Source: a virus
Virus record (IMG/VR): IMGVR_UViG_3300009059_000024
Span: 1 to 44,107 of that record
Strand: one strand, 5' to 3'
DNA: 44,107 bases
Positions 1 to 44,107 of the stretch are shown in pieces. The notes beneath the pieces were generated by a model that did not search any database, was not told the DNA's origin, and saw only the letters and a list, made by a program, of their open reading frames with translations. Both the position numbers and the translations under genes were made by a program. Each line of letters starts with the position of its first letter. Position 1 is the first letter of the stretch.

Positions 1-668
1 CTGTCGATTGCATCGCGGCCAATTCGTTTAAGGCCAGCCACAAAGTCACCATCGGTTTTAGCTTCAATGGTTTCTTTGTATGCGTTCTCACGCTCAGTGT
101 TGAAGTTGGCAGCTTCCATGACTTCACGGCGATTTTGTAGGGAATCAGATTGGGTGCCTTTAGCCCAATCCATTGCTTCCCCAACTGCATCAGCAGTCCA
201 AGCACCGGCATCTTGATCCAGGATACCCACGCCAAGCGAGGCCAGCCCACCCAGAGCACCACCTAATCCGGTAGCAACACTGGTCACCCCATCAGCCACA
301 TCACGAATTGGGCTGGGGTTTTGCGAACTCATGTCGTACTGAACCTGAGCAGCAGCATTTGCACGCTCAGCAATCATGTCGGTAGCAGCACTGCCGTATT
401 TGCCTCGCAGCTGTGCTGCATTCAAACCACGAATGTCTTGCTCAAGTTCAGGAGCTGCATCATCAGGCAAACCAAGCAAACGACCAGCAGCCATTTGATA
501 GCTGCTACCCAAACCTGCTTTTTTGGTCTCAGCAACAGAGGCAACCGATTCTTTCTTTTGATCTAAAAGACTGGGTTGAGTTGGGGTCAGTTCCATCGCC
601 GGAGCTTCCCACTTATTAGTTGAATCAGGGCCAGCTGCTTGAGAGAGCAGTTTGTTAATATCAACCAT
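1..668 (-). CDS. Virion RNA polymerase (N4 gp50-like), N-terminal part only
   Basis: The first ~222 residues of a gene that continues past the left edge. It resembles the N-terminus of N4 vRNAP: a segment of the type LxxKYG followed by a repeated-Ala region, then a glycine/alanine-rich hydrophobic stretch ending LDQDAGAW (N4 has LNDDAGAV at the same place) and a KxGRD motif near the edge. In N4 this ~3500-aa single-subunit polymerase is packaged in the capsid and injected with the DNA to transcribe early genes. The polymerase domain itself is not in the window. Start ATG at 668 is preceded by AAGGA. A terminator lies between this gene and its upstream neighbour, so it may have its own promoter in 669-730. 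Identification is from memory of the N4 sequence. Confidence 0.85.
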   Translation of the reverse strand, partial: MVDINKLLSQAAGPDSTNKWEAPAMELTPTQPSLLDQKKESVASVAETKKAGLGSSYQMAAGRLLGLPDDAAPELEQDIRGLNAAQLRGKYGSAATDMIAERANAAAQVQYDMSSQNPSPIRDVADGVTSVATGLGGALGGLASLGVGILDQDAGAWTADAVGEAMDWAKGTQSDSLQNRREVMEAANFNTERENAYKETIEAKTDGDFVAGLKRIGRDAID

Positions 669-731
669 TGTGGTGTCCTTGCGATGTAAGTTTGTAGGGG
701 AGCTTTATACCATAAAAAATCAAACAGGCAC

Positions 732-754
732 AAAAAACCCCACCTAAGTGGGGC
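732..754 (-). terminator. Intrinsic terminator between the transglycosylase gene and vRNAP
   Basis: Read on the minus strand, a 6-bp C/G-rich stem (753-748 with 743-738) and 4-base loop is followed by six T (737-732). It sits directly downstream of the 603-aa gene and upstream of the vRNAP start, so it would limit read-through from the long late operon into vRNAP. Confidence 0.75.
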
Positions 755-775
755 TGATTGTTGCACCGTTCTTAC

Positions 776-2587
776 TCACTGACCAGACTGCTGTTGGCTT
801 TGAAGCAGAGCCTGAAGATTCCGCTCAGCCATTGCCAACTCGTTACGGTAACGAGGAATGGTGTCCTTGATACCGGGCTGAGTGCGGGCACGCTGAGTGA
901 CTGCAACCAATGCTTGTTGAGCAGCAGCATACTGCTGTTGGGCAGTGCTGATTTTACCCATCACTGCTGTACGAGCTGCGTTGGTCAAAGCCTGGTCAAC
1001 AGAAGAACCACTGTTGTGGGCTTTGATTGCAGCTTCGATTCCATCGTCAGAAACACCAACCTCATCACCCCAATTGCTATCAGTGAAACCGGTATTGCCG
1101 TCTGCCCACACTGGATTAGAGACAGCAAAGTTTCGCTGAATAATGGCACCTGCTTGGGCAGCGTTAATGGTCGGAGTACCCTTACCGCCATACTCTTCCT
1201 TGGCACTGTTATTCATGATTTCAGTGACTTTCTTGGCAATCTTAACCGGGTCACTTCCTTTAAATTCACCCTCACTCAATTGTGTGGATACAGATAATGG
1301 AGTGGCGTTATTGCCAAAGTTCTTCACCAAATCCTGAGCAGCATTGGAAGCTACATTGCCTGCCATCAGCTCTTGGCCGGACACTGCCAAAACTTCTTCA
1401 GTGGCACGATTGATGTTTGGGTCAGCCACCCATTCATCCACATTACCGGGTCCAGCGTTGTACGCTGCCAGAGCCTGTTCCACGTTGCCGTCATACTTAC
1501 GCAGCATGGCAGTCAGGTAGTCTTTACCAAAACGACGGTATTCCTCTTCTGATTGATTTTGGAGAGGTTTTACGCCGTAACCAGGGTCTTCCCCAGTTGC
1601 TCGCATAACCTGAGTTACACCACGAGCACCCTTGGAAGAAACTGCACTGTTGTCGCCACCAGACTCTTTCTCAATAAGGAAAGGCATCAGCTTTTCAGCT
1701 TTCTCCTCAATAGAGCCAGTCAGTACACCGGCCTTACCCGTGATGGTTGAAACGTAATCACGGGTTTCCGCAAACGGAATATTCGCAGCAAAACCAGTAG
1801 AACCTGAACCAACAGGAGTACCAGCAGCAGGGGCTGTGCTGCCGCCAATTGGTGCATACAAGCCAGGAAACAGACGACTCAATGCAGCAGTCGCATTGTT
1901 CCGAGCACCTGGAGTAAGGTCCATTTGCTCCAAGCCAAGACGTGCATCGTCGGCATTTGCCGATTGACGCATGATGTCATTGACTGCGGAAATAGCCGAC
2001 TGGGTATCTGAATCAGACCGCACAGCTTGCTGATTGCTCAAGCGACGGGAATCAGTAACCAGAGCACCACCCTCTAAACCTTGGATGTTTTTCATGGTGG
2101 ATACGATCTGGTCAGCTGGAAGCATGGAAAGCTGTGGACCGTACTTCTCTTGTGCAGCAGCAATGCCTGCCTGATCACCACGAGCAGCAGCTTGGCTGAT
2201 TGCCATAAGCCCCTCACGAGCAGCGTCCGTGTTGGTGTCTACTTCCTGAGTACGATTCAACGCATATTGATTCGTGGCGTTGGTCAGAAGGGAACCAACA
2301 CGATTACCCAACACGCTCTGTGCTTGGGAAGAAACGTGAGCTGGGTTGATGCCAGCCATGATCTCACCAGATGCCAGAGCAGTTTTGTAAGCCTCTGGGT
2401 CTTGGTATTTATTGGCAGCAGCCAGTGCAGCAGCATCCGCTTCTTCAGTACGGCCTGCCTTGAATTGCTCCAAACCATCACCGATGGATTTAAAGGCATT
2501 CGACAGCAGTTGGCTCGAAAGACGTTGCCCTTCGATTGCCCCACTGAACTGAGGGGCATCTACGTTACGCCAAGTAAGAACGGCCAT
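776..2587 (-). CDS. Internal virion protein with lytic transglycosylase domain (gp51 position)
   Basis: 603 aa. An SLT-type (goose-lysozyme-like) transglycosylase domain lies at about residues 295-390: the catalytic-glutamate motif EKESGG (E308), then KGARGVTQVM and the AAYNAGPGNV signature at 374-383. Such domains cleave peptidoglycan locally so that phage DNA and proteins can cross the wall during injection. The N-terminal ~270 residues are Ala/Gln-rich and probably helical. By position, next to vRNAP, it corresponds to N4 gp51, a virion protein. Start ATG at 2587 has GGGG upstream. It is followed by a terminator at 754-732. Confidence 0.8.
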   Translation of the reverse strand: MAVLTWRNVDAPQFSGAIEGQRLSSQLLSNAFKSIGDGLEQFKAGRTEEADAAALAAANKYQDPEAYKTALASGEIMAGINPAHVSSQAQSVLGNRVGSLLTNATNQYALNRTQEVDTNTDAAREGLMAISQAAARGDQAGIAAAQEKYGPQLSMLPADQIVSTMKNIQGLEGGALVTDSRRLSNQQAVRSDSDTQSAISAVNDIMRQSANADDARLGLEQMDLTPGARNNATAALSRLFPGLYAPIGGSTAPAAGTPVGSGSTGFAANIPFAETRDYVSTITGKAGVLTGSIEEKAEKLMPFLIEKESGGDNSAVSSKGARGVTQVMRATGEDPGYGVKPLQNQSEEEYRRFGKDYLTAMLRKYDGNVEQALAAYNAGPGNVDEWVADPNINRATEEVLAVSGQELMAGNVASNAAQDLVKNFGNNATPLSVSTQLSEGEFKGSDPVKIAKKVTEIMNNSAKEEYGGKGTPTINAAQAGAIIQRNFAVSNPVWADGNTGFTDSNWGDEVGVSDDGIEAAIKAHNSGSSVDQALTNAARTAVMGKISTAQQQYAAAQQALVAVTQRARTQPGIKDTIPRYRNELAMAERNLQALLQSQQQSGQ

Positions 2588-2597
2588 GATTTACCCC

Positions 2598-3041
2598 TTA
2601 GCGGCTCAGGCTATTTTTCTGAAGGTAGGCTTCAGCATCTTGTTGCGAACCACCTTCAGTAGCAGTACGGGAACGAATCCGATCAGCCAAAGCCGTGTTG
2701 TACGATTTGATCTGGTTGTTCAGATTGGTGTTGGTGATCTTTTTGGTGAAATCAAACTGATCTTCTGCCAGACCTTGGGCTTTGCTTGCACCCCAAAGGT
2801 TACCCAAAGCAGCAAGACCACCAAGAGCCAATTGGCCTGTACCAATGTTCATCCCCAAGCCACTGCCGGCAGTGGGAGGTACAACACCAGCATTTGTGCC
2901 AGGCACATTGCCAATAGTCATACCAGCTGCCGTGTCACCAGCAGGGAAAGCGGTAGCACCATTGCCACTGCCCATGCCTAGCATGGAAGAGAGTTGCTCC
3001 CAAAGGCTGTTTGTGGCGATGCCGTTGTTTGTCTGGGCCAT
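2598..3041 (-). CDS. Small virion protein candidate (gp52 position)
   Basis: 147 aa with no recognisable enzyme domain. The N-terminal two thirds are rich in Gly, Ala and Thr (low-complexity, e.g. around residues 20-80), and the C-terminus is polar and probably helical. Start ATG at 3041 has a GAGG ribosome site. It is packed between two larger virion proteins with gaps of about 10 bases, so it is almost certainly in the same late operon. The position matches N4 gp52; function is otherwise unknown. Confidence 0.6.
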   Translation of the reverse strand: MAQTNNGIATNSLWEQLSSMLGMGSGNGATAFPAGDTAAGMTIGNVPGTNAGVVPPTAGSGLGMNIGTGQLALGGLAALGNLWGASKAQGLAEDQFDFTKKITNTNLNNQIKSYNTALADRIRSRTATEGGSQQDAEAYLQKNSLSR

Positions 3042-3050
3042 TTGGCTACC

Positions 3051-5081
3051 TCAATTCAGTTCGGTGCTAATCGACAGATCGGCAAAGTTGCGGAGCATTT
3101 CGATACTCAACGACGCCAATTCACTGCCTGTCATCAGGGTACGGGACAGAAACGATTCCCGGTTTTCCCCTGCCTGTAAAAATACATCAGTAAAGCTCAT
3201 GGGGTTAATCACCCCTTCGCCTCCGAAACCTAGATTTGCAGCGGTTGCCGCATTGATCTCTTCAACTTTGGCTTCGTAGGTTTGAACCATTTCATTGGTT
3301 TTTGCCTGTATGCCTTCAGCACTGCTTTTCAAATAATCAGCATAGGCGTTGCCTACAGAAGCGGTGATCTTGAGCAGGTTATCAGCACGGGTAAGCTCAC
3401 CAACCATAGACCCCATAGGTTGTCCAGTAGAGTAACTGGTTCCGTATGCGATTGCGACGATGCCTGCAATTGTACCTACAATCGCACCAATCTCTTCACC
3501 AAAAAGAGCAGTTGCCCCTGCTTGGATGATCTTCATAATCAGCATCGCAGCAATGGCGTTTGCCAGTGTTCCCACCAGAATAGCCATTGCTCCCGTAAAG
3601 CCTAAAGCCGCACCCACAGCAGCAGCTGTACCAAGTACCCCTCCCCCACCAGCAGCTAAACCCCCACCAGCACCAGCAGTAAACACAGTGATGACAATAA
3701 TCACGATGATCAAAATGATTTTGAAAATCGTTGTTTGATACCACTTCTGTTTCACTTCCTCGTAGGAGTTGAAAACGATATAGGCATTGGCATTTGCCAT
3801 CTGGGTTGCATGAACCAAACCAGTTGCCCGGTAAATCTCCTCATGGAGAGGAATGATAAAACCAGACACCTCACTGTCATTGATTGCATCTTGGGCACTG
3901 ATTCCAACACCCTTGCCTTTGTAAATCTTGTTCTCATGGTTGAGGCCAAAGATCATCAGAAACTCGTAATACTCAGAGTCAATCTGGTGATAGATGTAGG
4001 TAAAGCTGTTCGCAAAAGTGACGTGGTATTCACCGGCAAATGCGTCAGGTTTGAACTTACCAAATCCCTGATAGCGTTGGATGTTTGACCAGCCAATACG
4101 CATGTCGTAATCCAGCTTGCCGGTTATACGCAACACACTTCCTGCACCGGAATATTCCTCATACAAGTAGTTGAAGAACTGGTACAGATACCGTTTGCTG
4201 GAGTTGTCCTTGGTATTAAGGGATACACCAAAAACAATGTAAGCATGGTCAATGTCACCAACAGAATCGTTGTCTGCGATTTTATCAATCAGCTCATCAA
4301 TGTTCCCGTTTTGAATGGCTTTCTTATAGCCCTTCTTCACTTGTTGGTAGATGGAACCATTGTGGCTAGGAGACAAGAACTGGCTGTTATGTCGAATAGG
4401 CAAGTACGGAAAAAATGCCCCACCATCCTTAGACAAACTGAACATTTCTTCAAAAGCTAGGTTGTCGCCATTCTCTTTGTACATCAGGAACTGTGACGGA
4501 CCTTCTACACCAGCTTCACTTGTGATGGTGTACTCAGCGTAGAGGTAACGAGAATCTGAACTGAAATCAGTCAAGGTTTCTGTGTAGACAGTCGGAACTG
4601 TTTGCCCAACTTGAAGTGGCAATGTAATGGTCATCACTGAAGAAACAGAGTCGTAATCGACTGTGTATTCCAGCTCCACTTCTGTTGGGTGATTATCGTA
4701 CATATAGGCATCAGCCCAGTACGTGTAATCACCACCAGCAATAACAGCACTTTTTACAGTGACAACTTCTAAAGCAGTGTGTGGAATGGCAGCAGCCACA
4801 ACAGCTTCATCAACATCAGAAGCATCCACAAACTGACTTCCTGTCATACCCAAGACAGCGTTGAATTGGCCTTGCTTGGCCCAACGTAAAAAGGAACGCA
4901 TACGCATTCCCGGTCCTTTGATCAAACTCTGTTGTATCGCCCCAGTGAGATCAGACTTGTTGTCAAAAATCACAGATGAGGCGATTACAGTTTTGATGTA
5001 CCCAATAGGAGGTTCGTCACCGGCCAAGTTGTAAGTGGTCGATGACACGTAGATTTTTTTCTTTCCACTGAACCAACCCAT
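3051..5081 (-). CDS. Large virion protein with a membrane-spanning glycine-rich segment (gp53 position)
   Basis: 676 aa. Residues 1-440 look globular with many Tyr and Phe. Residues 452-468 are a nearly pure Ile/Val helix, followed by a Gly/Ala-rich run (469-500) and two further hydrophobic stretches near 485-515 and 530-546. The C-terminus is polar. A hydrophobic, Gly-rich core in a late protein lying between transglycosylase and capsid genes suggests an internal protein that inserts into the host membrane at injection; this is inference. The start lies 2 bases from the upstream gene's stop, so translation is probably coupled. Confidence 0.6.
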   Translation of the reverse strand: MGWFSGKKKIYVSSTTYNLAGDEPPIGYIKTVIASSVIFDNKSDLTGAIQQSLIKGPGMRMRSFLRWAKQGQFNAVLGMTGSQFVDASDVDEAVVAAAIPHTALEVVTVKSAVIAGGDYTYWADAYMYDNHPTEVELEYTVDYDSVSSVMTITLPLQVGQTVPTVYTETLTDFSSDSRYLYAEYTITSEAGVEGPSQFLMYKENGDNLAFEEMFSLSKDGGAFFPYLPIRHNSQFLSPSHNGSIYQQVKKGYKKAIQNGNIDELIDKIADNDSVGDIDHAYIVFGVSLNTKDNSSKRYLYQFFNYLYEEYSGAGSVLRITGKLDYDMRIGWSNIQRYQGFGKFKPDAFAGEYHVTFANSFTYIYHQIDSEYYEFLMIFGLNHENKIYKGKGVGISAQDAINDSEVSGFIIPLHEEIYRATGLVHATQMANANAYIVFNSYEEVKQKWYQTTIFKIILIIVIIVITVFTAGAGGGLAAGGGGVLGTAAAVGAALGFTGAMAILVGTLANAIAAMLIMKIIQAGATALFGEEIGAIVGTIAGIVAIAYGTSYSTGQPMGSMVGELTRADNLLKITASVGNAYADYLKSSAEGIQAKTNEMVQTYEAKVEEINAATAANLGFGGEGVINPMSFTDVFLQAGENRESFLSRTLMTGSELASLSIEMLRNFADLSISTELN

Positions 5082-5083
5082 AA

Positions 5084-5938
5084 TTACAACCCGTTGTTTG
5101 CCCGAATGACGCTCAACACATCGTTGACAGCTGCGTTTTGGAACTGGGTCGGAGCCAGCAAACCTTCATCAATGGTCTTCTGAGTGATCCAAGCATCCGA
5201 GAACATCTTGGCTGCTTTGGTCTCCGCATCACGCTGATAGCTCGTGATCTGCTGGAGGTACAGCTTCTTCTGCGTACCCATGATGCCTGTGACTGCTGCA
5301 CCATCAGTACGGTAATCAAGAGTCTGAGCACGTTGTACTTCGGTCTGCTCAACCACCATTGCACGCTGACGCTCAAGAAGAGTCAGCTGAGCTGGCAGCA
5401 TGTTTTCCAGGTTGAATTGGGCAGTGCAGTAAGCGACAGACTCACCTGCGAGCTTCAGCTTGGTCAGTGCGAAATTAGCCCGTTGGTTCAAAGCTTCCAA
5501 CTGAACAGCAGCCAATTGAACTTTGGCAGTTTCCAGTTGAACCAAGGCAGTAATCGCCTGCACTTGCGCAGACTGGGCTTGCCAGAAAGACTGGTCACGA
5601 TTGATCAAAAAAGAAACAGCGTTGCTCATGGCACTTTCAGTAAGTGCGACATACGCCTTGGTGTACTCAGCACCGGTAATTCGACCTTTCTCAAATTCAA
5701 ACTTTAGGTGTGCACCCATAGCTGTCATGAGGGAGTCGAAAGCACCTTTACCGTCAACAACGCGCTCGGTCAATTGCTCCAGTGTAATTGGGGCAACAGG
5801 CTTAAACAGAGCACTGTTAGTACCACCTGGAAAAGTGTACTTGCCGTCAGACAAGTCAACACTGGGAATGGTGAAATCTTCCCCAGCAGTCAAGGATGCA
5901 ATAAGGGCATTAGCCTCTAATTCAACACCACAGCTCAT
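5084..5938 (-). CDS. Virion protein, coiled-coil rich (gp54 position)
   Basis: 284 aa. Residues ~130-200 are Gln/Ala/Leu heptad-like sequence (VQLAAVQLEALNQ and similar), predicting long helices. No enzymatic motif. The position and size suit N4 gp54, a tail-associated virion protein. Start ATG at 5938 has AGAGAGG upstream. It is the first gene after a bidirectional terminator at 5955-5990, so it may need its own promoter or read-through. Confidence 0.6.
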   Translation of the reverse strand: MSCGVELEANALIASLTAGEDFTIPSVDLSDGKYTFPGGTNSALFKPVAPITLEQLTERVVDGKGAFDSLMTAMGAHLKFEFEKGRITGAEYTKAYVALTESAMSNAVSFLINRDQSFWQAQSAQVQAITALVQLETAKVQLAAVQLEALNQRANFALTKLKLAGESVAYCTAQFNLENMLPAQLTLLERQRAMVVEQTEVQRAQTLDYRTDGAAVTGIMGTQKKLYLQQITSYQRDAETKAAKMFSDAWITQKTIDEGLLAPTQFQNAAVNDVLSVIRANNGL

Positions 5939-5954
5939 CTACTTTTCCTCTCTT

Positions 5955-5990
5955 AAAATAAAACGGCCCGTCATTATAACGGGCCTTTTT
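5955..5990. terminator. Bidirectional intrinsic terminator
   Basis: A 7-bp GC-rich stem (5965-5971 with 5979-5985) with a 7-base loop has TTTTT on the plus strand after it and, on the minus strand, G then TTTTATTTT. It separates the 209-aa gene from the 284-aa gene in the late operon. Confidence 0.75.
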
Positions 5991-6004
5991 CTTCATCGAC
6001 TCTA

Positions 6005-6634
6005 TCAGTCAATGCTGCCAGCTGCTTTTTGCGCATTGGCCAGCTTGGCCAATTCAGCAGGAGTCAGATCAGGCAGAATTTCCAAGGCAAATTCTTTAGC
6101 CATCTGGCTCTCAACACGAACATGCCCGGTACGACGATCTTTGATCGTGCGGATGCTCAGAAAACGACGAGCTTCCATCAGCTTGTACAAGCAGTATTCG
6201 ACGTGGAAACCGTCATCGGTCACTTCACCGAATGGCACGAACTTACGGACAGTACCCAGGTACTCGTTTGCAACGGTGAGGATTTCACCCGGCAAATCTT
6301 TCTTCTTGGGGTCCAGGTTGGTAATGCGCAGACGAACCAAACGCATCTCAGTGTTATAGAGATGTTGGCGCAGGCTCAGCTTACGAACAGGAGCTGCAAC
6401 GGTTTCGGATGGGGCATCGCCAACATCTTCAAGTGGATTCTTCTCAGCCACTTGTTCACCGCCTTGCTGTTCACCTTCGTCGTTCTCACGCATCTTGTCA
6501 GCAATACGCTGACGCAGAGTATCGACGCCGATGTTATTGGAAAAAGGCACACCCAGCAGGGTTGCACGTTGCTTCAAGACTTCCAGCTCATCAGGAAGGT
6601 CTTGTTCTTGCTGTTGCATTTCTGGCGTATCCAT
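6005..6634 (-). CDS. Conserved late protein (gp55 position)
   Basis: 209 aa, highly charged. The N-terminus carries a Gln/Glu run, then a region (~20-48) resembling a short SAP-like or Rho-N-like helix pair (LKQRATLLGVPFSNNIGVDT), an acidic linker (50-80), and a compact Arg/Lys-rich C-terminal domain. A possible nucleic-acid-binding role is inference only. It lies directly downstream of the capsid gene. Start ATG at 6634 has GAGGA upstream. N4 gp55 occupies the equivalent position. Confidence 0.55.
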   Translation of the reverse strand: MDTPEMQQQEQDLPDELEVLKQRATLLGVPFSNNIGVDTLRQRIADKMRENDEGEQQGGEQVAEKNPLEDVGDAPSETVAAPVRKLSLRQHLYNTEMRLVRLRITNLDPKKKDLPGEILTVANEYLGTVRKFVPFGEVTDDGFHVEYCLYKLMEARRFLSIRTIKDRRTGHVRVESQMAKEFALEILPDLTPAELAKLANAQKAAGSID

Positions 6635-6660
6635 CAGTCTTCCTCGTGCGTTCTTGGAAC

Positions 6661-6681
6661 AAAGGGGGAGTTACCTCCCCC
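6661..6681 (-). terminator. Hairpin after the capsid gene, weak terminator
   Basis: A 7-bp G/C stem (6681-6675 with 6670-6664) is closed by a GTAA (GNRA-type) loop on the minus strand, then TTTGTTCC. The short T tract suggests partial termination or 3'-end protection of the very abundant capsid message. Confidence 0.55.
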
Positions 6682-6694
6682 AATGTGTCACCCC

Positions 6695-7924
6695 TTAGAT
6701 AGGTGCAACGGTTTTGGCCAGAGCGATACGCTCAGGACGTTTGACCAGGATACCGTAGTACCACTTGATCGAACTGAAACCAGTTTCACCGTATGGATCG
6801 TTGCGGTCGGCAGTTTCCTTGCCAGGCATTTTGGTCATGACGGAGAACTTCACGGTTTTACCATCGGTTTGGAAACCGATAGTGGTGAAGCTGTCATCAC
6901 CGATAACCAGCATCGGGAACACGTCGTAGTGCTCAGCACCACCGCTCATCGAAGAACGGAAGCCAGGGTTGTCATCGACTTCAGCACCAGCACCGGCCCA
7001 GTGCAGCATCTCAGGCACTTGGATGATACGGAACTTGTCGATGGAACCGATCTCACCGTTCATCACAGTACCGGCATCGGCGTAGTGCTGAATTTCGATG
7101 AACGCTTTGTTGTCGAAAAGGTCTTTCATGCCTTTCAGCATTGGGACGATCTCGGAACCAACGTACATCACGCGAGTGGCACCAATTACCTTGGTGTCAA
7201 CATTGCGGGAACCAGTGATGATACGGGTCTGCACCGGGCAACGGTTGTCGGTCAGGATTTGATCCAGACGCATCAGGTTTTTGTAGCTGATGATCGAAGC
7301 CGGAATTTCCGGGATACCACCGTTAGCCGGGGTCACTTCACCAGTGATCTCGCTGTTCTGGGTGGCAGCACCAGCAAACAGAACAACACCAGCCGCAGCC
7401 AGCAGGTCTTTTTGTAGTACAGCTTCGGTCAGTTGAACGGCACCGGTCAGCAGCTCACGAGCCAGGTGATCCTTCAGCATGTCATCCGAATCGAAGTCCA
7501 TCGACTCTTGGGTGAACTCGGTGAAGAAACCGAACTTGTGAATCGAGCCTTCACGTTGCAGACGAGTGAAACCAACACGGTTCACACGACCACCGTTCTC
7601 GGTCAGGGTCGGCAGCTTGGAGGTGATAGCACCAACGTCTTTCGAGGAACCATAGAGGTTACCGTTGACGATGGTGACACCGTTGGCGTCGATACCTTGG
7701 TCGTTGATGTTGCGCTCATCCAGCAGAGGCACGTACTCAAAAACCTTGATGCTTTTACCGAAGTGCTTCGGCATGTTGGTTACGCTGGCGAGCGGCATGA
7801 AATACTGCTCTTTGCGCGATTCGATGATCGCTTTCTTCAGCCAGAAGAAAGTATTCATCTGGTCCGAGTTGGCACCATCAATCGAAGACTTTTGCCCGTC
7901 AGCGGGGGCGTTGTAGTTCAGCAT
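6695..7924 (-). CDS. Major capsid protein (N4 gp56-like)
   Basis: 409 aa, close to the ~400 aa of N4 gp56. The sequence is typical of phage major capsid proteins of this group: N-terminal helix, KQEYFMPLA-like extended arm (here [17 protein letters not shown], ~40-56), a central domain rich in Gly/Asp, and a C-terminal region with [13 protein letters not shown] near 330. An HK97 fold is expected from the family. It lies downstream of the scaffold candidate and portal and is followed by a hairpin. Start ATG at 7924 has GAGG upstream. Confidence 0.88.
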
Positions 7925-7935
7925 TTGTTATTACC

Positions 7936-9126
7936 TCAAAGGCGGCCTTGGAAATCTTTTAAGAAGTCATCGTCACTCATCGCAAGCGGATTGATCAATG
8001 GCTTCACAGGACGTGGCGAACTCCGTGTAGGAGCAGCAGCACTAACTTTTTCACCGTTCTTCACTTGTGGTTTTGGGGCCACAGTGCGAGTCGCAACAGG
8101 AGCCGGTTTTGCAGTAGGTGCTTGTTCCTGCTGAACAATATCAGCAAACGCACCAGATGCCACTAGAGCATCACCAACTTCTTTATACGACTGAAGAAAC
8201 GACTGTTGCTGCGGAAGTTGGCCCAGAGTCTTACGACGTTCAATCTCAGTGACGATCCGGTCATAGATACCGGTTTCTCGCTGCACGTTGATCAACGACA
8301 TAACACCAGGTTGCTTCCAAAGTAGCTCCTTGCTGGCCTGATCCCAAGTCGAGTTAATGACGTGAAGTGTTGCTTTACCCGAATCACTGCTGGAGATTTC
8401 ATCCAGAGCATTACGGAAGCTTGCTTCTTCATCACTTACAAGGTGATTGCCTTCTCGGTAAGCTGTATCAGCATTGACATCAATATCCATTGGGTCAATT
8501 TTTGCTTCTTTTACAAGCTTGGCAATTGCAGTCGGGTCTTTCTTATCCAAGTCGATCAGATACGAAAGTTTGCCCTCATCCAACAGCCCATTGTTTTCCA
8601 ACATCAGCAGCACCTTACGGTGCGGTTGGAGGTCTTGCATTTTGCGGGTGTAGTTGGCACCCATCTTCATCAGTTGAATAGCTTCTTCCGGTGTACGGAG
8701 TTCAATCATTTTGCCGTTTGCTTTAAACGGTTTCATGATCTCGTCGTGGAATTGCTTGTAGTCAACTGGCTTGGCTTCAGTCTCTTTACCTTCAGTGCTT
8801 GCTGCTTTTTCCTTTCCAGGTTCGCTGCCAGCTTCAGGTTTAGACTTGTCGCCTTCTTCTTTGCCTTCATCCAGTTGAGCCAAGTTCTCCGGGTCATCCT
8901 CTTCGGATTCCGGCTTACCTGGTTCCTCTTCTTCAGTTTCAGGCGGTTCGGTATTTTCAACCGGCAAAGCAGTATCGGCTGGGGCATCATCAGAAGCAGG
9001 TTCTGTAACCTCTTCAGCCCCAGTAGGCTGGGGAGTTTCCCCAGCCGCAGGGCCAGACAGATTCAGAAAGTCTTCATCAGACATAGCCAGTACGTCTTGA
9101 ACTTCATCATCAGCTGGAGTGCCCAT
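7936..9126 (-). CDS. Scaffold protein candidate (gp57 position)
   Basis: 396 aa. Residues ~20-130 are an acidic, Pro/Glu/Lys-rich disordered region; the middle (~130-320) is helical and charged; the C-terminal tail is Pro/Ala/Lys-rich and ends with a short acidic-hydrophobic motif. Its place between portal and capsid genes and its composition are those of an assembly scaffold, although no homology was proven. The motif LAMSD(E/D)DFL appears at both ends (residues 13-21 and 381-389), which is unusual. The start overlaps the upstream gene's stop (TAATG). Confidence 0.65.
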   Translation of the reverse strand: MGTPADDEVQDVLAMSDEDFLNLSGPAAGETPQPTGAEEVTEPASDDAPADTALPVENTEPPETEEEEPGKPESEEDDPENLAQLDEGKEEGDKSKPEAGSEPGKEKAASTEGKETEAKPVDYKQFHDEIMKPFKANGKMIELRTPEEAIQLMKMGANYTRKMQDLQPHRKVLLMLENNGLLDEGKLSYLIDLDKKDPTAIAKLVKEAKIDPMDIDVNADTAYREGNHLVSDEEASFRNALDEISSSDSGKATLHVINSTWDQASKELLWKQPGVMSLINVQRETGIYDRIVTEIERRKTLGQLPQQQSFLQSYKEVGDALVASGAFADIVQQEQAPTAKPAPVATRTVAPKPQVKNGEKVSAAAPTRSSPRPVKPLINPLAMSDDDFLKDFQGRL

Positions 9127-9461
9127 TACTGGTTACCCTCCTCACGACGGGCTTCTTCCAAAGCCTCTTCCAGAGGAACGAGGTCACGTTCAGCAGTGTT
9201 ACCCATCTGAACCACAACCGAAAGGAAACGGCGCAGGTGACCGGCAGACTGTGCAATTGCCAGCGAGTTCGCTTGGTCAATCGGGGAGAGAGCTGGGTCA
9301 GCAGAAGCTTGTGCATAACGAGCACACTCCTGAACGCAGAACTCCTCAAGCACCAGACGGCGGAAGTCTGGGTTGTTCGCCAGACGCAATGCGGTTTCAC
9401 GACGCTCAATGAGAGTCTTGGAATCTGCCAGTTGTTTTTCCAGAGTATTGACTTCAGACAT
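9126..9461 (-). CDS. Small conserved late protein (gp58 position)
   Basis: 111 aa, entirely polar and helical in appearance: an N-terminal Leu/Lys heptad region (residues 5-25), a Cys-containing middle, and a Glu/Arg-rich end (LEEALEEARREEG). No family recognised. It is sandwiched between portal and scaffold candidate, with stop and start overlapping (TAATG), which implies coupled translation and a role in head assembly. Start ATG at 9461. Confidence 0.6.
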   Translation of the reverse strand: MSEVNTLEKQLADSKTLIERRETALRLANNPDFRRLVLEEFCVQECARYAQASADPALSPIDQANSLAIAQSAGHLRRFLSVVVQMGNTAERDLVPLEEALEEARREEGNQ

Positions 9462-9480
9462 GCTGATTAGTCCCTTGCGG

Positions 9481-11712
9481 TTAATTGATTACAGGTTGTG
9501 GGGCGGAGGGTACACCAGGTTCTACATTACTTGGAAGTCCGCCTTGTTCTTCAAGTGTATCACTAAGTTGGTTGAAGCCAACAGCCGCAGAAATATCAGG
9601 GGCTGATTCGCCTTCTTTACGTGGGGCAGTCAGTGCCTTAGTAATCTGAAGGTCTTGGTTACCCTTGGCTTGGCCTTTTTGTTTTTCCATTTCACGGGCA
9701 TGTTTAGTGCCTGTTTCCTGTTCAACGTAATCCAAATCTTTGATGTCTTTTTCAGCCAAAGTAAGTTTGGCTTTTGCATCGTTGACCATGATTTCAGAAC
9801 GTAGTTTCTCGTTCTCAAGCTCAGCTTTTTCAATGGCCAATTCTTGCAGACGAATCTGCTCTGGGCTTGGTTTAGGTGCCCAACGACGAAGCTTCTCAGC
9901 CAACTCAGGCATACGCTTCAAGTCAGCAATCTCAGCCAGAATCATCATCACAACACTTGGGTCATGGTTCGGGCCGATTGTCTGAAGCATGAATGCCAAG
10001 TCTTTTGCTTTGGCGTCATCAACTTCAGCAGTTGAGATATCGGTCTCAAGATCGAAGTTACCGATCAGGTCTTCCCGTTTTACCTCAATGAACTCTTTGT
10101 TCGTAATGCGGATGATTTCAACTTCAGACAGGAACACGCCGTTCATGGCGATGATCTTGTTACCAATCTCCGTCATGCCTTTTGCAAGACGACGCAGAAT
10201 AGCCATTTCACGTTTAGATGCGGCATCCAGAACACCCCGGATACCTGCCGCCACATCCCCATAAGCTTCCCCGCTGATGCCACCACCAAAGGATTTAACC
10301 CCGGTGAGTGCTTCTGCTTCTTGGTTCTGAAGGTTCAACATCAACAGTCCAGACTGAGGCAGCTCAGGGTACTTGTGCTCAATGACGCCCTGCTGTGGAT
10401 GCACGTTAGGGTTGAACTCGTAGTCTTCGCCATTCTCATAACGACGACGGTTCAAGGCATCCAGCATGCCTTTGGCAATGCCTTGTTGGCTATTTGCCGA
10501 ACGACCAAGAAGGTCAATCATCCCACGGGTAACAGCACCCAGAATTTTCTGGTTGTCTTCCAGCAATTCTGCGTCAGGCTCACCGTAAAGATTCCGCTTA
10601 ACCGGGAGGTATGGAACCAACACGAAAGGAAGTTTGCCGTCCGGGAACGGGTTTTCTTCCATACGAATTGGCACATCACCAATCCAAGTAGCAACGATTG
10701 GGGTCAGAGTGCCGTCACCGTTGATATCCTGAAAACCCCAGTATTCGTAAGCCACAACCTTTTTCCGAAGGGAGTCGCTGAACTGGTAGCTATCTGGTGT
10801 GCTTGTGGAGTGGTCAGGCTGAGCCAATGGGGCATTGCCTTCCCAGTTCACTGCATCCAGGTTTTTGTAACGCTCAGGTTCCTTGAGCAATTCAGCTTTG
10901 TTTGTCTCAAAGGACACGATCACAAACAGAGCTTTACTCAGATCACCGTTACAGGACGGGTCGATGATTACGTTCTGTGGGTCCAGCAGATCGACAACTG
11001 GTTGGTTGATCAAGACTTTTTCAGTCTGGACTTCTTCTTCACCAACCTGAACGGCATAAGTTACTTGCTCAGTTTCCAGGTAAAGATCAATCGCAGCTTT
11101 CACTTCCTTGGGAACAACTTCCTCGTATTCACGAGGATTCTGCCCACGCAGGTCCATGGCAGCTTGGAAGACTTCAATCTGGCTTTCGTCTTGGATCGGC
11201 AGGAACTCGTATGTCGGTGCCATTTCCGTGATTGGAACGGTCACCCGTTTCCAGCCAACACGAGTGATCGAAGTACCTTCGTCAACAGTGGCACGAACAA
11301 AGTTATCGACAAACTGCACCCGGTTCATCTTCGTGCGGAATTGCCAGTTCAAAACCAACTCATTCTGTACAGAAGCAGGACCGTCTTCAAAGGTAACCGG
11401 AGACACTTTGAAGAGTTTGTTGGTTCCCAAGAATGGTTCTGTCAGTGCTGCATAACGCCACTCAGCCTGACGACGAATGAGTTTGGGCTGAACACTGGAA
11501 CGACCGCTCGCCTTCTTTGGTTTGGCAGAGCCACGCACAGCCATGAGATCAGACCAACGTGTGATGTTGGACATCTGGCTTTGGTGAGCTGGACGTGCGT
11601 TTTCCAAATCCTGTTTGAGAGAGCGAATATCCGGCTCGATCTCCCAATCAGTCAAACGCGAAATGCCACGAGCATCCGGCTGGTTCTTGTCTTGTTCCAT
11701 GTCAGGTCTCAT
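9481..11712 (-). CDS. Portal protein (N4 gp59-like)
   Basis: 743 aa, close to N4 gp59 (about 760). The portal forms the dodecameric channel at the capsid vertex through which DNA is packaged and ejected. The sequence has the layout of large podovirus portals: basic N-terminus, beta-rich wing, a conserved [17 protein letters not shown]-like stretch near 350, a glycine-rich segment ([11 protein letters not shown], ~480) and a long helical crown/barrel at the C-terminus with KAxLxxAEKD-type helices. The start could be ATG 11712, overlapping the Rz stop as ATGA, or ATG 11700. Confidence 0.85.
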
Positions 11713-12218
11713 TCATTAAGTAATTTACGGTCAGCAAGTAGTTGGTTACCCAACTCAATCAATTGCCGTTCACGGAGTCTAAGAGTGTCCCGGAGTTCTG
11801 CAACCAGTGATCGGCCTTCTTCAAGAGATTGGTCGAGTCGGGCTGCATGGCTTGCAAGGTTGTCTCGCTCAGCTTCGGTGCCTTGGGCTTGACGTTTGTA
11901 GGCAGATTCTCTACCGGCGCTGAGCAACAACCGCTTAGCAAAACCAGCCCGCTGCTCAGAAAGAGCAAGGTCATAATCGTTTTTCGCTTTAGCAAGCTCA
12001 TCGTTAATCCTTGTAGTCGTTTCAATGTGAACCAATTGGTCTTTGGCAATTTGGTCTTTCAGCTTATCAATCTGCTCTTTATGGGCAATTTTTTCTTTGT
12101 CCCATTCTCGCTGAATCTCTGCTTTTCCAGAGGAGATACCTTCAGAGTACACCCCATAGAAGATTGCCGAGACAAGAGCAACAAAAGCCAGTGCAATTAC
12201 CCAATTGACTATTTTCAC
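11709..12218 (-). CDS. Inner-membrane spanin (Rz-like)
   Basis: 169 aa. A single N-terminal transmembrane helix (residues ~5-25) is followed by a long periplasmic coiled coil rich in Glu, Lys, Gln and Leu, the classical i-spanin layout. It would pair with the outer-membrane lipoprotein encoded inside the same DNA (see nested gene) to fuse the inner and outer membranes in the last lysis step. It follows the endolysin gene with a 4-base overlap and precedes the portal gene with a 4-base overlap. Confidence 0.85.
11759..12001 (-). CDS. Outer-membrane spanin lipoprotein (Rz1-like), nested inside Rz
   Basis: 80 aa in a different frame entirely within the Rz gene. The lipoprotein signal is clear: basic start, hydrophobic core, then lipobox LLSG-C with the modified Cys at residue 25. 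The mature part is short and Pro/Lys-rich, as in Rz1 proteins. The start at 12001 is preferred because AAGGA sits 7 bases upstream, while the next upstream in-frame ATG (12049) would bury the signal peptide behind 16 extra residues. Nested Rz/Rz1 pairs are known from lambda. Confidence 0.85.
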   Translation of the reverse strand: MSLLKRKTIMTLLFLSSGLVLLSGCCSAPVENLPTNVKPKAPKLSETTLQAMQPDSTNLLKKADHWLQNSGTLLDSVNGN

Positions 12219-12823
12219 TTAACTTCGTCCTTGCAGTGGGACAGGGGTATGTTGCCAATTCGATTGTCCACCCAACCTGGAGTGAATCCTGATAGGTGAC
12301 TCAAGCTCATGTAGTGCACTGCCTGCTGGGCATCCATGAGTTTTAAAACCAACTCACAGGCACGAACTTTACCCCGAACTTTTTGTAGACCTTTATAGGA
12401 GGTAATCGTACCAGGTCCGACTTTTCCATCAACAACAATCGTTGGGTAATCCTTACCCCCTCGATTGAGTGCGTTCAACGCTGTCTGGAACCAACGAGAA
12501 GAACGCCCTGTGCCAGCATTCACACCGGCATCTACTAATTTGTGACCAACAGCAGGGGACACCTCAATCACTTCTATGTACTTGGGTCGCTCAATATAAT
12601 CCGCGACATAGATGGTCTTTGCTTGCTCAAGCGTCAGATCCCGCATTGGCCCGGTGTATCCATTGGCTTTGGCAGTTGCAACTGTGATGCCGTGGTTTGT
12701 TTCGCCACCGGGGTCTTTTGGATTATTGACGTAACCCCCTTCCATAGCAAAAACGGCAGACAGGACTACCCCAATTGCCGACACCATGCCTGCTCGTTCT
12801 TTCCAACTACTCGTCATTTTCAT
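12215..12823 (-). CDS. SAR endolysin, N-acetylmuramidase (N4 gp61-like)
   Basis: 202 aa. Residues ~27-110 match the GH108 muramidase domain: the EGGYVNNPKDPGGETNHGIT motif (catalytic Glu at 28) is diagnostic. The C-terminal ~80 residues (KVGPGTI..., DAQQAVHY) match the peptidoglycan-binding domain normally paired with it. Residues ~11-26 form a weakly hydrophobic Ala/Gly/Ser-rich N-terminal helix, a signal-anchor-release (SAR) type export signal as known for N4 gp61. Enzyme release from the membrane would follow collapse of membrane potential by the holin candidate just upstream. Confidence 0.88.
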   Translation of the reverse strand: MKMTSSWKERAGMVSAIGVVLSAVFAMEGGYVNNPKDPGGETNHGITVATAKANGYTGPMRDLTLEQAKTIYVADYIERPKYIEVIEVSPAVGHKLVDAGVNAGTGRSSRWFQTALNALNRGGKDYPTIVVDGKVGPGTITSYKGLQKVRGKVRACELVLKLMDAQQAVHYMSLSHLSGFTPGWVDNRIGNIPLSHCKDEVK

Positions 12824-13049
12824 CGGCCCCTTTGAGCTTCAGTATTCTCCCAAAAATACCAAGAACAAACAGCGATAGAGCAATGTGTTGTGAGTTAGGG
12901 ATGTTCGCCTGCAATTCAGATGGTATGGCCAGCCATGTTTGATTGACGATCTCCCACAGAACCATCAACACAGCACCCACTGTACTGATTTGAATCGAAG
13001 CAAATTTCCAGGCTTTCTTCCAATCAGGCACCAACTCCAATTTTTTCAT
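12807..13049 (-). CDS. Holin or pinholin candidate
   Basis: 80 aa. Two hydrophobic helices (about residues 19-40 and 55-70) are separated by a polar loop, with charged ends (DWKKAWK at the N side, KGADENDE at the C-terminus). Size, two-helix topology and position directly before a SAR endolysin fit a holin/pinholin that depolarises the membrane. The end overlaps the endolysin start by 17 bases. No sequence family was identified with certainty. Confidence 0.65.
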   Translation of the reverse strand: MKKLELVPDWKKAWKFASIQISTVGAVLMVLWEIVNQTWLAIPSELQANIPNSQHIALSLFVLGIFGRILKLKGADENDE

Positions 13050-13375
13050 TTGAAAAAGGCTCCGATCTCAGCCCGGAGACCAAACAGAAAACCAATAATT
13101 CCTGCCCCAATAGTCCAAGCCCATTTACCCATCAGACCAGCCCCAACAACCTTGTGTTTGATTGTGATGAACTCATCAATCGTAGGTGTCGCTCTCGCCA
13201 GAGAAGACTCCACATTCTCAACACGACTACCAATAGCGTTCAGTGAATGGCTTATAGAATCGATCCTTTCACGACTCTGACGATGCTCAAGTCTGTCCTC
13301 TTCCATGCGAAAGAGAATGGTCTTCATCCGTTCTTCTTGGCGGGCCATCTGAATTTCTACAGACTCGTTGCTCAT
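13046..13375 (-). CDS. Membrane-anchored coiled-coil protein in the lysis cassette
   Basis: 109 aa from ATG 13375, chosen because AAGGG lies upstream; a GTG at 13429 would add 18 residues. Residues 1-60 are a charged heptad-type coiled coil (ESVEIQMARQEERMKTI...), and residues ~75-105 hold one or two hydrophobic helices with glycines. This resembles the XhlA-type haemolysin/holin-accessory architecture. It overlaps the holin candidate by 4 bases, so a role in lysis timing or holin regulation is inferred from context. Confidence 0.6.
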   Translation of the reverse strand: MSNESVEIQMARQEERMKTILFRMEEDRLEHRQSRERIDSISHSLNAIGSRVENVESSLARATPTIDEFITIKHKVVGAGLMGKWAWTIGAGIIGFLFGLRAEIGAFFK

Positions 13376-13445
13376 AATGGTCAGACCCTTTCTTGAATAG
13401 TTGGGTGGAATCTTACCGACTCCACCCACTATTTTCTAATTGGAA

Positions 13446-14876
13446 TTACTCGATTGGTTCTGGTGAGAGGAGTTCTCTGTGTTGCAAACACAAAGCCAAA
13501 GCCTCAAGCACTTCCCCTTGCTCAAAACCATAAACCTCAAACCCATCTGGATTTTTAGTAAAGGCACCGTGCATGTCGGTGTCCTCAACAACTTGAAGTG
13601 GAACCAACGAAGTGACCAGACGGTGGATCACATAACGGGCTTTCACCAAGTCGTAGCCAGCCACTGCACAGAAGACTGCACCCTTCAAAGCAAGCCCAAT
13701 GTCGTGAGCAGAGGGTGTTGTGTACTTCGGATCAAGGTAGCTGTCTTTTGGGAAAGGTGTGCCTTGTGTCCAGCCTGGTGGACGCCAGTCATTAGGAACA
13801 CCTGGTGAGTCTGGATTCTCCACCATCCACCCATGCAACCAGTCAAAAAACCGAGTATTGACGGCAACAATTTTAGCCATCAACTCCGGTGGGATTACGT
13901 TGTTGGTTAGTGTTGCCTCATACCAGGTGCGCCCCATCGAGTCGAATGCACGGTACTGCCAACCATCCCATGCTGGGTTACCGTCCGGACCATCCCAAAC
14001 CCAAGTGTCGATCTCCCCGTTTTGCTCACAATCCCACAGAGCTTGCAGGTAAATGTGCATCCATGGTCCAAAAATCTCATCAGGACTTCGGGCACGAAAT
14101 TGCTCTTGCGCCTCCAACATGAAATCAATCATGCCTTCCAGTTTCTCCATGTCATTGGCATGAATCCATGGGGTACCGCCCTGGTAACCAGCAACAATGG
14201 GACCACGGTACGGGAGCACAGAAAGACGATTACGAGGGCCATTCAGTTGGAGACCAAACGGTAAAGCACCAATGTAGCGGACAGGTTTCCGTGTCGCATT
14301 AGTAACTTCTACTGTCCCAATTTTCCAAGTATGGGCTGTCGGGTTTTTATCGGTCAGAATCACTTTACGCAGTGAACCAGCAGAAGCAGTAACGGGAGTT
14401 CGTCCAGCTAAATAGGCAATGCTCAGTGTCTGTTCTTGGTCGTTTTCATCACCGTGAACACCTTCGGCTCCATTGAACTGGAAGGCCAGAATTGCCCCGG
14501 AAGCAGGTGCCGTTGGTGGAGTGCCAACGTTTTCTTGGACCGTGTGTAGACTAAACTGGACCCAAGACCACCCACGCTCTTTCACCTGGTTCTGTTGCGG
14601 ACACGGTGCTGCCCACAACCAACCATCTGAGTCTTTGACAACAAACAGCATATCCGAGGTACTTGTGTACATCAGCTTAGGCGGTTTGGTGATGTTGAAT
14701 GCTGGGTTGATTTGATCGTAAGTGATACCAAATCCGGCTTGAGCATTCGGAATAGTGAAACTCTGACACAACAACTGTCCACCAATGGCAGTTGCCTTAT
14801 AACCCACGGTGATGTCTACCCCGTCATTGAAGTCGAAGTAGGTATTACCGGGCAACCAAACGTTGTAGTTGGCCAT
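13446..14876 (-). CDS. Tail or appendage structural protein
   Basis: 476 aa, rich in Trp, Pro and Gly. No catalytic motif was recognised. The N-terminal ~200 residues look beta-rich; the C-terminal half is helical with many Trp and ends in a segment VLEALALCLQHREL. It lies between lysis genes and the SGNH-containing spike in the region where N4 encodes sheath and appendage proteins (gp64-gp66 area), so a tail role is likely. Start ATG at 14876 has AGGATAA upstream. A 10-bp hairpin at 14896-14918 precedes it. Confidence 0.6.
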   Translation of the reverse strand: MANYNVWLPGNTYFDFNDGVDITVGYKATAIGGQLLCQSFTIPNAQAGFGITYDQINPAFNITKPPKLMYTSTSDMLFVVKDSDGWLWAAPCPQQNQVKERGWSWVQFSLHTVQENVGTPPTAPASGAILAFQFNGAEGVHGDENDQEQTLSIAYLAGRTPVTASAGSLRKVILTDKNPTAHTWKIGTVEVTNATRKPVRYIGALPFGLQLNGPRNRLSVLPYRGPIVAGYQGGTPWIHANDMEKLEGMIDFMLEAQEQFRARSPDEIFGPWMHIYLQALWDCEQNGEIDTWVWDGPDGNPAWDGWQYRAFDSMGRTWYEATLTNNVIPPELMAKIVAVNTRFFDWLHGWMVENPDSPGVPNDWRPPGWTQGTPFPKDSYLDPKYTTPSAHDIGLALKGAVFCAVAGYDLVKARYVIHRLVTSLVPLQVVEDTDMHGAFTKNPDGFEVYGFEQGEVLEALALCLQHRELLSPEPIE

Positions 14877-14895
14877 GTGTTTATCCTGATAAGTT

Positions 14896-14918
14896 GAGGG
14901 GGCATCTAATGCCCCCTC
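14896..14918 (-). other. 10-bp perfect hairpin between two tail genes
   Basis: GAGGGGGCAT pairs perfectly with ATGCCCCCTC around a 3-base loop. On the minus strand it is not followed by T residues, so it is not a standard intrinsic terminator; it may protect or process the mRNA, or set relative expression of the two tail genes. Confidence 0.6.
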
Positions 14919-14924
14919 TCTGTT

Positions 14925-17900
14925 TTACAGTGGCAGAGCGCTCGTAACCTTACGCAGACTGTTGTTCTTCAAAATGATACTCCCCACAACACCAGAGGTG
15001 GAGCAATCAAACGAGAACTGAAACTTGAAGTCAGCATACCGAATGGTTTCACCAGATTGGTAGGGTGGAACAGTAATGGCCGGTGCTCTCATATGGATGG
15101 TGCGATTGCCTACAGGCAAACGGATTTTGTCCATATCAGATGGTGGCCAGAAGAACAGATGGTTACCAAAACTCTGTCGAACAGAGCCAAAGGTTTGGGC
15201 TGGTATGTTGGCAAAAGTTGACAGTGCCAAGTTGCACGACAGCATTTGCCCAACCAGATTCACCATCTTAATGTCGGCTTCAGCTAGTAAAGTGTTGCCA
15301 GCAGAGAAGACCGTGTTAGCCCGTGGATCACCTTGGTCAGGCGAGTTCCAGCCCCAGTTATCCCAAGGTCCATGTTGGTCTCGTGGTACAGAGGTCACCA
15401 CCACAAACGACTCGTTTTTGTTACCAGTGGCTGGGATATTGAGGTCAATTTTAATTGCCGGAACGCCCTCATCCGTCACAATAGAAACAGAAACAGTACC
15501 TGGGGCAAAGGTAGCATCGCCCATGTACTCAAGCACTTTGGGGTATTCACCAGCAAGGTCACCCCACGTGTAGTTCATGAAGTTTGAGTAGTTGCCTCCA
15601 ACACCAATCCCCATAACTTGGTTTTCGTCGTTGGTGGATTTCCACAGGTTCCAACAGTCCGGCAACACACCATGCTGATAACCAGCATGGTTACCTCCAG
15701 ATAACAACGCATTACCCAGTCCAGTTGCCCAACCAATAGAACTCAGGTTGAACGAAACAGGAATAGTGGCTGTGGCTTTATAAGCCGTAAAAGACAAACT
15801 GCTGTTTGGAATGATGTTTGGTCCAAGAGTCAAAGAACCAAGTTGAGTACGGCTAGGGCGGGCTGGAACTCCTGCCTCGACCATAACTTCAGCCAGTTTT
15901 CTGCCCATCACGTATGCCCCAATTGGTCCGGGGTGCAGACCGTCATGACAAGCAACATGTCCTGGAAACTCAGGGCTGTAATTACCCAAAGTGTAAGTGC
16001 CCAGTGGATTTACGTCATCCGACACCATGCCAAAAGGGTCAATCCCATTCGGACCAAGAAGGTCTTCTGTTGCATCCACAAGCCAGATATTCGGGTGTGT
16101 ACCTGATGCTACCCACGAACGCAGACCTTCGTTGACGTCTTCAAGACGTGCCCGAATAGTGTCCATTTCGCTGATGCTATAGCCCTTCAGCAAATCCCGA
16201 GTACGTGGGCAGATCGCCATGAGAAATACCCATTTGCCTCTGCTCGCTAAGTCAGTAGCAGCCCGTTTGATGTTGAACAAAACTTCAGGAGCAGGAATGT
16301 TCCCCGAAAGGTCGTTAGTACCCCCCATCATGACAACAACATCAAAACGACTGATGTTGTTCAAGGCAGCGTACATTGGGCCTTGCCAAAGCACACCATC
16401 GCCCAGTGTGTCATCACTTTCCTCCCACCAATTGACAACCCGTGTACCTGCAATTGCAAAGTTCAAACCATGCTTTTGTCCCTGAACGTCTGTGGTAATG
16501 CCTGGTTCAAAGGACAAACGACCATCCAAGATATGGTCTGCATGTGTCCAGTAACCACACACACCAGATCCCCAGTTTTCATACATACCAGTGTTCCCTT
16601 TAGGGGGAATGTATGCGGTGTTGTAGTGTGTGATTGAGTCACCAACCATGGCCAGGCGACGGCCTGGAAAAGGTACAGCAGCATATTCTGGAAGAGTGCT
16701 ACCGTCGTCTTCCCAATCACCAGATTGAGTGCCATCTGCATCGCCTGGGCTTTGCTGAAACTGATAGAACTGACCAACACCCACATTCTGCGGAACACTG
16801 TCAGGACCAATCAGTAAAATCGTTTCGTATACCTGCTCATCCTCACCACTAATAGCCATAGACACTGTTTGGTTAATGGTGGACTTCATGTCCACAGCAA
16901 ACTGTGAATTGGCTGTGTAGTCGATATAGACAGGGTTGTTTTCAAAAGCAACACCGTAGCGAATAGGCAATCCACTACCTACTTCAGCAGACTCATTCTG
17001 CATAGTGAACGCAACATACCCATCTTGAGAACGTTCAGCCACATAGCGTGAAGTAGGGGGCACCGCATTCCAATTGGTGGCCGGATCGTCGATGTCATCA
17101 CGACCATAGGCATAGCCATAGGTCAATGGGAAATTATTGTAAGGCCCGTCTGCTCCTGCCTGGAAAATGCGAGTGTTGTTCGACTCTTGATCACAGGTTT
17201 GAATCCAGACTTCCATCATGCGATCAAAAGCATTCCGCCAATCAGGGTTGTTTGGCTCCATCTCCATACCCAAGGAGAAAGCATCAAGGAACCAGTGAAT
17301 AGCATCAGCCGCCGTGGACACCTCGTTATCTGCCAGCTTACGCCACATTGGCCAAGCCTCGTACAGATCACCGTAAGGCACCATCACGTCTACAACAGTG
17401 GTGCAGTAGTTCACACCACAGACGGTATTCGCGTTTGTAGTGAGGACAATTTTACCTGGAGCACCGTCGTTATGTTGGCCAGCTGGAATAGCAGGTTGAC
17501 CAAAGGAACCACCTTTCTGGGTGCCAAAGATCTTGTTGCCACCGGCGTCGATGTAATACTCGACATCGTACTGAACCCCAGTTTCCAAATCAGAAAACAC
17601 GTTCAACCAAACAAACGTAGATTCCGGGCTGACCACCTGATAAACAATGTCAGGTGCGGGGTTCAGTTGACCAACTCCAGCCGTGAAGGTCACAGAAGAT
17701 TGGGTGTCACGACCGTAGATATAGCCACTGAGTGCCAAGTCTCCAGAAGACTGCAATGGGCCACGGACATTGAAAGCTGCCCCACCATTACAAATCCATG
17801 AGTGATGCCAGCCTTGACCAGTTTCATCTGTGGGACGTTCCCCACGGAAAAAGAACTGGCAAGCAGCATCAAAAAGAAAGTGGCAGAAGTCTGCTTTAGC

Positions 17901-18068
17901 ACTGTCACCTGTGGCAATGGCAGCACGAGCCATACCACGAAGCATCAACGAGACACCTTCAGAAGACGCAGTGCCCAAAGGGGTGTAACCCCCAAGAGCA
18001 CCTTGGTCCGGCATCATGTTGTTCAGTACCAAGCCTTGCTCTGTAATTAGAGGAGGCAAAGTAGCCAT
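14925..18068 (-). CDS. Tail spike with SGNH esterase/deacetylase domain
   Basis: 1047 aa. Residues 1-465 are a Trp/Asp-rich structural region, probably virion attachment. Residues ~468-730 form an SGNH/GDSL hydrolase: block I VGDSIT (Ser478), block III GGTND (582-586), and block V DGLHP with Asp709 and His712 of the catalytic triad. The rest (~740-1047) looks like beta-sandwich, carbohydrate-binding type. The N4-like phage G7C carries a comparable tailspike that removes acetyl groups from surface polysaccharide, so the same role is inferred. Start ATG at 18068. A second SGNH domain occurs in the protein ending 1.3 kb upstream in this operon. Confidence 0.8.
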   Translation of the reverse strand: MATLPPLITEQGLVLNNMMPDQGALGGYTPLGTASSEGVSLMLRGMARAAIATGDSAKADFCHFLFDAACQFFFRGERPTDETGQGWHHSWICNGGAAFNVRGPLQSSGDLALSGYIYGRDTQSSVTFTAGVGQLNPAPDIVYQVVSPESTFVWLNVFSDLETGVQYDVEYYIDAGGNKIFGTQKGGSFGQPAIPAGQHNDGAPGKIVLTTNANTVCGVNYCTTVVDVMVPYGDLYEAWPMWRKLADNEVSTAADAIHWFLDAFSLGMEMEPNNPDWRNAFDRMMEVWIQTCDQESNNTRIFQAGADGPYNNFPLTYGYAYGRDDIDDPATNWNAVPPTSRYVAERSQDGYVAFTMQNESAEVGSGLPIRYGVAFENNPVYIDYTANSQFAVDMKSTINQTVSMAISGEDEQVYETILLIGPDSVPQNVGVGQFYQFQQSPGDADGTQSGDWEDDGSTLPEYAAVPFPGRRLAMVGDSITHYNTAYIPPKGNTGMYENWGSGVCGYWTHADHILDGRLSFEPGITTDVQGQKHGLNFAIAGTRVVNWWEESDDTLGDGVLWQGPMYAALNNISRFDVVVMMGGTNDLSGNIPAPEVLFNIKRAATDLASRGKWVFLMAICPRTRDLLKGYSISEMDTIRARLEDVNEGLRSWVASGTHPNIWLVDATEDLLGPNGIDPFGMVSDDVNPLGTYTLGNYSPEFPGHVACHDGLHPGPIGAYVMGRKLAEVMVEAGVPARPSRTQLGSLTLGPNIIPNSSLSFTAYKATATIPVSFNLSSIGWATGLGNALLSGGNHAGYQHGVLPDCWNLWKSTNDENQVMGIGVGGNYSNFMNYTWGDLAGEYPKVLEYMGDATFAPGTVSVSIVTDEGVPAIKIDLNIPATGNKNESFVVVTSVPRDQHGPWDNWGWNSPDQGDPRANTVFSAGNTLLAEADIKMVNLVGQMLSCNLALSTFANIPAQTFGSVRQSFGNHLFFWPPSDMDKIRLPVGNRTIHMRAPAITVPPYQSGETIRYADFKFQFSFDCSTSGVVGSIILKNNSLRKVTSALPL

Positions 18069-18082
18069 TTGTTATGTTTCCT

Positions 18083-19405
18083 TTAGTTGGTGTGACCCAC
18101 ACAGAGCCAGTAGAAAGTATTGTTGGCCCCGTCCAAGACGTAACGCCAAACGGTGCCTACCGTACCTGCGGACGATACAGGACCGCCCTTGACCGTAATA
18201 GTCCCGTAACCAACTAAACCAGGGTTCCATGTAATCGACGAGGCAGCACCGTCAATAAACACAACTAACTCAGCACCTGGGTTGAAGTAGTCAGGCATCT
18301 TTATGGTCAGTGCCCCACCACCAGTTGTACGCACATAGACGTTCTGCATTCCGGCACCGATATTGTAGGTGCCTCCCGCTTGAGGAGAGGGAATAGCAGT
18401 ATTCGGAAAGAGTGCAGTTGCTAGCGACGTCAGACCACTAAAAGTTTTGTTACCTCCAACACTTTGGTTGGTTGTGAGATCCACCCCACCGCCACCACCA
18501 GCAGCTGGCGTTTGCCAGTTTGTAGCAAAGTCCGTTCCGCTGGTTTTAGTCAGAACTTGTCCTGTAGTGCCACCGGCAGGAACACCTGTACCCGCAGCAC
18601 CAGTTGCACCTTTTAAGGAAGCAACCACAGAACCCCAAGCACCAGCAGTTTTAGGCCCGTAATAGTCGCCATTGGTTCGCAAATAGAAGTCACCATTTAC
18701 GCCTGTGCCACCATCAGGAACACCCGCACCAGTAAACCATTTGGCACCTGCTGCACCTGGACTGCCGGGTGCTCCCTCAGTACCAGGAGTACCCTCCAAA
18801 TCAGCCAAAGCAACGATATTGATCCAAGTAGGATCACCCACCAGCCGCCACTGCACATGCGTGGCACTGGCCTGTATTTCCACAGATTTACCGTCTTCAC
18901 CGGCAGGAGCAACCAACTCAATCCATTTAGTTGGGTCGCTCAAAGGAGCAACTGTTGAGGCGTAGGGCACTGTGCTGTTCAGCACCCACATGGAAACAAC
19001 ACCAAGGCTGCCCATAGAAAAAACATAATCACCAGGATCGTAAGTTGCAGCCGCCCAGTTGCCTTTGTTAGTCAGTCCAGTACCGGATTCCCCTTGCTCA
19101 CCCTGCTCACCTTGGATGCCTTGCTCACCTTTCAGCGAAGCAAGGGAAACCAGATCAATCCAACTTGCGTCACCAACATAACGCCATTGAATGTGAGTGA
19201 CGCCAGCTTGAAGCTCAACTTCACGCCCATCCTCCCCATCAGCACCCGGCGTACCGCCAGAGCTGTTTGCTTGAATCAAAGCAACAAGTGCAGTTTTATT
19301 AGCCCGCACAGTTTGAAATGCTCCACCAACTCCAGGGATGATGCCAATCAACTCCAAGGCATCATCGTAAGTGGAAGCAACCGGGTATGTATTTAGTTTT
19401 GGCAT
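18083..19405 (-). CDS. Collagen-like tail fibre protein
   Basis: 440 aa. Two copies of a module (VEIQ/VELQ ... THxQWR.VGD.(S/T)WI(D/N)(L/I)V.LA.L.G) at about residues 64-93 and 171-200 are each followed by Gly-X-Y collagen-type repeats (GEQGIQGEQGEQGESG; GTPGTEGAPGSPGAAG). A third short Gly-rich stretch and a beta-rich C-terminal knob (~300-440) follow. Collagen repeats in phage fibres form trimeric rods. Start ATG at 19405 lies 3 bases from the stop of the cellulase/esterase gene, so the genes are translationally linked. Confidence 0.75.
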   Translation of the reverse strand: MPKLNTYPVASTYDDALELIGIIPGVGGAFQTVRANKTALVALIQANSSGGTPGADGEDGREVELQAGVTHIQWRYVGDASWIDLVSLASLKGEQGIQGEQGEQGESGTGLTNKGNWAAATYDPGDYVFSMGSLGVVSMWVLNSTVPYASTVAPLSDPTKWIELVAPAGEDGKSVEIQASATHVQWRLVGDPTWINIVALADLEGTPGTEGAPGSPGAAGAKWFTGAGVPDGGTGVNGDFYLRTNGDYYGPKTAGAWGSVVASLKGATGAAGTGVPAGGTTGQVLTKTSGTDFATNWQTPAAGGGGGVDLTTNQSVGGNKTFSGLTSLATALFPNTAIPSPQAGGTYNIGAGMQNVYVRTTGGGALTIKMPDYFNPGAELVVFIDGAASSITWNPGLVGYGTITVKGGPVSSAGTVGTVWRYVLDGANNTFYWLCVGHTN

Positions 19406-19407
19406 GA

Positions 19408-22400
19408 TCAGCTCTCAAGTTCGTTTGAAGAAGAATCCAGTAAAGGATTCTCTGAACTGTCCAATAAGACGTTCGGGCCTGGACCCGGATTAGGTACAGG
19501 AGTTGGGTCGATGTTGTTGAATGGGAATGACCCAGTGATAACGGTCAACTGGGAGAAGTCGAGCGTGATTTCCACGTCGTTTGCTTCAATGTCATCAGAC
19601 ATTGTAAACAGTTGCAGTGCCAAGCGGTTAGCGCCACTCGGTGCAGTGATCTCAATGAATAGAGTACCTTCCTCAACGCTATCACCTTGTGGCCCCATCA
19701 CAACATTCAAGCCATCTGTGTAGTTGTTCCACGAAGTATCCGTGAACATGGCCATCATTCCTAACTGCCAAGCAGCATTCTCAACACCAACACCACCAAG
19801 CATGCCACCTGTATTCCAACGAACCTTGCACGCCAGTGAGTGTTTCTGCCCGGGGGTTACAGCAAATACAGCAATGCGGCTGACCACAGACGTGTTACCT
19901 GTAACACCGATTGGTCGAATAATTCGTTGCCAATTGCCTGCTTCCGCAGGTAGCAATTGTCCAGTAAAACCAGTACCCAAGGTAAAGTTGTTGGATACAC
20001 CACCAGAACCAGCAAACAAGGGGTTCGGCACCAAGTTACTACCACCAACTGCTGTTGGTAGTGGCAGTGTTCCATCTGTTGGAATGTCACCAAATGCCCC
20101 GCTATCAACGGCGTAACGTCCAAGTACAGTGTAACCGTAGTTACTAAAGTGCAGCCCATCCGGGTTCATGTAAGCCGGCTCTGCACGGTAAGAGCCAGAT
20201 ACCCGTAGTGCTTCAAACGCATCCACGAGGGGGATACCAGTGTCCCGGTGATACTGGCGAATCATGTCGTTCCAAGAGGCAACGTTTGCGTCCTGCCCGC
20301 TCGTATCATTGCGTGGTGGAATAGTCCACAGAATTGGGTAAATTTTATTGGCTACAAGGATGTCGCAGATCTCTTTGATCTGATTAACCCCACCAGTTCC
20401 TGAGTAGATGCTGTTAGTGCCAGAGGCAACCACACACGCTTTTGGGCGAGGACTCATTGCCAAAATTTGTGGCAGCTGTAGCTCCAATGCTTCTTGCACG
20501 GTACTGCCAGAAACAGCCTTGGTTCCCCGATAACGAAGACCGTGGTTACCGTAAAAGCAAGCCTTCACCAACCAACCGTTATTTAGGTAAACACCACCCT
20601 CAGTCAACGAATCACCTACAGCAGTTATGCCGTAAGCAGTGGGAGGCAAGTCAATAACAATAGGGTCCACTTCTGGCTCTACAGGCACATCATCAGATGC
20701 AACTCCAGTAAGGGTAGCCGTCACCAACCCACCAACACCGAAGGCAACATTAAGTGTTGCTGGGAAACTGCCCTCAGCCGTTGGAGAGAAGACAACCGTC
20801 AACGTCATCACCCCATTGGCAGGCACGTTACCAATGTCAGGCGACACAGTATAACCAGCACCAACAACCGAGGAGGTCACCGTTATTGCTTCATCGGTGC
20901 TGTTCTGTACTTCGATTGTCCGGTAATTCTCAGTGCCAGAAGCCACGGTTCCAAAAGGCACTGTGTTTAGCGAAAGAGAAATCTCAGCTACAGGAATCGG
21001 AGTAATGAAAGGTTCCAGATATTCCAGCTTGAATGCCTGAGCCTCATGCCATTGACCAGCAGGCTGTTGGCCGACCAAGCCATCGGGGTCACCACCAGGG
21101 TTCCAGGCCCAGTAAGCAAAACTGATGTCATGCTCATCACAATAATCAGCCAGAGTGTCCATCCACTCTTCGTCAAGTGCCAAGTTTTCAGCATCGTAGC
21201 CTGCACCCTGCCCTGTAATAGGGTCACCACCAACACGGAAATAGGAACCAAATTCACCAATCCAAACAGGTGCGATACCCTCTTCAGCAAGGTAGCCCCA
21301 CTGACGACGCCACACTTCTGCCATGTTTTGCGGGTAAGGCAGGCCAGCATACCCAGCACCGACACGGCCTTCAGGGTCAAACCACGGTTGCATCACCACA
21401 CCGTCAAGGTAAGTGCCGTATTCGTGTGGAGAGTAGACAACCTTATTTGGGATGTTGAGTGTGACTAGAGCTGATCCAGCAGAATCCAGCTTACCGCTCC
21501 ACCAAGTGCCCCAGTTGTATAGCCCCATCTGGCTTTCAGTATCACCTTCGTGACCTACCGGAGTGTGGTCCACGTTGCCAGTGACACCCTCGCAGATGAT
21601 CAACACATCAGGGTTTACAGCGTGTACCGCTTTACCTGCACGCTCGAAATAACCAAGTACACCTGTCAAAGGATCACGATCCCACGTGCAGACGTGTGGT
21701 TCATTGATCATGTCAAAGCCACAGACCACAGGGCGATTCTTGTAGCGGTTTGCCAAGAATACGTGTGCAGCAATGGCCTGAGCCTCAGAACGAGGTTCCC
21801 GCTTCTGCCCAGCAGTTGCACCAACATCATCGGGATGGTTAGTGGTATACCACTTGCCGTTAGTGGCCAAGACGTTGCTGTCATCTGGGGCCAAGGTGTG
21901 CATGTCCAACACAATACGCAGACCAAGTGCCTCACACCAACCAACGAAAATGTCCATGATTTCCATGGTCGTCTTGACGTTTTGTGGGTCTTCACCCGCC
22001 GTAGCATTCAAAAACTCAGGGTTCATCTGAGGATTGATATACGTGCTGTTCCAGTAACCACTGCGGGTTTCTGGTTTGTAGCCGGGCCAAGTGCAGTCTT
22101 GGGAAAACAGAAGACGAATAGAGTTAAAGCCCAGTCGCTTTATCTCATCCAACATCCCCTCACGAAGAACTCCATTAACGACCTTGGTACGGAAAGGGCG
22201 AGTCCATGCCCCACCGGGAACGCCGGTTTGCTCAAACCCATACCAATTGATGGAACGTAGGCGAACAACCTCACCTGCTCCCTTCTGGTCTTTGAGCTTA
22301 CCACCTACCGCAGTTAGGTAAGTAAGATCGCCTAACTCAGGTTCTGGATCAGGTGGCGGCACTTCCTCACCAACACCGTAGCCAAGCAAAGGCACGTTGT

Positions 22401-22518
22401 GAGGACTGCTTGGTGCATTTGAGGTAAAGGACAACTGCCCATTACGCACACCAGCAGCAGTTGGTTTGAATAGGATCTTGAGTTGGTGTGAACCAAAAGG
22501 AGGAATAGTAATACTCAT
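19408..22518 (-). CDS. Tail protein with GH5 cellulase and SGNH esterase domains
   Basis: 1036 aa. Residues 1-50 are the second half of an ASH/choice-of-anchor-type Ig domain. Residues ~65-505 are a glycoside hydrolase family 5 (cellulase) domain: SIRL near Arg135, acid/base Glu273 in DMINEPH, HEY at 365-367, nucleophile Glu422 in VWIGEFG, and AYWAWNPGG near 468. A second Ig-type domain spans ~512-607. An SGNH esterase follows: GDSLTEGG (Ser637), SGTNS (699-703), DGLHFS (Asp787, His790). The C-terminus is jelly-roll-like and ends with a short Leu-Asp-Ser repeat. It likely degrades an acetylated beta-glucan capsule or cellulose on the host. The start overlaps the upstream stop as ATGA. Confidence 0.85.
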   Translation of the reverse strand: MSITIPPFGSHQLKILFKPTAAGVRNGQLSFTSNAPSSPHNVPLLGYGVGEEVPPPDPEPELGDLTYLTAVGGKLKDQKGAGEVVRLRSINWYGFEQTGVPGGAWTRPFRTKVVNGVLREGMLDEIKRLGFNSIRLLFSQDCTWPGYKPETRSGYWNSTYINPQMNPEFLNATAGEDPQNVKTTMEIMDIFVGWCEALGLRIVLDMHTLAPDDSNVLATNGKWYTTNHPDDVGATAGQKREPRSEAQAIAAHVFLANRYKNRPVVCGFDMINEPHVCTWDRDPLTGVLGYFERAGKAVHAVNPDVLIICEGVTGNVDHTPVGHEGDTESQMGLYNWGTWWSGKLDSAGSALVTLNIPNKVVYSPHEYGTYLDGVVMQPWFDPEGRVGAGYAGLPYPQNMAEVWRRQWGYLAEEGIAPVWIGEFGSYFRVGGDPITGQGAGYDAENLALDEEWMDTLADYCDEHDISFAYWAWNPGGDPDGLVGQQPAGQWHEAQAFKLEYLEPFITPIPVAEISLSLNTVPFGTVASGTENYRTIEVQNSTDEAITVTSSVVGAGYTVSPDIGNVPANGVMTLTVVFSPTAEGSFPATLNVAFGVGGLVTATLTGVASDDVPVEPEVDPIVIDLPPTAYGITAVGDSLTEGGVYLNNGWLVKACFYGNHGLRYRGTKAVSGSTVQEALELQLPQILAMSPRPKACVVASGTNSIYSGTGGVNQIKEICDILVANKIYPILWTIPPRNDTSGQDANVASWNDMIRQYHRDTGIPLVDAFEALRVSGSYRAEPAYMNPDGLHFSNYGYTVLGRYAVDSGAFGDIPTDGTLPLPTAVGGSNLVPNPLFAGSGGVSNNFTLGTGFTGQLLPAEAGNWQRIIRPIGVTGNTSVVSRIAVFAVTPGQKHSLACKVRWNTGGMLGGVGVENAAWQLGMMAMFTDTSWNNYTDGLNVVMGPQGDSVEEGTLFIEITAPSGANRLALQLFTMSDDIEANDVEITLDFSQLTVITGSFPFNNIDPTPVPNPGPGPNVLLDSSENPLLDSSSNELES

Positions 22519-23168
22519 GGCACGATCTCAAAGTCACCAGTGATGGCGATGTTGTCGATAATCAGGTCTTCGTTGCCTGCGTTTGTGATCGTGTACAGGA
22601 GCAGTTGCGACTCACCATCCACGTCTACACCATCCTCAAACTCAATTGAAGTGTTGGGCAAACTTACCGAAGGACCGTCGCTGATAATGGCCGGCTGAAC
22701 AGATCGTTGTAAGAACCCCCACAGGTTTTCCAACATGGCAGTCACTGAGCCAACGTGATCCCATATACCTGTGCCCAGTAGACGGAACGTGTATCGCCCG
22801 CCTTGACCACAGTTGACGACCAGGTTGCCAACAAGCAAACCGAAAGTGCTTGGCACGAACTTGACCAAGAGCGTAACGGTACGGCCTGGGTAGATGATTT
22901 CCGGAGCTGCGTTCACCAACTCGTAGTCAGCAGAGGGGACCAGGACACTCTGAACATGTAAAGGCTGAAAGCCTGTGTTTTCCAACACAAGTTCCATTGT
23001 CTTAGACAAACCCAGAACCAAACCACCGAAGGCCAGTGTGTTGCCCTTCAGTGAAGTCAGTTCGTAAGGGGGCTTGCCCTCAACCCAGAGTGGGATCTCT
23101 CGACTGGAGTGGTTGGTGAGTGGATTATCCCGAAGGTAATCCACTAGAGGCACAAATGGTTTCGTCAT
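22515..23168 (-). CDS. Tail protein with Ig-like (ASH-type) domains, truncated at the C-terminus
   Basis: 217 aa. A complete ASH/HYDIN-type immunoglobulin domain lies at about residues 45-140 (FGGLVLG..., LENTGF..., FVPSTFGLLVGNLVV). A second such domain starts near residue 170 (TSIEFEDG..., ITNAGNEDLIIDNIAITGDF) but stops after the FEIVP strand. The missing strands are found at the very start of the next gene, whose ATG overlaps this gene's TGA. This is either a split protein, a frameshift fusion or a broken gene. An adaptor between tail body and enzymatic spike is inferred. Confidence 0.7.
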   Translation of the reverse strand: MTKPFVPLVDYLRDNPLTNHSSREIPLWVEGKPPYELTSLKGNTLAFGGLVLGLSKTMELVLENTGFQPLHVQSVLVPSADYELVNAAPEIIYPGRTVTLLVKFVPSTFGLLVGNLVVNCGQGGRYTFRLLGTGIWDHVGSVTAMLENLWGFLQRSVQPAIISDGPSVSLPNTSIEFEDGVDVDGESQLLLYTITNAGNEDLIIDNIAITGDFEIVP

Positions 23169-23171
23169 GAC

Positions 23172-23597
23172 TTACATCCCGTAAGTGAGGAACCAACGAA
23201 CAGACACACCTTGCAGTTCAGCCGGTGCCTGCATAGTCAGTGTTAGCTTCAGCTCACGTCCTTTGATGTGGGCCATGAAGTAACCAGAGTCAGCCGGGTA
23301 AAGGCCACCTTCGCCGTCATCCAGCATTACCATGCTGGAAGTAATCAGATCAGGGTTGACCTGGGTAGGCATGGCAATCGAGGTGGTTTGCCCCGGAGCA
23401 CCAGCCACACCAAATACTGTGGTGTTTGACTTGATGTCGGTGGCCACCTTGAACAGGGTATCCATGTGCGTAGCCAGGTAGGCCAGCATCTGAAGGTTAC
23501 GTGAGACAAGCAGAACTGTGTCGTAGGCAGTCCCGATCATCTTGTCTACCAAAGGGACATTACCGCCCAATGGATCAGCACTTGGTCGAAAGCTCAT
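23172..23597 (-). CDS. Conserved tail or connector protein
   Basis: 141 aa from ATG 23597; an ATG 9 bases upstream exists but overlaps the GAGG ribosome site that serves 23597, and TAATG overlaps the upstream stop. Helical N-terminus (residues 10-50), Gly/Thr-rich middle, beta-rich C-terminus (KGRELKLTLTMQAP, VRWFLTYGM). No family recognised. Its location between connector and Ig-like tail proteins suggests a tail-hub component. Confidence 0.6.
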   Translation of the reverse strand: MSFRPSADPLGGNVPLVDKMIGTAYDTVLLVSRNLQMLAYLATHMDTLFKVATDIKSNTTVFGVAGAPGQTTSIAMPTQVNPDLITSSMVMLDDGEGGLYPADSGYFMAHIKGRELKLTLTMQAPAELQGVSVRWFLTYGM

Positions 23598-24298
23598 TAA
23601 ATCCATCCTCGTTTTTCAAATCGTTGGTTTGTGGTTGATACAGTGGAACTCACCAGATCGTGTTCAACTACCTCACCACAGACACTTTCGTAAAACGCCA
23701 AGTGCTCTTGTGCTTTGTTGGTGGCTTCTGCTGTGTTGATGTGACTGTACACTTTATAGGCAATGTACGCAGTCAGTGCGCTTTCCAGAGTGTCTGGAAT
23801 GAAAATGGGTTGGTCCATTTTCTCATGATCCAGCACATCATGCTTGGTCTGATACGCCACGTTCAGTGCACTTCCAGCAATAGGCCGGGGAACCTGTAGC
23901 ACTTTAGCTTGTGGCGTAAAGACCGAGTTCGGCTCGGCATCATTGTTCAACGGCAACCGACAACCATACGTGTCATACACGGAAAGAATCCGAATTACCT
24001 CATCGGTAAACGGTTCCAACGGCATATCCAGTATGTAGGTCACCTTCTCTTCAACAGGCGTGTGGTGTTTAGCAAACCGAGGCAGAAGATGGTAGTTGGT
24101 GATGTGCTCGTGCATCTCGATCAGAACGTCTTTCTCACGCAGAGGAAAGCGGGAGTGCAAGCGAGTCAGCGCATCGTTTGCATAAAGAATGATCTTGGGT
24201 CGAGCACTTTCAATGATCGTCCCATTGCCTTCACCTGACATAGACAGGTTGGACAACTCACCGTAGGACAGCTTTTTGTACAGTTCTTCAATGTTCAT
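23597..24298 (-). CDS. Head-tail connector protein (N4 gp67 position)
   Basis: 233 aa. The layout resembles podovirus connector/tail-tube proteins: a helical N-terminus, a central beta-containing region with Thr/Pro (residues ~75-140), and a C-terminal long helix (YIAYKVYSHINTAEATNKAQEHLAFYE) of the kind seen in gp4/gp11-type adaptors. It is immediately downstream of the large terminase, as N4 gp67 is next to gp68. Start ATG at 24298 has GTGAGG upstream. Confidence 0.65.
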   Translation of the reverse strand: MNIEELYKKLSYGELSNLSMSGEGNGTIIESARPKIILYANDALTRLHSRFPLREKDVLIEMHEHITNYHLLPRFAKHHTPVEEKVTYILDMPLEPFTDEVIRILSVYDTYGCRLPLNNDAEPNSVFTPQAKVLQVPRPIAGSALNVAYQTKHDVLDHEKMDQPIFIPDTLESALTAYIAYKVYSHINTAEATNKAQEHLAFYESVCGEVVEHDLVSSTVSTTNQRFEKRGWI

Positions 24299-24304
24299 AT
24301 CGCC

Positions 24305-25894
24305 TCACACGATGTAAGAATCCAAAGCACTATGGTCTTTTTCCCGACCCTCATACTCATAGATTTCAACCTCATCAGGCAGCACGGGTGCGGACTCTGA
24401 AGGTTTCCATGGTTTCAAGTAAGCCAGTTGGGAGATGGTATCCAAGCAGTCATCCTTACCCTTGATACCACTCTTGGTGGTGAGGCGGATTTGCTCTAAG
24501 AATTTACCGACAATGATGCTTTGTTTCATCTCTTCGGGAAAGTAAATCTTCCGTGCTTTGAACCAAGGAACAACCAGGTTGAACCGTGACAGCTTGTCCA
24601 CGACTGGGCGAATACCAGGGGAACCGCTCTTCTCAGAAGAAGCAAAGTTGAACCAGATATTCCGAACGATCATCTCGGACTGGAGCCAGTTAATAAAAGC
24701 ACCCTGCTGACCAGAGACTTCAACACCAACAAGCTGTGGTTTGTATTCCTGAATCCCCTTGAACAGATCATTGATGGTCTTGTCCATCGTCTGCTTTTCA
24801 CAAATACCATCCACCCAGAACCAGTCCCCGTTATGGTTGTAGGCCCAGTGGGATATCACACTGTCGTCCGCTGTTTGCTTAGCCGATGTGGCAAAGTCGG
24901 TTGTTGTGTAGAAGTTAAAGCTATGGCGATTCTCCAGAAGACGAGCACGGGAGTACCAACCAATCTCCTCTTCTTGCACCAAGCGTTCTTCTTCAGACGT
25001 GATACGAAGCATGAGTTCCTGATAAAAGGAAGACAGCTTGCCCGTCTGAACAGCCATCGTGTATTGCTCTTGGATGTAGTCAAAGCTGAAGCGGTCCTCC
25101 CATGCCCCACAGAAATCCTCTCGTGTGCAGGGGAAGCGTTCACATACCGGCCATACGTTCACATCCCACGCACCAGACTCAACCGCTTCAATCAGAATGT
25201 CGTCAGTGTTGAATGGCGTACCGTTGAAGATCACCTTGCGCCGAGTTGGATCAAGGGCGTGGTTCACCCCCTTATAAACAGTGTCTTTGATCGCTTCCAT
25301 CGAAACCTTCGACTTGGAGTCGTCATCGCTTACCAAGTCATCGAGCACACATAGCACCGGTCGCTTACCGAAAATCTTCGTACCACGAAGACCAGTCTTG
25401 GCACCAAACATCTTGACCCCAAGCATGTGTCCTTCGACGTTCACAAATTCCAGATATCCGTCTGTGAATGTCGCGTGTGGAATCCACTGCTGCAAAAAGG
25501 CGCTGTTGTCGTAGCGAAACTTGATGTTCTTCTTGGCAGACTTCACGCCGTTGTCCATCGAGTCGGACACGTAGATCATGCCAGTGACCTTACCCAATCC
25601 AGGTAGGTGACCGAACATCGCAATGAAGAGCACCAGATACTCCATAAACAAAGTCGTCTTCGCTGCACCACGGAAGCACAGGTTGGCGATGTACTTGTTT
25701 GGAGAGATCACCTTGTCCAACATCTTTAGGTGAACAGGTGGGGTTTTGTGGCTTTCGCCTTCTTCGCCATTGACCAGCTTGATGAAGTTCATGAAGGTCA
25801 AGGCAAATTCGGATGGCAGGTAGTCACTGGAGTTCAGCTCTGAATAGCTGACCTGATTCAGCCACTCGTCAAGCTTTTGCTTTTGCAGCGTCAT
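24305..25894 (-). CDS. Terminase large subunit (N4 gp68-like)
   Basis: 529 aa. ATPase half: P-loop-type motif FRGAAKTT (residues 74-81, lacking the usual GK) and Walker B-type VLCVLDDL (180-187). Nuclease half: TTTDFATSA (~325), GVEVSGQQGA (~400) and the KGKDDCLDTISQ motif near 490, which fit the RNase H-fold acidic residues. It drives DNA into the capsid through the portal. The start overlaps the stop of the 67-aa gene by 4 bases (ATGA). Confidence 0.9.
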   Translation of the reverse strand: MTLQKQKLDEWLNQVSYSELNSSDYLPSEFALTFMNFIKLVNGEEGESHKTPPVHLKMLDKVISPNKYIANLCFRGAAKTTLFMEYLVLFIAMFGHLPGLGKVTGMIYVSDSMDNGVKSAKKNIKFRYDNSAFLQQWIPHATFTDGYLEFVNVEGHMLGVKMFGAKTGLRGTKIFGKRPVLCVLDDLVSDDDSKSKVSMEAIKDTVYKGVNHALDPTRRKVIFNGTPFNTDDILIEAVESGAWDVNVWPVCERFPCTREDFCGAWEDRFSFDYIQEQYTMAVQTGKLSSFYQELMLRITSEEERLVQEEEIGWYSRARLLENRHSFNFYTTTDFATSAKQTADDSVISHWAYNHNGDWFWVDGICEKQTMDKTINDLFKGIQEYKPQLVGVEVSGQQGAFINWLQSEMIVRNIWFNFASSEKSGSPGIRPVVDKLSRFNLVVPWFKARKIYFPEEMKQSIIVGKFLEQIRLTTKSGIKGKDDCLDTISQLAYLKPWKPSESAPVLPDEVEIYEYEGREKDHSALDSYIV

Positions 25895-26094
25895 GGTCGT
25901 TCTCCAACATACCCATTTGACTGATCGACCTTATCCTTTGCCAGCTTGAGTGCAGCGACTCGTTCGTCCTGATGGGTGAATCCCATCAGAACAATAGCAG
26001 CTGGACGCTCTCCATTAAGAACAGCGCCCCGGAGTTTTGTTGGCCAAACATAATTCTGTTTCTTATTGGACTTCCAATATACCTCTATGATCAT
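25891..26094 (-). CDS. Small conserved protein between terminase genes
   Basis: 67 aa, basic, no recognised domain. It overlaps the neighbours at both ends by 4 bases (stop/start ATGA type), so it is translated as part of the terminase operon. The N-terminal half is Lys/Trp/Tyr-rich and the C-terminal half is helical and charged. A packaging accessory role is inferred only from position. Confidence 0.6.
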   Translation of the reverse strand: MIIEVYWKSNKKQNYVWPTKLRGAVLNGERPAAIVLMGFTHQDERVAALKLAKDKVDQSNGYVGERP

Positions 26095-26762
26095 ACCACT
26101 TCGCCTTGGATGATTCGTTGACCAGCAATCTCGCGGGTGTTCACACCAAGCTCAATCAATTCTTGCTGACGCTTGGCCATAGATGCCAATGCTTCACGCA
26201 TCTCGTTCATACCACTCGACTCATTGATATCAATGCTGATCTTACCAGCTACTTCTTTCGGTTTAGCCAAGTGAGTGAGGATAGAGTTGGCCGCAGTGGT
26301 ACGCACCATCTCGCTCTGTGCGTTTTGCATCAGGTCCACTTGAGTATTGATAGCCTTCTGATAGTTCTCTTGGTTCAACAACCACACTGGAATCAGCGAC
26401 TGTTCCAGGATTGCGTTGACCAGTTTACCTTTGTGGTACGCAGCAACGTATGAAGAGATGTCTTTGCTGGACGTACCCTTAGCCACCAGTGCTTGATGCC
26501 GGCTTGGAAAGGTTTTGAAGTAGGCGTCTTGGTTGCTGTACCCCATGTGCTTGAAGCTGACATAGGCAACGGCATGCACATAGTCTTCGGACTTGTACTT
26601 GCCTTCCTTTAATACGTGGGCGTAGCTGATGAAATTTTGCTGCACCTGCTCGGCTATCAGCGGGTCTGCAACGATGTTGTTGACCAGATCAGCCAGTTGC
26701 TGAGTAGCAGCAGTCTTCAGGTTGGCAGGCAGCGCCTGAGCGATTTCCTGTTTAGTCAGCAT
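26091..26762 (-). CDS. Terminase small subunit candidate (N4 gp69 position)
   Basis: 223 aa, almost entirely helical in appearance: Gln/Ala/Leu-rich N-terminus, a YVSFKHMGYSNQDAYFKTFP stretch (residues ~68-88) that could be an HTH-like unit, and a C-terminal charged helix (MREALASMAKRQQELIELG). It lies directly upstream of the large terminase, where small terminases usually are; N4 gp69 has the same location. Start ATG at 26762 has AGAGGA upstream. Confidence 0.6.
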   Translation of the reverse strand: MLTKQEIAQALPANLKTAATQQLADLVNNIVADPLIAEQVQQNFISYAHVLKEGKYKSEDYVHAVAYVSFKHMGYSNQDAYFKTFPSRHQALVAKGTSSKDISSYVAAYHKGKLVNAILEQSLIPVWLLNQENYQKAINTQVDLMQNAQSEMVRTTAANSILTHLAKPKEVAGKISIDINESSGMNEMREALASMAKRQQELIELGVNTREIAGQRIIQGEVV

Positions 26763-26783
26763 GATTCTTCCTCTAATTTATGT

Positions 26784-26805
26784 AGAGGGGAGTCTCCTCC
26801 CCTCT
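26784..26805 (-). other. 9-bp hairpin with GAGA loop
   Basis: AGAGGGGAG pairs with CTCCCCTCT around a GNRA-type tetraloop on the minus strand, in the gap between the first and second late genes. No T tract follows on the minus strand, so processing or mRNA stabilisation is as likely as termination. Confidence 0.5.
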
Positions 26806-26812
26806 TCCTTTA

Positions 26813-27577
26813 TTACTGGGTTTGACGAGCAACGCGAGAAGCGAGGCTGTTGTAGTAGGTCTGCATAGCCGAAAGCTGATTGAGCATATCGTTACGCTCT
26901 TCTTGGATCAGGCTCTTGAATACATCGCCTTCGGTGAACATACGCAGCTTGGTGATGTTACCACCCAGAGTGGCCAGCTCGCTTTGCATGCGGGTCACAT
27001 GGGTTTGCACCTTTGGAGTAGCCACAAGGGAGTAGCTTTTCTCAAACACATCTCGCGGTGACCAGGAGATGTAACCGTCAAAGCCAGCTACGTTGTTGAT
27101 GCCACCGTCCACGTATTGAACCAAGTAGCCCTCATCCTCACCGTTCTCATCGAGCGGCAGGCTCCAACCACGCAGGATGGTGTAGTCCAGACGATTCATT
27201 GGAACAAAGTGAACAACCTTCTGGCCGAGCGCAGTCTTCACAGGCTCTGCTTGATGAAGGATCGCGCCGGTAGGTACGCCTGCTTTTTCGATAGCAGCAA
27301 GACGACACTTCAGCTCATAGCCCATGAGCATCCAGATTTTTTCTTCGGCATTCTCTCTGGAGATTTTTTCGCCGGTGCTCTTCACGTAGTTCTCAGGACT
27401 GGCACACGCAGATTCGCCGGTCACCATGAAACCGTTTTGCAGGGTGATCACGCAGATGGTTAGCAAGCCGTGGTACAGGAACTCCACATTCTTGATGTTC
27501 GCTTGTTGCATATCCCGAGTAACACGGGGGGCAAGGGCAGCGGCCTGAAGTTCTGCTTCGGTAATGCTTGTGGTCAT
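26813..27577 (-). CDS. N4 gp49/Sf6 gp66 family protein
   Basis: 254 aa from ATG 27577, which has GGAGAG just upstream; a TTG at 27589 would add 4 residues. Residues ~10-90 match the N4 gp49/Sf6 gene 66 family (VTRDMQQANIKNVEFLYHG, then FMVTGESACASPENY, and an AEEKIWMLMGYELK helix), a widespread phage family of unknown function. Residues ~120-200 form a second domain (MNRLDYTILRGW, GYISWSPRDVFEKSY), and the C-terminus is helical. It is the first gene of the leftward late block. Confidence 0.75.
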   Translation of the reverse strand: MTTSITEAELQAAALAPRVTRDMQQANIKNVEFLYHGLLTICVITLQNGFMVTGESACASPENYVKSTGEKISRENAEEKIWMLMGYELKCRLAAIEKAGVPTGAILHQAEPVKTALGQKVVHFVPMNRLDYTILRGWSLPLDENGEDEGYLVQYVDGGINNVAGFDGYISWSPRDVFEKSYSLVATPKVQTHVTRMQSELATLGGNITKLRMFTEGDVFKSLIQEERNDMLNQLSAMQTYYNSLASRVARQTQ

Positions 27578-27719
27578 ATCTCTCTCCAATACATCTCTAG
27601 GGTATGCGGACCACCCGTCTATTTTTTCTTTGGGTGGTTGCTTCTTGCGATTTACACTTTAGACTCTTTATAGTTTTTGCTCAAACTCTTTCTCCTACAA
27701 GGACAAGGAGGGCCATTCC

Positions 27720-27750
27720 TATTGTCTGTTGATACTCAACAGCCACAATA
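27720..27750. repeat. Imperfect palindrome in the junction
   Basis: CTGTTGA and TCAACAG pair around TAC, extended by TATTGT and ACAATA with a 2-base bulge (CC): about 13 bp of stem. It could be a protein-binding site, a cruciform, or part of a late promoter for the leftward operon. Confidence 0.5.
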
Positions 27751-27782
27751 AAAACTGAACTTCCCTAATCAAATGAACGTGT

Positions 27783-27788
27783 TATATT
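27783..27788 (+). promoter_or_regulatory. Candidate -10 box for the junction RNA
   Basis: TATATT matches a sigma70 -10 hexamer at five of six positions and sits about 10 bases before a series of hairpins that ends in a strong terminator. The -35 region 16 bases upstream (TTCCCT) is poor, so the promoter would be weak or activator-dependent. Assignment is tentative. Confidence 0.35.
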
Positions 27789-27789
27789 C

Positions 27790-27997
27790 GCGTTGCGCCT
27801 GGGCTGCTACCAGGGGTGATGCTTCTTGGATTGCCATAGCAACCCTAGCGGAAGTGGGGATATAACAACCGCAGGTGACGGGCCGCTACTCCTTCTGGAA
27901 CTACACCAGTCAGGTCAGAGTCACTAGCAGAGGCAGTCTGCTGGAAAAAAACGCAGGGGGAAGGGATCAGGCTTACATTGGCTGGTCCCTTCTTTTT
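27790..27997 (+). ncRNA. Candidate structured phage RNA of ~200 nt
   Basis: No start codon with a good ribosome site leads a sensible protein here, but consecutive stems occur: 27798-27802 with 27810-27814 (CCTGG/CCAGG), a compound stem 27821-27855 with inner GGATTGC/GCAACCC, 27895-27898 with 27906-27909 (CTGG/CCAG), and 27926-27931 with 27937-27942 (AGCAGA/TCTGCT). An 11-bp stem at 27960-27992 followed by TTTTT closes the unit. A -10-like box precedes it. Alternatives: an untranslated leader with attenuator for the 84-aa gene, or packaging-site DNA structure. No known RNA family was recognised. Confidence 0.45.
27960..27997 (+). terminator. Strong intrinsic terminator in the junction
   Basis: GAAGGGATCAG pairs with CTGGTCCCTTC (11 bp, one G-U) around an 11-base loop and is followed by TTTTT. 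It ends any rightward transcript from the junction just before the 84-aa gene. Confidence 0.8.
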
Positions 27998-28021
27998 ACC
28001 CACTACTTCAAGATATCTCTA

Positions 28022-28276
28022 ATGACCGACCACCTATTTATGTTCAGAAAAGATATTGGATGGAGTCCTTCTTCTGAGACTTATCTGTATTCGACTGACT
28101 GCAAAGACACAGTTCTTCTGGTTATGAACCAAGAGGAAAAGCACCTCTACACAGGGTTGGCTTTGATGTACGGCAAGTCACCTGAGCTGCTGATCTTCTC
28201 AGAGGACTACGATCCGTATGGGGATGCTGCATTTGGTAGACAGGTCTTCTGCACCTTCAAACCAAGCAACTCTTAA
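28022..28276 (+). CDS. Hypothetical protein, first rightward gene
   Basis: 84 aa from ATG 28022. A longer in-frame start at 27875 would run through the structured RNA and terminator and is less likely. The sequence looks protein-like, with aromatic residues throughout and an acidic FSEDYDPYGD motif near residue 58. No family recognised. It lies upstream of both hairpin promoters, so it is not in the predicted vRNAP transcripts; its promoter is unknown. The ribosome site is weak. Confidence 0.5.
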   Translation: MTDHLFMFRKDIGWSPSSETYLYSTDCKDTVLLVMNQEEKHLYTGLALMYGKSPELLIFSEDYDPYGDAAFGRQVFCTFKPSNS

Positions 28277-28446
28277 ACATAGAACTATCTTTGTATATGG
28301 AGGGGTAGCCCAAAATTTTTCATACGGATTTTGGTGGTAGGCATGTTTCGTGGTACTTCTCACACATTCACACCCACCCCAAATAACAACTACCCCCCCG
28401 GTATCACACTCTCACACCTCACACCCTACCCCACCTTCTAGGTCGG
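28277..28446. other. Gene-free leader with an almost G-free tract
   Basis: 170 bases. A 7-bp hairpin (CCAAAAT/ATTTTGG, 11-base loop) lies near 28311-28335. From 28354 to 28440 the plus strand has only two G (28400-28401) in 87 bases, dominated by C, A and T. This leads directly into the first vRNAP hairpin promoter. The strand bias would leave the plus strand unable to fold, which may favour hairpin extrusion next to it or binding by single-strand-binding protein. Confidence 0.6.
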
Positions 28447-28465
28447 GACGCTCTGCGTCTATTGG
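28447..28465 (+). promoter_or_regulatory. vRNAP hairpin promoter 1
   Basis: GACGC-TCT-GCGTC (28447-28459) forms a 5-bp stem with 3-base loop; the template strand reads AGA in the loop, with G in the central position. Four A/T bases (TATT) follow, then GG at 28464-28465. N4 early promoters have exactly this geometry: stem-loop at -17 to -5, A/T at -4 to -1, and RNA starting GG. The predicted leader is 34 nt to the ATG at 28498. Confidence 0.85.
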
Positions 28466-28497
28466 CACTATCGCCACTACTACTTAGGAGTATCACC

Positions 28498-28824
28498 ATG
28501 GCTACTGCACGTCTTACCTTCGGCTCTATCTTGGCCACTGTAAACACCACTGCAAACACCATCACAGCTACCCTCGACGCAGCCAGCTCTGGCGTAGGCA
28601 TGCTCAATGCCTTCGTCGATAACGCAGCTAAACATCAGAAGGCTCGTATCGCCGTCGATAACGAAGACTTCATCGAGAACCTCATCCGTGACAAATCACG
28701 TGAACGCACTGCTTCCACTCTGGAAGTACAGAAGTTCATCGCTCAGTCACCGGAACATGCTGAAGCTTACAAGTCAGCATACGAAACCTACACCGCAATC
28801 CTACGCCCTGCAAAACAGGGCTAA
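28498..28824 (+). CDS. Early protein of unknown function
   Basis: 108 aa from ATG 28498 (AGGAG 8 bases upstream). The N-terminal ~40 residues are Thr/Ala-rich and repetitive (ATVNTTANTITATLDAASS), the rest charged and helical (AKHQKARIAVDNEDFIENLI). It is the first gene of the transcript from promoter 1, so it is probably made within minutes of infection. Early small proteins of phages often act on host targets, but no specific function can be given. The gene is followed by hairpins at 28805-28821 and 28839-28859. Confidence 0.7.
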   Translation: MATARLTFGSILATVNTTANTITATLDAASSGVGMLNAFVDNAAKHQKARIAVDNEDFIENLIRDKSRERTASTLEVQKFIAQSPEHAEAYKSAYETYTAILRPAKQG

Positions 28825-28859
28825 ATCCCACCTAAACCGTGGCGGCTAGCAACCGCCAC
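28805..28859 (+). other. Two consecutive hairpins after the first early gene
   Basis: GCCCTG/CAGGGC (5-base loop, 28805-28821) and GTGGCGG/CCGCCAC (7-base loop, 28839-28859). No T tract follows. N4 vRNAP stops at hairpin signals, so they may be early terminators or processing sites. Confidence 0.5.
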
Positions 28860-28886
28860 ATCTACAACCCCAGGAGAGTCACAGCG

Positions 28887-28979
28887 ATGGTCAACTATTT
28901 GATCCTTCCAGCAGCTTACTGTGCCTTCGGCACTTGGCTTCTACTCAGCGCGCTGAACGCGCTTAACCTACCAATCTAA
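28887..28979 (+). CDS. 30-residue membrane micropeptide
   Basis: ATG 28887 with CAGGAGAG 10 bases upstream opens a 30-codon frame that is nearly all hydrophobic (single membrane helix with Trp, Tyr and Leu) and ends in LNLPI. It is too short for standard gene callers. Its ribosome site and place between two similar early genes support it. Function unknown. Confidence 0.55.
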   Translation: MVNYLILPAAYCAFGTWLLLSALNALNLPI

Positions 28980-28999
28980 CAACCAAAGAGAGTCTCTTT

Positions 29000-29173
29000 A
29001 TGCTCAAGCCACTCATGTTCATCATGACCGGAATCGTCTACTCGTTAGTCTCATTCCAAACTTGGGAATATCTGTTCGGTGTAAGCATGAAAGGCTTTCA
29101 CCCACTCCTAAGTTTACTGGTCTTAGTTGGTGTAACCATTGTCTGCCTTGTGGCAGTCAAGCAAGAAAACTAG
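29000..29173 (+). CDS. Small two-helix membrane protein
   Basis: 57 aa from ATG 29000 (AAAGAGAG upstream). Hydrophobic helices lie at about residues 3-22 and 36-52, with a short polar loop and a Lys/Gln end. Early location behind promoter 1 suggests an effect on the host membrane (for example exclusion or energy coupling), but this is inference. Its stop codon overlaps the stem of the second vRNAP promoter. Confidence 0.6.
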   Translation: MLKPLMFIMTGIVYSLVSFQTWEYLFGVSMKGFHPLLSLLVLVGVTIVCLVAVKQEN

Positions 29174-29191
29174 GCGCTCCGCGCCTTTTGG
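29172..29191 (+). promoter_or_regulatory. vRNAP hairpin promoter 2
   Basis: GGCGC-TCC-GCGCC (29173-29185), with an extra A-T closing pair, gives a template-strand loop of GGA, the same loop as N4 promoter P2. It is followed by TTTT and GG at 29190-29191, which is the N4 P2 arrangement. The predicted transcript starts at 29190 with a 58-nt leader before the ATG at 29248. Confidence 0.88.
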
Positions 29192-29247
29192 GAATGATCC
29201 CTAGAGCAATCCTGCTCAATCTCTTCACTGCATCAAGGAGTAACATC

Positions 29248-29643
29248 ATGGGCGATATCAGCTTTGAGAAAACCTTCGGCAATCAAGCCAAAGCAGCAAC
29301 CGCTGTTAAAGAGGATCGCCCTAAAGCGAACCTCTGGCTGAACATCGGCTACAGCGTTGAAGTCGATACTGCTGAAGGCGTCGAGCAGCGCTTCGTAAGC
29401 CTGCCGGTCGGCATTCCATTGGACACTATGGAACCTCTGCCGACCAACAGCCGCAATGCAGACTTCGCTGCATTCCAAGCAGCACGCAACAACCTGCATG
29501 AGCAAATCATGGCAGCTGCTCAAGCACTGCAACCAGGTGAGGAGAAAATCCTCAATCTGCAAATCCAACTCCGTCGTGTCAACGAAGAGTCGGTTGCAGT
29601 TGACTCCAGCAAAAACCAGTTCATCAAACCACTGGCGCTGTAA
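29248..29643 (+). CDS. Conserved early phage protein
   Basis: 131 aa from ATG 29248 (AAGGAG 8 bases upstream). A compact N-terminal region (EKTFGNQAKAA, then KANLWLNIGYSVEV near residue 29) and a FVSLPVGIPLDTME stretch (~50-63) have the look of a beta-barrel type fold; a helix and an RRVN segment end it. It resembles conserved hypothetical proteins in other phages, of unknown function. It is the first gene after vRNAP promoter 2 and is followed by a strong terminator, so it forms its own early unit. Confidence 0.7.
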   Translation: MGDISFEKTFGNQAKAATAVKEDRPKANLWLNIGYSVEVDTAEGVEQRFVSLPVGIPLDTMEPLPTNSRNADFAAFQAARNNLHEQIMAAAQALQPGEEKILNLQIQLRRVNEESVAVDSSKNQFIKPLAL

Positions 29644-29650
29644 CCAACAA

Positions 29651-29680
29651 GGGCTATCTCCACTCGGAGGTAGCCCTTTT
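29651..29680 (+). terminator. Intrinsic terminator after the early gene
   Basis: GGGCTATCTCC pairs with GGAGGTAGCCC (11 bp, one wobble) around ACTC, followed by TTTT. It ends the promoter 2 transcript. Confidence 0.85.
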
Positions 29681-29694
29681 AATGCGTCAGAGAT

Positions 29695-29783
29695 AGTTCA
29701 AAGCTCAACTCTGAGTTTCAACTCACCTAAATACTAAGTTGAACTTTTAACAGTCATTTGGCTAAAGCTACCTAAACACTTAG
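29695..29783 (+). promoter_or_regulatory. Repeat-rich control region after the early block
   Basis: An inverted pair AGTTCAA (29695-29701) and TTGAACT (29739-29745) overlaps two direct copies of ACCTAAAYACTWAG (29725-29738 and 29770-29783), 45 bases apart. It lies after the terminator and before the next gene, where a promoter for RNAP II or a regulator site would be expected. No N4 middle-promoter consensus was checked. Confidence 0.5.
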
Positions 29784-29805
29784 AGATAAGTATGAGGAAG
29801 AAACT

Positions 29806-30021
29806 ATGTCACTAAAAGACCCTGTTGATAAACGTATACGTGATCTCATCATTCGCCACGAGAACTGGAAAAACCAATGGAAAGAAGTCAATTACGGCTT
29901 TTCTGTTGAATGGGTAAGTCCTCGTGGGAAGTACATGACGTACTCAGCTTACTGCTCTGAAGTGGAAAAGCATCTTCAGAACACCATCAAGAAAATCAGA
30001 GAAACACTGGACAAGGAATAG
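29806..30021 (+). CDS. Small hypothetical protein
   Basis: 71 aa, charged, rich in Lys, Glu and Trp (KNQWKEVNYGFSVEW in the middle) with a helical C-terminus. The upstream ribosome site is GAGGAAGAAACT. It is the first gene after the repeat-rich region at 29695-29783 and is 6 bases from the next gene, so the two are probably co-transcribed. No family recognised. Confidence 0.6.
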   Translation: MSLKDPVDKRIRDLIIRHENWKNQWKEVNYGFSVEWVSPRGKYMTYSAYCSEVEKHLQNTIKKIRETLDKE

Positions 30022-30027
30022 GCAAAA

Positions 30028-30594
30028 ATGAATGTCATTGCGCTAGCAAAACTACTCAATCAGTACATCAGCCAAGGTGCTGGTGAATACCTCATTGCTG
30101 CCTTTAATCCTCCTGAAGGATTGGGCAGCGAGCTAGTAACAGAAGTGGTAACACGCGATGTATCCAACGTGCTGGAGTTCTACACCGGCACAGTTCCTCA
30201 CAATCCAAACCACATCAAATGGCAAAAGCGGGATGGCTACGAATGTTCCAGCGTCGGAGACAAACGCTTCAGTGCACTCAATGCTCTCATGCCAGATGGT
30301 CGCTCAATTGAGATGTGGTATCAGTGCGACATCAAAGGCTATGACATTGGTGGCACTGATTGGAAGAAGGGCAAAGGCAAACCGCCTTTGTTTGAATTTC
30401 CAAACAATCAGCTATGGCAGCTGTATCTAAATCTGTGGCGACTGTGGGCAATCCAAAATAGCCATCTGATTATCGAACTCATGGAACTGGCAAAAACAAA
30501 AGACAACATCTTGTCTGATTGCTTTGCATCCAGCCCTATCAACCAAGCACGAGCACTCGCCACCATTATCAATGAGTGGCTGGTTGGGAGTTAA
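30028..30594 (+). CDS. Conserved phage protein, function unknown
   Basis: 188 aa. A recognisable conserved pattern seems to be present: DKRFSALNALMPDGRSIE near residue 74 followed by the DIKGYDIGGTDWKKGKGKPP segment near 105, then a Trp-rich helix and a C-terminal SPINQARALATIIN. I recall this pattern from phage proteins of unknown function but cannot name the family. The Gly/Lys-rich loop suggests phosphate or nucleotide binding (inference). Confidence 0.65.
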   Translation: MNVIALAKLLNQYISQGAGEYLIAAFNPPEGLGSELVTEVVTRDVSNVLEFYTGTVPHNPNHIKWQKRDGYECSSVGDKRFSALNALMPDGRSIEMWYQCDIKGYDIGGTDWKKGKGKPPLFEFPNNQLWQLYLNLWRLWAIQNSHLIIELMELAKTKDNILSDCFASSPINQARALATIINEWLVGS

Positions 30595-30596
30595 AA

Positions 30597-30845
30597 ATGA
30601 CAACTCGCAAAATCCATATTGGCAGCACTACTGCCGCAGTACGTGATGTATTCGGTCTCTCAATACAAGAAGCCAAACAATTTGTAATGAGAAGGTCTCT
30701 ACTAAACAAAGTAGACGACGCATCATCTATTGATGATTTAAAGGAAATTCTCTCAAGTTTGATAAAACGTCAAATGGGGGAGGATTCCCACCAAACAGAT
30801 AGGATAGATGATTTCATCAAAACCTATGATCAAAACAAAATGTAA
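30597..30845 (+). CDS. Small charged hypothetical protein
   Basis: 82 aa from ATG 30597, just after the previous stop and preceded by GGGAG; an upstream in-frame start at 30576 is less likely. It is Lys/Arg- and Asp-rich with a helical pattern. No domain recognised. It is tightly packed with neighbours (about 10 bases before the next ATG). Confidence 0.55.
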   Translation: MTTRKIHIGSTTAAVRDVFGLSIQEAKQFVMRRSLLNKVDDASSIDDLKEILSSLIKRQMGEDSHQTDRIDDFIKTYDQNKM

Positions 30846-30855
30846 GGAGAAACAC

Positions 30856-31143
30856 ATGCACCTCTTAGCAACTGTATTTATCCCTCCACATGGCAAACAA
30901 GAAATCATTGAAATAAAAGATGTAGCTGTTGAAGACAAAGAATACTTTGTCAAAAACAACATTGATATTTCAATGGAAGAACTCAGCACTGGCGTGAAAG
31001 TAGTTTACGCCGACTGGGGCAATCGTATGACCGATGGCACACCAAAAGAATCAATGGTGTTCTCCCGTGATAACGAAACTTGCGCAAGCACTCTCAAACG
31101 CTTGCGCTTAGTGGTTGAACTCGAAAAAGAGAACAACCTTTAA
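30856..31143 (+). CDS. Hypothetical protein
   Basis: 95 aa from ATG 30856 (AAGGAG 8 bases upstream). Beta-strand-rich N-terminus (LLATVFIPPHGKQEIIEIK), a Asp/Gly-rich middle (YADWGNRMTDG) and a helical charged C-terminus. No family recognised. It is followed by a hairpin at 31150-31173. Confidence 0.6.
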   Translation: MHLLATVFIPPHGKQEIIEIKDVAVEDKEYFVKNNIDISMEELSTGVKVVYADWGNRMTDGTPKESMVFSRDNETCASTLKRLRLVVELEKENNL

Positions 31144-31149
31144 GGAATC

Positions 31150-31173
31150 GGTTTCCCCCTCGCGGGGAAAACC
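31150..31173 (+). other. Hairpin between early genes
   Basis: TTTCCCC (31152-31158) pairs with GGGGAAA (31164-31170) around CTCGC; two further G-C pairs follow after a bulged A. There is no T tract, so it may act as a phage polymerase terminator or mRNA processing site rather than a host-type terminator. Confidence 0.5.
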
Positions 31174-31192
31174 TCTCGCACCGAGTACCAAC

Positions 31193-31222
31193 TATGTATC
31201 GAAATACAACCACAGATACATA
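31193..31222. promoter_or_regulatory. Operator-like inverted repeat before an HTH gene
   Basis: TATGTATC (31193-31200) and GATACATA (31215-31222) are perfect inverted repeats of 8 bases separated by 14. They lie 42 bases upstream of a putative HTH protein gene (31264), the usual place of a repressor's own operator. The 30-base span (centres 22 bases apart, about two helical turns) suits a dimer. Confidence 0.5.
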
Positions 31223-31263
31223 TGGTGGTTACACCATCTTTGAACCAAAGGAGCTAAGAAGCC

Positions 31264-31560
31264 ATGACAACTTCTCAACAGTTAGTCCAAGCAGCCCTCA
31301 ATCGCCAACTTCCAAAGAAACAAATCGAAGCAAACTCTGTAAGTGGCTTAGTAAAAGCCGCTGTAAAGATCATCAAGAATGAAATCAAAGTGTCGGGCAC
31401 TGACTACTTGATTGAACGTGTGGCGAACTACACAGACACCACCATCACCAAACCAACACTCATGCGTTGGGTAAAGAGCGAAACTCATACGCCGCATCTC
31501 AGCAAGCTCAATGCTGTGCTGATTGCGTGCGGATACCAACTGTCGTTGGTGAAGAAGTAA
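31264..31560 (+). CDS. Putative HTH transcriptional regulator
   Basis: 98 aa, basic (many Lys). Residues ~45-92 have an XRE-like helix-turn-helix pattern (ITKPTLMRWVKSETHTPHLSK then LNAVLIACGYQLSLV). The N-terminal half is a Lys/Ala-rich helical region. Start ATG has AAAGGAG about 11 bases upstream. The palindrome upstream suggests self-regulation. It would regulate early or middle phage transcription; the target is unknown. Confidence 0.55.
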   Translation: MTTSQQLVQAALNRQLPKKQIEANSVSGLVKAAVKIIKNEIKVSGTDYLIERVANYTDTTITKPTLMRWVKSETHTPHLSKLNAVLIACGYQLSLVKK

Positions 31561-31742
31561 TGGGCCTCGGGCCAATAGTGAATGGGAAACAGCAACCCAT
31601 CACTCCCTATAAAGGTTCATGGGCTGACTCCATGAACAAACAAGAACTCTGGGAAGCTGACCCAAACTGCAAACACGAGGTAAAACCAGCTCCAGGCGGT
31701 GGTGTGAAATGCACCAAATGCCGTGGCTGGTTTTGTTACTGA
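31560..31742 (+). CDS. Small zinc-binding candidate
   Basis: 60 aa from ATG 31560, overlapping the regulator's stop (TAATG). The C-terminal third holds CKHEV...GGVKCTKCRGWFCY, i.e. Cys-x-His, then Cys-x2-Cys and a final Cys, suggesting a metal-bound knuckle. Such micro-zinc proteins are common in phage early regions; function unknown. A longer in-frame start at 31467 lies inside the regulator gene and is less likely. Confidence 0.55.
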   Translation: MGLGPIVNGKQQPITPYKGSWADSMNKQELWEADPNCKHEVKPAPGGGVKCTKCRGWFCY

Positions 31743-31743
31743 C

Positions 31744-32013
31744 ATGGCCCATTACCTCGTGTACTGGAGTTCAGGAAAGAGTGAGCCTCGTGCTTCTAAT
31801 TGGTACACCTTGAATGGGGTAATCACTCACGCATCACCTGCTCTTAAAGAATGGCAAGGTGGTAGTCACAAAGCACTCGTGCGTTACTTGCATCGCCATG
31901 GCTATTCAATAATGCACATCAACAATCTGTGCGCTCCAACAAGCATCGCTTACCACAATCAGCTTAAAAGCTGTGTGGACAGTCTTCTTCAACTAATGAA
32001 CGAAAGGAAATAA
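31744..32013 (+). CDS. Hypothetical protein
   Basis: 89 aa from ATG 31744, 1 base after the previous stop; a GTG at 31723 would lengthen it by 7 residues. Tyr, Trp, His and Ser-rich; residues ~40-60 contain a basic patch (KALVRYLHRHGYS). No domain recognised. No clear ribosome site, which fits coupled translation. Confidence 0.5.
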   Translation: MAHYLVYWSSGKSEPRASNWYTLNGVITHASPALKEWQGGSHKALVRYLHRHGYSIMHINNLCAPTSIAYHNQLKSCVDSLLQLMNERK

Positions 32014-32015
32014 CT

Positions 32016-32201
32016 ATGTACTACGGCGTATTAGCAACACTGACTGCTTGGTTGATCATTCTTGTGATCAACATTGTATTGAGCCGCCCAAATGAACACA
32101 TGAACTACCCGAAAGTTTACTTTCACTTAGTTGTGTTCATCATCATAGGTATCGTCTTCGGTTCGTTTTACGAACTCTGGGCAGAGGTGCCTTATGAGTG
32201 A
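32016..32201 (+). CDS. Small two-helix membrane protein
   Basis: 61 aa. Hydrophobic segments at about residues 3-22 and 34-52 flank a polar loop (SRPNEHMNYPK). AAAGGAAAT precedes the ATG. The end overlaps the next start. A third tiny early membrane protein in the window (with those at 28887 and 29000). Confidence 0.6.
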   Translation: MYYGVLATLTAWLIILVINIVLSRPNEHMNYPKVYFHLVVFIIIGIVFGSFYELWAEVPYE

Positions 32202-32358
32202 CCCAACAAAACCCAAGTATCACTTGTTAAAAGGCACCGCAGCAGATGGTGCCAAAATTGCTGTGTGCGGTAAAACCGTACATGAACATTTAATCAGCAA
32301 AGATGCGGTCCTCGTATCTTGCTCCAATTGTCTCAAATGGATGATCAAAAATGGCTAA
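32194..32358 (+). CDS. Small zinc-binding candidate
   Basis: 54 aa from ATG 32194, overlapping the upstream gene by 8 bases. Cys and His are spaced like a metal site: C-G-K-T-V-H-E-H then S-C-S-N-C-L-K-W near the C-terminus. The rest is Lys-rich. Too short for standard length cutoffs. It overlaps the following gene by 8 bases (ATG at 32351). Confidence 0.5.
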   Translation: MSDPTKPKYHLLKGTAADGAKIAVCGKTVHEHLISKDAVLVSCSNCLKWMIKNG

Positions 32359-32734
32359 GCCAATCTTTGTATTCGGTTCAAACGAAGCAGGTATGCACGG
32401 TGCTGGCGCAGCCGCATTTGCATATAAGAACAAGGGTGCACGTTACGGTAAAGGCTACGGTCATCATGGTGATTCGTGGGCTATTCCAACCAAAGACATG
32501 GACATCATGACTTTGCCGCTTGACCGCATTAACGACTACGTGACTGGCTTCCTTGCCTATGCACGTGGTCACCGCAAGCTGACATTCCAGGTCAGCTGCA
32601 TCGGCTGTGGTCTGGCCGGTCTCAAGCATTCTGACATTGCACCGATGTTCAAGAACGCACCTGCCAACTGCCAATTCGATGAGAAATGGCGTCCTTATCT
32701 GGGCGATGCTTTCACCTACTGGGGAACCTTCTAA
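32351..32734 (+). CDS. Macrodomain-like conserved phage protein
   Basis: 127 aa. IFVFGSNEAGMHGAGAAAFA (residues ~5-24), SWAIPTKD (~42), and SCIGCGLAGLKHSDIAPMF (~82-100) match a phage family whose GAGAA loop and IGCGLAG loop resemble macro (ADP-ribose-binding) domains. ADP-ribose or nucleotide handling is therefore possible; this has not been shown for the family to my knowledge. It is in a coupled operon leading into the RNA polymerase genes. Confidence 0.65.
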   Translation: MAKPIFVFGSNEAGMHGAGAAAFAYKNKGARYGKGYGHHGDSWAIPTKDMDIMTLPLDRINDYVTGFLAYARGHRKLTFQVSCIGCGLAGLKHSDIAPMFKNAPANCQFDEKWRPYLGDAFTYWGTF

Positions 32735-32907
32735 TGGCCAGGTCTCCCAGAAGAGACCAAAAGCCAGAAGGCATTCCCTTATTGCAGCGCACGTCTTCCG
32801 GGCGTGTGGTGCTATTGCATGCCTTCTACGAAACACCCTGTTTTTACTGGTTTCGTGCATCGAAATTAGCCAAACAGTCCAAGCACTATCAGCTCACTCG
32901 TCTTTAG
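32734..32907 (+). CDS. Small basic hypothetical protein
   Basis: 57 aa from ATG 32734 (TAATG overlap with the previous stop). The N-terminus is Arg/Lys/Pro-rich (ARSPRRDQKPEG), with a LLHAFYETPCFYWFR core. No domain recognised. It directly precedes the RNA polymerase II first subunit. Confidence 0.5.
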   Translation: MARSPRRDQKPEGIPLLQRTSSGRVVLLHAFYETPCFYWFRASKLAKQSKHYQLTRL

Positions 32908-32919
32908 GAGAAAGCACTC

Positions 32920-33738
32920 ATGGCCAACATGAAACTGATCAACCACCAACGTGAGTTGGAAAAGCTGTTCAACAAGAATCAGCTGATACCTCGTATCAAA
33001 GCTGAGTTTATGAACTGCACTGCATTCGACTTTGTTGAATACATCCAAGACAACGGCATTCCTATTGCCTTTGGTCTTGATCTGCTTGTGCAGATGCAGC
33101 TTCACAAACGCATTCAGTTGCCGGCTCTAGTTGGCATCATGAACAAACACTTTGACGATCCACAACAGACAACCGACATGCTGTACCACTGCATGAAGAT
33201 TGACCTGCTGGATTGGCACAGTGACCTCAAGGTCTTCATCGTGAAGTTCACCATCTCGCAAGAGGTGCAGGATGAACTCGACCGTTTCCAATTCCCATTG
33301 CCAATGGTCGTGATGCCCAAGCTGGTCAAGTCAAACCGGGATACCGGTTACTACACCAGTCTGGGTTCCATCATCCTCAAGAAGAACCATCACGACAACG
33401 ATGTGTGTCTGGACCACATCAACCGCCTCAACAAAACCAAATTCGTCATCAACTCAGATGTAGCCAACATGGTTAAGAACCAATGGCGAAATCTGGACAA
33501 GGCGAAAGAAGGTGAAACAAGAGATGACTTTGAGAAGCGCAAACGTGCTTTCGAGAAGTACGACCGCACCTCTCGTGATGTGATCAAACTGATCCAGCAA
33601 GAAGGTGAACACTTCCACCTGACTCACAAGTACGACAAGCGTGGCCGTACCTACTGTCAGGGCTACCACATCAACTACCAAGGTGCCCCTTGGAACAAAG
33701 CTGTCGTGCATTTTGCCGACGCTGAGGAAGTCGTATGA
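32920..33738 (+). CDS. RNA polymerase II subunit 1 (N4 gp15-like)
   Basis: 272 aa, near the size of N4 gp15. The C-terminal ~40 residues contain YDKRGRTYCQGYHINYQG, matching the DxRGRxY motif of T7-type polymerases (T7 residues ~421-427). The N-terminal 230 residues correspond to the T7 N-terminal/thumb region. N4 RNAP II is a heterodimer of gp15 and gp16 that together make a T7-like enzyme; it transcribes middle genes. The gene ends where the palm should continue, and the palm is the next polymerase gene. AGGAGA lies before the ATG. Confidence 0.88.
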   Translation: MANMKLINHQRELEKLFNKNQLIPRIKAEFMNCTAFDFVEYIQDNGIPIAFGLDLLVQMQLHKRIQLPALVGIMNKHFDDPQQTTDMLYHCMKIDLLDWHSDLKVFIVKFTISQEVQDELDRFQFPLPMVVMPKLVKSNRDTGYYTSLGSIILKKNHHDNDVCLDHINRLNKTKFVINSDVANMVKNQWRNLDKAKEGETRDDFEKRKRAFEKYDRTSRDVIKLIQQEGEHFHLTHKYDKRGRTYCQGYHINYQGAPWNKAVVHFADAEEVV

Positions 33739-33860
33739 GCGGACGCTATCTCTACTGCCAGAACACAACATGCGGTGTGTACCTAGGATGCAGCGGTGGC
33801 GATAGCTGCTCGATCTGCGGATGGGTAGCTGGCCGCAACATGAACGATGAGGAAGAGTGA
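33735..33860 (+). CDS. Micro zinc-ribbon candidate between RNA polymerase subunits
   Basis: 41 aa, ATG overlapping the subunit 1 stop (ATGA). Five Cys are arranged as C-x5-C, then C-x5-C-x2-C inside a Gly/Ser-rich loop, and the end is acidic (NDEEE). A zinc ribbon is likely. Encoded between the two polymerase subunits, it may be co-translated with them. Function unknown; too short for standard cutoffs. Confidence 0.55.
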   Translation: MSGRYLYCQNTTCGVYLGCSGGDSCSICGWVAGRNMNDEEE

Positions 33861-34075
33861 TGACCAAGAAGAAAGTAATCCCGGTACATCTGGTGTCCTT
33901 TGGTATCTCCGTAACAGGGGATCTCGACATCCTTGAAGAGGATGAAAAAGGACAGACAGTGAACTACATAACAGTCGGCTCTATGACCCCAGAGAGTCTC
34001 GACTACATCATTGAACAACTCCAGTCGATCAAGGCCAGTCTTGAAGACTGTCCTGTTCGTGCAACTCATCACTGA
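33860..34075 (+). CDS. Small hypothetical protein between polymerase subunits
   Basis: 71 aa from ATG 33860, overlapping the previous stop (TGATG). Beta-rich N-terminal half (IPVHLVSFGISVTGD), acidic middle (LEEDEKG), helical C-terminus (ESLDYIIEQLQSIKASLED). No family recognised. The second of four small frames inserted between gp15- and gp16-type genes. Confidence 0.6.
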   Translation: MTKKKVIPVHLVSFGISVTGDLDILEEDEKGQTVNYITVGSMTPESLDYIIEQLQSIKASLEDCPVRATHH

Positions 34076-34083
34076 GGTGTGCC

Positions 34084-34350
34084 ATGAGCATGATTACTGT
34101 GAAACTGCATCAATACACCTATCAGGTATACCCTGAAAATGGTGTTGTCATGGCCAACGAACGCTCCGGCGATTGGTTGGTGAATGATGAGGCCACTAAG
34201 TTGCGTGTCTACGCAGCTTGGCATCGTCAACAAGGCACAGTTGGCAAAATGTTCAACGGCCACAGCTATGTAAAAGCCTTCGGCCATGTCATCAATCTGA
34301 AAACTGGCAAGCAAGTCACTGATCCCAACATTGTTGGTATGTTCAAGTGA
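34084..34350 (+). CDS. Hypothetical protein between polymerase subunits
   Basis: 88 aa (GAGG before the ATG). Basic, with an N-terminal beta-type region (ITVKLHQYTYQVYPENG) and a central YAAWHRQQGTVG. No family recognised. It may be an accessory or simply a passenger of the polymerase operon. Confidence 0.6.
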   Translation: MSMITVKLHQYTYQVYPENGVVMANERSGDWLVNDEATKLRVYAAWHRQQGTVGKMFNGHSYVKAFGHVINLKTGKQVTDPNIVGMFK

Positions 34351-34499
34351 ACGCTGAAGAGCTTTACCAAGAGATGAAGGATGCTCTGGCCTACTTTGGA
34401 CTGAGCTTCCATTCAAAAGACCATGTAACAGTGTCCATTGATGGTAACAAACTGGTCTTCGCCTATAACAATCGTTACGTCGTTGTAACCATACCCTAA
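34347..34499 (+). CDS. Short GTG-start frame between polymerase subunits
   Basis: 50 codons from GTG 34347, overlapping the previous stop as GTGA. Residues 1-25 are helical and acidic, the rest hydrophobic beta-type (KLVFAYNNRYVVVTIP). No clear ribosome site, so translation would rely on coupling. Weaker than its neighbours but fills the space up to the next promoter or ribosome site. Confidence 0.4.
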   Translation: MNAEELYQEMKDALAYFGLSFHSKDHVTVSIDGNKLVFAYNNRYVVVTIP

Positions 34500-34526
34500 T
34501 TAGAAATAACTTCTAAGGAGCACACG

Positions 34527-35723
34527 ATGCAGAAGTTCACTGGTAAGCAATACCTACAGATCGACGTAGCATCCAACTTCGGTCTGGACAAAGAAGAGTG
34601 GAACACTCGCCTTGCCTGGTTTGAGGCACATGAGCCTCACCTTGAAGGCATGCTTGATAAAGCAAAAGAGCCTGCTCTGTACTTCGCAGCTGTCCAAGCC
34701 TGGCGTGCTGTGCAACGTGGTGAGCCTACTGGCTACCCAATATCCCTTGATGCCACAGCAAGTGGCCTGCAAATCCTCGCTGCACTCACAGGTGACCGTA
34801 AGGCAGCTGAGCTGTGCAACGTAGTCTCCACAGGCAAGCGTGAAGACGCCTACACCAACATCTACAACTACATGCTGGACAAGATTCAAGGCGTAGCCAT
34901 GGTATCTCGTGACCAAGCGAAAGAGGCTGTCATGACTTCCCTGTATGGCTCAGAAGCTGTACCAAAGCGGGTATTCGGCACGAGTAACCTGCTGGCTACC
35001 TTCTTTGAGACAATGGAAACACTCGCACCTGCTGCATGGGAATTGAACCAAGCCTTCCTGACTATGTGGAACCCTGAAGCCCTGTCGCATGACTGGGTGC
35101 TTCCAGATAACTTCCACGTTCACGTCAAGGTCATGACCCAAGAGAAACACGTAGTTCACTTCAAGGATGAGCCGTTCGACATCTTCCTGGATGTCAACGC
35201 TCCAACAGACAACGGGCGTTCCCTAGGAGCCAATGCCACTCACTCTGTTGATGGCATGATCGTTCGTGAAATGAACCGTCGCTGCAATTACAACCCGGCT
35301 CGGGTGCAACAAGTGCGTGACGCTCTCAATGACATTGACAGCTCTGCTACCGACGAAGAAGACGAGGAAATGGTTGCTATCCTCTGGAACCATTACGAGC
35401 AATCAGGCTACCTGTCTGCCCGTATCCTCGACCATCTTGGTTGGGAAAACATCCACTATGTTCGACCAGAAGTAATCTGGGAACTCATCAACAGCTTGCC
35501 TGCCAAGCCATTTGAAGTGATCTCAGTGCACGACTGCTTCCGTTGCTTGGCCAATTATGGAAACGATCTTCGTATCCAGTACAACATCCAACTGATGTTG
35601 TTGGCCAAGTCCAACTTGCTCGGTTACTTGATCTCCCAAATTATGGGAAGAAAAGTCAGCATTGGTAAGCTGGACCCAACACTTTACAACGACATCATGG
35701 ATACAGACTACGCACTGTCGTAA
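34527..35723 (+). CDS. RNA polymerase II subunit 2, catalytic palm/fingers (N4 gp16-like)
   Basis: 398 aa. Motif A: SLDATASGLQ with catalytic Asp75. Motif B: SRDQAKEAVMTSLYGS with Arg128, Lys132 and Tyr140 (as T7 R627/K631/Y639). Motif C: SVHDCF with catalytic Asp336. It pairs with the 272-aa subunit to form the complete T7-like core, so the break is at about T7 residue 440-450. AAGGAG precedes the ATG. The gene ends at a strong terminator, so it is the last of its unit. It should direct transcription of middle genes. Confidence 0.92.
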   Translation: MQKFTGKQYLQIDVASNFGLDKEEWNTRLAWFEAHEPHLEGMLDKAKEPALYFAAVQAWRAVQRGEPTGYPISLDATASGLQILAALTGDRKAAELCNVVSTGKREDAYTNIYNYMLDKIQGVAMVSRDQAKEAVMTSLYGSEAVPKRVFGTSNLLATFFETMETLAPAAWELNQAFLTMWNPEALSHDWVLPDNFHVHVKVMTQEKHVVHFKDEPFDIFLDVNAPTDNGRSLGANATHSVDGMIVREMNRRCNYNPARVQQVRDALNDIDSSATDEEDEEMVAILWNHYEQSGYLSARILDHLGWENIHYVRPEVIWELINSLPAKPFEVISVHDCFRCLANYGNDLRIQYNIQLMLLAKSNLLGYLISQIMGRKVSIGKLDPTLYNDIMDTDYALS

Positions 35724-35729
35724 CATCAT

Positions 35730-35762
35730 GGAGACTAGCCTTTGGCTGGTCTCCTATTTTTT
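35730..35762 (+). terminator. Intrinsic terminator after RNA polymerase II
   Basis: GGAGACTAGCC pairs with GGCTGGTCTCC (11 bp, one wobble) around TTT, followed by TATTTTTT. It ends the polymerase unit and separates it from the decoration protein gene. Confidence 0.85.
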
Positions 35763-35781
35763 CCCGTCAGAGGATACACAA

Positions 35782-36264
35782 ATGAATTATCAGGTTGCAT
35801 TCAACCCAACCACCAAGGTTGCCAAAGTTCAAACCAAAGGCGATGCCGCAGGCGCTGGCTTCAGTGTTATCGGTGAGTTTGCTCATGGTGACCCTGATCC
35901 ACTGGGCCACACCCATAATCATGTGATGTATCACCATGTTCGTGATGCCCTGTACAAGATCAATGTCTTAGACATGCAAAGCGTCGATATCCAACTCGAT
36001 AGCGAGTACATCGCACTGACTGGCATCTCCTCGCTACCGGCGACAGTCAACCTGGCCAACGGTGCTACCCAACAGATCGCCAACACCTTCACCCCAGCTA
36101 ACGCCTCCAACCAAGGCGTGACCTACTCCACCACCAACGCAGCTATTGCTTCTGTGAGTGCGAGCGGCCTGATCACCGCAGGTGCAACTGACGGCGTAGC
36201 CACCATCACTGTCACCAGTGCCGATGGTGCTCGTACCGACACCGTAGTGGTGACCGTAGCTTGA
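35782..36264 (+). CDS. Capsid decoration protein with Ig-like domain (N4 gp17 position)
   Basis: 160 aa from ATG 35782 (AGAGGA upstream). Residues ~83-160 form a group 2 bacterial Ig-like (Big_2) domain: LPATVNLANGATQQI, TYSTTNAAIASVSASGLITA, and TITVTSADGARTDTVVVTV. The N-terminal ~80 residues are His-rich near 45-60 (GHTHNHVMYHH) and would bind the capsid. N4 gp17, the gene after gp16, is the capsid decoration protein; size and position match. It is the only structural gene on the plus strand in the window and is flanked by terminators. Confidence 0.78.
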   Translation: MNYQVAFNPTTKVAKVQTKGDAAGAGFSVIGEFAHGDPDPLGHTHNHVMYHHVRDALYKINVLDMQSVDIQLDSEYIALTGISSLPATVNLANGATQQIANTFTPANASNQGVTYSTTNAAIASVSASGLITAGATDGVATITVTSADGARTDTVVVTVA

Positions 36265-36301
36265 TTTAATCTCAGCCCTTCTTTGGGTTGATTGACCACT
36301 T

Positions 36302-36327
36302 AAACCCATCCTAGTGATGGGTTTTTT
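36302..36327 (+). terminator. Intrinsic terminator after the decoration protein gene
   Basis: AAACCCATC pairs with GATGGGTTT around CTAGT and is followed by TTT. It closes a one-gene unit. Confidence 0.8.
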
Positions 36328-36352
36328 ATTTCTAAAACATGGAGTTATCCGC

Positions 36353-37186
36353 ATGACTGCAAAACAGCTATTCCGTGGTAACAGCGACAAAGTTTGCCCT
36401 GAAAACTCCCATCTTCGTGTAACGGAAGAAGGCAACATCATCTTTCCGTCACAGGAACTGATTCATTCCCAACTGACGCACATCGTCAGTGTGTTCAAGG
36501 AAAGCGAAGCTAAAATCCGGCCACACAGTCACCTGACTGGACCCAGTGGCTCCGGTAAAAGCTTCCTGCTCAAGATGATCTCCAAAGAACAGCGTATCCC
36601 CTTCATTGAAGTGAACGCTGCTGGCCTGACCTCTGAAGGTCTCTCCGGCAACTCACTGTCGAAGGCACTACGACCTCTACGAGAGCACTGGAACGAGCCA
36701 AACATTATCTTCGTGGATGAGTTCGATAAGTTGTTTCTCCGCAATGGGGAAACCACAGAAGGATTCCGCTCAGCAGTTCAGGACGAGTTCCTGACCAGCC
36801 TCGAAAGTAAGTACACCAGCGTGTTCACCGATTACGGTAAATACGATCCAGTGGTCGTAGAGAACAGTCTGTTCATCTTCGCCGGTGCGTACTCCAACCA
36901 GAAAATCACCACCATGCAAGAACTCAAAGCTGCGGGCTTACGCACTGAGTTTGTTGGTCGTGTGCCCTTGGTGTTCGCAACCGAAGAAGTCGCCCTGGAA
37001 GAGCTGATCGCAGTTATTCCCACCATTGACCTCTTTGTGCAGTACCGCAAATTGTTCAATAAAAACAAGGTATCCCGCGACGTAAACGGGATTATCGAAC
37101 TGCTTCGTGTTCAGAACGAAGAAGCCAAAATTGGCATTCGCTTGCTGAACTCGTGCATCCATCAACATTTCATGAAAGTGAAGTGA
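36353..37186 (+). CDS. ClpX-like AAA+ ATPase
   Basis: 277 aa from ATG 36353. Walker A GPSGSGKS (63-70), Walker B IIFVDEFD (118-125), and a sensor/arginine-finger region LRTEFVGRVPLVFATEE typical of ClpX (bacterial ClpX: PEFIGRLP). It lacks the zinc-binding domain of ClpX. A phage unfoldase or remodelling ATPase is indicated; partner and substrate are unknown. It is preceded by the gp17 terminator, so transcription must restart here or read through. Confidence 0.8.
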   Translation: MTAKQLFRGNSDKVCPENSHLRVTEEGNIIFPSQELIHSQLTHIVSVFKESEAKIRPHSHLTGPSGSGKSFLLKMISKEQRIPFIEVNAAGLTSEGLSGNSLSKALRPLREHWNEPNIIFVDEFDKLFLRNGETTEGFRSAVQDEFLTSLESKYTSVFTDYGKYDPVVVENSLFIFAGAYSNQKITTMQELKAAGLRTEFVGRVPLVFATEEVALEELIAVIPTIDLFVQYRKLFNKNKVSRDVNGIIELLRVQNEEAKIGIRLLNSCIHQHFMKVK

Positions 37187-37241
37187 GCCTTATCCGTGGG
37201 TACTGGCTGCGTCGCTACTTCTGTAAAAAGGGAGTCAAACT

Positions 37242-37766
37242 GTGACTGAGAAATACAAAGGGGTGCCTCGTGTTCGCATGACGCTAACCCCAGCGATCCA
37301 AAACCGGGTTCTTCACCAGCTGAGCACAGCATTTGGTATCCAGGAATCTTGGGATCGGGTGCATGAAATCACCTGCTACTCAAGCGACTTTGGGCATTTC
37401 ATGTCCCTGCTTGCAAAGATGGATAGCCCACCGACCTTGAAGCAACTGAAGGTTGAATACGTGGATATCCGTAAGGACATCAAGCGTACTTCGGTACATC
37501 AGCGTCCCCTCAACTGGGAAGCTTTCCAGAAAGAAGACGATGAGCTTCCTGTAGAACCAGCGGTAGTAAATGCCTCGTTCCCCGTAGATTATCGGTCAGA
37601 TGCCGTGAACTTCGGGGATGCTCTCAATGAAGCAGGATGGATATTCTCCAATGAATGTCCTGAAAAAAGTGCCACGTTGTTTAACAACATCAAAGCACCA
37701 CTACGTCTGGCAATCCTGAAATACCTGGATGAGGTAGACAAGAAAAATGCTGCTGCTAGAGCCTGA
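37242..37766 (+). CDS. Hypothetical protein downstream of ClpX-like ATPase
   Basis: 174 aa from GTG 37242 (GGGAG 8 bases upstream). Mixed charged sequence, possibly helical; ends with Lys/Ala-rich KYLDEVDKKNAAARA. No motif recognised. Its tail overlaps the HNH gene by 20 bases. Given the order it may be a partner or adaptor of the ATPase, which is inference only. Confidence 0.6.
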   Translation: MTEKYKGVPRVRMTLTPAIQNRVLHQLSTAFGIQESWDRVHEITCYSSDFGHFMSLLAKMDSPPTLKQLKVEYVDIRKDIKRTSVHQRPLNWEAFQKEDDELPVEPAVVNASFPVDYRSDAVNFGDALNEAGWIFSNECPEKSATLFNNIKAPLRLAILKYLDEVDKKNAAARA

Positions 37767-38136
37767 TCCCCTTGGGATGGCGGTAGACAGCGACAGAAGG
37801 GACCAGGTGATAAAGCGAATTTATGAGCGCGTTGTCATCCAAGATTTGGGCTGTGTGATTGATCACCAGCCTAGCCCCTGCCACATCTGGACCGGTCCTG
37901 ATTCGGGTACTGGTCGAGGTGGGGGATACGGTCGAATGTCCCTAAACAGCCAAACGGTAGCCGTTCATTTGGTTGTGTTTACCCATTACTACGGCTACAT
38001 CCCCGGTAAAAAGCAGGTAGATCATTGGTGCAATAACCGCCTCTGCTGCAACCCTGCACATCTTGAACTTGTCAGCCACATCAAAAATCAGAAACGGCGA
38101 GCATTGCGAGCCAAAGGAGATACCCGTGTCCAATAA
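37747..38136 (+). CDS. HNH endonuclease
   Basis: 129 aa. Zinc-finger HNH pattern: CHIWTG (45-50), GGGYGR (58-63), VHLVVFTHYYG (73-83), VDHWCNN (91-97), LCCNPAHL (99-106), with His93, Asn102 and His105 as likely catalytic/metal ligands and four Cys. Such single-domain HNH proteins are often mobile (free-standing homing) enzymes. It overlaps both neighbours (20 bases upstream; the next gene's GTG is inside its end), so it is well integrated. A later start at 37777 is possible. Confidence 0.82.
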   Translation: MLLLEPDPLGMAVDSDRRDQVIKRIYERVVIQDLGCVIDHQPSPCHIWTGPDSGTGRGGGYGRMSLNSQTVAVHLVVFTHYYGYIPGKKQVDHWCNNRLCCNPAHLELVSHIKNQKRRALRAKGDTRVQ

Positions 38137-40135
38137 ATTCCCTCTGTTTGCCGCACAAGTGACAAAGAACTTCGTTGCTATGAATAGCAATGAGTTGTTC
38201 ACCATCGGTGTCGAAAAAGACCTCATCTGGGACCACTACCTGAAGTCTTTCCCTGAAGGCACCAACCCGGTGTTCCGTGTTAATACGGAGCATGACGGCA
38301 GCTACGACCGTAATTTCATCAAGAACATTGGTCGCTTGGTAACCATCACCGACAGCAATACGCTGGTTTCGGTATGGGAAAACTGCCAAGACATGCCCTA
38401 CCCGTACAACGTGGTAGCCGAGCAAATGGACAAGTTCGTCAAGAGCTTTGCCATTGCTGACCTGTTCCGCACCAAAGAACAGCGTTACGGTTCTCTCCCA
38501 ACCAAAGAGTTCCTGCAAGATGGCGTCGGTGCAATCACCTGGACCCACTTCTATGGTGCAGTGCCTGCTCGCTTTGTGAGCAAAACACCGGCCAGCATCA
38601 TGGGCAACTACAAGACTGCGGTTCACGTCTTCCAACGTGGTCTGGTTGAGTTGGCCAGCGAGGCTCTTCAAACAGTCCTCGATCTGATTTCCAATAACAA
38701 CCTCTACCGTGGTGACGAATTTGAAGCTGCAATCTTCAGCTTCGCCTCCATGCAGCGTACTTACTCGGCACCCCAAACCGACGAAGAACGCAACATCTTC
38801 GTGTGGAAATACGCCTGCGATCCTGCAAGCCGTTTCCGTAACACTGCCATCGGCACCCTGATCCAAGACCTTTCCGAAGGTGTTGAGTTGGAAGCTGCTG
38901 TGCGTATGTACGAAGCCAAGGTGGCACCGGCCAACTACAAGCGTCCAACTGCGTTGATCACGCCAAGCATGATCACTGCCGGCCTTAAAAAGCTGGATGA
39001 GCTGGGCCTAAGCAATGCTGTTTACCGTCGTGCTGCCAACATCAAAGACCTGACCATCAACAATGTGTTGTGGGCCAGCTCTCCGGCTGAAAAGGCCATG
39101 CGTAGCGACCTGGAGCAAAGCCTCCTGTCTTCTTCACAGGTGAAGGCTCCTAAGCCTGTGAAAGCTACCGGCGACAACATCGGCATTGACGTGTTTATGC
39201 GTGATGTGGTGCCAACGGCTATGACGATGGAACTGCTGTTCAAAAACAGCCTGAAGCCCAATCTGGTAAGCCTGACAGCCCCGGCTGAACCAAGTGAAGC
39301 ACCAACCGGCCTGTTCGCTTGGAACAACGATTTCGCCTGGTCGTACATCGGTAACCTCACCGATTCCATCAAGGAAAAAGTGAAGCGTGCCGGTGGTAAC
39401 ACTGAGGCCAAACTGCGTGTATCGCTGGCTTGGTCGAACGCTGATGACCTGGATATTCACTGTGACTGCCCTGACGGTCAGATTTACTTCGGCAACAAAA
39501 TGGGCATTCTCGACGTTGATATGAACGCCGGTGGTGTTCAGAACGCAACTGACCCGGTTGAAAACCTGAGCTGGTCAAAACCACGCGATGGCCAGTACAC
39601 CGTCAACATCAACCAGTACAACCAACGCAGCATGGACAATGTTGGTTTCCAAGTGGAACTGGAATTTGATGGCCAAGTGCACCTCTTCAGCCACCCACGG
39701 GCAGCTGTAGGCAACAAACGTGTTCTGACCTTCAAGATCGTCAAGGGTGAGATCACGGACATCAAATCTGAGCTGGAAAGCTCCAGCACCAGCAAAGAAG
39801 TCTGGAGCATCAAGACTGAAACCTTGGTTCCGGTGTCGGCCTTGATGTACAGCCCAAATCATTGGGATGAGAACCAAGTGGGTAACAAGCACTGGTTCTT
39901 CATGCTGGAAGGTTGCTTCAACAACGAGCCAATTCGCGGTATTTACAACGAATACCTGAACAACAAGCTCAACGAACACCGCAAGGTGTTTGAGGTTCTG
40001 GGCAGCAAGACGATGTGTCCTGTAGTACCAGACCAACTCAACGGTGTCGGCTTCTCCTCTACCAAAGAGGGTGTGGTCACCATCAAAGTGGCTAGCTATT
40101 CCGGCGAAGTCAAAACATACAACGTGCAATTCTGA
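38126..40135 (+). CDS. Large protein with a YfaP-like beta domain
   Basis: 669 aa from GTG 38126, selected because AAAGGAG lies 6 bases upstream, inside the HNH end; no ATG is better placed. The N-terminal ~400 residues are helical with no known family. At ~430-550 there is a beta domain: LAWSNADDLDIHCDCPDG, LDVDMNAGG and ENLSWSKPRDGQYTVNINQY, like domains in YfaP-type proteins (Asp-rich, calcium-binding look). The C-terminus has another globular part. It is upstream of a 140-aa helical protein, MoxR-type ATPase and VWA protein; together they may form one complex (inference). Confidence 0.7.
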   Translation: MSNKFPLFAAQVTKNFVAMNSNELFTIGVEKDLIWDHYLKSFPEGTNPVFRVNTEHDGSYDRNFIKNIGRLVTITDSNTLVSVWENCQDMPYPYNVVAEQMDKFVKSFAIADLFRTKEQRYGSLPTKEFLQDGVGAITWTHFYGAVPARFVSKTPASIMGNYKTAVHVFQRGLVELASEALQTVLDLISNNNLYRGDEFEAAIFSFASMQRTYSAPQTDEERNIFVWKYACDPASRFRNTAIGTLIQDLSEGVELEAAVRMYEAKVAPANYKRPTALITPSMITAGLKKLDELGLSNAVYRRAANIKDLTINNVLWASSPAEKAMRSDLEQSLLSSSQVKAPKPVKATGDNIGIDVFMRDVVPTAMTMELLFKNSLKPNLVSLTAPAEPSEAPTGLFAWNNDFAWSYIGNLTDSIKEKVKRAGGNTEAKLRVSLAWSNADDLDIHCDCPDGQIYFGNKMGILDVDMNAGGVQNATDPVENLSWSKPRDGQYTVNINQYNQRSMDNVGFQVELEFDGQVHLFSHPRAAVGNKRVLTFKIVKGEITDIKSELESSSTSKEVWSIKTETLVPVSALMYSPNHWDENQVGNKHWFFMLEGCFNNEPIRGIYNEYLNNKLNEHRKVFEVLGSKTMCPVVPDQLNGVGFSSTKEGVVTIKVASYSGEVKTYNVQF

Positions 40136-40142
40136 GGTCAGC

Positions 40143-40565
40143 ATGACAACTGAAAACCTGTTTGAATTGGCTTCCCGCAAGAAGCTGCGTTTCCAATCGG
40201 CCAAAGGCGAACTGACGGTTGAACAACTGTGGGATTTGCCGTTGATCAGCAAGAGTCCAACCCGCGATGTCAAATGCGATCTGGACACTTTGGCTCGTGA
40301 CATCAGCCGTGAGCTGAAAGCCCAAGCTGAAGACAGCTTCGTGGAAACGAAGACCAACCCTGAAAAGGCCCGTCTTGAACTGGCCCTTGAGCTGGTCAAG
40401 TACGTCATCGGCGTGAAAATCGAACAGCGTGATAACGCTGAAAAAGATAAAGAACGCCGTGTAGAGCGTGAGCGTTTGCTCAACGCTCTTGAGCGCAGCC
40501 AGGAAAAAGCTCTGGAGGAACTAACTCCAGAGCAAATCCAAGAAAAGCTGAAGCAACTCGGCTGA
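40143..40565 (+). CDS. Conserved helical phage protein
   Basis: 140 aa from ATG 40143 (GAGG upstream). The pattern ENLFELASRKKLRF ... LWDLPL at the N-terminus, then a long Lys/Glu helix (ERRVERERLLNALERSQEKALEELTPEQIQEKLKQLG), recurs in many phages as a conserved protein of unknown function. Coiled coil in the C-terminal two thirds. A strong terminator follows. It lies between the 669-aa protein and two small hypothetical genes. Confidence 0.75.
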   Translation: MTTENLFELASRKKLRFQSAKGELTVEQLWDLPLISKSPTRDVKCDLDTLARDISRELKAQAEDSFVETKTNPEKARLELALELVKYVIGVKIEQRDNAEKDKERRVERERLLNALERSQEKALEELTPEQIQEKLKQLG

Positions 40566-40570
40566 TAGAT

Positions 40571-40604
40571 AAAACCCCGACTACCAAGTCGGGGTTTTGT
40601 TTTT
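40571..40604 (+). terminator. Strong intrinsic terminator
   Basis: AAAACCCCGACT pairs perfectly with AGTCGGGGTTTT around ACCA (12 bp), followed by GTTTTT. It ends the unit from the ClpX-like or HNH region. Confidence 0.9.
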
Positions 40605-40629
40605 GAGTCTTTAACTCCCCGGAGTCACC

Positions 40630-41079
40630 ATGAGCAATCAAGAAAACACCCCAAAGTATGACTTTCAGAACATGGATGTGAAACTGTATTTGGCCCTCAA
40701 AGCAGCTTACACACCATCCCCTGTTTTGAAAAAAGAGGAACTTATCCGCATTGAGCAAAATGCCCACAATGTAATGGAAGAGTTCCGTCTGTCACTAGGC
40801 CCATTGCCTCATTGGGCAGTTGATCGTAATTGGGAATACGCACTTATTCCCGGTGCACAACTTTGTACCAAAGATGGTCGTATTGTGGGCAATGCTCATA
40901 TCATCGGTTTCGGTGATGCAATGCCTGTGTCCCATACACCAACTTTTCTGTGTCTGACAGATGCTGGAAACACTCTTGTGTACAGCGAAGTCGAGATACT
41001 GAATAACTTCAACATTGGTGACTGGTTAAGTGACCCTGTTGATGTAATAAAACGCTTCAAGAAAGAGGATGTTCTATGA
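40630..41079 (+). CDS. Hypothetical protein
   Basis: 149 aa (CCGGAG upstream). N-terminal helical region, then beta-rich sequence with GRIVGNAHIIGFGDAMP (residues ~78-94) and a C-terminal helix. No family recognised. It overlaps the next gene by 4 bases (ATGA). Confidence 0.55.
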   Translation: MSNQENTPKYDFQNMDVKLYLALKAAYTPSPVLKKEELIRIEQNAHNVMEEFRLSLGPLPHWAVDRNWEYALIPGAQLCTKDGRIVGNAHIIGFGDAMPVSHTPTFLCLTDAGNTLVYSEVEILNNFNIGDWLSDPVDVIKRFKKEDVL

Positions 41080-41660
41080 ACATGGCGTATATCGCAATTG
41101 TGGATTACATACTCGCATTTGCTGTGGCTCATATCATGGAAAACCCAGACAGTGACTACCCTAGAACCTACGGGGGAACCACTGGTTTTATGCACTCACG
41201 CCCTGAATACATGCCTGAACCAGGTGATCTGGTCAGACTGGATTCCATGCGTGATCCTGAGTTCAGGCTCTGCTGGCTGATTGCCGTTACTCTGGACAAC
41301 AAGAACGGCTTCCACGTTTATACCGTGGAGTCTGTCAAAACAGGTGCAATATGCGACTGGTCAAATGTCGGTATTTCGATATTTCATCGAAAGACAAAAG
41401 ACAATCATCCTGAGTGGCGTTGGACAGACATTCAATTCTCTTTCCGTGATTTGTGGTTTGCTGCTTGTTCAGAACAGTCTGACCACGTTCATGTTCCTAC
41501 TTATCCAACCTTTGAAGATGGCAAAGTAATTCTCGAATTACGTCGTCGTTTTTCACTGCAAGATGAGCCGCGTATTTCTTTGGTTGTTGAGAACTATGAA
41601 GTGCTCACTCAAGATCAACTTGAGGACATTTATTTGGACATGATTAAGAAAGATGCTTAA
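41076..41660 (+). CDS. Hypothetical protein
   Basis: 194 aa, ATG overlapping the previous stop (ATGA). A short hydrophobic N-terminus (AYIAIVDYILAFAVAHIM) could be a membrane anchor or core helix; a Trp/Asp-rich middle and an acidic C-terminal helix follow. No family recognised. It is closed by a strong terminator. Confidence 0.55.
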   Translation: MNMAYIAIVDYILAFAVAHIMENPDSDYPRTYGGTTGFMHSRPEYMPEPGDLVRLDSMRDPEFRLCWLIAVTLDNKNGFHVYTVESVKTGAICDWSNVGISIFHRKTKDNHPEWRWTDIQFSFRDLWFAACSEQSDHVHVPTYPTFEDGKVILELRRRFSLQDEPRISLVVENYEVLTQDQLEDIYLDMIKKDA

Positions 41661-41662
41661 CA

Positions 41663-41695
41663 AAAAGCACCCAACTATTGGGTGCTTTTCTTTTT
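41663..41695 (+). terminator. Strong intrinsic terminator with 3-base loop
   Basis: AAAAGCACCCAA pairs with TTGGGTGCTTTT (12 bp) around CTA, followed by C and TTTTT. It isolates the following MoxR/VWA genes from the upstream unit. Confidence 0.9.
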
Positions 41696-41752
41696 ATAAA
41701 CGTGGCATTGGGCAATACCGCTTAGCCGCCAAACAGCAAAACAGAGGTTATC

Positions 41753-42790
41753 TTGACTAATTTTTATCGTTGCACTCCACGTAAGCTTAAAGAGCTGATG
41801 ACTGATGTACTTGCTGCACAGCTTGTGCCTTATGTCATTAGCTCACCCGGTATGGGTAAATCAGCAATTACCCACACTGTAGCCAACGAGTTCAATCTCA
41901 AAATGATTGACCATCGTTTGTCCACTTCAAGCCCCGAAGACATGAGTGGCTTGCCGCATTTTAATGCCCGTGGTCGTGCTGAATTTGCACCCTTTGAGGA
42001 TTTGTTTCCTCTGGATGATGACCCACTGCCTCAAGGCAAAGACGGCTGGATGCTCTTCTTGGATGAGTTCAGCTCAGCCCCCAAAAGCATCCAAGCACCT
42101 GCCTACAAGCTGATCCTGGATCGTATGACAGGGCAGCGTAAGCTCAATGAGCGTGTGGCTATTGCTGCTGCTGGTAACCATGCAACTGACCGGGCCATCG
42201 TAAACCCGATCAGCACCGCTCTTCAGAGCCGCATGGTGCACTTGGAGCTGGAACTCAGCTTCGATGAGTGGCTTCTCGACGTGGCTATCAAGGAAAACTA
42301 CGACCCAAGGATCATTGCATTCTTGTCGCAATACCCGTCAAAGCTGATGGATTTTCGCCCGGATCACCAAGAAAAAACCTTCTGCTGCCCCCGTACTTGG
42401 GAGTTCATGAACAAGTTGGTCATTGGCAAAAGCATCACCGAGGAGAAAGCTGCTATGTACGCAGGCACTATCACTTCCGGTGTAGCTGCTGAGTTCCTGC
42501 AATTCAGCTTGCTGTCTGGTTCTATGATCAAGGTAGCCGACATTCTGGCCAACCCAGTGAGCTGCCCTATTCCGGGTGACAATTCCCTACGTTGGGCAAC
42601 TGTGTCGCACATGATGGAGAAAATCACCGAAGACAACTTCGCTAAATTGGCCACTTATGCCAACCGTTTTAGTTTGGACTTCCGTGTGCTGTTCTACCGC
42701 TCCGTGATGGTTCGTCATCCTCAGTTGCGTCGTCACCCTGCTTTCGCCAGTGCTCTTATTGAGCTTTCCCGTTACCTCACTGACTGTTAA
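41753..42790 (+). CDS. MoxR-type AAA+ ATPase (N4 gp24-like)
   Basis: 345 aa from TTG 41753 (GAGG 5 bases upstream). Walker A SPGMGKSA (31-38), Walker B LFLDEFSSA (101-109; Asp104/Glu105), and a sensor Asn (AAAGNHAT) with an arginine finger-type SRMVH near 163. MoxR ATPases act with VWA-domain proteins as metal- or cofactor-insertion chaperones; in N4, gp24 (AAA) and gp25 (VWA) form the same pair. It is the first gene after a terminator, so it may start its own middle unit. Confidence 0.88.
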   Translation: MTNFYRCTPRKLKELMTDVLAAQLVPYVISSPGMGKSAITHTVANEFNLKMIDHRLSTSSPEDMSGLPHFNARGRAEFAPFEDLFPLDDDPLPQGKDGWMLFLDEFSSAPKSIQAPAYKLILDRMTGQRKLNERVAIAAAGNHATDRAIVNPISTALQSRMVHLELELSFDEWLLDVAIKENYDPRIIAFLSQYPSKLMDFRPDHQEKTFCCPRTWEFMNKLVIGKSITEEKAAMYAGTITSGVAAEFLQFSLLSGSMIKVADILANPVSCPIPGDNSLRWATVSHMMEKITEDNFAKLATYANRFSLDFRVLFYRSVMVRHPQLRRHPAFASALIELSRYLTDC

Positions 42791-42799
42791 GGAACAGAG

Positions 42800-43027
42800 A
42801 TGAAACTTGAACCAGGCCCAGTAATTGTGGCCCGTAGCTCTGGGTTGATGTGTGCAGCACGGCTGATTTCTGAAGACGACGAGCGCTATTTCGTCAAAAT
42901 TCAGGACAACAAACGCCCGCAGTACATCTACAAAAACAAAGACACCGTTCAGCTGTTCCGTGATACGGACGCTGCAATGGACTGGATTGATGAGGTGAAT
43001 CGTGGACGTGGAAAATCTACAACGTGA
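42800..43027 (+). CDS. Small protein between MoxR and VWA genes
   Basis: 75 aa (AAGGAACAGAG before ATG 42800). Beta-type N-terminus (PGPVIVARSSGLMCAARLI), then basic and Asp-rich parts; no family recognised. It overlaps the VWA gene start by 26 bases, so the three genes are translated together and it may be a subunit or adaptor of the MoxR/VWA system. Confidence 0.6.
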   Translation: MKLEPGPVIVARSSGLMCAARLISEDDERYFVKIQDNKRPQYIYKNKDTVQLFRDTDAAMDWIDEVNRGRGKSTT

Positions 43028-44107
43028 GCTTGACCGAGTTAAGTCAAAAGTCTTTCTAGGCAAAAATGCAGCGTTCCTTGGATCACTGCTTTGCTCCTTG
43101 AATTTCATTTGGGACGAGTCCACAGAAACTGCTGCCACAAACGGCTTGTCGTTCTGGTGGAATCCCAACTGGTTTTTGGAGTTGCCCCCAGCTACGAGGG
43201 AAACAGTTCTGCTGCATGAGCTGTGGCATCCCGGTCGATTACACATGATACGAAGGGGCAATCGTGACCCAGAAATCTGGAACTATGCCTGCGACATTCG
43301 TATCAATAATGACCTTGAAAATGAAGGTCACAGCTTTGTTGGTGCCGAGGACTGCTGGAAAGACCAGTCATTCGGAAACATGGTTGAGGAAGACATTTAC
43401 GACTTCTTGATCCAAAACCAAAAACCCCCACCGCCCAACGGTGGTTCATGGGGTGCAAAAGACAAAGGTGGCGACATAACCCTGCTTGATCAAAAGCAGA
43501 TCGTCAGTGCCGTAAACAACGTGGTACGTGCGATTCAACAAGCAAAAATGGCCGGTGATGCTGGGGCTATCCCCGGTGGCATCGAAACCATTATTGAGAA
43601 ATTCTTGGCTCCCATTGTCCCTTGGGAGCAGCACCTGAATCAGTTCTTTACTGACCTGTGCGATGAGGATTACAGCTGGAAGCGACCCAACAGACGCCAC
43701 ATTGGTGACGACCTGTACCTGCCTTCACGCATACGGGACGATGGTAAGCTTGAGCATCTTGCGTACTACCTGGACGTTTCAGGCTCTGTAAGCAACGCTG
43801 ATGTGCTGCGCTTCAACTCTGAGGTGAAGTACATCAAAGAGTTTTTCAATCCTGAAAAGCTCACGCTTGTACTGTTCGACACTCGCATAACAGCAACCTA
43901 TGAGTTCAGCCCAGAAGACACTTTTGAAAAAATCGTCGTCGTGGGCCGAGGTGGTACTTCTTTGGTTCCTGTGCGTGAGCACATCCAAGAACACAAACCA
44001 ACTGCTGCTGTCATTTTCTCTGACTTGCAGTGTCCTCAAATGCAACCACTGGATTTTCAAATCCCAGTGCTTTGGGTGGCCATAAGGGCTGCTGGTAAAA
44101 CAGTGCC
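43002..44107 (+). CDS. Metallopeptidase-like VWA protein (N4 gp25-like), 3' end missing
   Basis: About 368 residues visible; the gene continues past the right edge. GTG 43002 is preferred (GAGGTG just upstream); GTG 43008 is the alternative. Residues 72-76 are HELWH, a zinc-metallopeptidase motif within a putative metallopeptidase domain (~1-220). Residues ~253-368 are a VWA-like domain with the MIDAS DVSGS (Asp258, Ser260, Ser262). Two-domain proteins of this type accompany MoxR ATPases. N4 gp25 is the positional counterpart. The final ~100 residues of the VWA fold are probably off the window. Confidence 0.85.
   Translation, partial: MDVENLQRELDRVKSKVFLGKNAAFLGSLLCSLNFIWDESTETAATNGLSFWWNPNWFLELPPATRETVLLHELWHPGRLHMIRRGNRDPEIWNYACDIRINNDLENEGHSFVGAEDCWKDQSFGNMVEEDIYDFLIQNQKPPPPNGGSWGAKDKGGDITLLDQKQIVSAVNNVVRAIQQAKMAGDAGAIPGGIETIIEKFLAPIVPWEQHLNQFFTDLCDEDYSWKRPNRRHIGDDLYLPSRIRDDGKLEHLAYYLDVSGSVSNADVLRFNSEVKYIKEFFNPEKLTLVLFDTRITATYEFSPEDTFEKIVVVGRGGTSLVPVREHIQEHKPTAAVIFSDLQCPQMQPLDFQIPVLWVAIRAAGKTV

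Follow-up and report, generated by a model that had tools for sequence, protein, structure and literature searches.

A phage tail-module protein joining predicted GH5 endoglucanase and SGNH hydrolase domains, with an immunoglobulin domain divided between two genes

The window analyzed here, a whole IMG/VR record of 44,107 bp, encodes a tail-module protein in which a GH5 domain and an SGNH hydrolase domain (SGNH-a) are joined on one chain, and which starts in the middle of an immunoglobulin (Ig) domain begun in the preceding gene. We consider it fairly probable that this protein degrades exopolysaccharide as a virion-attached enzyme of a Schitoviridae phage with a probable Pseudomonas host, that acetylated cellulose serves as the first receptor, and that the enzyme is anchored through the split Ig domain. 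The GH5 domain would act as an endoglucanase on beta-1,4-glucan (bacterial cellulose), and SGNH-a would remove acyl groups, most likely O-acetyl, that would otherwise block the glucanase. The particle would thereby use and clear acetylated cellulose as its first receptor. The first 50 residues of the protein would complete the Ig fold begun by the C terminus of the upstream adaptor and so hold the enzyme on the tail.

Results

Virus, backbone, and probable host

The terminase and portal proteins of the window are 78-83% and 68-71% identical, respectively, to those of the Pseudomonas putida phage Zuri and the P. syringae phage Arace01, and the PHROGs to which its head, tape-measure, and RNA polymerase proteins belong are consistent with Schitoviridae. 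By these sequence comparisons, the virus is assigned to the Schitoviridae and is related to Pseudomonas phages. As the longest related contigs measure 73-76 kb, the 44-kb window probably represents only part of a ~74-kb genome. The host is probably a Pseudomonas. A sequence-only reading of this DNA had already proposed such a link, and it held up well: the backbone is nearest to phages of P. putida and P. syringae, and the tail module is nearest to the P. fluorescens SBW25 phage Skulduggery. As a side observation, the Arace01 record (L013) contains an SGNH domain (E 3e-8) at 65759-67336 in a gene annotated as adenylosuccinate synthetase among lysis genes; this gene is probably misannotated.

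Layout of the GH5-SGNH protein

The open reading frame, its Pfam matches, and its homologues define a protein of 1036 aa from the ATG at 19408..22518. The sequence-only reading had given this frame without a strand; we confirmed it and placed it on the minus strand, as are the other window features described below. From the N terminus, the protein consists of a half-Ig, the GH5 domain, an Ig domain, the SGNH domain, a CBM-like domain, and a C-terminal repeat tail. The half-Ig comprises the N-terminal 50 aa (22369..22518) and corresponds to the second half of an Ig (ASH/choice-of-anchor D) domain, matching Cep192_D4 at positions 63-111 only. The GH5 domain (~aa 67-507; 20998..22320) was delimited by Pfam, PDB, conservation, and a structural model and is followed by a complete Ig (ASH/choice-of-anchor D) linker (~aa 510-610; 20689..20991) recognized by Pfam and in the AlphaFold2 (AF2) model. 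SGNH-a (~aa 625-800; 20119..20646) was identified by Pfam, conservation, and a profile search. The beta-rich C-terminal domain (~aa 821-995; 19534..20058), which we infer to be CBM-like, is kept in the related contig L015 and in Achromobacter phage JWF. The tail (19408..19533) contains short repeats (..NVLLDSSENPLLDSSSNELES) and is also present in an 80-aa open reading frame of the related contig L040. Repeats of the form NPLLDSS/ELES occur at the C termini of both the GH5-SGNH protein (19408-22518) and the L040 product (2425-2667), that is, they persist without enzyme cargo. Synteny would place the GH5-SGNH protein in the virion.

GH5 domain

The GH5 domain matched PF00150 over residues 105-475 (E 3.1e-31), scoring 109 bits where the cut-off is 23.5. 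Its catalytic motifs are INEPH, with Glu273 as the acid/base (21700-21702), and IGEFG, with Glu422 as the nucleophile (21253-21255); both residues had been numbered correctly from the sequence alone. All eight GH5 signature residues (R135, H207, N272, E273, H365, Y367, E422, and W470) are invariant in 23/23 viral sequences. The best PDB relative is the Acidothermus endocellulase E1 (1ece; E 5e-38 over 84-504). The earlier description of a tail-module protein joining GH5 and SGNH domains is supported, as is a GH5 of the endo-beta-1,4-glucanase type. Structure prediction had been proposed as a check on both domains, and for GH5 it agreed: the AF2 model of this region matched E1 (1ece/1vrx) with a TM of 0.83-0.84 by target and an rmsd of 3.6-4.0, in a model built with GH5 homologues as its alignment, so that the barrel test is not independent of sequence. 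Model confidence was fair to good for the middle Ig domain and for most of the GH5 region. The domain is thus predicted by the model to be a (beta/alpha)8 barrel and, from its sequence matches, to be an E1-type endo-beta-1,4-glucanase of clan GH-A.

SGNH domains

SGNH-a matched PF13472 over residues 633-797 (E 4.1e-17). The triad reported earlier was correctly numbered, with Ser637 (20608-20610) in a GDSL motif and Asp787 (20158-20160) and His790 (20149-20151) in a DGLH motif. Blocks I (GDS; S637), II (G671), III (GxN; G700/N702), and V (DxxH; D787/H790) are intact, and their residues are conserved in every relative extending that far. The sequence profile also matched solved SGNH enzymes (4ppy; 3.5e-8). 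Here the structural check was less informative: most of the SGNH part was modeled with a pLDDT of <50, because the alignment was shallow. Among phages with a known host, the best homologue of SGNH-a is in Achromobacter phage JWF. SGNH-fold enzymes are active on many kinds of acyl ester, so that sequence does not identify the substrate.

Nonsynonymous divergence was low (dN of 0.17-0.21 for GH5 and 0.23-0.30 for SGNH-a) while synonymous sites were near saturation; therefore, both domains are under purifying selection.

A second SGNH protein (SGNH-b), which the sequence-only reading had not mentioned, is encoded two genes downstream of the GH5-SGNH gene. It has no detectable similarity to SGNH-a, and a recent duplication was ruled out, as the sequence similarity between the two is not significant.

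Relatives and rarity of the fusion

A 1145-aa homologue, 60% identical over 1038 aa, is encoded in L015 (G002; 73,259 bp) and is laid out as half-Ig, extra Ig, GH5, Ig, SGNH, and a C-terminal domain like that of the window. The matching fusion and synteny in this independent 73-kb contig rule out an assembly artifact or chimera. In L004/L005, which are probably one virus seen twice, the fusion runs into the SGNH domain and then meets the contig end, and L050 contains the last 254 residues of another GH5-SGNH-type protein.

Among 50,697 annotated phage records, 43 match the GH5-SGNH protein, mostly on the GH5 side and the remainder on the SGNH side; both parts were found together in none (0/50,697). 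By these counts, the GH5-SGNH fusion appears to be rare, while GH5 tail-region cellulases as such do not. The earlier view that the architecture is uncommon is upheld for the fusion, but both GH5 tail cellulases and SGNH esterase tailspikes were already known. In a profile scan of genome contigs, with patterns that reach close relatives only, no bacterial source of the whole fusion was detected. The literature searched, which was mostly open-access, contained neither a cellulase-esterase phage protein nor a split-Ig dock on a phage. Within the reach of these searches, what is new is the enzyme pair on one chain together with the split-Ig attachment; each enzyme type is known on phage tails.

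In the wider set of GH5 tail proteins, not all of which are split, the enzyme sets comprise GH5-SGNH, tandem GH5 (L053), GH5-GH18 (L037), GH5-GH18-PL7 (L016), and none (L040). L016 (G003; 75,900 bp) encodes a 1540-aa tail-module protein (6456-11078) in which three enzyme domains are combined, GH5, GH18, and a PL7 alginate lyase; a second GH5 gene (11093-12742) and a relative of SGNH-b come after it. In L037, a 930-aa tail-module protein (7416-10208) fuses GH5 with GH18. The tandem GH5-GH5 tail protein of L053 (1029-4184 of an 81,675-bp contig) has a half-Ig at its start, and the genes downstream of it encode relatives of SGNH-b (39%) and of the 476-aa protein p476 (47%).

An Ig domain divided between two genes

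That the protein starts mid-Ig, with the domain begun in the preceding gene, was absent from the sequence-only reading. By profile matches, the 217-aa adaptor (22515..23168, minus strand) carries one complete Ig domain and, at its C terminus, the first half of a split one (~22518-22676). The adaptor stop and the GH5-SGNH start overlap by 4 nt (ATGA). In the window, an in-frame stop lies 3 codons ahead of the GH5-SGNH ATG and the interval contains no alternative start, so the gene cannot begin farther upstream.

Taken apart, the adaptor C terminus and the enzyme N terminus match complementary parts of Ig profiles; when joined in silico, they cover the length of an Ig profile. The clearest case is L053, whose halves match PF22544 at 1-52 and 57-94 apart and at 1-93/100 when joined (43.2 bits), and the joined halves of L040 cover 3-99/100 (40.9 bits). 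The match in the window is weaker (ASH 12-95/98; 28.1 bits), and its first half alone scores 12.9 bits to DUF1573. The split also lies inside the Ig domain in L004/L005, L015, and L040. A sequencing error at the junction was ruled out, since the ATGA split is kept in these contigs, with adaptors 35-59% identical.

What follows the first half varies among relatives. L040 (G001; 74,181 bp) has an "empty" plug (1742-2667) in which the 80-aa open reading frame consists of a half-Ig and the C-terminal tail. GH5 and SGNH-a are absent from this frame and from elsewhere in the record, and the adaptor, half-Ig plug, fiber, SGNH-b, and p476 are retained. On the different backbone of L053, an unrelated gene of 137 aa is interposed between the Ig halves, and the enzyme gene is served by a ribosome site (AGGAGA) of its own. 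A single chain carries the adaptor region, the Ig domains, and GH5 in Skulduggery and in the Erwinia phage phiEaP8.

The simplest reading of these sequences is a gene fission within the Ig domain, after which the halves would still assemble, by non-covalent joining, and act as a plug for exchangeable cargo. It is quite unlikely that ribosomes instead shift by -1 at the ATGA overlap and produce a continuous adaptor-enzyme chain with an undivided Ig domain. The single-chain forms of phiEaP8 and Skulduggery would agree with such a product, as would the nearly identical junction DNA of the window and L005. However, no slippery heptamer was seen at the junction, and the enzyme frame is closed by a stop before the ATG at a distance that varies (3 codons in the window and L005, 5 in L015, and 12 in L040). 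The codons preceding this stop are not conserved in L015, and in L053 the halves are set apart by the 137-aa gene, with the AGGAGA site on the enzyme gene. A programmed frameshift is therefore disfavored.

Returning to gene fission, the 80-aa empty plug of L040 and the unrelated gene between the halves in L053 suggest that the split Ig is a dock on which enzyme cargo can be exchanged. A broader proposal, which we hold tentatively and at slightly short of even confidence, is that the cargo (GH5-SGNH, tandem GH5, or nothing) sits on a natural split-Ig dock and, together with SGNH-b and p476, forms a mobile acetylated-cellulose module that has moved between unrelated podovirus lineages.

A tail module shared with Skulduggery

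Three genes downstream of the GH5-SGNH gene, all on the minus strand, complete the module: a 440-aa collagen-like tail fiber (18083..19405; shared with Skulduggery SKUL_19), the 1047-aa SGNH-b tail protein with the second SGNH domain (14925..18068; 46% to SKUL_20), and p476, a tail protein of the phrog_2871 family (13446..14876; 53% to SKUL_21). Of 15 window proteins searched against the first 31 kb of Skulduggery, a stretch that contains its terminase, portal, and capsid genes, only 4 matched, namely, GH5 (43%), the fiber (30%), SGNH-b (46%, nearly whole length), and p476 (53%). Capsid, portal, and terminase similarity was not detectable in this region. Zuri and Arace01 show the reverse, having the backbone in common with the window and lacking the tail module.

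Skulduggery was isolated on P. fluorescens SBW25, which makes acetylated cellulose via the wss operon (PMC10302187). The wssABCDEFGHI genes are also present in P. syringae DC3000 (PMC6559019).

The AF2 model of p476 has low confidence (59.6) and contains a beta-sandwich and an alpha/alpha part; Foldseek matches of this low-confidence model to CBM11 and alpha/alpha glycosidases are leads only. A relationship of p476 to the GH48 protein gp094 of Erwinia phage S6 was considered and rejected, as no BLAST similarity was found and the PDB profile search gave no significant match. Scanning viral contigs with the SGNH-b alignment gave no match; relatives were located via p476 and record searches. The N-terminal part of SGNH-b and p476 match two parts of a single 926-aa tail protein of Vibrio phage BX-1 (L056; 5887-8667). 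From these matches, SGNH-b/p476 of the window looks like a divided form of a BX-1-type protein with an SGNH domain inserted. Adsorption of BX-1 depends on the cellulose-related gene bcsE (PMC11792527), and the resemblance is a circumstantial link of SGNH-b/p476 to cellulose.

Discussion

Cellulose is well supported as the target of the GH5-SGNH protein, and acetylated cellulose is a plausible substrate. Carboxymethyl cellulose is degraded by gp095, the S6 homologue of the GH5 domain, and S6 uses cellulose as its first receptor and needs it for infection (PMC9544554). Across 20 phage records surveyed for SGNH domains, these occurred in Pseudomonas-linked phages and in 0/6 GH5 phages of Erwinia, Klebsiella, and Serratia, a pattern that is not statistically significant, with essentially one independent known-host GH5 phage (Skulduggery) on the Pseudomonas side. 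This pattern, together with the finding that the best known-host homologue of SGNH-a comes from a phage of Achromobacter, a genus with cellulose acetylation genes, fits acetylated cellulose as the joint substrate and is suggestive only.

The two enzymes may instead serve two receptors in sequence, with GH5 cutting cellulose and SGNH-a deacetylating LPS O-antigen or another exopolysaccharide, such as acetylated alginate. We regard this as unlikely, with a real chance nonetheless. The SGNH-type esterase tailspikes of Schitoviridae (Moo19, B2, and G7C) act on LPS O-antigen (PMC11654681; PMC13123978), L016 combines GH5, GH18, and PL7 alginate lyase, enzymes for different polymers, in one tail protein, and the window itself encodes a second SGNH protein. 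In addition, Klebsiella prophages commonly encode receptor-binding proteins of the SGNH type (PMC13123978). Against separate targets, SGNH-a lies on the cellulase chain only one Ig domain away and is kept in every fusion-bearing relative, and the module is held in common with a phage of an acetylated-cellulose producer.

It is very unlikely that the enzymes are mainly binding modules or aids to the escape of progeny from biofilm rather than a means of entry, with catalysis secondary. The GH5 cargo is dispensable, as L040 lacks both GH5 and SGNH-a, but the catalytic residues are all invariant, and cellulose is required by S6 for infection (PMC9544554). It is highly improbable that the target is a beta-glucan of plant or other environmental origin or a non-cellulose bacterial beta-glucan. 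GH5 is a broad family; however, the closest solved relatives are endocellulases, and the phage homologue acts on CMC and has bacterial cellulose as its receptor (PMC9544554).

Phages that need bacterial cellulose as a receptor are a recent discovery, and acetylated cellulose is a principal polymer in the biofilms of P. fluorescens and P. syringae. In the mostly open-access literature searched, no account was found of how cellulose-receptor phages handle acetylated cellulose. With deacylation and chain cutting joined in one protein, this question becomes directly testable with existing SBW25, wss mutants, and Skulduggery, an existing phage that has most of the GH5-SGNH tail module. If real in the virion, the split-Ig junction would be a natural plug for swapping phage-tail enzymes as well as a tool to attach enzymes to particles.

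Compared with known systems, the window protein is closest in plan to S6 gp095 and its homologues in phiEaP8, Klebsiella phage SJM3, and Serratia phage Parlo, in which Ig (choice-of-anchor D) domains precede a GH5 that shares its catalytic residues with the window protein. S6 and phiEaP8 are likewise Schitoviridae with the GH5 gene a few genes after the terminase. The differences are that phiEaP8 has a single chain where the window has a split Ig, that an SGNH domain is found nowhere in the S6, SJM3, and Parlo records, and that S6 pairs GH5 with a GH48 protein whereas the window pairs it with SGNH. In Skulduggery, SKUL_18 to SKUL_21 are homologues of the GH5, collagen-like fiber, SGNH-b, and 476-aa proteins (30-53% aa), and their order is that of the window, but the phage belongs to another virus lineage, and its GH5 is unfused to SGNH and shares one chain with the adaptor and Ig.

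Schitoviridae tailspikes with esterase activity have been reported for Moo19, B2, and G7C (PMC11654681). Like G7C gp63.1, Moo19 gp82, and B2 gp48/gp49, the window protein would be an esterase on a Schitoviridae tail with a surface-glycan target, the activity in the window being predicted; those tailspikes target LPS O-antigen, and a glycoside hydrolase on the same chain is not reported for them. PJWF_00038 of phage JWF contains SGNH-a and the window-type C-terminal domain (31% over 364 aa), but is a stand-alone 430-aa protein without GH5. WssI-type cellulose acetylation genes occur in Achromobacter (PMC10302187).

For the attachment, the division of one Ig domain between adaptor and enzyme has parallels outside phages. 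In SpyTag/SpyCatcher, which are engineered split-Ig pairs, and in donor-strand exchange of pili, an Ig fold is completed by a segment of another chain. In contrast to these systems, in which one strand is supplied, about half of the fold would be supplied by the partner in the window, where the joining of the halves is a prediction.
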